Translations under genes and position numbers: made by a program | Assembly: GCA_947089145.1 (NCBI GenBank) | Contig: CAMUJH010000039.1 | Span: 1-37,484, forward strand | Direction: 5' to 3' | DNA: 37,484 nucleotides | From: an uncultured Hungatella sp. | GTDB lineage: Bacteria; Bacillota; Clostridia; Lachnospirales; Lachnospiraceae | Part shown: one piece after another, positions 1-37,484 of the stretch | Numbering within the stretch: position 1 is the first letter of the stretch | How the letters are laid out: each line of letters begins with the position of its first letter | Notes under the pieces: model-generated | Seen by the model: the letters and a program-made list of their open reading frames with translations, nothing else | The model's database searches: none | What the model was told of the DNA's origin: nothing

Positions 1-58
1 GCTTAGCCCCACATGGAAATGTTTTGGTACAGTTTTAGACTTTACAAGGCACTAGATG

Positions 59-210
59 CTACCAGTAAGCGATCATACTCGCCGGTATCAGCTGTAGGGA
101 AGAACTATTCAAGATCAAAAACGTACACATCTCATTGCTTGCCACACCTCCAGATACACGCTTCCGTTCCTTTTCTAACTTCTCCAGTTCTTCCATGGCC
201 TTAACCCCCT
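59..210 (-). pseudogene. spmA fragment (remnant 1)
   Basis: Read on the minus strand, this stretch encodes about 50 residues that match the middle-to-C-terminal part of the intact SpmA at 5573-6178. Shared segments include KAMEELxKLEKERKRVSGG and NEMCTFLI. It then hits an in-frame stop (59-61) right after MIAYW, where the intact protein continues with a further transmembrane segment. There is no start region and no N-terminal half. Bases 117-175 are identical to 5757-5815, while the flanks differ at scattered positions. I see a truncated duplicate, not a functional gene. It could also be the scar of a recombination event that brought in the neighbouring accessory genes. Confidence 0.85.
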
Positions 211-249
211 TGTGTCAAGGTAATGACATGAACTTTTTAATTGTAAAAA

Positions 250-1756
250 TTACATTTCAAATTTTTCTATCCTACATTGATGTTTTCTGCTTTTCTTCTC
301 ATAATTGATTCCGACAAGCAAAATATTTCCTTTATACTCTTTAAGAACAGACACATATCCTTTACTTTTAATCTGACTGATTGCTCCTTCTGCGGTTTTA
401 TCCCATTTTAGTTCCACAACCAATGCCGGATTTGAAGATGTACGTTTAGGAAGGAAAACCATATCGGCAAATCCATTTCCTGTCGGCAATTCTCTTACAA
501 GGGTATACTCCCTGCATGCACTATAATATGCCAGCGCAATCACACTGCTCAAAGAAATCTCATTGTTATAAATCAGGCTGGACGAACTTTGCATATGGAC
601 TTCCTGTATCATCTGCGCCACAGCTTTTTCGTCCATCTCCAAAGTTGCCTTAAGTAAAGCTTCCGATGCATCAATCGCCTTTATTACTTCTTCCCACCCA
701 TCATTTCTAATTGCCCGCAGAAAAACACTTCTCACCTCATCATTTGGAATAAAAACTTTTTTTGTCTTACTATCATAAGCCAGATATCCCATATGAATTA
801 GCAGGGTAATAACATCATCTGCAGACTTAAATGAAGTAATATCATTTTGAAACGATTCCACGTCAATACTACGGGCCTGATCTCCCAACATGTCTACAAT
901 CAATTTACAGCTTCAATTACAGAATTAGAACTATAAATATGTCCTATTTTTTCAAAATAATATCCGTCATACCATCTCTGCATCTCTTTAAACGGCATAT
1001 CATGTTCTTTGCAAATAGTCCTTACCTCTGTCTCTGTAAATCCGACATACTCTGCCATCTGTCTTGGACTGATCATTGTATGCTCTCGAAAATTATTTAA
1101 AGCTGACTGTGTGCCGTATTTTTTAATTGGTAAAATTCCCGTAATTTAAGCAAGTTTTAAAAAGGCTCCCGACGGCGCTCCTTTAAACAGCCCTCTTAAA
1201 AAATTGATATATTCTTTCTGAAGATTTTCGTTATTTTTGTCCTCACGGAACAGACAGTCCCATTCATCAATAATAATGATAAACTGCTCTTTTGTCATAA
1301 CATTGATTTTTGCCAGTACCGGCGGCAGTGAAACGTCATCGCCTTGGACATATTCATGGTATTCCTCTCGTAACTCGGCTATTACCTGTTTCTGAATATA
1401 ACTCACTACTTTAAGAGTTGAATCTCTCCTCATTTCCTCAAGCGCATTTCCGTACATCCACTGGATATCCAGAAAGATTACATTATACTTATTTAAATGC
1501 ACTTTAAAAAATTATTCCGACTTATTTTAAATCCTGCAAACAGCTTTTCAGAATGACATCCTTTACTGTAATATGCTGCCAACATGGTTACCGCCATTGT
1601 TTTCCCAAACCTTCTCGTCCTGCTGGAACAGATCAACGGTCTGTCTTTTCCGATACGGCTATTCGTATATTTAATTAATTCTGTCTTATCCACATATAGT
1701 TCAGAATTAGCAGAAACCGCAAACTGTTCATTTCCTGGATTTAAATATATTCCCAT
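250..1756 (-). pseudogene. Broken AAA-ATPase-like / PD-(D/E)XK nuclease (DUF1703-type) gene
   Basis: The family (AAA-ATPase_like N-terminus plus PDDEXK_9 C-terminus, usually 500-570 aa) is clear, but the gene is broken at three places. The N-terminal piece (about 1493-1756) has the typical YLNPGN start, YVDKTELI and a P-loop-like RRFGKT. The frame shifts near 1500. The next piece (1146-1502) carries a Walker B-like IIIIDEWDCLF and ends at an in-frame TAA (1146-1148) where the family normally has Tyr in front of TGILPIKKYGT. Coding similarity continues in the same frame to about 903. The frame then changes again and about 30-35 family codons are missing. The last piece (250-903) carries the nuclease core, with an Asp in GFADMVF and the E-x-K of ELKW. 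These proteins are common and multicopy in Lachnospiraceae and their role is unclear. A good ribosome binding site precedes the original ATG at 1756. Confidence 0.88.
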
Positions 1757-2374
1757 ACTTATACACTCCCTGCTGTTTAAAATGCATTCTATACATAACA
1801 GTAATAATCATTTTATGCGATACTTTTATTAATACACTTATTCATATCCTCCTCACATTTATAGCTTCCTCTTTCCTGTAATTTGAAAAAATATCAGTTG
1901 CTTTACCAGTCTCACGTAAGTAATCACTGAAGCTTCTAACCGACTCAAGATGCGGCTCCATGGTTGATCTGGAATTAAGTTCGCCTTCTGTTAAAAAGTA
2001 ATCGAATTTTCAATTTCATTCTAATTTATTCATTTTATAATATCAATGTTTTTACAAATATAAAAGCGAAGAGTCCTCACACTCCCCGCCTCCATTTTCG
2101 CCAGTTCCTCCATCGCCTTTAAGCCAGCTCGTATCAAGTTAATAATGCGAATTGCTATCACTTTTTTATCGAAAATTCAAATTGTCTTCCATATTGCACA
2201 AATTCTCCATCTTGTTTTTAAATATAAAGACAATTTCTACTTGTTTGTCAATATAAACATAATTTTCCTAGCTATCAGGTTTTTAGAAGAAAAATAGAAA
2301 ATCAGCATCTTTTCGATACAATCCTCTACTTTATCTCATAAATTTTCTTCAACTTCGGTTCCTAATAAGGATAT
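1757..2374. other. 618-bp stretch without an intact gene
   Basis: AT-rich sequence between the ATPase pseudogene and the PIN/antitoxin pair. On the minus strand, about 1842-2004 stays open for roughly 50 codons (contains MEPHLESVRSF) and ends in a TGA. It lacks a convincing start and I do not recognise it, so it may be another gene fragment. A short spmA-like fragment is annotated separately at about 2090-2132. I see no hairpin terminator, tRNA or mobile-element end in the remainder. Confidence 0.5.
2090..2132 (-). pseudogene. spmA fragment (remnant 2)
   Basis: On the minus strand these bases encode AGLKAMEELAKME, matching SpmA residues just before the KERKR motif of the intact copy. The match stops there and reading runs into unrelated sequence. 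The bases next to its 5' side (TATCAAGTTAATAATG on the plus strand) resemble those next to remnant 1 (TGTCAAGGTAATGACATG, 213-230) and are not found at that point in intact spmA. The two fragments therefore share a junction and probably a common origin. The match is short, so confidence is moderate. Confidence 0.6.
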
Positions 2375-2599
2375 TCACAAAATTTGCCCATTTCCTGTAT
2401 ATGGATGGCTCTCTGCATATGCAGCCGCATTTGCCGCAAACTTTCCTGGCTGCATCTTATCAAAATAGTCTCTCTGCCACACCGTATAATCGAAATTATC
2501 TCTTTTAATAAGAACGATAAAATGTTCCGCATTCACTACTCCCAAATTTTCCACAAGGCACGCAAAGCCTTGATCCAAAATCTCTACTGCATTATTCAT
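2375..2599 (-). CDS. Small antitoxin-like protein paired with the PIN protein
   Basis: A 74-residue protein beginning MNNAVEILDQGFACLVENLG. I recognise it only as the type of small protein often found next to PIN-domain genes in gut Firmicutes. It is mostly predicted helix, with an acidic/aromatic centre (FDYTVWQRDYFD) and a loop ending in HPYTGNG. No classical AbrB, RHH or HTH motif is visible. The start codon overlaps the stop of the upstream PIN gene (2596-2599), which implies translational coupling and a two-gene toxin-antitoxin-like unit. The order is unusual, because the putative toxin comes first. The antitoxin role is inferred from position and size alone. Confidence 0.65.
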   Translation of the reverse strand: MNNAVEILDQGFACLVENLGVVNAEHFIVLIKRDNFDYTVWQRDYFDKMQPGKFAANAAAYAESHPYTGNGQIL

Positions 2600-3045
2600 A
2601 AATCTACCTCCATTCTTCTGATAAATTCTCCTGGGGTAACCAAATAAATATCTTCCGAATAATATTTTAACAAACGGTCATCTGTAGTAATGAAATATTT
2701 ACATTGCGCTATAATAGCGCAGGCTACATGATATGCATCTTTCTCTTTTACACCTGTTTTCATAATTTCATCCGCATATTTTCCAATCTCATTTTTATTT
2801 TTGTCACTTACATATACGCTTGAATATTCCCTTATAAACCTCTCAATCGCCATTTTCTTCTGCAATGACCTGTTTCTGTCATTCTCATAGCCCAGCACAT
2901 AAGATGTCACCAATTCTAAATCGCCTTTCCTTATCATATCCTGGATATGAAGTTTTGCTTGTGTTTCTAAATAAATCCTCATTTGAGACTGATCATCATA
3001 TGGACGATTATAACTACAATTATCTAAATATATTCTCACTTTCAT
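2596..3045 (-). CDS. PIN-domain protein (putative toxin ribonuclease)
   Basis: About 149 residues. The N-terminal strand ends in YLDNCSYNRP, with the first metal-binding Asp of PIN domains. Later acidic positions appear in KEKDAYHVACA and in TTDDRLLKYY near the C-terminus, the usual PIN arrangement. PIN proteins of this size are Mg-dependent RNases, usually VapC-like toxins. Reading is open to a TTG at 3066, but the protein family begins with the strand MKVRIYLD. A GAGGT lies directly in front of the ATG at 3045 and about 7 nt ahead of a GTG at 3039, so the GTG is a real alternative start. The small partner gene follows with a 4-base overlap. Target RNA cannot be read from the sequence. Confidence 0.8.
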   Translation of the reverse strand: MKVRIYLDNCSYNRPYDDQSQMRIYLETQAKLHIQDMIRKGDLELVTSYVLGYENDRNRSLQKKMAIERFIREYSSVYVSDKNKNEIGKYADEIMKTGVKEKDAYHVACAIIAQCKYFITTDDRLLKYYSEDIYLVTPGEFIRRMEVDL

Positions 3046-3083
3046 ACCTCTATTTTTGCATAACAATCAAAACTAATAAATTT

Positions 3084-4124
3084 CTATATCTTATACAAAC
3101 CATCCGCCTTCAAATCTGTAGTCGCATCCATCATAATTTCAGCCGCTTTTCTCTCTATTAATTCTAACAAATTCCCTCTTGTCTTAAACAATTCTTTTAA
3201 TTCTTTTCCGCAAATAGAAATAATGACTATTCCATGTATCAGATAATAGCTAATGGCTAACTGTTTAAAAGTGCTTGGACCCTCTTTTTTAGAAATAATA
3301 ATTCCAAATTTTATACATTCTCCTTTTCCCCCTGCATTAGCTACTGAAATAATACTATGTAATTTCGACAAATAGGTACCGCTTGGAGTTTTTGCCTCGT
3401 TTTTACATTCAATATAAAAATGAGATCCCAATATATTAAAAATCCCAAAGTTTAGATACCATTTATTGCGAACACAACAGTCAATTTGATTTATTGATGT
3501 TCTTATACCTGACGCTCTAAACGCTGAACACATATTAAATAGTTTTCCAGTCAGTTCTTCAAGCGTATCTCCGATACTTTTAGTAGTTCCTTTATGATTC
3601 TCCACTTTTATATACATATCTAATAAATGCTGATACTGCTCATCTGATAATTGAAATAGGTATTCATTAACACCACCTGCCAGGAAAACGCTCTCCATAG
3701 AGTCCTCATGGACAACAGCCCTGGCTGGTGGACTAATTTCTACCTGCTGTCCATTTATAAAAATTCTATTATCGATTAAGCTATACAAAATTTCAATATC
3801 TTTAGGCGTTACTTCTATTTCTTCATTACAACCATAACATTCAAATATACCTTCAGGTATTTCTATTGGAGAAGACACTCTTTTAATAAGCATATTGCAT
3901 TCTGGACATCTGATTCCATATGATACCGACAAAAGTCCCTCTTTCAGACACTTTGTTAAGCTTTTGCTTGCAACATCGTGAGAAACTCCTATTGCCCTTG
4001 CAACTTTTGAAACAGTAATATTATCGCAAGCGCTTCCTATAAGCTCCGCAAAATATTTGTCCAGTCTTTCTATCTGATCTTCAGTCAACAATTCTTGTAG
4101 TACCAATAAACGAGAACAATACAT
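3084..4124 (-). CDS. Winged helix - zinc ribbon - PD-(D/E)XK nuclease protein
   Basis: A 346-residue protein with three visible parts. Residues about 12-70 look like a winged-helix DNA-binding domain (VSKVARAIGVSHDVASKSL). A zinc ribbon follows with Cys73/Cys76 and Cys96/Cys99. Residues about 180-320 resemble a restriction-endonuclease fold: Glu189/190 in a GDTLEELTG helix, Asp215 in NQIDCCV, and Glu239-x-Lys241 in FYIECKN, followed by a hydrophobic strand (KFGIIIS). All expected catalytic acids and the lysine are present, so the nuclease is probably active. The closest broad comparison is Mrr-like type IV endonucleases, but I do not recognise the full architecture. The start is the ATG with GGAGG about 10 nt upstream. 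It lies inside the end of the upstream gene (44-base overlap), so the two are almost certainly co-translated. Confidence 0.75.
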   Translation of the reverse strand: MYCSRLLVLQELLTEDQIERLDKYFAELIGSACDNITVSKVARAIGVSHDVASKSLTKCLKEGLLSVSYGIRCPECNMLIKRVSSPIEIPEGIFECYGCNEEIEVTPKDIEILYSLIDNRIFINGQQVEISPPARAVVHEDSMESVFLAGGVNEYLFQLSDEQYQHLLDMYIKVENHKGTTKSIGDTLEELTGKLFNMCSAFRASGIRTSINQIDCCVRNKWYLNFGIFNILGSHFYIECKNEAKTPSGTYLSKLHSIISVANAGGKGECIKFGIIISKKEGPSTFKQLAISYYLIHGIVIISICGKELKELFKTRGNLLELIERKAAEIMMDATTDLKADGLYKI

Positions 4125-5307
4125 ATATAATATCCTCCTCCATAGTGTACTCTGTAAACTTTAATGTACAATAATCTTTCTCAATAACAATCCTTACTTT
4201 AAATTGTTTGCTACAATATAATGCATTTCTCCTATTAAACATGAATGAAGCCCCATCACAGGATTGACTTTTCTGCAGCATCTTTTTATTATCAAAGAAA
4301 ATCGCTTTCGATTGCAGTGGATTTTCCATTGCCGCCGTTTGTTCAACTGTGGAATCTTCCTCATCTGTTGCATTTAACTTTAGAGGATATGCATCCCTGT
4401 CTTTTGTAAAAATCTTTTTGTCCGGATAACTTATAGAAAAATACTTTTCTATCATATTAAGAACACTTGATTTTACATCCTCTCTATAGTTATTTGGAAG
4501 ATCACATATGTTCTTCATTAATGAATCAATCATTTCATCGGTTTTCTCTGCTTTTTCACTCATCAGTTCCAGGATTTCTTTTGGTGTCTGTGTATACTTT
4601 TCTAGCATCAAATATAATTGTTTTTTAAAGAACTCTCCTGCTTTGGACTTTGAAGCCGTCTCTATAGAAAAAAGCTCACATACCTGCTTTATTGCTTTAT
4701 TCAATTCTTTCTCTGCAGTAGTAGATATTGCTGCATCTAAAACAAAATTATCCATATACTTATACATACCTGCTTTTGATTTTGCTCTGGCAACAATAAG
4801 TCTTTTATCTAAAAATATTTCTACAAAAATAGGATAAGGCACCGATGCTGATCCTGTTTTCTTATCATAAATACAAATCAATTTTCCCAAATAGAGCATA
4901 ATACGCCTGCCCTGCTCACTATCTGACACAATTTTATATCTATAAAGACGTAAACTCTCCGTATAATTTCCATATAAATGACAGTTGTTATTATCCACCA
5001 AAGCAGGAGACAATATACGTTCTATATAAGTATTATTTAATAATAAAACAATAGAAGAATTATCTTCCAGATATTTTATTTGAATGTCTTTTATCCCTTC
5101 GATCAATACCTGATCCAGCCAGTCAAGGACTATTTGTTTATTTTCTTCAGATTGATTAGCATAATTTTCTATATCTTTAATTAATTGCGGTCTGTCAACA
5201 GTTGTTTTCAAATCTTCTTTACGTTTTTCTTTTGCAAATCTTCTCAAAGCAGGTATTGTAATGTAACTTTCATCTTCACTAGCAAATGTATGTGGAATGG
5301 AAAACAT
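4081..5307 (-). CDS. Unrecognised 408-aa protein, first gene of the nuclease cassette
   Basis: I do not recognise this protein. It is soluble, with no signal peptide or membrane segment. Residues about 28-83 form a charged helical section (RPQLIKDIENYANQS, then VLDWLDQVLIEGIKDI) that looks like a small helical domain. Residues about 85-180 alternate hydrophobic strands (IVLLLNN, YPIFVEIFLDKRLIVAR), suggesting a beta-rich domain. A lysine-rich helical section follows to about residue 300, then a low-complexity acidic linker and a final beta-like segment. A very strong AAGGAGG precedes the ATG. The downstream winged-helix/nuclease gene overlaps its 3' end by 44 bases. By context it is a sensor, adaptor or target-recognition partner of that nuclease; this is inference. 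Confidence 0.7.
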   Translation of the reverse strand: MFSIPHTFASEDESYITIPALRRFAKEKRKEDLKTTVDRPQLIKDIENYANQSEENKQIVLDWLDQVLIEGIKDIQIKYLEDNSSIVLLLNNTYIERILSPALVDNNNCHLYGNYTESLRLYRYKIVSDSEQGRRIMLYLGKLICIYDKKTGSASVPYPIFVEIFLDKRLIVARAKSKAGMYKYMDNFVLDAAISTTAEKELNKAIKQVCELFSIETASKSKAGEFFKKQLYLMLEKYTQTPKEILELMSEKAEKTDEMIDSLMKNICDLPNNYREDVKSSVLNMIEKYFSISYPDKKIFTKDRDAYPLKLNATDEEDSTVEQTAAMENPLQSKAIFFDNKKMLQKSQSCDGASFMFNRRNALYCSKQFKVRIVIEKDYCTLKFTEYTMEEDIIYVLFSFIGTTRIVD

Positions 5308-5536
5308 ATAAAAACCTCCTTCACAATTTATCTTATTATATCATATCTTTCTCCATTCCGTATGCATTCTTTTCTAATACTATTTCAACAGTTATCTGAT
5401 AATTCAAATTATTGGTAATATATTTACTATTTAGAATTCGACTATATCATTATCACATATAGTATGCCAAACATATGTTCTGTTTTCAAGAGAAAGTTAT
5501 TATCAGACACATAGATTGTCTCAATAAATCTTTCTG

Positions 5537-5565
5537 CATCTCGCTATTACTGCCTTGCAGAAATA
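5537..5565 (-). other. Hairpin just downstream of spmA
   Basis: An 8-bp perfect inverted repeat (TCGCTATT / AATAGCGA) with a 12-base spacer lies within 10-40 bases of the spmA stop. An overlapping alternative arm pair, TTCTGCA / TGCAGAA, is also present. No T-run follows, so it is at best a weak terminator or an RNA end-protecting structure. Confidence 0.4.
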
Positions 5566-5572
5566 GCGACTA

Positions 5573-6178
5573 CTAAATTAACCGGATTTTCCGTTTTCTA
5601 TCCATACACTTACAAAAAAACACCGCCACCAATGTACTCACCGCCGTTGCTACAATCGCAGGTCCTACAATAGCTGCAGGATTCACACTCCCATACTGAC
5701 TTCTGTATGCAATCATATTCACCGGAATCAACTGTAACGAAGAAATATTAATAATTAAAAACGTACACATCTCATTGCTTGCCACACCTCCAGATACACG
5801 CTTCCGTTCCTTTTCCAGCTTCGCCAATTCCTCCATCGCCTTCAACCCCGCCGGCGTAGCCGCCCATCCCAGTCCCAGAACATTGGCGATTATATTAGTT
5901 GCAATGGCGTCTCCCGCCGGATGCCCTTTCGGCAGGTTGGGAAACAGAAACTTAAGAACCGGCTTCATCCTTTTCGTAATCTGCCCAATCAGTCCTGCCT
6001 GCTGTCCGATCTCCAAGATCCCTGTCCACAGCGCCATTACCCCAAGCATAGTAATGCACAGGCTTACAGCCTCCTTGGCAGAGTCAAGCACGCCTTGAGT
6101 CACCTGACTCATGGTCCCATGGAGCGCCCCCCATAAAATCCCTACAAGTACCATAAACGCCCAAAGATAATTTAACAT
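5573..6178 (-). CDS. spmA: Spore maturation protein A (nucleoside-recognition/Gate domain membrane protein)
   Basis: A 201-residue multi-spanning membrane protein matching SpmA. Its N-terminus is MLNYLWAFM, then GTMSQVTQGVLDSAKEAVSL, a central GHPAGDAIATN-IIANVLGLGWAATPAGLKAMEEL and a C-terminal transmembrane hairpin. In Bacillus, SpmA with SpmB is needed for spore core dehydration and heat resistance. I chose the ATG at 6178 because family members start with a short Met-hydrophobic helix; an upstream TTG (6193) and GTG (6184) are in frame. SpmB is normally the next gene, but here the minus-strand neighbour is the accessory nuclease cassette, so the usual spmA-spmB linkage seems interrupted. 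Two fragments of this gene lie further left. Confidence 0.9.
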   Translation of the reverse strand: MLNYLWAFMVLVGILWGALHGTMSQVTQGVLDSAKEAVSLCITMLGVMALWTGILEIGQQAGLIGQITKRMKPVLKFLFPNLPKGHPAGDAIATNIIANVLGLGWAATPAGLKAMEELAKLEKERKRVSGGVASNEMCTFLIINISSLQLIPVNMIAYRSQYGSVNPAAIVGPAIVATAVSTLVAVFFCKCMDRKRKIRLI

Positions 6179-6341
6179 ATCCACACCAGACAAAAGCCAA
6201 TCTTTTCCCCATCTTATGCAGAATATTTACCGCTCATGCCATGCATTTTATGAACCTTTTCAAAGAAAAAGGCTTTCCATGAACCCGGATTTATTATATT
6301 ATGGTAACAACATGATCAGACAGTTAACGGGGACTCCTACT

Positions 6342-7283
6342 ATGGAAATTAAAAGACTGCGCCTGGGCGGCATTGTGCTGCCGTCCAATATCCTTATGGC
6401 TCCCTTGGCCGGATATACCTGCTACCCCTTTCGGATGATGGCCTATGAAATGGGAGCCGGGCTGTGCTTTACGGAAATGTGCAGCGCCAATGCGCTGAAA
6501 TATCAGGACAAGGCCACCAGAAAGCTTCTCTTTACCACCAAAGAAGAGCCGATAAAAGCCGTGCAGCTTCTGGGAGGCGTTCCGGCAATTATGGGGCAGA
6601 CGGCATCGTCCAGGCTGCTGGAGAATTTTGATATTATTGATATTAATATGGGCTGTCCTGTTCCCAATGTATTTAAAAGCGGCGAGGGCTGCGCTTTGAT
6701 GCTGGATCAGCCAAGGGCTGCCGCTATTATACGGGCATGTAAAAAAAGCGGGAAAACTGTCACGGTAAAATGCCGGACCGGTATCCAGAAAGATAATATG
6801 TTTGCCGCAGAATTTGCCCGTATGTGTGAAGACGCCGGAGCTGATATGATTACAATTCACGGGCGCAGCCGCAGTATGATGTATGACGGGGAATGCTGTT
6901 ATGAGGAGATTGCCCAGGCAAAGGCTGCCGTCTCCATTCCGGTTATTGCCAACGGGGGGATTTTCTCAATGGCTGACGCAGAAATTATGATGGAGCGAAC
7001 AGGGGCTGACGGGGTAATGATTGCGCGTTACGGGTTGGAGAATCCGTTTATTTTCAGCCAGCTTACAAGACAGCCTGTTAAAAAGAGCGCCCTGCAGATT
7101 ATGCTGGAGCAAATGGAACTGGCCTCTTTCTGCTATGATGAAACATTTACCATGGCATATATCCGAAAGCTGGCTTCCTATGGGATGAAAAAGCGAAAAG
7201 GCACAAAAAAATATAAGCAGCAGCTGTATCAATGCGGGAATTTACGTGAGCTGGAAGAGCTGATAAGGCTGATATTTGCTTAG
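6342..7283 (+). CDS. dus: tRNA-dihydrouridine synthase (Dus family)
   Basis: A 313-residue FMN-dependent enzyme that reduces uridine to dihydrouridine in the tRNA D-loop region. Family motifs appear in order: LMAPLAGYT (FMN site), MGCPVPNVFKSGEGCALM with the catalytic Cys, VTVKCRTG, ITIHGRSRSMMYDG, PVIANGGI and GVMIARYGLENPFIF. The length fits the family. Upstream codons are open to 6216, but family members start with a strand like MEIKRLRLGGI, so I use the ATG at 6342 with a GGGGA about 8 nt ahead. It is divergent from spmA. The LRR gene follows after 89 bases on the same strand, without an obvious terminator between them. It is too diverged to assign to DusB or DusC by eye. Confidence 0.93.
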   Translation: MEIKRLRLGGIVLPSNILMAPLAGYTCYPFRMMAYEMGAGLCFTEMCSANALKYQDKATRKLLFTTKEEPIKAVQLLGGVPAIMGQTASSRLLENFDIIDINMGCPVPNVFKSGEGCALMLDQPRAAAIIRACKKSGKTVTVKCRTGIQKDNMFAAEFARMCEDAGADMITIHGRSRSMMYDGECCYEEIAQAKAAVSIPVIANGGIFSMADAEIMMERTGADGVMIARYGLENPFIFSQLTRQPVKKSALQIMLEQMELASFCYDETFTMAYIRKLASYGMKKRKGTKKYKQQLYQCGNLRELEELIRLIFA

Positions 7284-7328
7284 GTTTGCTTAAATGCCTT
7301 GGGTCATGCTTTCTGCAAATTCAATGTT

Positions 7329-7345
7329 TAAACAGATACTGTTTA
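7329..7345. promoter_or_regulatory. 17-bp perfect palindrome upstream of the LRR gene
   Basis: TAAACAGATACTGTTTA has 7-bp arms around ATA. It lies 28 bases before the LRR start codon and 16 bases before its GGGAGG ribosome binding site. The symmetry and position suit an operator. No cognate regulator is identifiable in the window. Confidence 0.45.
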
Positions 7346-7372
7346 CTTTACCATTTATTTGGGAGGATTTAT

Positions 7373-10300
7373 ATGGTCATAGAAAAGGGGGACTGCTTCC
7401 CCGGCGATTTTCACATAGAAAACGGCGTCCTTAAATCTTACACTGGCAGAGACGAGTTTATCACAGTGCCCAAACATATCCATACCATCGGCAAAGGCGC
7501 CTTTAAAGCCTGCGTGTCTTTAAAAAAGGTGATCCTGCCGTCCGGACTTTCCCGCATTCTGTCAGAAGCCTTCAAGGGCTGCCGCAGGCTGGAAGAAGTC
7601 GAAATTCCAGCCGGCGTCTCCTATGTGGGAGATTATGCATTCCACCGCTGCCACAGCCTGAAATCCATCTCCCTTCCTGTCTCAGTGACAGATCTGGGGG
7701 ACTGTGTGTTTCTCTACTGTGACAGCCTTACCCGCATTTCCATGCCTGGGGTAACGCATCTGGGAAGGCAGGTTTTTGTCAATGATGTGCTGCTGAAGGA
7801 ACTGGAACTCAGCCCTGATCTGAAAGAGGAGTGCATCTGCGACGTCTTCACCGGATGTAGCAGAATTACAGATTTTTCCTTTCCAGGCGGCCAAAGGATT
7901 GTGATTCCGAACGCAGTGGAGGCAGTGGCCGGCAATCTGGAAATTCCCTCCTTAGTCCGATCCATTGCGGTTGATATTCTGCGGATGATGGAACTGGACA
8001 AAAGATGCCTGGTAAAATTCCTTACCAACTTAAAACATGTGGAGATTCCTGAGGGGATTGAAAAAATCGGAAAGAGCTGCTTTTTTGATAAAAGGGGAAT
8101 CATTTCCGTCACATTCCCAGCCTCCCTTCAAGAGATTGAAAGCCGGGCTTTCCGCAACTGCATCAGCCTGGAAAAAATCTCTTTTCATGAAAACCATGTG
8201 CGGATTCATGACGATGCCTTTAAAAACTGCAGCTCTTTAAAAGAAGTCCTTACTTCCCATAACGTTTCCTATATTCTTGAGGGCATTTCCGGGCTTTCTG
8301 GAGAATCCATCCCGTCGCTGGTCAGAACCGTCCATAGGCAGGTTTTGGGAAATTTCCGTCTTAGCGGTTCGATTCTCCTGAAATATCTTGGCAGCGAGTC
8401 AAGGGTTGTAGTTCCCTGGGGCGTCACTTCTATTGCAGAGAATGCGTTTGCAGGAAATGAAGCTATTGACCGGGTAATCCTGCCGGATTCTTTGCTGGAA
8501 GTGGGCGCCGGGGCATTTAGGAACTGCCTGCTTTTGCAGACCATAGAACTTCCCGGGAAATTAAAGCGGTTAGGAGAAGGGGCATTTGAAAACTGCGTAA
8601 AGCTTCTTCGCATAACGCTGCCTGAACAGATAGCCCGGATTGAGGCTAAAACCTTTAAACACTGCCATGGGTTAAGGGAAGTTTCTTTCGGAAGATACGT
8701 CCAGGCAATCGGTGAGCAGGCTTTTTACGGATGCAGGGCCCTAAAGGGGATCTTTTTTCCTGACAGCCTTGTTTCTATCGGCGAAATGGCCTTTTATAGG
8801 TGCAAAGCCTTAAAGGGGCTCAACCTTCTGCCTGGGATCGCCTCTGTCGGAAACCTGGCTTTTGCACAAAGCGGCATCAAAAAAGCCTATATCAGCGGAA
8901 GCTGCAAAGCCTATGGCGCAGACATTTTTTTCGGCTGTCTCTCCCTTAGCAGGCTTGTTTTGAGAACGGGAGTCCGCCATATTCCGGATAAACTGGCCTA
9001 TGGCTGTACTGCCCTAAAGCAGGTAACGGTTCCTGATACGCTGGAATCTGCGGGAAAACACCCATGGGAACATACCCCGTTTCTGAAAAGCTGGATTAAA
9101 AATCAGACAGAGAATAACGAAGATGGAGAAACTGCCTTTGTGTTCTGGGACGGGCGGGATCTGAAAGGTGACATTCATCTCTCATCACATATTCGGATCG
9201 TAGCAGGAGGCGCGTTTTATGGAAACGCCGCCATTACATCGATCCATTTTCCTGACAGCATTACATGGATTGGCCCTGCTGCGTTAAAGGGCTGCTCATC
9301 TCTGCGCCAGGTAATCTGGCCCGCAGCAGCAGAGACTGCTGAGTCAGAAGTTTTCTCCGGCTGTACTGCCCTGGAATCCGTCCGGCTTGGGAACGCTTCG
9401 CTTTCTCCCTGCATTTCATGGAAGTTTATAAAAGAGCGGGCTTTTTACAACTGCCGGAAGCTCTGCTGTATTTCATTGGAAAATACACTGGCCGTTGGAA
9501 AAGAGGCCTTCTACAGATGCAGTTCCTACGCGCCGGGAACAGCGGATTTGCTGCGCTATGCAGGGGAAGGCGCTTTTGAAAAAACAGCATTGTTTGACAA
9601 GGCTTCCTCCTTCTATGTTCTTGGTGCAGTAATCGTGTCTGGCTCTCACTGTACAGGCGAAATACATGTGCCAGAGGGAATCGCAGCTATTGCGCCATTT
9701 GCATTTTCCGGTAACCGCCGGATCACGAAGCTGTTTCTTCCTGACCATCTTCGCTCCATTGGGGAAGGCGCTTTCTGGGGCTGCAGCAGCCTAACAGATA
9801 TACGGTTTCCTTCATCTCCATGCGCCATAGGCCCCCGTTCTTTTGAAAAATGCATAAGCCTTTCAAGTATATGCTTTCACGGAGATTTTGCAGGGCCTGC
9901 TGCCTTTGCCTACTGCACATCTCTGAAAAAAGCGGAAATCTACGGACTTCATACCTTGGAAGCCCGCCTGTTTGAAGGCTGCTCCAGCCTGGAAGCATGC
10001 ATGTGCAGGCAGATTGCTGTTATTGGGCCATACTGTTTCAGCGGCTGCGTCAAATTAAGGCATTATGATTTTCCCCAGGCCCAGGAAATAGGAAGTTATG
10101 CCTTTCAGAATTGTGATTCTCTGCGGCAAATAAAGCTTGCAGGCAGCGTTCTGATCCATCCTCATGCTTTTGAGGACTGCGGGCGTCTGGAAAAAATATC
10201 CCTGGCAGAAAGCCAGGGGCAGGCAAGGCTTTATGAATACGCCTTTTCCGGCTGCACGGCTGTCAGTCAGGCAGTCTGCCAGGGACAGGTGTGGAACCTG

Positions 10301-11410
10301 CATGAATACAGAGATATTCTAAGGGAATCCATCCCTGAAATAGTCCGCCTGATTTTCCACAGCTGCTTCAGCTGCTTTGACATAGAGCACGAGGAAACCT
10401 TATACGGATACAGAGGAATGGGACATATTGTAACAATACCAAGGGGAATCCGGCGAATCGGGGCCGAGGTGTTTCGGGATGTCCTTATGCTGGAAGAGGT
10501 AAACATTCCCGACACTGTGGAATACATCGGAGCTAGGGCCTTTCACGGAACTGCCTGGATGAAAAAGCAGCAGAGCCTGTCGCCTCTGGTAACTGTTAAC
10601 CATATGCTTCTGGATGGCTCCTGCTGCGCGGGAGATGTCACTGTTCCAAGGGATATCCGGCTGGTATGCGGCTGGGCATTTGCGGGCGGAATAGGTATTG
10701 AAAGAATCCGCTTTCTGTCTGACCGGATAACTGTAGAGGCATATGCATTTCGGAACTGCATTTACCTGAAAGAACTTGTGTCCGGCGACGGCGCCTCGGT
10801 TATTTTTCAGGGAATCGCTGACAGGAAAAGAAACCTTCCTCCCCTGGCCATGCAGGCAGTTATGGAAATGCTTAACTGTTTTAAAACAGACGAACAAGAT
10901 GTCCTTGTGGAATGTACCGGCAATATTTCCCGTCTGCTGTTAGCTGACGGAATCCGCGCTGTCGGCGACAAGGTCTTTCAGGACGGAAATCTTTTGACGG
11001 AAATCACGTTTTCTCAGTCAGTTACCTCCATTGGGAACTGCTCTTTTGCCGGATGCAAATGGCTGAAGCAGGTAAAGCAGGCCTGGGGCGTTACCTCTAT
11101 TGGCCATAAGGCATTTTCCGGATGCGGGGTTTTGGAGAGAATCCAATTATCAGATGCGTTTTGCCATATGGAAGCCAGGGCCTTTGAGAACTGTACTTCT
11201 TTAAAAGAAATCCTTCTGCCTGAGGGATTGGAAGAGATTCCGGACAGGGCGTTTTTCCGGTGCCGCAGCCTGGAAAAAGTCCGCCTTCCGTCGACTCTGA
11301 AACGCATCGGCAAAGAGGCTTTTGCATATTGCAGGAATCTGGAAATGCCATTTGTACCGGACAGCGTATTGGTGGAGGACAGAGCGTTTGCGGGAATTTT
11401 ACAGGACTAA
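7373..11410 (+). CDS. Giant BspA-like leucine-rich repeat protein (LRR_5), apparently not secreted
   Basis: A 1345-residue protein built almost entirely of LRR_5/BspA-type units of about 23 residues (pattern: IGxxAFxxCxSLxxIxLPxxL). The start is the ATG with GGGAGG 6 bases upstream. It begins MVIEKGDCFPG, and I see no signal peptide, lipobox, LPXTG or membrane helix, unlike typical BspA surface proteins. The units are grouped into larger blocks. Several blocks open with a non-repeat linker (IPxLVR plus a hydrophobic helix), then a strand such as LLKYLG or TLYGYRG and a VxxPxxIxxIG entry repeat. Known LRR_5 proteins mostly bind proteins or glycans, and the role here is unknown. It sits between dus and an aldo/keto reductase gene, all on the plus strand. 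Confidence 0.9.
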   Translation: MVIEKGDCFPGDFHIENGVLKSYTGRDEFITVPKHIHTIGKGAFKACVSLKKVILPSGLSRILSEAFKGCRRLEEVEIPAGVSYVGDYAFHRCHSLKSISLPVSVTDLGDCVFLYCDSLTRISMPGVTHLGRQVFVNDVLLKELELSPDLKEECICDVFTGCSRITDFSFPGGQRIVIPNAVEAVAGNLEIPSLVRSIAVDILRMMELDKRCLVKFLTNLKHVEIPEGIEKIGKSCFFDKRGIISVTFPASLQEIESRAFRNCISLEKISFHENHVRIHDDAFKNCSSLKEVLTSHNVSYILEGISGLSGESIPSLVRTVHRQVLGNFRLSGSILLKYLGSESRVVVPWGVTSIAENAFAGNEAIDRVILPDSLLEVGAGAFRNCLLLQTIELPGKLKRLGEGAFENCVKLLRITLPEQIARIEAKTFKHCHGLREVSFGRYVQAIGEQAFYGCRALKGIFFPDSLVSIGEMAFYRCKALKGLNLLPGIASVGNLAFAQSGIKKAYISGSCKAYGADIFFGCLSLSRLVLRTGVRHIPDKLAYGCTALKQVTVPDTLESAGKHPWEHTPFLKSWIKNQTENNEDGETAFVFWDGRDLKGDIHLSSHIRIVAGGAFYGNAAITSIHFPDSITWIGPAALKGCSSLRQVIWPAAAETAESEVFSGCTALESVRLGNASLSPCISWKFIKERAFYNCRKLCCISLENTLAVGKEAFYRCSSYAPGTADLLRYAGEGAFEKTALFDKASSFYVLGAVIVSGSHCTGEIHVPEGIAAIAPFAFSGNRRITKLFLPDHLRSIGEGAFWGCSSLTDIRFPSSPCAIGPRSFEKCISLSSICFHGDFAGPAAFAYCTSLKKAEIYGLHTLEARLFEGCSSLEACMCRQIAVIGPYCFSGCVKLRHYDFPQAQEIGSYAFQNCDSLRQIKLAGSVLIHPHAFEDCGRLEKISLAESQGQARLYEYAFSGCTAVSQAVCQGQVWNLHEYRDILRESIPEIVRLIFHSCFSCFDIEHEETLYGYRGMGHIVTIPRGIRRIGAEVFRDVLMLEEVNIPDTVEYIGARAFHGTAWMKKQQSLSPLVTVNHMLLDGSCCAGDVTVPRDIRLVCGWAFAGGIGIERIRFLSDRITVEAYAFRNCIYLKELVSGDGASVIFQGIADRKRNLPPLAMQAVMEMLNCFKTDEQDVLVECTGNISRLLLADGIRAVGDKVFQDGNLLTEITFSQSVTSIGNCSFAGCKWLKQVKQAWGVTSIGHKAFSGCGVLERIQLSDAFCHMEARAFENCTSLKEILLPEGLEEIPDRAFFRCRSLEKVRLPSTLKRIGKEAFAYCRNLEMPFVPDSVLVEDRAFAGILQD

Positions 11411-11489
11411 TGCATTTGGGGGCAGTAAATCAGCCACAAAGGCAGGTGTGGGAGAAATTCCGAGAGTACATAAACTTTGGGAGGGATGT

Positions 11490-12560
11490 ATGCGGTACCG
11501 CAGGTTAGGCAGTACCGGATTGATGGTTTCGGAAATCAGTTTCGGCACCATTCCGGTACTTCAAGGCAGCGTTCCGGTTCTGCCGGACTATTTTAATCTT
11601 ACAGATCATGAGGCCGTGGCAGTGATGGATCATGCCTTTCGTCTTGGCTGTAATCTGTATGACACGGCGATTGTTCCGGAGTACGGAGATGCAGAGAAAA
11701 AACTGGGGAAATTTGCCGCTTCGATTAACCGGGAAAAGATCATTATTTCAGACAAAGCCCGTTTTTTTGACGGCAATGAGATGTATATGGCAGTCCTTGC
11801 ATCATGCGAAAATCTTGGCACCTGGCCGGATATCTATTTTGTCCATCAGGCAGATCCTGCCCATGAAGAAGAGATATTTGGAAAAGGCGGAGCCCTGGAT
11901 GCGCTCTGCCAGCTGAAACAGGAAGGGCGGATTCATTTTGCCGGGCTTGCCTCCCACTATTATGACATTCTCCTTCGGGGGGCAGGGGATGGCCGGGTAG
12001 ATGTTCTCCAGGGCAGCGGAAATCTTCTGGAGCGGGGCATGCTGGACAGAATCCAACAGGAACCCTCTTTTCGCAGGAAAGGACTTTTTATAAATAAGGT
12101 TTTTGCAGCCGGAATGCTTCCCAGGTTTTTTCCAGTGGAAACATTGATTAAAACCGTTTTATCCTATCCCGTTTCCAGCGCCCTTATAGGAATCGGCTCC
12201 ATAGAGCAGGCAGACCAGGCTATGGGATGGGATACCTGGAATCCCAAAGTTTTTGTTCCAGACTTTGATCAGGTGGTGTCTGTTCTTGAAAAAGATTTCC
12301 TGCCCATTGCCTGTAACCGGTGTCAAAGGTGCCGCTGCCCTTACGGAACAGAAATTCATACGATTTTCAGACAGTATAATTATTATTATCTGGGAAAAGA
12401 TTACTGGGCCCTGCGCAAATTGAACATGGGCATTGAGCATAGCGCTTTCATGTGCAGAGCATGTACGGATATGCCGTGCATGTCCATGTGCCCGGCAAAG
12501 ATCAGGATTCCGGATATGATTGAACTGGCTGACAGGCTGGTAAATGCCCATTGCCCATAA
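11490..12560 (+). CDS. Aldo/keto reductase with C-terminal cysteine-cluster (ferredoxin-like) domain
   Basis: A 356-residue protein. The AKR barrel shows the family start MRYRRLGSTGLMVSEISFGT and the full catalytic tetrad: Asp58 (NLYDTA), Tyr65 (PEYGD), Lys89 (SDKAR) and His119 (FVHQAD). After about residue 270 there are two cysteine groups. One is Cys275/278/281/283 followed by Pro; the other is Cys322/325/330/334 followed by Pro. This is typical of AKRs with an added 4Fe-4S-type domain. The substrate is unknown. The start is the ATG 10 nt behind GGGAGGG. It follows the LRR gene by 79 bases, so the two may be co-transcribed. A perfect hairpin begins at its stop codon. Confidence 0.9.
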   Translation: MRYRRLGSTGLMVSEISFGTIPVLQGSVPVLPDYFNLTDHEAVAVMDHAFRLGCNLYDTAIVPEYGDAEKKLGKFAASINREKIIISDKARFFDGNEMYMAVLASCENLGTWPDIYFVHQADPAHEEEIFGKGGALDALCQLKQEGRIHFAGLASHYYDILLRGAGDGRVDVLQGSGNLLERGMLDRIQQEPSFRRKGLFINKVFAAGMLPRFFPVETLIKTVLSYPVSSALIGIGSIEQADQAMGWDTWNPKVFVPDFDQVVSVLEKDFLPIACNRCQRCRCPYGTEIHTIFRQYNYYYLGKDYWALRKLNMGIEHSAFMCRACTDMPCMSMCPAKIRIPDMIELADRLVNAHCP

Positions 12561-12596
12561 GGACATATTTCAAAAGACAGGCTGAAATATGTCCTT
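12559..12596. terminator. Convergent-gene hairpin terminator
   Basis: A 14-bp perfect inverted repeat, AAGGACATATTTCA / TGAAATATGTCCTT, with a 10-base loop starts within the stop codon of the reductase gene. It lies between that gene and the convergent nagB. The stem has T-rich sections but no long T-run follows, so it may act as a bidirectional terminator or mRNA end stabiliser. Confidence 0.6.
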
Positions 12597-12623
12597 AATG
12601 CAAGCATGATTTGTTGGCAAAGA

Positions 12624-13364
12624 CTAAACCCCGAATAACTTTTGGGCAGAGGCATCATTAAGAAACAGCCTCCAGTCCGGATGGGTTTTTAAAATAGTTG
12701 CAGGAATTGCAGGTGTGACCGGCTGGGTAACCGTATTGTAAACAGCCTCGGCCTTTACACTGTGGGGAACAGCAGAAACAATGTGGCGGCAGGCCATAAT
12801 CTGTTTTACGCACATGGTAACAGCCTGCTTCGGAACCTGTTCCAAGCCGGCAAACCAGCCCTCTCCCACCTGCTGCCTTTTGCAGCGCTCGTCTAAAGTT
12901 ACGATCTTGTATGCTTCTTTGGTGTCGAAATCCGCCGGAGGGTCATTAAATGCAATGTGGCCGTTTTCCCCGATTCCGATAACCCCCACATCCACAGGCG
13001 CTTTAAGCAGTTCCTTTGACACAGACTCTATATTAGCTTGTATGTCTCCTTCACCGTCTACGAAATGGGCTGCCTTTAAGGATACTTTGCTTACAAATCG
13101 CTCTTTTAAATATCTGCGGAAACTGGCCTTATGGCTTATGGGAAGCCCTACATACTCGTCCAGATGGAACATCTCAACCTGTTCCCAGGCAACATCCATT
13201 TTTACCAGAGCATCCAGAGTTTCAAACTGGGATGCGCCTGTGGAAAGGATCATGCGGGCATATCCCTGTCTTGAAACTGCCTGGGTCAAAAGCTGCGCAA
13301 TGGCAGCGGCGGCATGTTCTCCCAGTTCCTGGGGAGTGGGAGATATGTTAATCGTTATATTCAT
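12624..13364 (-). CDS. nagB: Glucosamine-6-phosphate deaminase
   Basis: A 246-residue cytoplasmic enzyme converting glucosamine-6-phosphate to fructose-6-phosphate and ammonia. Visible motifs are the phosphate loop LSTGASQFETL (residues about 40-50), the active-site FHLDEYVGL (Asp69/Glu70) and VGVIGIGENGHIAFNDP with the catalytic His (about 136). The length is near the usual 240-266. The canonical STGxTP loop is altered to STGASQF, and the C-terminal segment is short. An AAGGAGG lies at good spacing before the ATG. The gene follows nagA by 41 bases in the same operon, so the two give the last steps from N-acetylglucosamine-6-P to glycolysis. Confidence 0.95.
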   Translation of the reverse strand: MNITINISPTPQELGEHAAAAIAQLLTQAVSRQGYARMILSTGASQFETLDALVKMDVAWEQVEMFHLDEYVGLPISHKASFRRYLKERFVSKVSLKAAHFVDGEGDIQANIESVSKELLKAPVDVGVIGIGENGHIAFNDPPADFDTKEAYKIVTLDERCKRQQVGEGWFAGLEQVPKQAVTMCVKQIMACRHIVSAVPHSVKAEAVYNTVTQPVTPAIPATILKTHPDWRLFLNDASAQKLFGV

Positions 13365-13405
13365 AATTTTCCTCCTTTATTTGTACCTGTAAACGTTCTC
13401 GTTTG

Positions 13406-14593
13406 TCAAAACTGCCTGATGCCTGAAACATATACGGACAAGATTCGGATATCATCATCAAAAATCAGCAAGTCAGCGGATTTTCCCGGTTCAATGCTTC
13501 CATACCGGTCCTCCATGCCAAGAAACGCCGCCGGGTTGAGAGAAGCCATTTTTACTGCCTCCCAAACAGGAATCCCGGCCTTTTGAGTCATAACACGCAC
13601 CAGGCGATCCGTAGTAGCTACACTGCCGGCAAAGCTGTCAAAAGACGGCATGTTGGCAATGCCGTCCTGTATAATGACTGGCACGCCATGGGACATAGGG
13701 CCTAAAAGGGAGGGGCCGTCCGGCATATCCGCCCCCCGCATGCTGTCTGTTACCAAACAGATGCGTTCATGGTCTTTGCATTTAAGAATCAGTTTCAAAA
13801 GCTCCGGCGGAAGATGAATCCCATCTGCAATAATCTCTATATTCAGTCGTTCCAGCAGATATCCGGCTTCCACCAGCCCCAGTTTGCGGTGGCCGCGCTC
13901 CCGTACGATGGATGACATGGCAGAGTAAAAATGGGTAAGCTGAGTATATCCATGTTCCATGGCTTCCCCTGCCGTTTCAAGCCTGGCATTGCTGTGTCCC
14001 ATAGAAGCCAGAATCCCTCTTGCGTTTAACTCGTCCCCCAATTCCATGGATCCCGGCAGTTCAGGTGCCACTGACCATTTCACAATATCGCTTCCCCCCT
14101 GCTTCAGGATTTCCAGATAGTGCTCTCTTTTGGGAACGGCCAGATACTCCAAGGGCTGCGCGCCGGCTTGTTCCGCTGTAAAATAAGGGCCTTCCAAATG
14201 AATCCCAAGCAAATGGGGCATTTGTTCTAAAGTACGCTTCGCCTCTTTATAGGCATCGAAAAAGCAAAATAAATCTTCGTCGGAACAGGTAAGGGTAGTA
14301 GGGCATATGCCTGTGGTTCCATGTTTTAAGTGGGCGCGGGAAGCAGTTAAAATATCATCTGGTGATCCGTCCATAAAATCAGCGCCGCCGCCGCCGTGAC
14401 AGTGCGTATCAATAAATCCCGGAGACAAGTACATCCCTTTGCAGTCTATAACTTCTGCACAGCAGATCTCATGATCATCTCTAAATTCCCAGCCAACTGT
14501 TTCAATCACGCCGTCTCTGACTGAAACATTACATCCTTCCTTTACGCCGTCCGGCAAAACCGTGCGGGCATTTACAAAAATAATACGATCCAT
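13406..14593 (-). CDS. nagA: N-acetylglucosamine-6-phosphate deacetylase
   Basis: About 395 residues, amidohydrolase family. It removes acetate from GlcNAc-6-P to feed NagB. Motifs in order: GFIDTHCHGGGGADF (metal-binding HxH near residue 66), LLGIHLEGPYF (metal-binding Glu), SMGHSNA, LTHFYSAM (His) and LVTDSMRGADMPDG with the catalytic Asp. The C-terminus ends with the typical PGKSADLLIFDDD. GGAGGTGA precedes two close ATGs (14599 and 14593). Spacing favours the second, which I use. It is the first gene of nagA-nagB, has its own promoter (14626-14654), and is divergent from the LacI-type regulator. Confidence 0.95.
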   Translation of the reverse strand: MDRIIFVNARTVLPDGVKEGCNVSVRDGVIETVGWEFRDDHEICCAEVIDCKGMYLSPGFIDTHCHGGGGADFMDGSPDDILTASRAHLKHGTTGICPTTLTCSDEDLFCFFDAYKEAKRTLEQMPHLLGIHLEGPYFTAEQAGAQPLEYLAVPKREHYLEILKQGGSDIVKWSVAPELPGSMELGDELNARGILASMGHSNARLETAGEAMEHGYTQLTHFYSAMSSIVRERGHRKLGLVEAGYLLERLNIEIIADGIHLPPELLKLILKCKDHERICLVTDSMRGADMPDGPSLLGPMSHGVPVIIQDGIANMPSFDSFAGSVATTDRLVRVMTQKAGIPVWEAVKMASLNPAAFLGMEDRYGSIEPGKSADLLIFDDDIRILSVYVSGIRQF

Positions 14594-14625
14594 ATCCATT
14601 CACCTCCTTCAATTTCGTTTAGTTT

Positions 14626-14654
14626 AGGATAGAAGATAAAAAAGGAAAAGTCAA
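14626..14654 (-). promoter_or_regulatory. Promoter of nagA-nagB
   Basis: On the minus strand, TTGACT (14649-14654) and TATCCT (14626-14631) are separated by 17 bases, about 30 bases upstream of the nagA start. This is a good sigma-A type promoter that faces away from the regulator promoter in the same intergenic region. Confidence 0.6.
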
Positions 14655-14724
14655 GAGCATTTTGGCAAAAAGCACAAATATTATATTAAAATTCAAAGTA
14701 TAATTAGCGAAAATTTTTTTCGTA

Positions 14725-14782
14725 TTGACAGCCCAAAAGTTGATATTGTATAATATGCCTATGAGAAAACGTTTTCGAAAAC
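14725..14782 (+). promoter_or_regulatory. Promoter and overlapping LacI-type operator
   Basis: TTGACA (14725-14730) and TATAAT (14749-14754), 18 bases apart, form a near-consensus promoter for the regulator/TRAP operon. Just downstream, GAAAACGTTTTCGAAAAC (14765-14782) holds two overlapping perfect 12-bp palindromes made from three alternating half-sites, the style of LacI/CcpA-family operators. A further palindromic CGAAAA-TTT-TTTTCG (14708-14722) sits directly upstream of the -35. The layout suggests repression by the LacI protein at or just after the start of transcription, and possibly looping or control of the divergent nag promoter. CcpA (cre) is an alternative binder. Confidence 0.7.
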
Positions 14783-14831
14783 ATTTTAACTTATGCAAAA
14801 TATGAATAAGTAAAATGGCTGAAACAGATAG

Positions 14832-15926
14832 GTGGTGGCAGATATCGAAGTCAAGAAAGTAACTCTGAAAGATATTGCTCAGGTAAGCGGATATTCACTT
14901 GTCTCCGTCCACCGGGCAATGAACAATAAAGAAGGAGTAAGCAAGTCCGTCAGACAGGAGATTCTGAATGTTGCTGATCAGCTGGGATATACGACCAATT
15001 ATGTGGCTTCTGCTTTAAAGAGGCGGCAGGTAAATCTGGCGGTAGTGCTTCCTGAACCTGATGACGCCGGAAGATATTATTTCCGCTATATCTGGAAAGG
15101 GTGCCGGACCTATGAAGCCGAGGTTTCCGGATATAATATTAATGTCATGTCCTATTCCTTCCCAGCCCACGGAGCCACCAGCAGCAGTGAGCAGTTAGAG
15201 ATTTTAAAAAGGCTGTATGAGGAATGGGGAGAGCATTTGGACGGCCTCCTGACGGCGCCTGCTATTAACACTCCTCCGTTTCAGTGTCTGCTGGGACAGT
15301 TTTCCGCCAGAGGCACAGCCGTTGTGCTCATTGATAACGATCTGGAAGACTGCGGAAGGCTTTGCTGTATTGCTCCCAATGATATCTATACAGGACAGCT
15401 GGCAGCCGAGCTGATGGATATGGTTTTGAAGGGCAGGAAAGGCACGGTTCTTGTAGCTGCAGGAGATGAACTGTCTCCCTCCCACAAAATGAACGCCGTA
15501 GGCTTTGAGGCTTATTTTAAAGAGAATAATCCTGATATTACAGTAAGCTATGTCAGGGACCTGCAGAATCAGGAAGCCAACTTAAACCAGCTGCTTCAGT
15601 GCTTTCAGGAAAACCGCGATATCATAGCCACCTATTCTATAAGAGCCCAACACACTCTCCCTCTATGCAGGGCCATTATTCAGTCAGGGCGCCAGGGCGA
15701 ATTGTTTGCCGTAGGAAGCGATCTTTTTCCGGAAAGCGCGCAGATGCTTTATGATGGGATATTGAAGGCTATCATTTACAAGAACCCGTACGAAAAAGGC
15801 TATGTTGCATTTAAAACCCTGTTTGAATATTTGATTAAGGGTGCAGATCCTAAGGGAGGAGCCATCAGTGTTCCTATCTCCATTATTCTTCGGAATAATA
15901 TTCAGTTTTTTAAAGAGTTTATTTGA
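14832..15926 (+). CDS. LacI-family transcriptional regulator of the amino-sugar/TRAP locus
   Basis: A 364-residue regulator. The N-terminal LacI HTH (residues about 9-60) shows VTLKDIAQVSGYSLVSVHRAMN, followed by the hinge helix region NYVASALKRR. A periplasmic-binding-protein-like effector domain follows (residues about 65-330), e.g. NLAVVLP and FAVGSDLFPESAQMLYDGI. The start appears to be one of two adjacent GTG codons (14832/14835) with only a weak ribosome binding site; no in-frame ATG precedes the HTH. It leads the TRAP operon, with dctP starting 15 bases after its stop, and the operator at its promoter implies autoregulation. The effector is likely the transported sugar or a catabolite. 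Confidence 0.9.
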   Translation: MVADIEVKKVTLKDIAQVSGYSLVSVHRAMNNKEGVSKSVRQEILNVADQLGYTTNYVASALKRRQVNLAVVLPEPDDAGRYYFRYIWKGCRTYEAEVSGYNINVMSYSFPAHGATSSSEQLEILKRLYEEWGEHLDGLLTAPAINTPPFQCLLGQFSARGTAVVLIDNDLEDCGRLCCIAPNDIYTGQLAAELMDMVLKGRKGTVLVAAGDELSPSHKMNAVGFEAYFKENNPDITVSYVRDLQNQEANLNQLLQCFQENRDIIATYSIRAQHTLPLCRAIIQSGRQGELFAVGSDLFPESAQMLYDGILKAIIYKNPYEKGYVAFKTLFEYLIKGADPKGGAISVPISIILRNNIQFFKEFI

Positions 15927-15941
15927 CCAGGAGGAATCAAA

Positions 15942-17006
15942 ATGAAAAAAACATTGGCAGTTTTACTATCTTGCACAGCAATCATTTCACTGGCTGCATG
16001 CAGCGGAAATTCCCAGCCCGCCAAAGATTCAAAAGAAACCCAGGCAGTAACCGAAAAATCGGAAGAATCCAAAGCTCCTGCTTCAGAAGCTTCTTCTGAT
16101 GATAGTATGGGGGAAACCGTAAAATTTAAGCTGGCTGACAATCAGGCTGACGGAACCCCCAATGTGGAAGGAGACATTCACTTTATTGAATTGGTAAAAG
16201 AATATACCAATGGGACTGTTGAGATTGAACTGTTTAATAACGGGGTCCTGGGCGATGAGGCTTCTGTCGTAGATATGCTGCAGGCGGATACGCTGGATAT
16301 CGCCAGAGTCAGCACAAACTCTATATCCCCTACCTGTCCGGCCTTCAATGTATTTGGAATGCCTTATGTATTTGCAAGTGATGAACAGAAATATGCGGCA
16401 TTGGACGGGGAATTCGGCCAAAAGCTGACACAGAACCTGTTAGACGACACCGGCCTTGTAAACCTGACTTACTTTGTATCAGGAGCCCGCTCGTTCTATA
16501 CCAGCAAAAAGCCGATTAACGGCGTGGCGGATATGTCAGGCATGAAGCTGAGGGCACAGGATGATCCGGTTACCATTGCTATGATTGAGGCTTTAGGCGG
16601 AGCTGCTACCCCTATGAACTATTCAGAAGTCTATTCCGCTTTGGAAACCGGCGTAATCGACGGAGCTGAAAATGATTTTACCTCTTACTACAGCTCAGGC
16701 CACTATGAGGTTGCTCCATATTACAGTCTGGACATGCACACTGCCCCCTCTTCCCTTCTTGTGATGAGTGCCGGCTCCTGGAATAAATTAAGCGGCGCCC
16801 AGAAAGATGCTGTCATGAAAGCCGCAAAGGACACCATACAGTTCCAGAGAGACTCTGTAGATGCATTTGTTAAGAAGTCCCGCGAGGCCGTGGAGGAAGC
16901 GGGATGTACAATCATTGAGGTGGATGTGACTGAATTCCAGCAGACCTGCAGCCCTGTCTATGACAAATATCCAGAACTTAAAGAGTATCTGGATTTGATT
17001 AAATAA
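15942..17006 (+). CDS. dctP: TRAP transporter substrate-binding lipoprotein (DctP family)
   Basis: A 354-residue extracytoplasmic binding protein. The signal peptide ends in a lipobox LAAC with lipidated Cys20, followed by a Ser/Glu/Lys-rich tether to about residue 50. The DctP fold then shows GMPYVFAS, a GMKLRAQDDP segment with the Arg that in the DctP/SiaP family contacts a substrate carboxylate, and ALETGVIDGAENDF. The presence of that Arg suggests an acidic ligand such as a sialate or uronate, although the neighbouring nagAB and epimerase point to N-acetyl sugars. An AGGAGG sits upstream of the ATG. It is likely co-transcribed with the LacI gene. Confidence 0.92.
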   Translation: MKKTLAVLLSCTAIISLAACSGNSQPAKDSKETQAVTEKSEESKAPASEASSDDSMGETVKFKLADNQADGTPNVEGDIHFIELVKEYTNGTVEIELFNNGVLGDEASVVDMLQADTLDIARVSTNSISPTCPAFNVFGMPYVFASDEQKYAALDGEFGQKLTQNLLDDTGLVNLTYFVSGARSFYTSKKPINGVADMSGMKLRAQDDPVTIAMIEALGGAATPMNYSEVYSALETGVIDGAENDFTSYYSSGHYEVAPYYSLDMHTAPSSLLVMSAGSWNKLSGAQKDAVMKAAKDTIQFQRDSVDAFVKKSREAVEEAGCTIIEVDVTEFQQTCSPVYDKYPELKEYLDLIK

Positions 17007-17018
17007 AAACCGCTCGTG

Positions 17019-17072
17019 ATGAGAGCCTGTAAAATGCGGCTTTGTCTATTTGCTGTTTTTACAGGCTCTCAT
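17019..17072 (+). terminator. Strong hairpin between dctP and dctQ
   Basis: A 16-bp perfect inverted repeat (ATGAGAGCCTGTAAAA and its complement at 17057-17072) with a 22-base loop begins 13 bases after the dctP stop. There is no T-run beyond TTTGAT. It is probably a partial terminator or mRNA-stabilising structure that gives more binding protein than permease, as in many binding-protein transporter operons. Confidence 0.65.
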
Positions 17073-17112
17073 TTGATAGTTTAAGACATTTTAGATTTTG
17101 GAGGTGACGTAA

Positions 17113-17640
17113 GTGAAACTCATTAAAAAGCTGGACAGCCTATGCAAAAATATAACAAAAGCAGAGCGGATTGCCGCAGCAGCGCTGCTTTTGATTATGT
17201 TTATTATCTGCTTCATGGCGGTTATTCTGAGATATGTATTTAACTCTCCCTGGACCTGGTCAGACGAAGTGATTCTTATTCTGCTGGTAGCTTTTGGATA
17301 CCTTTGTATTTCCATAGATGTTTACAATGATGAGCATGTGGCCCTTACGGGAATCTATAATATGCTGCCGCCTGCAGCCAAAAAAGTTCTGGATGCTTTG
17401 CGCCACATTTTAATCTGCGTTTTCTTTGTCCTGATGACATATTACGCAGGCATAATATTCAAGATCAAATATCCCAAAAAATTAGCTGCCACAGGTTTTT
17501 CACAGGGAATCGTATTTTTCATCCAGATGGCTATGGCCGCTTTAATGTGCCTGTTTTGTATTGTTAATCTGATTAAAGTATTTGCCGCACAAGAACCGCA
17601 GCCTGCTGCAGCAGAGAAGAAGGAGGTCAGCGAGTCATGA
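17113..17640 (+). CDS. dctQ: TRAP transporter small permease (DctQ family)
   Basis: A 175-residue integral membrane protein with four hydrophobic helices (about residues 20-42, 50-70, 93-115, 133-155). The DctQ signature region is RYVFNSPWTWSDEVILILLVAFGY. It forms the membrane complex with DctM and contacts the lipoprotein DctP. The start is GTG preceded by GGAGGTG. Its stop overlaps the dctM start (ATGA), showing translational coupling. The C-terminus has an Ala/Glu/Lys-rich cytoplasmic tail. Confidence 0.92.
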   Translation: MKLIKKLDSLCKNITKAERIAAAALLLIMFIICFMAVILRYVFNSPWTWSDEVILILLVAFGYLCISIDVYNDEHVALTGIYNMLPPAAKKVLDALRHILICVFFVLMTYYAGIIFKIKYPKKLAATGFSQGIVFFIQMAMAALMCLFCIVNLIKVFAAQEPQPAAAEKKEVSES

Positions 17641-18944
17641 CAACAGCTGGAATTGGAATCGGAATATTGTTTGGGACTCTGTTTCTTCTTATATTGTTAA
17701 GAGTTCCTATTGCATTTTCTCTTGGGATTTCAGCAGTGGCGGCAGCACTGTATCTGGAAATTCCTCTTCTGAATATTTATATGAAAACCGTTACCAGTAT
17801 GCAGAATTTCGTAATCGTCGCATGTCCCTTTTTTATCATTATGGCCCAGTTTATGGCGTTCGGCGGCATTACCAAAAAGCTTATGCGATTCTGTAATCTG
17901 ATAGTAGGGCGGGTTCCCGGAGGTACCGCCCTTGTAAATATCCTGGTGTCCATGTTATTTGGAGGTATTTCAGGAAGCTCCACAGCAGATGTCTCTTCTA
18001 TCGGAGCCATGCTGATCCCGGCTATGGTGGAGGAAGGATATGATACGGATTACTCCGTAGCCGTTACAGTAACCTCATCCCTGGAAGGCGTTATGATCCC
18101 GCCCAGCCAGAACATGCTCTTTTATTCAGTTGCTGCTGCCAGCGGAATATCCATCAGCACGCTGCTGATCTGCGGATATGTTCCCGGCATACTTCTGACG
18201 CTGGGACTCGCCATCCCTGCCTTTATTATTGCAAAAAAGCGGAAATATCCATTAAGTGAAAAAGTTGACAGCAAAGAGAAGCTGAAAATTTTTCTGGAAT
18301 CCGTTGCCGGATTAATGGGAATCGTAATCGTTGTGGTGGGCACCACCACCGGCATCTGTTCTGCTACGGAATCAGCCGCCCTTGCTGCTGCCTACTGCCT
18401 GGTTATCGCTGTTTTCATGTACCGCTCCCTTTCTTTCAGGCAATTTTTAGAGTCCCTGTATTCAGCGCTTCCCATTATGGCAATGTCTCTGGCGATTATC
18501 GCATGTTCCAATGCGTTTAGCTATGTAATGAGCTACTTAAAAGTGCCAGCTCTTCTAAGCCAGGTAATGCTGAGTATTTCGACTAACAGAAACGTCATCA
18601 TTTTATTAATGCTTGCCCTGATGCTGGTTCTTGGGTGCTTTATGGACATGGGTGTTCTGATTCTGGTAACCACGCCTATTTTATACCCTCTTGCGGTAGG
18701 CACCTTAGGCATGAACCCCTATCACTTCGGCGTTGTTCTCGTGTTTGGATTTGCCATAGGACTTTGTACGCCGCCAGTTGGCACCTCTCTGTTTATCGGG
18801 TGTAAAATCGGAAATATACCTGTAGAAAAATGTATTAAGGCGTTCCTTCCTTTTTATATTATTATGTTTGCTTTGCTGCTTATTCTCACATTCATTCCGG
18901 AACTTTCCCTAATTTTACCCAGAATGATGGGACTTGCAGTCTGA
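17637..18944 (+). CDS. dctM: TRAP transporter large permease (DctM family)
   Basis: A 435-residue polytopic membrane protein, the sodium-coupled translocating subunit of the TRAP system. Family hallmarks are SLGISAVAAALYL near the N-terminus, LFGGISGSSTADVSSIGAMLIPAM (about residues 105-130), SLEGVMIPPSQNMLFYS and, near the C-terminus, IGLCTPPVGTSLFIG. The length is normal. It starts inside the end of dctQ. The epimerase gene follows after 16 bases with its own GGAGG site. Confidence 0.95.
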   Translation: MTTAGIGIGILFGTLFLLILLRVPIAFSLGISAVAAALYLEIPLLNIYMKTVTSMQNFVIVACPFFIIMAQFMAFGGITKKLMRFCNLIVGRVPGGTALVNILVSMLFGGISGSSTADVSSIGAMLIPAMVEEGYDTDYSVAVTVTSSLEGVMIPPSQNMLFYSVAAASGISISTLLICGYVPGILLTLGLAIPAFIIAKKRKYPLSEKVDSKEKLKIFLESVAGLMGIVIVVVGTTTGICSATESAALAAAYCLVIAVFMYRSLSFRQFLESLYSALPIMAMSLAIIACSNAFSYVMSYLKVPALLSQVMLSISTNRNVIILLMLALMLVLGCFMDMGVLILVTTPILYPLAVGTLGMNPYHFGVVLVFGFAIGLCTPPVGTSLFIGCKIGNIPVEKCIKAFLPFYIIMFALLLILTFIPELSLILPRMMGLAV

Positions 18945-18960
18945 TTGGAGGAAATACTGT

Positions 18961-20241
18961 ATGGAATATTTTACGTTAAAACAAAATTACGGTTTCTATG
19001 AAAATGAATTGATCAATAAGTTTCTCGCATTCTGGCTTCCCCGCTGTGTAGACGAAAAAAACGGCGGATTTGTAAACTGTTTTGATAATCACGGTGAAAA
19101 CCTGATCAGCAAAGATAAATATGTGTGGAGCCAGGGGCGGTTTGTCTGGGTGTTTTCAAAGCTGGCATCCCTGGAAGCACCAATCTTTACCCAAAACCAG
19201 CGGAAAAATTTTCTCGCTTTGGCAAAACACGGCGCGGATTTTCTGATGAAGCACTGCCTTATGGGCAAAGATGACTGGCGATGCATTTTTCTTTTAGATG
19301 AAACAGGTCAGCCTAAACTGGCAGATGGCTGCAATCGTCTGGATATGAGCATTTATGCAGACTGCTTTGTAACTGCAGGCATTGCAAAATATTCGGATGT
19401 AAGTCATGATAAAGCCGCTTTTGATTTCGCTAAGAATCTCTACTTATCCATACTGGAGCGGGTTAGAAACAACACTTTTGAAACACTTCCATACCCCCTG
19501 TCAAAAGAGTACCGCGCCCATGGCATCCCGATGATACTGGCCAATGTCTCAAAAGATGTCTATTTTGCGGCAAAACAGTTTGAGCCTGCTCTCTGTGATT
19601 TGATTAAAGACAGCATTCAAGACTTTACTTATGACATCTTGGATCATTTTGTTGATGAGCAAAACCTGCTTCATGAGATTATCACAAAAGATAACCAATT
19701 CTTTGTTAAAAGGCTGGGAAATCATATTAATCCGGGACATACCCTGGAGGATGCCTGGTTTCTCCTGGACTCTCTGGAAATTATGGAAGATCCGTCCAGA
19801 GTTCAGCAGATATATCAAATAGTGCTGAAGGCTTTGGATACGGGATGGGATCATGAATATGGAGGTCTGCTGCATTTCGCCTCAGTATCAGGGGGAGAGC
19901 CTGAAGGCGATAACCAGGGATTAGAAGAAGAACCTATGTCAAAGCAGTTAAGCGGCTGGGGAGATAAGCTTTGGTGGGTGCATTCTGAAGCCCTGTACAC
20001 CACGCTCCGCTGTTATCTTACTACAGAAAATGAACAGTTTTGGCTCTGGTATAAAAGGCTTTTTGACTACACGTACCATACCTTCCCCAATGAAGATCCG
20101 GAAATCCGGGAATGGGTTCAGATCCATACCCGCAGCGGCAAGCCGGAGGACAAGGTCGTGGCTCTTCCTGTAAAAGATCCCTACCACATAATGCGCAATC
20201 TCTGCCTTATTATTGAGCTGCTGTACAAGCAATTGAAATAA
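18961..20241 (+). CDS. N-acylglucosamine 2-epimerase (AGE) family protein
   Basis: A 426-residue (alpha/alpha)6-barrel protein. Recognisable are GGFVNCFDNHG near the N-terminus, KYVWSQGRFVWVFSKL, the central GHTLEDAWFLLDSLE that carries a catalytic His, and KLWWVHSEALYTTLRC with the second catalytic-region His. In the family, N-acylglucosamine 2-epimerase interconverts ManNAc and GlcNAc, but relatives isomerise mannose or epimerise cellobiose, so the substrate is not certain. Placement as last gene of the TRAP operon, across from nagAB, favours an N-acetylhexosamine role that feeds GlcNAc into the pathway. The start is the ATG at 18961 behind TTGGAGG. Confidence 0.88.
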   Translation: MEYFTLKQNYGFYENELINKFLAFWLPRCVDEKNGGFVNCFDNHGENLISKDKYVWSQGRFVWVFSKLASLEAPIFTQNQRKNFLALAKHGADFLMKHCLMGKDDWRCIFLLDETGQPKLADGCNRLDMSIYADCFVTAGIAKYSDVSHDKAAFDFAKNLYLSILERVRNNTFETLPYPLSKEYRAHGIPMILANVSKDVYFAAKQFEPALCDLIKDSIQDFTYDILDHFVDEQNLLHEIITKDNQFFVKRLGNHINPGHTLEDAWFLLDSLEIMEDPSRVQQIYQIVLKALDTGWDHEYGGLLHFASVSGGEPEGDNQGLEEEPMSKQLSGWGDKLWWVHSEALYTTLRCYLTTENEQFWLWYKRLFDYTYHTFPNEDPEIREWVQIHTRSGKPEDKVVALPVKDPYHIMRNLCLIIELLYKQLK

Positions 20242-20278
20242 ACCGATTATTCCACAGCCTGCACTCTGCGGAGGTTTT

Positions 20279-20310
20279 GAAACGGGGAAATCAAAAGTTT
20301 TCCCCGTTTC
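20279..20310 (+). terminator. Operon terminator after the epimerase gene
   Basis: Inverted repeat GAAACGGGGAAA / TTTCCCCGTTTC (12-bp stem, 8-base loop) about 40 bases after the epimerase stop, T-rich on its 3' side (GTTTCTATGTT). It fits an intrinsic terminator closing the regulator/TRAP/epimerase operon. Confidence 0.75.
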
Positions 20311-20398
20311 TATGTTAAGTCTCTCAAAAACAGGTTCTGCTTTTACTCTTCAGATGTTTTGCTAAATCGAAAATACCATATCTGCCTGATGTGGAAAC

Positions 20399-20767
20399 CT
20401 ATGCACATTTGGCAAGTTTGTCAACAGCAAAGGAAACATCCGGCTGAAAGTAAATATCATTCCCTTTATTGCTCTCATACATAAGATCCTTCAGCGGCTT
20501 ACTGGTATATTTGGAAAAATCTCCATAAATTGCAACTCTTACTCCGTAATTAACAAATTTCTGCAAAATATCACCAGCCAGACAGGTGCTTAAAATAAAA
20601 AAATCCTCTGTAACAGCTTCTTTATTCAGAGCAATATTCACACAGCCTGTCTCATACTTTACTGTCATTATTAAATCCAAAGCAGACTGCGCATCCGTAA
20701 TCAGGCATTCCTCACTGCTGACAACTGCAACTGCCGTATTATTTTTTCTTATAACTTCTGTTTTCAT
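20399..20767 (-). CDS. DUF4180 family protein
   Basis: A 122-residue protein matching the DUF4180 family. It shows a start such as MKTEVIRKNNTAVAVVSS, the motif SALDLIMTVKYETGCVNIALNKEAVTEDFF split across residues about 28-57, GDILQKFVNYGVRVAIYGDFS and, near the end, LKDLMYESNKGNDIYF. The biochemical function is unknown; an alpha/beta STAS-like fold is plausible from the strand/helix alternation. It directly follows a TetR regulator gene (10-base gap, AGGAGG) and is probably co-transcribed with it. DUF4180-TetR pairs recur in Firmicutes, so the protein is probably part of that regulator's response. Confidence 0.85.
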   Translation of the reverse strand: MKTEVIRKNNTAVAVVSSEECLITDAQSALDLIMTVKYETGCVNIALNKEAVTEDFFILSTCLAGDILQKFVNYGVRVAIYGDFSKYTSKPLKDLMYESNKGNDIYFQPDVSFAVDKLAKCA

Positions 20768-20777
20768 TTCCTACCTC

Positions 20778-21356
20778 CTACTCATACAAACTGTCAATCA
20801 AATGGTCAGCCATAAAGTCAAAAATTTCCATATGGTTCCACGGAAGAACATCCTTATTTCTGATATTCATAAGTAAAGAGTAAATAACGGACGCAGCCAT
20901 ATCCCGGGGAACTTTTAATTTTAAATATGGCTGATCCTCAAAAAGCCTGCGGCTTTTGTTTTGAGATTCCTCCAGCCTTTTGGCCTGTTCCTCTGATAAC
21001 CGATTCAATAAAACCGTTAGATCCGTGCCGCTTCCAAAGTATAAAAAATTATTCTCATAATATTCCCGGTATATCATCTTTAAAGCCCTTGCTGCCCCAT
21101 ACTTATCCTTCTGTTCCTCCATAATCACTAAAGCCTTGCTGCATATCTCATCCTGCACAGTACACAGAACATCACAAAAAAGAGCTTCCTTGGACTCAAA
21201 AAAGAGATAAAATGCCCCTTTGGATATACCTGTCTGTGCGCAGAGTTCATCTACGCTTGTCTTTTTATAGCCGAACCGGCTCCAGCTTCTCCTGCAGACA
21301 TCCAGCAGGCTTTCTTTAATACGTTCTTTTTCCTGTTCTGAAAAACCTTTCGGCAT
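20778..21356 (-). CDS. TetR-family transcriptional regulator
   Basis: 192 residues. The N-terminal TetR HTH spans residues about 10-55, with GYKKTSVDELCAQTGISKGAFYLFF followed by KEALFCDVL. The C-terminal half is helical and ligand-binding, without a recognisable effector site. AAAGGAGG precedes the ATG. It has a near-consensus promoter at 21401-21429 and a symmetric candidate operator at 21372-21395 covering the likely transcription start, so autoregulation is likely. It is co-directional and nearly contiguous with the DUF4180 gene. Ligand unknown. Confidence 0.92.
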   Translation of the reverse strand: MPKGFSEQEKERIKESLLDVCRRSWSRFGYKKTSVDELCAQTGISKGAFYLFFESKEALFCDVLCTVQDEICSKALVIMEEQKDKYGAARALKMIYREYYENNFLYFGSGTDLTVLLNRLSEEQAKRLEESQNKSRRLFEDQPYLKLKVPRDMAASVIYSLLMNIRNKDVLPWNHMEIFDFMADHLIDSLYE

Positions 21357-21371
21357 AGCCGGCCTCCTTTA

Positions 21372-21429
21372 TGACTATATAAACCATTTCAGTCACAAGT
21401 ATATTACTGCTTTTTTTTACATTTGTCAA
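21372..21429 (-). promoter_or_regulatory. TetR promoter with candidate operator
   Basis: On the minus strand, TTGACA (21424-21429) and TAATAT (21401-21406) are 17 bases apart. Just downstream, 21372-21395 begins TGACT and ends AGTCA (minus strand also TGACT...AGTCA), giving a 24-bp site with symmetric ends, the usual form of Firmicute TetR operators. The inner positions are only partly symmetric. Confidence 0.6.
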
Positions 21430-21493
21430 GAAGCAATATCTCTAAATCCTTATAGAATCCTTATAGGGGGTTTAAACTGTAAAGCTGCTATTA

Positions 21494-21522
21494 TTGACAT
21501 CAAAATTTACGTGTGCTAAAAT
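21494..21522 (+). promoter_or_regulatory. Promoter of the YbaK-type gene
   Basis: TTGACA (21494-21499) and TAAAAT (21517-21522) with exactly 17 bases between them. It lies about 90 bases upstream of the deacylase start codon, leaving a leader that contains a possible 12-codon ORF (21557-21595). Confidence 0.65.
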
Positions 21523-21609
21523 GGCAATACTTTAAGATAAGAGGAAGCTGGCGGCTATGTTCCAGGACAATATGCCGCTGTTGCAAAAACTATAGAAGGA
21601 GTGGAAAAA

Positions 21610-22080
21610 ATGGCTATTGAAAAAGTGAAAGCGTATTTCAGGAAATATGGAATGGAAGAAAAGATAAGGGAATTTGACGTATCAAGCGCAACTGTGGAAC
21701 TGGCGGCTGAGGCTCTTCACTGTGAGCCTCAGCGGATAGCAAAGACGCTCTCTTTTATGGTAAACGGATGCGGGGTGCTGATTGTGGCAGCAGGGGATGC
21801 GAAAATTGATAACAAAAAATACAAGGCACAATTCGGTACAAAGGCAAAAATGCTTTCAGCAGAAGAAGTTGAAACGATTGTAGGCCATGCCGTGGGGGGC
21901 GTATGCCCGTTTGCGGTTAATGAGGGCGTGGAAGTGTATCTTGATGTATCTCTGAAGCGCTTTGGCACAGTATTTCCGGCCTGCGGCAGCTCCAACAGCG
22001 CCATAGAGCTTACAATCCCTGAATTAGAGAAATATTCCGGGCATGCCGGATGGATCGATGTCTGTAAGGGGTATCAGTAG
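21610..22080 (+). CDS. YbaK/EbsC-type aminoacyl-tRNA deacylase
   Basis: A 156-residue protein of the YbaK/ProX editing family, which hydrolyses mischarged tRNA in trans (often Cys- or Ala-tRNAPro). Family features are RIAKTLSF with the conserved Lys, VAAGDAKIDNKKYK, AVGGVCPFAV (the GxxxP substrate loop) and VEVYLDVSLKRF. A C-terminal segment includes CGSSNSAIELTIPEL. I chose the ATG at 21610, 8 bases after AAGGAG, over an upstream in-frame GTG at 21601. It stands alone with its own promoter and faces the convergent histidine kinase gene. Confidence 0.9.
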   Translation: MAIEKVKAYFRKYGMEEKIREFDVSSATVELAAEALHCEPQRIAKTLSFMVNGCGVLIVAAGDAKIDNKKYKAQFGTKAKMLSAEEVETIVGHAVGGVCPFAVNEGVEVYLDVSLKRFGTVFPACGSSNSAIELTIPELEKYSGHAGWIDVCKGYQ

Positions 22081-22173
22081 ATAAAATAACTGCCGCCGGC
22101 GCTGTCTTTTGAAGGTTCCGGTGTATTCAGAACCCTCTCTCTGCGCCCGTATGCCTGCCGCAGCAAACGAAAA

Positions 22174-23367
22174 TCACAGCTTGGCAGCACCGTAGAAACG
22201 AATTTCAAAAAGGGCGCCTCCGGCAGGCTTATTTTTTGCCTGTATCGTTCCATTCTGGCGTTCAATTATTTCTTTTGACAAAGCCAGCCCTATTCCGATG
22301 CCGCCTTCTTGTGCGTTCTTTCCTCGGTAAAACCGCTGAAAAAGATGGGGAATATCCTGTTTCTCAAACCCTTCCCCATCATCCCAAATCATAATCTCTG
22401 TGTACAGCAGATTTTTTGCATAGGAACAATGGATCACACCCCCCGGATTGTGCTCCATGCAGTTTTTCATCAGGTTCATCACTGCCTCCATGGTCCAGTC
22501 CAGATCTGCAGTGATCAGCATCTCACCTAACTCTGGTATATCAATGGAAGTGCCGGAGCCAAAAAGCAGTTCCTGCAGGCTATCTGCCGCAAGGACAAGA
22601 AGGGTAAAGACATCTGTCTTCTCCTTTTTCAGAACCAAGGTTCCGGCATCAATCCTGGATAAAACAAGCAGCGCTTCTTCCAGATGGTTCAGCCGCAAAA
22701 TCTGTTTTTCCGCCTGTTCCAGATGCCTGCTGTCAATGTTTTGTTTCAGCATTTGAACAGACAGGGAAATGGCCGTGAGCGGAGTTTTAATCTGATGTGC
22801 AATATTGGACAGATTTTCTGCAAAATCATTTTTTGCCTGTACTGCCGAGTCCTTCGTCTGATAGAGAAATGTTACTGTCTTATAGATTTCATCTTCCAGC
22901 CTGGAAAATTCATCCTCTCCTAAGGCGGAGAGGATAACAGCCTTGCCCATATTTACCTGTTCTAAATACTCCGATAAGTTCCGGATACGTATGCCTTCTA
23001 TTTTATTCCGATATGCAAAAGTAAAAGTAAAAAGAGAAATCCCTGTCATAAAGCCTATGGCCGCAAATAAGGCATTCTGCCCGCATGTGGAGCCTGAAAA
23101 ATCAGATACTTGATACCCCAATGCAGTCAGCATATTATCTTTTGCCGCGCTGTCAGCTTTTCCTTCTGTATATGCCTTTAATGCAGCTGAAATTACCTTT
23201 TTTGCTTCCGGTTCCCTCTCTGCTATACTGCCGCAGATCGCATCCAGCAGATCAAACTGAATCCGGCTGTAATGGCATGAAACAAATAAAACAGAAACAG
23301 CGGAGACAATCAGGCTGACGGATAATACCCATCCAAAAGTAACCAGCATATCTTTCTGTCCGTTCAT
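22174..23367 (-). CDS. Sensor histidine kinase
   Basis: 397 residues. Two membrane helices (about residues 10-30 and 98-119) bracket a 65-residue outside domain. The DHp helix carries the H-box NIAHQIKTPLTA (His191). The ATPase domain shows NLMKNCMEHN (N-box), DDGEGF (G1), LFQRFYRG (F-box) and GIGIGLAL (G2), so it should be active. The ATG overlaps the stop of the upstream response regulator gene (ATATGA), giving a coupled two-component system. It resembles kinases that usually sit with peptide-resistance ABC transporters, but no transporter follows here; the next gene is convergent. Confidence 0.93.
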   Translation of the reverse strand: MNGQKDMLVTFGWVLSVSLIVSAVSVLFVSCHYSRIQFDLLDAICGSIAEREPEAKKVISAALKAYTEGKADSAAKDNMLTALGYQVSDFSGSTCGQNALFAAIGFMTGISLFTFTFAYRNKIEGIRIRNLSEYLEQVNMGKAVILSALGEDEFSRLEDEIYKTVTFLYQTKDSAVQAKNDFAENLSNIAHQIKTPLTAISLSVQMLKQNIDSRHLEQAEKQILRLNHLEEALLVLSRIDAGTLVLKKEKTDVFTLLVLAADSLQELLFGSGTSIDIPELGEMLITADLDWTMEAVMNLMKNCMEHNPGGVIHCSYAKNLLYTEIMIWDDGEGFEKQDIPHLFQRFYRGKNAQEGGIGIGLALSKEIIERQNGTIQAKNKPAGGALFEIRFYGAAKL

Positions 23368-24035
23368 ATGGTATCCTCCATGCGGTAACCCACGCTTCTG
23401 ACTGTCTTCAGGCATTGCGGCTGATAAAGTTTATCCCTCAGACGTTTCATAGTAACTGTCAATGTATTATTATTTACATAGCTTCCTTTGGCATCCCATA
23501 TCTGCTCCAGAATCTTTTCTCTGGTAATTGTTTTGCCCTTGTTTTGCATTAGGCACAAAAGCAGCTGATATTCCGCTGCACCTAAAGATATCTCCTCTGA
23601 ATGGCAGAAAACTGCATGGCGCTTCTGATCGATCAGGATTCCATCACAGGAAAGGTATTGCTCTGCCGCATTGCCGGTTCTGCGCAGTATTGCCAAAATC
23701 CTTGAATGCAATACCTCTAATTCAAACGGCTTCACCACATAATCATCTGCGCCATATCGGAAACCTGAAACAATATCCGCCGAATCTCCACGAACGGTAA
23801 CAAAGATAATGGGAAGTTCTTTCCAATTCCTTCGAATCCACTGACATAAGCTGTCGCCCCGCCCATCCGGCATGTTCCAGTCTAATAAAACAAAGGTCGG
23901 GACATGCTCCTTTAATGCCTGCCTTGCCTGCGCAAGGGTCACACAAATCGTTACCCTAAAATTCTTTTGTTCCAGATATTCTTTTACCGCAAGGGCAATA
24001 TTAGGATCGTCTTCAATATAATATAAATCAGCCAC
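23364..24035 (-). CDS. OmpR-family response regulator
   Basis: About 223 residues. The receiver domain has the acidic pair EDD near residue 8, the phospho-acceptor Asp in LLDWNMPDG and the conserved Lys in VVKPFE. The switch Thr is in the segment IIFVTVRGD. The C-terminal winged helix shows AAEYQLLLCLMQNKGKTITREKILEQIWD cut over residues 150-178, then VTMKRLRDKL and VRSVGYRM. The GTG at 24035 has AGGA 7 bases upstream; a TTG at 24041 is the alternative. It overlaps the kinase gene, so both act as one regulatory unit. The targets are not evident, as no transporter is adjacent. The acetyltransferase gene lies 43 bases upstream on the same strand. Confidence 0.93.
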   Translation of the reverse strand: MADLYYIEDDPNIALAVKEYLEQKNFRVTICVTLAQARQALKEHVPTFVLLDWNMPDGRGDSLCQWIRRNWKELPIIFVTVRGDSADIVSGFRYGADDYVVKPFELEVLHSRILAILRRTGNAAEQYLSCDGILIDQKRHAVFCHSEEISLGAAEYQLLLCLMQNKGKTITREKILEQIWDAKGSYVNNNTLTVTMKRLRDKLYQPQCLKTVRSVGYRMEDTI

Positions 24036-24078
24036 AGCCAATTCCTACCTTTTTCTCCTCTGTTTCAGATTTTATATT

Positions 24079-24834
24079 TTACAGCCCTTTGCTCGTAAGG
24101 ATTTTATCAAACTTCTTTTCTGATAAGATTTCATGGGTTACGAACTGGCCGTCATAGAAAAGGGAAAAGGTTGTAAAAGGCGAGGGCGCATTTTGTGCAT
24201 CTTCTCTAGTCTGGATATGGATTGACTGAAGAGCAGCATTTCGGGCTTTTGCCATATTTTCCAGTATAGGCACATACTTGGCTGTAAAGGGGCATTGGCT
24301 TGTATAATACAGCACAAATCCTCCTGCCATGGGTTCATGCCCACGTACCGAGTCACTGAAGCCGGGAAGCTCTGCGGATTCCTCAAACGGCAGGTACATC
24401 AGCTCAAAATATGGTTCCGCTGTGTCTGCCCCTTTGAACCCTCTATGTCTCATGTATCCGGGATCAGAAAGAAACCCTGTTTTCTTTTTGGAGGACAGAA
24501 CCACAAGCCCCTTTTTTCCCTTTTTCCTGCTGTCCTCTATACACGCATCTAGCAAAAGATCCCCGTATCCATGCCCCTTGAACTGCCCGGACACCCACAG
24601 ACAGTCAATGTACATATATCCGTCCGCCCGGACAGGTGCCCAGGCATATTCAGCAGGAATATACTCAATAAAGCATTTCCCCCTGACATTGCCTTTTAAA
24701 AACACAAGCCCCTCGTTCATCCTGTCTTTAAGCCAGTCTTTTTTTGACATAACCTGAATATCTTTATTGCTGGATATGGCGCAGCAAATGTGCTCCTGGT
24801 CAATATTTTCGTGTGTTAACTTTACAAATTCCAT
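24079..24834 (-). CDS. GNAT N-acetyltransferase with YoaP-like C-terminal domain
   Basis: 251 residues. The N-terminal two-thirds is a GNAT domain with the acetyl-CoA loop in VSGQFKGHGYGDLLLDACIED cut near residues 97-117, preceded by a YIDCLWV strand. The C-terminal third resembles the YoaP domain, including GGFVLYYTSQCPFTAKYV with a thioredoxin-like Cys-Pro and a TFSLFYDGQFVTHEIL strand. The substrate is unknown. The start is the ATG at 24834 behind TTGGAGGG; reading is open further upstream but without support. Same-strand position ahead of the response regulator suggests possible co-transcription. Confidence 0.85.
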   Translation of the reverse strand: MEFVKLTHENIDQEHICCAISSNKDIQVMSKKDWLKDRMNEGLVFLKGNVRGKCFIEYIPAEYAWAPVRADGYMYIDCLWVSGQFKGHGYGDLLLDACIEDSRKKGKKGLVVLSSKKKTGFLSDPGYMRHRGFKGADTAEPYFELMYLPFEESAELPGFSDSVRGHEPMAGGFVLYYTSQCPFTAKYVPILENMAKARNAALQSIHIQTREDAQNAPSPFTTFSLFYDGQFVTHEILSEKKFDKILTSKGL

Positions 24835-24919
24835 GATACGTTCCCTCCAATTTGCTTCACTTACTATAAGAATCCGCCGCCGTTTAGACGGCATACATAT
24901 GTAACTGTTTTCCTGTGCG

Positions 24920-25126
24920 TCATTCGGCCTTATGAAAAATAACGGTCTTCTCCTTCATGGATATTTTTCCAACCTGATAGCCATATTCCAGAAGTTCCTT
25001 TTTATATTTTAGAAACGAGTGGTCGATTGGTATCCCTGCAGCATTCTGTATTTCCTCAAATGTCATCTTAAAAGACTGGCTTCCGTTTCTCTTCACATAT
25101 TCCCATAAAGGATTATACTTGCTCAT
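24920..25126 (-). CDS. Small conserved-looking protein of unknown function
   Basis: 68 residues, starting MSKYNPLWEYVKRNG and ending KISMKEKTVIFHKAE. The central IPIDHSFLKYKKELLEYG looks like a conserved helix-turn segment. I have seen similar short proteins in Clostridia but cannot give a function. The start is the ATG at 25126 behind AAGGAGT, with 8 bases between. A palindromic site with repeated TGACA elements (25164-25183) sits just upstream and may control it. It is on the same strand as the two membrane protein genes upstream of it. Confidence 0.75.
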   Translation of the reverse strand: MSKYNPLWEYVKRNGSQSFKMTFEEIQNAAGIPIDHSFLKYKKELLEYGYQVGKISMKEKTVIFHKAE

Positions 25127-25163
25127 AAGCCTGACTCCTTTCAAATATTTTTTGCATGACAGT

Positions 25164-25183
25164 ATGACATTCTTAATTGTCAT
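25164..25183. promoter_or_regulatory. Inverted TGTCAT elements upstream of the 68-aa gene
   Basis: ATGACATTCTTAATTGTCAT is a 6-bp inverted repeat with an 8-base spacer. Another TGACA lies 10 bases to the left. The site abuts a TATAAT-like -10 on the minus strand (25182-25187) that has no good -35. Its location suggests an operator. Confidence 0.4.
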
Positions 25184-25229
25184 TATAGGCGGCCTGCACA
25201 CCGCAATCTGAAGCAAACCGTTTTACTGA

Positions 25230-26324
25230 TTACCCATGCTTCTTTTTGCCCTTTCTATTTGCTTTTTCTATTTGGCCAGTAATATCAGTCCATCCGCTCA
25301 ATTCCTTAAAAAAGCCATATTTCAGATAACCTGCCAACCAGAATTTTACCTGTGTCACAGTTCCTGTTTTCGCCAGAAACCTGGTATCTCCTCTTTTGGT
25401 ATCATTGGCACGCCAGATCACCATCAAGTCATTTTGAACGCCGGGAAACAGATCCACCGCCCCCGCTCCCCACTCCAGGACTGCCTTCAGATATTTTCCC
25501 TCATGGATGCCTTCAATGGCCAATTCCACGTCCCTGGCAGAAAAAAATTTATGTTCGTCATGCCAGCTCTCACCAAAAATCACCAGGAGCTGATGCCAGC
25601 AGTTCAATTGGCCTTTCTGACTGGTCAGAAGCTGGTGCCAGAAAGATTCCACGCTTTCCTGCGAGGTATCTGTTTCGTCTGAACAGATACCTGATTCATC
25701 CTGCCAGGTATTGTCCTCGTTTTGGCTGACGGCTCCTTCATCCTGCCGGGCTTTTATTTCAATGTTTTCCCATCCGGAAAAATCGGGGCTGCCTGCCAGC
25801 AGCTGTTTCATCCACTCTACTGCCGTATCAGGCTCTGTGCTTTTCTGATATATCCGGTATCCATCCTTTGGCATTTCAAAAAATGCCACAAAAATAATAT
25901 TGCCGTGATAAATACATAAAACCTGATTTAACAAGCCATGTTCTCCGGCAGAAAGAGGCGGCAGCACCTGGATATCAAAATGTTTGGGCTCTCCACTTTC
26001 CGCAAGAATGCCTATCTGCCCCCGCAAAACTTCCGGCGTAACCAGAGAGCTCTTGTTTCCCGATGTATCAGTGAGAATAATTTGGCTGGCCGGCGCCTGT
26101 TCCGGTCTTCTATCCGGTCTGACCAAATCCCGCACTCCATCCCATATTCCCAGCAAACCAAATCCCGCCATGCCGATTCCTATCAGAAGCCGGACAATGC
26201 CAATCCATTCATTCATTTCAGCAAGTCCCAAAGCTGTCAGGCCGAATCCAAGAAATGCCCCGTAACCTCCCAATATAAGAGGTATCAGGTGCAGCCGTTT
26301 TCTTGTTCTGTTATTTTTTATCAT
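25230..26324 (-). CDS. Unrecognised protein with two N-terminal membrane helices
   Basis: 364 residues. Two hydrophobic helices (about residues 12-34 and 38-62) are followed by a basic stretch (RDLVRPDRRP) and a soluble domain. A Gln/Asp/Glu-rich low-complexity linker (about residues 195-225) separates two soluble parts. The second part contains two near-repeated Trp-His motifs (FWHQLLTS and CWHQLLVIF) and ends in a lysine-rich tail. I do not recognise the family. The ATG has AAAGGAG at good spacing. The gene lies between a small membrane protein gene upstream and the 68-aa protein gene downstream, all on the minus strand. Confidence 0.75.
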   Translation of the reverse strand: MIKNNRTRKRLHLIPLILGGYGAFLGFGLTALGLAEMNEWIGIVRLLIGIGMAGFGLLGIWDGVRDLVRPDRRPEQAPASQIILTDTSGNKSSLVTPEVLRGQIGILAESGEPKHFDIQVLPPLSAGEHGLLNQVLCIYHGNIIFVAFFEMPKDGYRIYQKSTEPDTAVEWMKQLLAGSPDFSGWENIEIKARQDEGAVSQNEDNTWQDESGICSDETDTSQESVESFWHQLLTSQKGQLNCWHQLLVIFGESWHDEHKFFSARDVELAIEGIHEGKYLKAVLEWGAGAVDLFPGVQNDLMVIWRANDTKRGDTRFLAKTGTVTQVKFWLAGYLKYGFFKELSGWTDITGQIEKANRKGKKKHG

Positions 26325-26381
26325 AATCTGCTCCTTTGCCAGTCTGATGAAGACGAACAGGAGATATATACCACAATGAAG

Positions 26382-26780
26382 CTATAAAGCGTTTTTCCTT
26401 TTCTTATAAGCGTGAATGGCGGTATTAACAATACATAACAGCATAAAAAGGCTGGTAAAGTTAATCCATATGTCCCTGTATGCTGTTTTTGCCAAAGGTT
26501 CCCTCAATCCGGCAAACCACACATAGGCAAACGCCAACATTTGAGAGGGAATATACGCAGTCACGTATCTGAGGATCAAAGGCTTAACAGGCAGATTGGT
26601 GCACAGCTCAAATGCTGCTATCCCAATCAGAAGGATCACAGCTCTGTCTAATTCATGCCAGTTACCGCTTGGATCTTCGTAAACACCATTGCATAGATAC
26701 GAAATGCTGCTTAACAATGTTATTACCGTATATATCATCGAATAAGCTGCCGCAATACGTATCCATCTCTTCCTATTCAT
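26382..26780 (-). CDS. Small four-helix membrane protein, function unknown
   Basis: 132 residues with about four hydrophobic segments (residues about 9-30, 46-62, 70-92, 104-125) and a basic C-terminal tail (YKKRKNAL). The N-terminus MNRKRWIR is positively charged, fitting an inside orientation. No catalytic motif is visible. The ribosome binding site is modest (GGAGAAG before the ATG). It is the first of three co-directional unknown genes. Confidence 0.75.
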   Translation of the reverse strand: MNRKRWIRIAAAYSMIYTVITLLSSISYLCNGVYEDPSGNWHELDRAVILLIGIAAFELCTNLPVKPLILRYVTAYIPSQMLAFAYVWFAGLREPLAKTAYRDIWINFTSLFMLLCIVNTAIHAYKKRKNAL

Positions 26781-26902
26781 GTTCTTCTCCAGCCTGTCAT
26801 AAATATATCCCTGGTTTCATTAGCCTTCATATAGGGAAAAAGTTATTCTTTTTTATATGGCCTTCCTGTAAATTTTAACATCCTCAAAGCATTAGAACAA
26901 GA

Positions 26903-26917
26903 TGTTTGCCGCAAACA
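26903..26917. promoter_or_regulatory. 15-bp perfect palindrome upstream of the 132-aa gene
   Basis: TGTTTGCCGCAAACA has 7-bp arms around one base, in the 235-bp gap between the permease gene end and the small membrane protein gene. A minus-strand TTGACA (26921-26926) lies 3 bases away, so the palindrome would sit in the spacer of a promoter for the downstream gene. No good -10 follows. Confidence 0.4.
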
Positions 26918-27015
26918 GCTTGTCAAATGATGCGAAATGTCTCTGGCATACTAAAATCTGCTTGAGATATAGCCAAACTTTTAAAATGCCCGGACAGTGA
27001 CGGGTGAGACAAAAA

Positions 27016-28791
27016 TCAGGATATATTCCGAATACGCTTTGCCGGGGCATAAACTGCAAGGGAAGCAGACACCGTAACAAGCAATAATATCACTGCCAGA
27101 GAAGGCACGGGAATTTTCCATACAGCATAGCTGTAATGACTTGTGATCAGGCTGTCATAAAGCCATTTACTAAGCAATAATCCAACCAGACAGCCAACCA
27201 GACAACCGGACGAGGCATAGGTAAACGCCTCAGCAGCAATCATTTTTGTGATCTGGCGTTCGTCCATACCAACAGCGCGCATGACGCCATACTGTTTCAT
27301 CCTTGCCGATACGCTCATGGAAATGCTGTTCATAATGTTTAGTACCGTGACCAAAGTGATGATTGCCAAAAATCCATATACAAACAGCATGAAGGCCAGA
27401 TAAAGGTTGGCAGTGCGCATATCCCGCATATCCCGAAATTTATAATTTTCGTCCAAAATACTGCTGATCGCCCGCACATCCTCGTCAGTCGCACTGGAAG
27501 TTGTCTGGATCATAATAAGGGAATAACCAGTCTCACCTGTAAGCCGGGAAAATGTTTCGCCAGATGTGATCAAGGTTACTTTGCCATCCGAGTTTCCGTC
27601 ATTTGTAAATGGGTTGTATTTTAATATGCCTGCAATCTCAAGTTCCTCACCGCCTGTTTGAATCCTGGCGCCCATTTTCAGGGGACTGTCCCTATCGGTG
27701 ATTGCAAGGACGTATCTGCTGTTCCCATACACTTTTGAAATATCGCTGCCTTTTTGGAGTAATTTATCTTTCACAAGACATTCCAGATCAAACGGGTCAT
27801 AAGAGATCAGGTCAACGCTGTCTCCTATTACCCCCTGAGCGGGAACATTAAAAGCATGATTACGGCCATAGACGTTTTTCACACCCTCCATGCCGCTTAT
27901 CTCATGGATCAAAGACGCGTCTATGGGATTTGCGTCGTCAGCACTTGAAATAGTAAGGTCCTCCGTGTTGGAAAACTGAGGCATCATATGGCCGATTAGC
28001 TCAATAAATACCGAAAAGCTTAAAAACAGGATAATGCTCAAGGCAAAGGAACCCATCATAAGGAACAGGTTTTTCTTTGTGGATACCGCATGATGAATGC
28101 CTAGGGCAGTTTCAATTTTACAGAACCGGATTTTTACAGCGCTTTTCTTCCTGTATTCATTTTCTGCGGCCCCGGATACAGCCGCTACAGGAGACACTTT
28201 CGCCGCCCGTTTTGCCGGGGCGCTGGCAGAAATGAGCACCGTAACAACGCCTACGGTTACACCGCTGGCGATGCCGATTAGACTAACCCCGAAAAGGGGA
28301 ATCTCCGAAAATTCACCACCGACAAAAAAACGTAATATTGCACACATTACCCAGCTCATAAGGATTCCCAGAAAAATGCCGGCAGGGATAGCTTTTTTAC
28401 ACCAGTTAAGTGCCTCTAACCGCACAAACCGGATGATCTGTTGTCTGCTCATGCCTATACAACGCATCATTCCAAAAAATTTTGTCCTTTGTGCCACATT
28501 ACTGTTGAGACTGCCTGAAATCATCAATACTCCTGCAATCAAAATCATAAAAGACAGTAACACCGCGGCAACCAACAGTGACTGCGCCATTCCATTGTTT
28601 AACAAGGCTAAAATGGATTGCTGTCCGTGTTTGGCCAGCAATCGGTCTGTTTCCAGTTTTATGCCCATTTCCGCAATGCTAAAAATCGCAGTTACCAGAA
28701 ATACAGCAAAGATAATACAGAGGTGTGTCATACGGTTCTGCCGTTTGTGTATTTTCGCCGAGATAGGAATAAGGGTAAGATAACTTTTCAT
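27016..28791 (-). CDS. ABC transporter permease, FtsX/MacB type (second transporter)
   Basis: 591 residues with about eight membrane helices. The two FtsX cores lie at about residues 75-190 and 460-590. Each ends in an APAKR coupling motif (APAKRAAKVSPVAAVSG internally, APAKRIRNIS at the end). A mainly soluble outside domain lies at about 270-440. The start is the ATG at 28791, which overlaps the stop of its ATPase gene (ATGA). The C-terminus stops at RNIS, about 6-8 residues before the usual end of such proteins, so it may be slightly truncated. Context with the adjacent two-component genes suggests export of, or resistance to, cell-envelope peptides. Confidence 0.9.
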   Translation of the reverse strand: MKSYLTLIPISAKIHKRQNRMTHLCIIFAVFLVTAIFSIAEMGIKLETDRLLAKHGQQSILALLNNGMAQSLLVAAVLLSFMILIAGVLMISGSLNSNVAQRTKFFGMMRCIGMSRQQIIRFVRLEALNWCKKAIPAGIFLGILMSWVMCAILRFFVGGEFSEIPLFGVSLIGIASGVTVGVVTVLISASAPAKRAAKVSPVAAVSGAAENEYRKKSAVKIRFCKIETALGIHHAVSTKKNLFLMMGSFALSIILFLSFSVFIELIGHMMPQFSNTEDLTISSADDANPIDASLIHEISGMEGVKNVYGRNHAFNVPAQGVIGDSVDLISYDPFDLECLVKDKLLQKGSDISKVYGNSRYVLAITDRDSPLKMGARIQTGGEELEIAGILKYNPFTNDGNSDGKVTLITSGETFSRLTGETGYSLIMIQTTSSATDEDVRAISSILDENYKFRDMRDMRTANLYLAFMLFVYGFLAIITLVTVLNIMNSISMSVSARMKQYGVMRAVGMDERQITKMIAAEAFTYASSGCLVGCLVGLLLSKWLYDSLITSHYSYAVWKIPVPSLAVILLLVTVSASLAVYAPAKRIRNIS

Positions 28792-29522
28792 TCCCAGTCT
28801 CCTTTCCATTCCGGCCCGTGCATAACAGACGTCCTCCGGGCGTCTTGCGCCCTCCCAAAATCGGTCAGTACGCCGTCCGACACCTGCAATACCCGGTCTG
28901 CTGTCTGAGCAATACTCCTGCTGTGCGTAATCATGACAATGGTCTGTTCATACTTTTTCGCAGTCGCTTTTAATAAAGCAATGACCTCTCGGGTGTTTTT
29001 AGAGTCCAAGTTGCCCGTTGGCTCGTCCGCCAGAATCAGAGAGGGGCGTGTCATCAGTGCCCGCCCGATGGCAGTCCTCTGCTGCTGCCCGCCGGACAAC
29101 TGGCTGGGCAGATGGCCCCGCCGTTCTCTTAAGTTCAGCACGGACAGCAATTCTTCCAAATATTTTTTACTGGGCTTCTGATAATCAAGAAGTACAGGGA
29201 AAATAATGTTCTGTTCAACGTTCAACTCCGGGATCAAATTAAACGCCTGAAAGATAAAACCGATATTTCTGCGCCGAAAAACAGTAAGCTGCCGCTCTTT
29301 CATTGAAAAAGTATCTTTTCCATCAATAAAGACTTTCCCTGAAGTGGGCGTGTCCAATGCCCCCAGCATATTTAGCAGCGTGCTTTTGCCGGAACCCGAC
29401 TCGCCGACGATTGCGACAAACTCCCCCTTTTGGACTGTAAAGCTAACATCTTTCAATGCCTGCACAGCCGTTTCACCGCTGCCATAAATTTTAGAAATTG
29501 ACTCGACTTCCAATAAGTTCAT
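28788..29522 (-). CDS. ABC transporter ATPase, MacB/LolD type
   Basis: 244 residues. Complete motifs: Walker [11 protein letters not shown]-loop FIFQAFNL, signature LSGGQQQR, Walker B LILADEPT and the H-loop [19 protein letters not shown] is the typical start, placed behind GAGGTG. It is coupled to the FtsX permease gene (4-base overlap) and follows the two-component genes by about 107 bases. It powers the permease mechanically, as in MacB/BceA systems. Reading is open upstream of 29522 but without family similarity. Confidence 0.95.
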
Positions 29523-29629
29523 CCTGTGCACCTCTTTCCAAATAGTATTGCGATTATGGTCAGGTATCTTTTCTCTTACCTGTATTTCAGAGCATAGCAC
29601 ATGAACATTACGATACCTCTACAATCAGT

Positions 29630-30667
29630 TTACAATTTTGTAGGAATCAAAAAATTCATTGTGAATATCGTCCCCTGGCCCGGCAGACTTTCAACCTCAA
29701 TGGTTCCGTCATGTGCCTCGATGATTGCCTTTGCCAGAGGAAGCCCCAATCCGATTCCCTGTTTATCCTGTGAAAAGCGGCTCCGATAAAACCGTTTGAA
29801 AATATAATGGATATCCTCAGGATGAATACCGCAGCCGTTATCTTTTATGGAAATCTGGACGGAAGACGAGAATGTCTGCCATTCCATGCGGATGGTATCA
29901 CCCTCTTGTGTATGGTCAAGGGCATTTTTTACAATATTGTCTATGGCTTCCGTTATCCAGTCACGATCACAAAAAAAGAAAACAGAATCCGAACCGGACA
30001 GGACAATCTTTTTCTGCTCCTGTCTGGCCCTGTATGCGAAATGCAGTTCAATATCCCGCATCATATCCGCTACATTTTCATTATTCTTTTCAATCACGAT
30101 GGAGCCGGCATCCAGCTTTGTGATTTTTAGCAGGTTTTGTACCAGTGTTTCAATCCGGTCAAGTTCCTGTTCTGATAATGCGGCAAACTCTTTCAGCATG
30201 GGCAGATCTTCGGCTTCATCCTGCAAAAGCCCATTATAAATATTCAAGGCTGCCAAAGGGGTCTTTAACTGGTGCGAAATATCTGATATAGCGTTTTTTA
30301 GAAATTCTTTTTTCCGTATTTCGTTTGACGCATGTGCATTCAGCACTGCCGCCAAAGAATTTATGGAATGAAACAGCCGATACAGTTCTCCCTCGTCATC
30401 ACACGCAATTCGTGCGTTCCTGTTTCCGTCCAGATAGGCATTGATCTGCGATACGGCATAATCGATCTCCCCGTCCTGCCTGCGGAAATATCGAAAGCAG
30501 ACTGTCCACAATGCTCCTGCTGCCAGTAAGGCGAAAAAAAACATCGACAGAGAAAAACTTTGACAAAGCAGATAAACGCAGGCTTCAGCCGACAAAAGAA
30601 ATATCGCCCACACAGCTGATAATGAAAAAAATAAATTTTTAATATCCTTATTCACAAAGATTCTCAT
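29630..30667 (-). CDS. Sensor histidine kinase with short extracytoplasmic loop
   Basis: 345 residues. Two membrane helices (about 11-34 and 38-57) are joined by only a few residues, the BceS-like 'intramembrane-sensing' layout that usually relies on the partner ABC permease as sensor. A HAMP-like section follows, then the H-box DISHQLKTPLAAL (His132), NIVKNALDH (N-box), DNGCGI (G1) and GIGLGLPLAK (G2). The ATG at 30667 lies 8 bases after the response regulator stop, with AGGAG just ahead. The pair probably controls one or both ABC transporter genes here. Confidence 0.93.
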   Translation of the reverse strand: MRIFVNKDIKNLFFSLSAVWAIFLLSAEACVYLLCQSFSLSMFFFALLAAGALWTVCFRYFRRQDGEIDYAVSQINAYLDGNRNARIACDDEGELYRLFHSINSLAAVLNAHASNEIRKKEFLKNAISDISHQLKTPLAALNIYNGLLQDEAEDLPMLKEFAALSEQELDRIETLVQNLLKITKLDAGSIVIEKNNENVADMMRDIELHFAYRARQEQKKIVLSGSDSVFFFCDRDWITEAIDNIVKNALDHTQEGDTIRMEWQTFSSSVQISIKDNGCGIHPEDIHYIFKRFYRSRFSQDKQGIGLGLPLAKAIIEAHDGTIEVESLPGQGTIFTMNFLIPTKL

Positions 30668-30675
30668 AGAGCTCC

Positions 30676-31362
30676 TCAATCTATATCACTCCATTTATAG
30701 CCCATGCCCCGCACGGTTATAAGCATTTGAGGTTCACTTGGATTGTCCTCTATCTTCACCCGGAGCCTGCGCATATATACAGCCAGTGTACTGCTGTCAA
30801 TATAGTTGCCTTCACAATCCCATAGCCTGTCTAATATTTGTTCCTTCGTAAGCAGCATATTGGGATTTTTCATAAACAGACAAAGCAGTTTATATTCTGC
30901 AGCGGTCAGCTCCAGCAGCTTTCCATTTTTATATGCCTGCCCCTGTAGCAAATGCACAGCAATGCCATTCGACTGTAATTCGGTATCCGCCGAGTGGAAA
31001 TCTTTTGCCCTGCGAAGCAGAGCGTTGACTCTCGAAATAAGAACCCCCAGCTTAAATGGTTTTGTAATATAGTCATCACCGCCTATATCCAGCCCCATGA
31101 TGATATTGACTTCCTCGTCGGACGCAGTCAAAAAGATAATCGGTACCTTGGAAACCTGCCGTACCTTTTTACAGAATTCAAATCCTGAACCATCCGGCAG
31201 CGATACATCTAACACCAGCAGATCATACTTTCCGTCTGTCCACAATGTGTCCGCCTCGCTCAGCGTCCTTGCAGCCGCCAATTCAAAGCCCTGTTTTTTA
31301 AAAGCAAAAGACAATCCGTTGATCAGGCTCCGGTCATCTTCAAGAAGTAGCAGCTTACTCAT
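30676..31362 (-). CDS. OmpR-family response regulator
   Basis: 228 residues. Receiver: LEDD near residue 7, phospho-acceptor in VLDVSLPDGSGF, switch Thr in FLTASDEE and Lys in DYITKPFKLG. Winged helix: LTAAEYKLLCLFMKNP, TKEQILDRLWD, YMRRLRVKIEDNP and TVRGMGYKW. A strong GGAGGTGA precedes the ATG. It is followed directly by its kinase gene. The LRR lipoprotein gene ends 224 bases upstream on the same strand, and the ATPase/permease genes follow downstream, so it sits at the centre of the envelope cluster. Confidence 0.95.
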   Translation of the reverse strand: MSKLLLLEDDRSLINGLSFAFKKQGFELAAARTLSEADTLWTDGKYDLLVLDVSLPDGSGFEFCKKVRQVSKVPIIFLTASDEEVNIIMGLDIGGDDYITKPFKLGVLISRVNALLRRAKDFHSADTELQSNGIAVHLLQGQAYKNGKLLELTAAEYKLLCLFMKNPNMLLTKEQILDRLWDCEGNYIDSSTLAVYMRRLRVKIEDNPSEPQMLITVRGMGYKWSDID

Positions 31363-31585
31363 ATGATAAAATCACCTCCATGTTCCCTTCCGTCATTATG
31401 TTCCCTTTCATTTTCCCCTGCTTGGCTTTTTCATAATAATTTGACCCGTTAATCAAAGCCGCGCACCTGGAATATAATGATAAATTCTTCGTCATCCCCC
31501 TCATCCCCCCTTCCCACTCATCATCCTCGTCCTCAGTCATAGAATTGATAAACACGGTAAAGGATTGCGCCAGACAAGATTCCAT

Positions 31586-33262
31586 CTATTTCGAAATATC
31601 TGCGCTGATTTGCGCTCCCATCTGGGACGATACATCTACACGCAGTTGTTGTTCCTCGTTTTCAATCGCTTTCCCTGCGCTGTCATACGGGTTAAAAACA
31701 TACTCCTCGGAAACCGTTTCCAGCTGGCCGCTTGCTGCGTTTCTTTCCATAACATGTTCGTACCATGCGTCAAAGCCTACGCCGTCTGTTTTTACGGAAG
31801 CGGCGTCATAGTACTGTTTAATCTGTTCATCGGATAAAACAAGTCCTTCTTCCTCATAATAACGGATTTTCACAATTTCACCGTCAATATACTGGTATGT
31901 TGAATAATAATGATATGCCGCTCCGCCGCGCTCCATGCCGTAAATGAGCTGTTCTTCCTGATCAAAGACAGCAAGTGAGATTTGATTTAAGCGGGTATCA
32001 TTCTCAAATTTCTGTTCTTTTGCATTCCATACAAGGTAAACCCATTCCGTCCGATAATTTCCATTTAATGTATCAAACAGGCGTATGTCCTGATATCCGT
32101 CAAAATTTACGTCCTCTAATTCAAATCCCAGCGTGTCCTTTGAGGCAGCATCAATGCATGTCTGACCTCCCGCAGTAAGCTCTGGTATTGAAATGATCTG
32201 CAGCCGTGTATCATCCTGATAGACATCGACGTTTTGCAGCGCATAACCCTTCATCTGCAAATCATAATATGCGGTTAATTGAAACGTAAACTCCGGCATG
32301 TCTTGCCTCAGCTTTCCCGTTTGGGTTACCGTAATCAAATCGTCTTGTTTTTCTTCGCAAAACCGTTTAAAGGCGCTATCCGAAATATGGTTTCCTTCCA
32401 GCTGGATATATGTTAAATCGTGGAGCCCGTACAGGGGCGTTATATTGCTGATTTGGTTATTTCCAAGATTTAAGCGCGTAATCTTTTGCTTATTTTCCAG
32501 CGGGCTGATATCGACAATGTTGTTATTATCTAAATACACTTCTGTTAGGTTTTCCATATTTTTTAACGGACTGATGTCCGAAATCCGGTTTTTTCCCAAA
32601 TTAAGCTCCTCAAGCCGTGTAAGGCCGCTTAACACAGATATGTCTGAAATGCCGCAGTCTCGTGCGTACAGCGCTTTGAGATTTGTTAGGTTTGCAACAA
32701 CCGTTATGTCAACTTCCGTCTCGGAAGCGTTCCCGATTTCAAGGCTTTCTAAGTAGATCAGTCCGCTGACAGGCGTGTAATCCTTGATATCGTTTCCCGT
32801 ACAATAAAAATCTACAAGCCCTGTCAGCCTGGTTACCGGTGTAATGTCCGTTATGTGGTTGTCACTTATCCAAAGTGTTTTTAGTGCCGTAAGCGCTTCC
32901 ACGCCTTCCAGACTTTGCACATTGCAGTCATATAGATTCACTTTCTCCAAATTGCAGAACCACTGCAAATCTAAAAACGGCTTTTCACACGAAATGTCTT
33001 CGTATCCGTCAAATCCAAATTCCGTAATTGCAAGTACGTCTGATTTTGTGATTGCACCCTCAGGCTTTTCCAGGAGTTCCCGCGTTCTGCGCTCGACTTC
33101 CGGAGAATGGAAAATGATTTCCTCTGATAACGGCTCCTGTTGTGTCGGTTCGGTTGGATTTTGCAGTTCCATACTTGATTTACTTGTTGTATCCGCAGTA
33201 TTACTGCAGGCACAGAGCAACAGGCTGATGAATAATGCACATAGGCAGTGATATTTTCTCAT
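31586..33262 (-). CDS. Leucine-rich-repeat lipoprotein (internalin-type repeats)
   Basis: 558 residues. The signal peptide ends in LCAC with lipidated Cys19, so the protein should be anchored on the outer face of the membrane. Residues about 100-310 form about nine 22-residue internalin-like repeats (pattern: LxxLxxLxLxxNxIxDIxPL). The C-terminal part (about 350-510) is a beta-rich domain containing EDVNFDGYQDIRLFDT and similar stretches, resembling XAC2610-like domains. The start is the ATG behind GGAGG. A 15-codon ORF with its own AAGGAG overlaps that ATG (33259-33306). Its position between transporter and two-component genes suggests a surface sensor or ligand-binding accessory; this is inference. 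Confidence 0.88.
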   Translation of the reverse strand: MRKYHCLCALFISLLLCACSNTADTTSKSSMELQNPTEPTQQEPLSEEIIFHSPEVERRTRELLEKPEGAITKSDVLAITEFGFDGYEDISCEKPFLDLQWFCNLEKVNLYDCNVQSLEGVEALTALKTLWISDNHITDITPVTRLTGLVDFYCTGNDIKDYTPVSGLIYLESLEIGNASETEVDITVVANLTNLKALYARDCGISDISVLSGLTRLEELNLGKNRISDISPLKNMENLTEVYLDNNNIVDISPLENKQKITRLNLGNNQISNITPLYGLHDLTYIQLEGNHISDSAFKRFCEEKQDDLITVTQTGKLRQDMPEFTFQLTAYYDLQMKGYALQNVDVYQDDTRLQIISIPELTAGGQTCIDAASKDTLGFELEDVNFDGYQDIRLFDTLNGNYRTEWVYLVWNAKEQKFENDTRLNQISLAVFDQEEQLIYGMERGGAAYHYYSTYQYIDGEIVKIRYYEEEGLVLSDEQIKQYYDAASVKTDGVGFDAWYEHVMERNAASGQLETVSEEYVFNPYDSAGKAIENEEQQLRVDVSSQMGAQISADISK

Positions 33263-33306
33263 TGCTTCCTCCGTTTTGCCTTTGCACAGGAAGTATCCTG
33301 ACACAT
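33259..33306 (-). CDS. Possible 15-aa leader peptide coupled to the LRR lipoprotein gene
   Basis: AAGGAG lies 8 bases before an ATG that opens MCQDTSCAKAKRRKQ. Its TGA stop overlaps the lipoprotein ATG (ATGA), and the lipoprotein's own GGAGG lies inside it. Translation of the leader would bring ribosomes to the lipoprotein start. The two Cys and the basic tail are notable, but the ORF is very short and may be chance. Confidence 0.35.
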   Translation of the reverse strand: MCQDTSCAKAKRRKQ

Positions 33307-33473
33307 TCTTACACTCCTTAAAAATGTTCAGCGGCAGAATTACATCATGTTCATCCGGCAATTTTAAAACATAAATTCCAACTTTTATCTGCCTTTGTCC
33401 GGTGATAAGCAGAAAGCCTGTTTTCATAAGACAGGATAATACTGTTGATCGTATAGGCAAGAGGCGCCACAGG

Positions 33474-35783
33474 CTACATCATTGTATCATCTCTGAGCAC
33501 CTCTGCCAAACTTATTTTGCGTACATTCCGCCATGCAAGATAATATGCCAACGCTACAGAACCCAGGATAGCCAGCATAAACAGGAAAATGGGGAGCAGC
33601 GGTGCTTCTGCCATAAATACCCCCACTTCAAGATAACTCATCTTCAACAAACATGCTACTGCAATGATTACAAGGGGAAGGCTGATTAAAATCGGTTTTC
33701 CGGCTATCACCAGTGCTTCCGTGCAAAACATTTTCTTAAGCTCCCCGGGAGTCAGTCCAATCGACATATATCTCGCAAATTCCCTTTTCCTCTGACGCAC
33801 AAATCCCAATGTATTGGAAAACACATTGCCGATGCCGATCATCGCAAGCAGAATACAAAAGCCTCCAAATATCGCCATCATTCCCTGTATCTGCTTATTA
33901 TTTGTTTCATATTCCTGGATACGGTTTTCAGATTCTATGGTATATTTCCCGCTGAGAATCTGGCACGTCTCATCCTGAAGCATGTTCAGTTCTTCCAATG
34001 ACGCATTTTCTCTTCCCAGGAGACGGATATAACTGTCTTCTTCCACTCCTCCGATCTGTCCCTTGATTTCCTTCCATAAAGATGCCGGAATAAAATGCAC
34101 CAGTTCGTAATAATTAAGCTTTGCGTATTCCTCCCTTAAAACAGGAACCTTTTCCGTATAAGCCAGAACTGGAATTTCGGCTGCACTCCCCTCTATTTCG
34201 CCGTATGGCATAATGGTATCCCTGTAAGGGGTTTCCTCTATCTTGCCGTATGGCATAATGGTATCCCTGTAAGGGGTTTCCTCTTTCCCTGCCTGTCTCA
34301 AAATACTTGCAGCGTTTTCCCCTGCGTCCGGCGCCTTTATATAAGGCATAAAATTCGGATGCCTAAAATCCGGGTTTGTCACATCCCGGATCTGATTTAG
34401 TATGACCGCTCCACCAAGCTGCGGCGTAGCTCCGATCTCTTTGCAGTAAGCCAGAAAGCTGTTATCATCCAGTATGATAATCGGTGCATTCACCAGCCAG
34501 CCGCCAGCCACCTGTGTTACATAATTATCAGGCGCATGTGAAAATCCTCCGAAGGATTTCATCTCTTCGCTCAGTTCTTCCTCTGTAATGATCCGCTTCG
34601 CCATCGCCTTCTGATATATAATGGCGCTTTCCAATCCTTTGATCCCCTGAATCCTGTCCGTTTCTACAAAAGCATCCGCATCTTTCACGGTAACCATGAC
34701 ATCCCATACTTCCTGATACCTTTCAAAATAAGTCTCCCTTGTGCTGATCCCGGAAATGGCAAAAAAGCACTGCATCACCGTAAACGCCATAAACGCAGAT
34801 ATCAGAGATAAGGATGCCGTCCGCAAGGCTTTTCTCTGCGCTTTTAATGCATTGCCAGCCAGCTCTCCTTCCACTCCGAACAGCAGCGAAAGGAAATGAG
34901 AATTTTTCCGGCGCTTTAATTGTAATTCACCTGTATTTCTGATCGCCTGAAGCGGTGTCAGCTTACTCAATTTTCTGATTGGCAGCCATGCGGAGATCCA
35001 TATGGTGAACACGCTCACAAGCAGTGTCAATGCCAGCACCAGCGGATGATAGCCAAAAACCGCTTTATGCCGCCCTGCAATACTGCTTCCCAACAAAACA
35101 TTTACCATCTGCACAAGTCCCATGCTGCCTGCAATACCCGACAGATTTCCAACAATAACCGGTACTGCGCTAATCACAGCCGCTTCCTGTAAAAGGCACG
35201 TCTTGATCTGCTTCGGTGTGGCTCCAATACTTGAAAAAATACCAACCTGATGAATCCGTGCGTTCAGGGATACCGCAAAGGAATTGTGAATAATCACAAT
35301 CAGCGAAAATGAGGCTGCAAGCGTAATCAGTATAAACATTGGAAACAATAGCCTGGGAGCTGTATCACTGGAGTCCCTGACCAGGTACATTGCCAGAAGT
35401 TCATAATTATAGGCGATTCTTTCCGGTGCAGCCCCTATCTGTTGTACAATACGGGGCGTGTCTGAAAAAACGGAACCTATATCATCAAAATAAATATCCA
35501 ATGCCGGTTCTGCACCGACAGATCTTTTTTTATTTACCACGGCATCTATCACATTTGCAAAGTTTTTTACGGTTTCGATGTCCGCTTCTGAAAATTCCCC
35601 AAAGATCCGGCTGTGCCAGCCGCCTTCTTCCTGCTTAATCCGCTCAACCTCATATTTCCATGCATTGTAAAACAGACCGCACAACAGGGATAAGAGCAGG
35701 GAGGAAATAAATGCCGCTATCATGACGACCAGGCTGGAGGAGCGATTGTTTTTCAGTAAACCCACTGAATAATCTTTCCACAT
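33474..35783 (-). CDS. ABC transporter permease, FtsX/MacB type with large outside domain (first transporter)
   Basis: 769 residues. A membrane helix (about residues 17-40) leads a short outside segment, then the first FtsX core (about 150-285) ending in WLPIRKLSKLTPLQAIRNTGE. Another helix (about 325-347) precedes an outside domain of roughly 290 residues. The second core (about 645-769) ends normally with WRNVRKISLAEVLRDD. Within the outside domain lies a 15-residue tandem duplication (ETPYRDTIMPYG twice), matching two 45-bp DNA copies at about 34190-34280. GGAGGTAA precedes the ATG, 5 bases after its ATPase gene. Confidence 0.92.
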   Translation of the reverse strand: MWKDYSVGLLKNNRSSSLVVMIAAFISSLLLSLLCGLFYNAWKYEVERIKQEEGGWHSRIFGEFSEADIETVKNFANVIDAVVNKKRSVGAEPALDIYFDDIGSVFSDTPRIVQQIGAAPERIAYNYELLAMYLVRDSSDTAPRLLFPMFILITLAASFSLIVIIHNSFAVSLNARIHQVGIFSSIGATPKQIKTCLLQEAAVISAVPVIVGNLSGIAGSMGLVQMVNVLLGSSIAGRHKAVFGYHPLVLALTLLVSVFTIWISAWLPIRKLSKLTPLQAIRNTGELQLKRRKNSHFLSLLFGVEGELAGNALKAQRKALRTASLSLISAFMAFTVMQCFFAISGISTRETYFERYQEVWDVMVTVKDADAFVETDRIQGIKGLESAIIYQKAMAKRIITEEELSEEMKSFGGFSHAPDNYVTQVAGGWLVNAPIIILDDNSFLAYCKEIGATPQLGGAVILNQIRDVTNPDFRHPNFMPYIKAPDAGENAASILRQAGKEETPYRDTIMPYGKIEETPYRDTIMPYGEIEGSAAEIPVLAYTEKVPVLREEYAKLNYYELVHFIPASLWKEIKGQIGGVEEDSYIRLLGRENASLEELNMLQDETCQILSGKYTIESENRIQEYETNNKQIQGMMAIFGGFCILLAMIGIGNVFSNTLGFVRQRKREFARYMSIGLTPGELKKMFCTEALVIAGKPILISLPLVIIAVACLLKMSYLEVGVFMAEAPLLPIFLFMLAILGSVALAYYLAWRNVRKISLAEVLRDDTMM
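34190..34280. repeat. 45-bp tandem duplication inside the permease gene
   Basis: The sequence CCGTATGGCATAATGGTATC and what follows through GTAAGGGGTTTCCTCT occurs twice, starting at 34201 and 34246, with identical bases over the core. It keeps the frame (15 codons per unit). The near identity of the copies indicates a recent or slippage-prone duplication. Confidence 0.9.
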
Positions 35784-35788
35784 ATCTA

Positions 35789-36469
35789 TTACCTCCGCTG
35801 TTCGTCACTGATAATGCATCCGTCTTCAACCGTTATAATGCGCTCTGCTTTCAGAGCGACATTTTCATCATGGGTAATCAGTAAGATGGTCTGCTTCAGA
35901 TTGCGATTGGAAAGTTTCAGCATGTCGATGATCTCTTTGGAATTTTTCTGATCCAGGTTCCCGGTAGGCTCATCCGCCAGAAGCAGGGCCGGGCGGTAGA
36001 TCAGGGAACGCGCAATCGCTACCCTCTGCTGCTGGCCTCCTGATAGCTGGTTCGGCATAGCCTCAAGTTTCTCCGCAATACCAAGAGAATTCACAACTTT
36101 CTCAAAATATTCCTGATTAGGCTGTTTCTTGTCAAGGGCAAGAGGCATGAGGATATTTTTCCGCACTGTGAGAGTAGGGATCAAATTATAAAACTGATAT
36201 ACAAGTCCCACTTTCCTGCGCCGGAAAATTGCAGCCTCTGTCTGGTTCAGTCTGGAAAGATCCGTTCCGTCTACCATAACCTTTCCCTCTGTGGGCTTAT
36301 CCACGCTTCCAAGAATATGCAGCAGGGTTGATTTTCCAGAACCGGACGCTCCGACAATTGCCACAAATTCCCCCTTGCTGACTGACAGGTCAATTCCATT
36401 TAGGGCTGTTACCTGATTTCCACCGGAGCCATATACTTTCCTGACTCCCTCACATTTTAAAATTTCCAT
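35789..36469 (-). CDS. ABC transporter ATPase, MacB/LolD type
   Basis: 226 residues. Walker [11 protein letters not shown]-loop LVYQFYNL, signature LSGGQQQR, Walker [10 protein letters not shown]-loop THDE. The start [16 protein letters not shown] is behind AAAGGAG. It is followed after a few bases by its large permease gene. The promoter candidate lies about 195 bases upstream (36665-36694), leaving a structured leader. The set resembles antimicrobial-peptide or envelope-stress transporters; the substrate is not known. Confidence 0.95.
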
Positions 36470-36582
36470 TTAGGATTTTCTCCTTTCATCTGCCTGTTTC
36501 TCAAAACTTTCTGGTACATCCTTATGGTATTTTATCTGTCCGCATGAACTGTTACAGTAAACCACCCGGCGGGGGATGCACA

Positions 36583-36656
36583 CAAAATGCCAAAAGCGGG
36601 CATTTTGGCGCCATACGGTCAGCGCAGCACATGCGCAGACCTACCGTAAGGATTCG
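36583..36656 (-). promoter_or_regulatory. Structured 5' leader of the first ABC operon
   Basis: Between the promoter and the ATPase start, the minus strand can fold a 9-bp hairpin, CAAAATGCC / GGCATTTTG (36583-36607). A second structure (about 36614-36650) has outer arms TACGGT / ACCGTA and GCGC-rich inner arms. There is no terminator-like T-run. This may be a cis-regulatory RNA or simply a stable leader; I do not recognise a known riboswitch class. Confidence 0.4.
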
Positions 36657-36663
36657 ATACCTT

Positions 36664-36694
36664 TATAGTACACTATAGCAAATGAAAGTTACAA
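36664..36694 (-). promoter_or_regulatory. Promoter of the first ABC operon with palindromic -10 region
   Basis: On the minus strand, TTGTAA (36689-36694) and TACTAT (36665-36670) are 18 bases apart. The -10 lies inside a palindrome, TATAGTGTACTATA (6-bp arms, 36664-36677), which looks like an operator. Another symmetric site, TTCGAATTTCGAA, is at 36710-36722 just upstream of the -35. Confidence 0.55.
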
Positions 36695-36756
36695 CTCAGT
36701 GACTGTAGATTCGAATTTCGAAAAGAGCACTGCCGCGCACCCTTTTCTAAAAGTTC

Positions 36757-37484
36757 TTATTTCCTCCGCCATACCCCAAACAGGCTTTTCTTGTAATGTT
36801 TCAGCGCCTCGATTGCCGGCCCGTAATTTCCCGCTGCCTTCAGATACTCAACGCCTTTTTCAATATTCTCTCGTACACCGATCCCTTCAGCATACATCAT
36901 CCCCAGCCCATAGTTTTTATAGGGCGAACTTTTGCTTTTCTCTAAGAACGCTTTTCCCTGCGCCGGGTTCTGTTTACAGCCATGTCCCAGCAGATAGCAG
37001 ATTCCCAGCAGATCATATTTGACATATTCCGGTTCCTCATCCCTCTCCAGCCACTCCACTGCCCGCGCATAGTCCACTTTTGTACCCCAACCATGGAAAT
37101 ACAAACGTCCCAGCTGGCGGCAGGCGTAGCTGTCGTTGCCATAGCTGGCAGTTTTTTCGTAACACTGCAGCGCATAAGGAAGGTTTTGCTCTACCGCCTT
37201 GCCAGCCCAATAAATATCCCCCACGATATGCCAGCCCCACAAGTGGCCGGCCTCCGCCGCTTTCAGCGCCCAGGGTAGGGCCTCTTTGTAGTTATCATCG
37301 GTGTAAGCAAGGTAGTTAGCGTAGGCATACATCCATTCCGGGTAGCCCCGTTCTGCGCCCTGGCGTATAATGGGAACCTCCTTTCCCGGCTCCGGCGCAA
37401 TATAATCTCCCCGTCCATATTGGTAATAATGGCAGTAATTCCGCCCCGCCAGAATCATGCCGCCGGAAAATGACTTTTCAAACC
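36757..37484 (-). CDS. Sel1-like repeat protein (5' end outside the window)
   Basis: At least 242 codons, open to the window edge on its 5' side, so the start is not visible; an internal ATG lies at 37458. The protein is built of Sel1-type (SLR) helical pairs. Repeat elements are easy to see: ALPWALKAAEAGHLWGWHIVGDIYWAGKA over two pieces, YGNDSYACRQLGRLYFHGWGT, DLLGICYLLGHGCKQNPAQGKAF and YGLGMMYAEGIGVRENIEKG. SLR proteins act as protein-interaction scaffolds; no catalytic part is visible. It is on the same strand as the ABC operon but separated by nearly 290 bases that hold that operon's promoter. Confidence 0.88.
   Translation of the reverse strand, partial: FEKSFSGGMILAGRNYCHYYQYGRGDYIAPEPGKEVPIIRQGAERGYPEWMYAYANYLAYTDDNYKEALPWALKAAEAGHLWGWHIVGDIYWAGKAVEQNLPYALQCYEKTASYGNDSYACRQLGRLYFHGWGTKVDYARAVEWLERDEEPEYVKYDLLGICYLLGHGCKQNPAQGKAFLEKSKSSPYKNYGLGMMYAEGIGVRENIEKGVEYLKAAGNYGPAIEALKHYKKSLFGVWRRK

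Follow-up and report, generated by a model that had tools for sequence, protein, structure and literature searches.

What does an overlapping pair of genes, the first of them without a family name, do on the chromosome of an uncultured Hungatella sp.? In the window (the whole 37,484-nucleotide stretch analysed here, contig CAMUJH010000039.1 of GenBank assembly GCA_947089145.1) both genes are intact ORFs on the minus strand. P1 (4081-5307) encodes the constant partner of the pair, a 408-aa protein for which ORF calls, family searches, alignment and an AF2 model gave no family. P2 (3084-4124) encodes a 346-aa protein that its ORF, alignment, model and Foldseek matches present as an adaptor joined to a nuclease. 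The two overlap by 44 bases (4081-4124, 2 modulo 3), as the first-pass annotation had reported. An AGGAGG ribosome-binding site can be read in the sequence ahead of each gene (5315-5320 for P1, 4134-4139 for P2), and a motif scan placed an extended -10 promoter motif, TGATATAAT, at 5335-5343, 36 bases 5′ of the P1 start, all on the same minus strand.

Searches of family collections and of the PDB, by single sequence or by alignment, yielded no usable name for P1, and the earlier statement that it belongs to no named family has stood. Window P1 and P2 both fall below the curated cut-offs of Pfam and NCBIfam and have only weak matches in PADLOC and PHROGs. The best in PADLOC are mad3 for P1 (E 0.0052) and CARF4 PDDEXK for P2 (E 0.0046), so that neither has a strong PADLOC match and no known defence model fits P1; the best PHROG for P1 is 35861, function unknown (E 2e-4). 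One of 20 P1 members has a Pfam match, a weak one (E 0.0016). The AF2 model of P1 is good (pLDDT 80.5), and its top PDB match in Foldseek has a probability of 0.14. RdgC was considered as an identity on a Foldseek lead (probability 0.89, TM 0.29/0.37, E 0.02), and several phage RdgC proteins are among the BFVD matches of the model; hhalign against a single RdgC sequence, and against a set of five, gave a profile relation of 0.1%, and sequence lends the lead no support. An unnamed BFVD model (E 8e-5) was rejected at TM 0.20/0.17, and a SAP domain guessed by eye at the N-terminus was unsupported when checked.

P2 opens with a winged helix (approximately residues 1-66, 3927-4124), also matched by Foldseek, and a zinc ribbon with Cys73/76/96/99 (approximately residues 72-105, 3810-3911), both common to the nuclease and membrane versions described below. 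It ends in an exchangeable PD-(D/E)XK domain (approximately residues 179-331, 3132-3590; all minus strand) recognised by alignment and Foldseek. In the 16 of 20 nuclease loci that were aligned (leaving out L007, L020 (P2 frameshifted), L027 and L148), Glu189, Asp215, Glu239, Lys241 and the four cysteines are invariant, which bears out the earlier claim of intact Asp215, Glu239 and Lys241. The E...D...ExK catalytic set of the PD-(D/E)XK superfamily is present, and on this set and the modelled fold P2 is a predicted member of that superfamily. The model is modest (pLDDT 59.5), and its best Foldseek match, the nickase Nt.BspD6I (probability 0.99, E 3.3e-3), is to be read with that quality in mind; further matches are MarR/ArsR winged helices, and none reaches E 0.001 or better. 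P2 members show scattered matches to winged-helix, Mrr and DUF2130 models, and the L032 protein alone among them passes the Pfam DUF2130 cut-off. EAP30, S25 and MarR matches of P2 and its relatives were taken merely as 'winged helix'.

P1 was found at 25 loci (the window, L002-L004, L007-L011, L013-L015, L020, L021, L024-L030, L032-L034 and L148) in scans of IMG/VR, genome contigs, INPHARED phages, PLSDB plasmids and whole genomes. In all 25 it is accompanied by a P2 that overlaps it in one and the same relative frame, so the co-occurrence suggested for checking by the first-pass annotation is complete. The 24 further loci have 22-76% identity to the window proteins in P1 and P2 alignments. 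Distinct cassettes number 23, since L007 is a copy of L008 (P2 identical, P1 identical over the compared stretch) and L027 of L026 (one difference in 2254 bases); L001, L003, L038 and L149 refer to a single contig. Many of the loci come from metagenome assemblies, and four (L007, L008, L011 and L020) hold broken copies. The overlap measures 29 to 107 bases, some values perhaps being shorter in truth because every ORF was taken from its first start codon, and is always 2 modulo 3 (25/25). This frame is inherited rather than reached in 25 independent events, and has lasted down to 22% P1 identity. Between L003 and L002, Ka and Ks are 0.07 and 1.06 for P1 and 0.04 and 0.98 for P2; in comparison with the window copy, synonymous changes approach saturation and the measure is limited to pN/pS (0.23-0.44). 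The pair is shown by these values to be under purifying selection. Since it also recurs with its overlap in 24 further loci, the pairing of P1 with P2 is beyond chance.

The term nuclease cassette, used in the first-pass annotation, is right for 20 of the 25 loci (frameshifted L020 among these) and wrong for the five with membrane or split ends; it is too narrow because the nuclease is one of at least two exchangeable ends. Four loci (L004, L010, L024 and L025) have a membrane-type P2 with the same start and, instead of a nuclease, one or two hydrophobic segments within residues 191-247. L034 has the adaptor as a protein of its own (186 aa) and, following it, another protein that contains a single hydrophobic segment. 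By the same hydropathy criterion one marginal segment (1.65, limit 1.6) was scored in the window nuclease domain. On a P1 tree of 20 loci (leaving out the broken P1 of L007, L008 and L011, the near-copy L027 and the later-fetched L148) the effector type changes three times, and the starred branches alone force three changes; the place of L026 is less sure owing to its long branch. By sequence comparison, then, P2 has a constant first part and a putative C-terminal effector that is exchangeable, either a nuclease or a membrane segment.

The pair is rare. In taxon samples that overlap one another and each include the window's own genome, P1 occurs in 2 of 338 genomes at the level of the family, 4 of 392 at that of the order (one a weak fragment), 2 of 391 at that of the class and 1 of 398 at that of the phylum; a P1-like fragment in genome G271 (L022; E 1.3e-4, internal stop) was excluded from all counts. 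INPHARED has P1 in three of 50,697 records, the same three in every scan, none was found in PLSDB plasmids, and the last IMG/VR scan gave 13 loci on contigs that were all already known. A P2 profile matches in 5 of 295 genomes (that of the window, G344, G218, G319 and G121), and P1 is present in the window genome and in G344, whose P2 is frameshifted. G218 carries a distant P1-like gene (hhalign 56%) followed by the adaptor and the nuclease as separate pieces; the matches in G319 and G121 are partial, lie in the nuclease domain inside other ORFs and were not counted. Genome G015 (L023:3894-9729) resembles the cassette in having an overlapping first gene, a small adaptor-like gene before the nuclease and a nuclease homologous to P2 (hhalign 98%), which passes the Pfam Mrr_cat cut-off. 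It differs in that the adaptor and nuclease are separate genes and the first gene is not recognisably P1, no likeness being detected by hhalign (4%). Downstream in L023 lie Olokun-type genes (OloB 2.4e-72, OloA 1.1e-13); we take the PADLOC codes Olo, Nsn and Lmu to stand for Olokun, Menshen and Lamassu. The G218 version and the G015 nuclease suggest a wider family. The first-pass annotation had named a nuclease that usually occurs without its partner as evidence against its reading; this is not the pattern of the P2-profile matches (5/295 genomes), against which stands the G015 nuclease behind a gene other than P1. The literature searched holds no paper on the pair, and systems published elsewhere or after PADLOC-DB 2.0.0 may exist.

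Two gene neighbourhoods among relatives are also of note. At L146:5990-8107 a distant version adjoins lysis-type phage genes (by eye), and its P1-like gene overlaps the adaptor by 137 bases, again 2 modulo 3. In L030 the gene immediately upstream of P1 (6818-7798) is of GmrSD_N (DUF262) type (E 1.9e-10).

A point beyond the first-pass annotation is that the cassette is, as far as gene order indicates, carried mostly by phages, as cargo next to their packaging genes. Such genes adjoin the pair, or what remains of it, in 17 of the 25 loci. The order TerS, TerL, P1, P2, portal is found in three human-faecal phage records (PV036437, PV036424 and PV036435; Ca. Heliusvirales) and likewise in IMG/VR contigs L002 and L003, and in L007/L008 TerL and portal remnants lie on either side of the pair. 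In ten loci (L004, L010, L021, L024, L025, L026, L027, L029, L032 and L033) the pair is upstream of the terminase genes, directly 5′ of them except for one small gene between in L033 and L004; TerS and portal were assigned by eye throughout this set of ten. For L026, L033, L010 and L032 the best annotated TerL matches are terminases, and the three matches listed for the L029 TerL are all annotated hypothetical. Nine TerL proteins fall into six groups with no between-group BLASTP match at 1e-3 (Heliusvirales; L025/L026; L032/L004; L033; L010; and L029/L024, the last named by eye), and one phage lineage therefore cannot account for the common place. Eight loci remain: the window, L009, L011, L020, L148, L028 and L030 (contig ends) and L034 (lysis-type region). 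An integrase was seen by eye downstream of the pair in L011; a portal remnant suspected by eye downstream in L009 was not confirmed by comparison. The P1/P2 pair is not among the nine common genes given for Ca. Heliusviridae in the available part of PMC9226167.

The TerL-portal junction was sampled in the best 80 of 404 TerL relatives in IMG/VR together with the three phage records (83 loci), and both genes could be placed in 71. The gap is below 250 bp (down to 15 bp) in 20 of these and larger in 51, where it mostly holds diverse ORFs; the pair occupies 5 of the 71 junctions, or 2 of 68 once the three records, selected because they carry it, are set aside. In these gut phages (L037-L115) the junction serves as a cargo slot. 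When 20 cargo proteins from 17 loci were compared with Pfam, and 10 proteins from nine of these with PADLOC, defence or toxin-antitoxin matches appeared in five loci: Lamassu in L090 (LmuA 8e-14, LmuB 5e-53), PDC-M03 in L069 and L114, a PemK/MazF-type toxin in L051 and a RelB antitoxin in L097. The remaining 12 of 17 had no defence match in either collection. Cargo with no explanatory family match is seen in L045, L049, L056/L068, L089, L098 and L103, among many, and such genes could be further undescribed systems.

Base composition sets the cassette apart from its carriers. In the window its GC is 0.325 against 0.457 for positions 6001-37484, in agreement with the AT-rich region described before, and in 13 of 13 phage loci it is lower (0.283-0.355) than that of the carrier TerL (0.376-0.605). 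An exact extended -10 motif (TGnTATAAT) stands 33-41 bases 5′ of P1 in 12 of 22 loci (the 25 without L007, L027 and L148) and is absent in 10, compared with 0.3 on average and never more than 3 in 1000 first-order shuffles; with one mismatch allowed it is found in 14 of 22, the shuffles giving a mean of 4.2 and at most 11. The excess is inflated by relatedness, yet the 12 motif loci include the divergent L004, L010, L028 and L029. A plain two-box scan did not list the extended -10 site and found no promoter excess over shuffles. Among slot junctions the exact motif occurs in 5/5 with the pair, in 6/46 with other cargo and in 0/20 empty ones, the stretch tested in the last running into the portal gene. 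In L010 and L029 some 60 bases upstream of P1, promoter motif included, are nearly identical, and only 108 of 384 residues of their P1 proteins are common. This suggests that coding parts have been exchanged behind a common promoter or phage sequence.

In the window the cassette stands on a bacterial chromosome. Apart from P1 and P2, nothing in the window is matched by the phage ORFs of six carrier loci, and a TerL profile found nothing in the window's own genome (87% complete). The neighbours named in the first-pass annotation are recovered with qualification: the PIN protein directly downstream of P2 (2596-3066) stays under the Pfam cut-off (E 4.4e-4, 21.3 bits, cut-off 23.6; weak PADLOC match to PDC-M04B, 9e-4), and the broken ATPase-nuclease gene (AAA-ATPase_like / PDDEXK_9) lies in pieces in three ORFs at 250-1756. 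A further neighbour (5573-6193) is of Gate type, with a Pfam Gate match below the cut-off (E 3e-5), next to a gene named by eye as tRNA-dihydrouridine-synthase-like (6216-7283). The site was compared in the same-genus genomes G024, G007 and G003 (site loci L131 and L133; G022, with a strong flank match, was left out). G024 has Menshen-type NsnA (1.4e-44) and NsnC (8.3e-72) with an ATPase between in two ORFs; G007 has an AbiLi-like ATPase (2.8e-31), a lone JetD (1.6e-141) and a 239-aa partner without clear match; G003 is uninformative, as it has no Gate gene by the synthase. Menshen-type or AbiL-like/JetD genes at the equivalent site in two genomes uphold the view that this is a defence-prone place. 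As separate observations by eye, L009 has an intact gene (3425-4987), some 3 kb upstream of the pair, that starts like the broken ATPase gene of the window, and window positions 7286-11410 hold a 1374-aa ORF of repeated leucine-rich look with fast-diverging relatives at the equivalent place in same-genus genomes.

Taken together, the cassette is probably an unnamed mobile superinfection-exclusion or abortive-infection system, in which P1 would be the sensor or control and P2 an adaptor with an exchangeable killing domain. On the best reading its carriers are mainly temperate phages of gut Bacillota, and here a bacterial chromosome without other phage genes. The cassette would be transcribed on its own in the lysogen, where P1 and the P2 adaptor may be joined in a complex and hold the effector inactive. 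On contact of P1 or the adaptor with some product of a rival phage, the effector would be released to cut DNA, if a nuclease, or to damage the membrane, if a membrane end, and the invader would be stopped, possibly along with the cell. P1 may sense or select the target, as was supposed before. The anti-phage reading draws on the pairing, the effector swap, the catalytic residues, the slots with defence genes, the foreign GC, the promoter motif and purifying selection, and the cassette does share islands or slots with known defence genes. It is weakened by the 12 of 17 cargo loci without defence match, the 10 of 22 loci without exact promoter, the rarity and the absence of a defence model for P1; the place beside packaging genes of unrelated lineages could also mean a lytic-cycle role. 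A further proposal, tentative and rather doubtful, is that P1 monitors packaging, DNA ends or packaging proteins, which would explain its place by the terminase in several unrelated phage lineages, and through the constant adaptor controls whichever killing domain is plugged in, protecting the resident phage, which would make a new class of immune system.

An overlapping two-gene operon with a killing-type domain is also what a toxin-antitoxin or addiction module could look like, with P2 as the toxin and P1 as a large antitoxin or inhibitor stabilising phage or island. MazF-type and RelB genes occupy the same TerL-portal slot, and a PIN gene adjoins the window cassette. P1 is nevertheless large, family searches with its 408 aa gave no antitoxin family match, and an adaptor with changing ends is unusual for toxin-antitoxin modules; this explanation is unlikely. 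It also overlaps with the anti-phage one, as many such modules act against phages.

The position next to packaging genes, seen in 17 of 25 loci and with several terminase groups lacking a mutual BLASTP match, would suit a function in the lytic cycle, linked to packaging or to late genes, in which P1-P2 acts on DNA in packaging or on host DNA. Such a function is improbable. Empty TerL-portal alleles are common (20/71), which puts a terminase-linked function behind, and it fits poorly with membrane versions without nuclease, a base composition foreign to the carrier, a promoter motif that travels with the cargo and copies away from packaging genes (window, L034). The empty and occupied alleles of one junction, together with a DNA-binding fold and a PD-(D/E)XK nuclease, recall instead a free-standing homing endonuclease, an element that would cut empty TerL-portal junctions and in this way pass from phage to phage. 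A nuclease always present and a single insertion site would be expected of it, and the 25 loci do not conform: five are without nuclease, the places differ (TerL/portal, upstream of terminase, lysis region, chromosome) and the same junction takes unrelated cargo. Homing is accordingly very improbable as an explanation.

Compared with described systems, the probable anti-phage cassette comes near to those abortive-infection systems, CBASS among them, whose effectors are exchangeable. They share with it a constant control part, a swappable nuclease or membrane effector and the company of defence genes, whereas searches of P1 and P2 recognised neither a cyclase nor a CARF/SAVED or ATPase family and the adaptor is a winged helix with a zinc ribbon. 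Lamassu, which kills in nuclease-type fashion, occupies the same TerL-portal slot (L090) but has an SMC-like ATPase that P1/P2 lacks, and the PADLOC Lmu models do not match window P1 or P2 up to E 1. Mrr-type and DUF2130 nucleases have the PD-(D/E)XK core in common with P2; window P2 passes neither cut-off, and the adaptor and P1 are extra.

If the anti-phage reading is true, it adds an unnamed anti-phage system that combines exchangeable effectors with a control protein of no known family. The constant adaptor offers a direct handle on whether P1 sets the trigger and the end sets the killing mode, and the TerL/portal junction is a place to seek further undescribed cassettes. The system would also bear on competition between gut phages, in a group that includes Ca. 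Heliusviridae, reported as widespread in the available part of PMC9226167.
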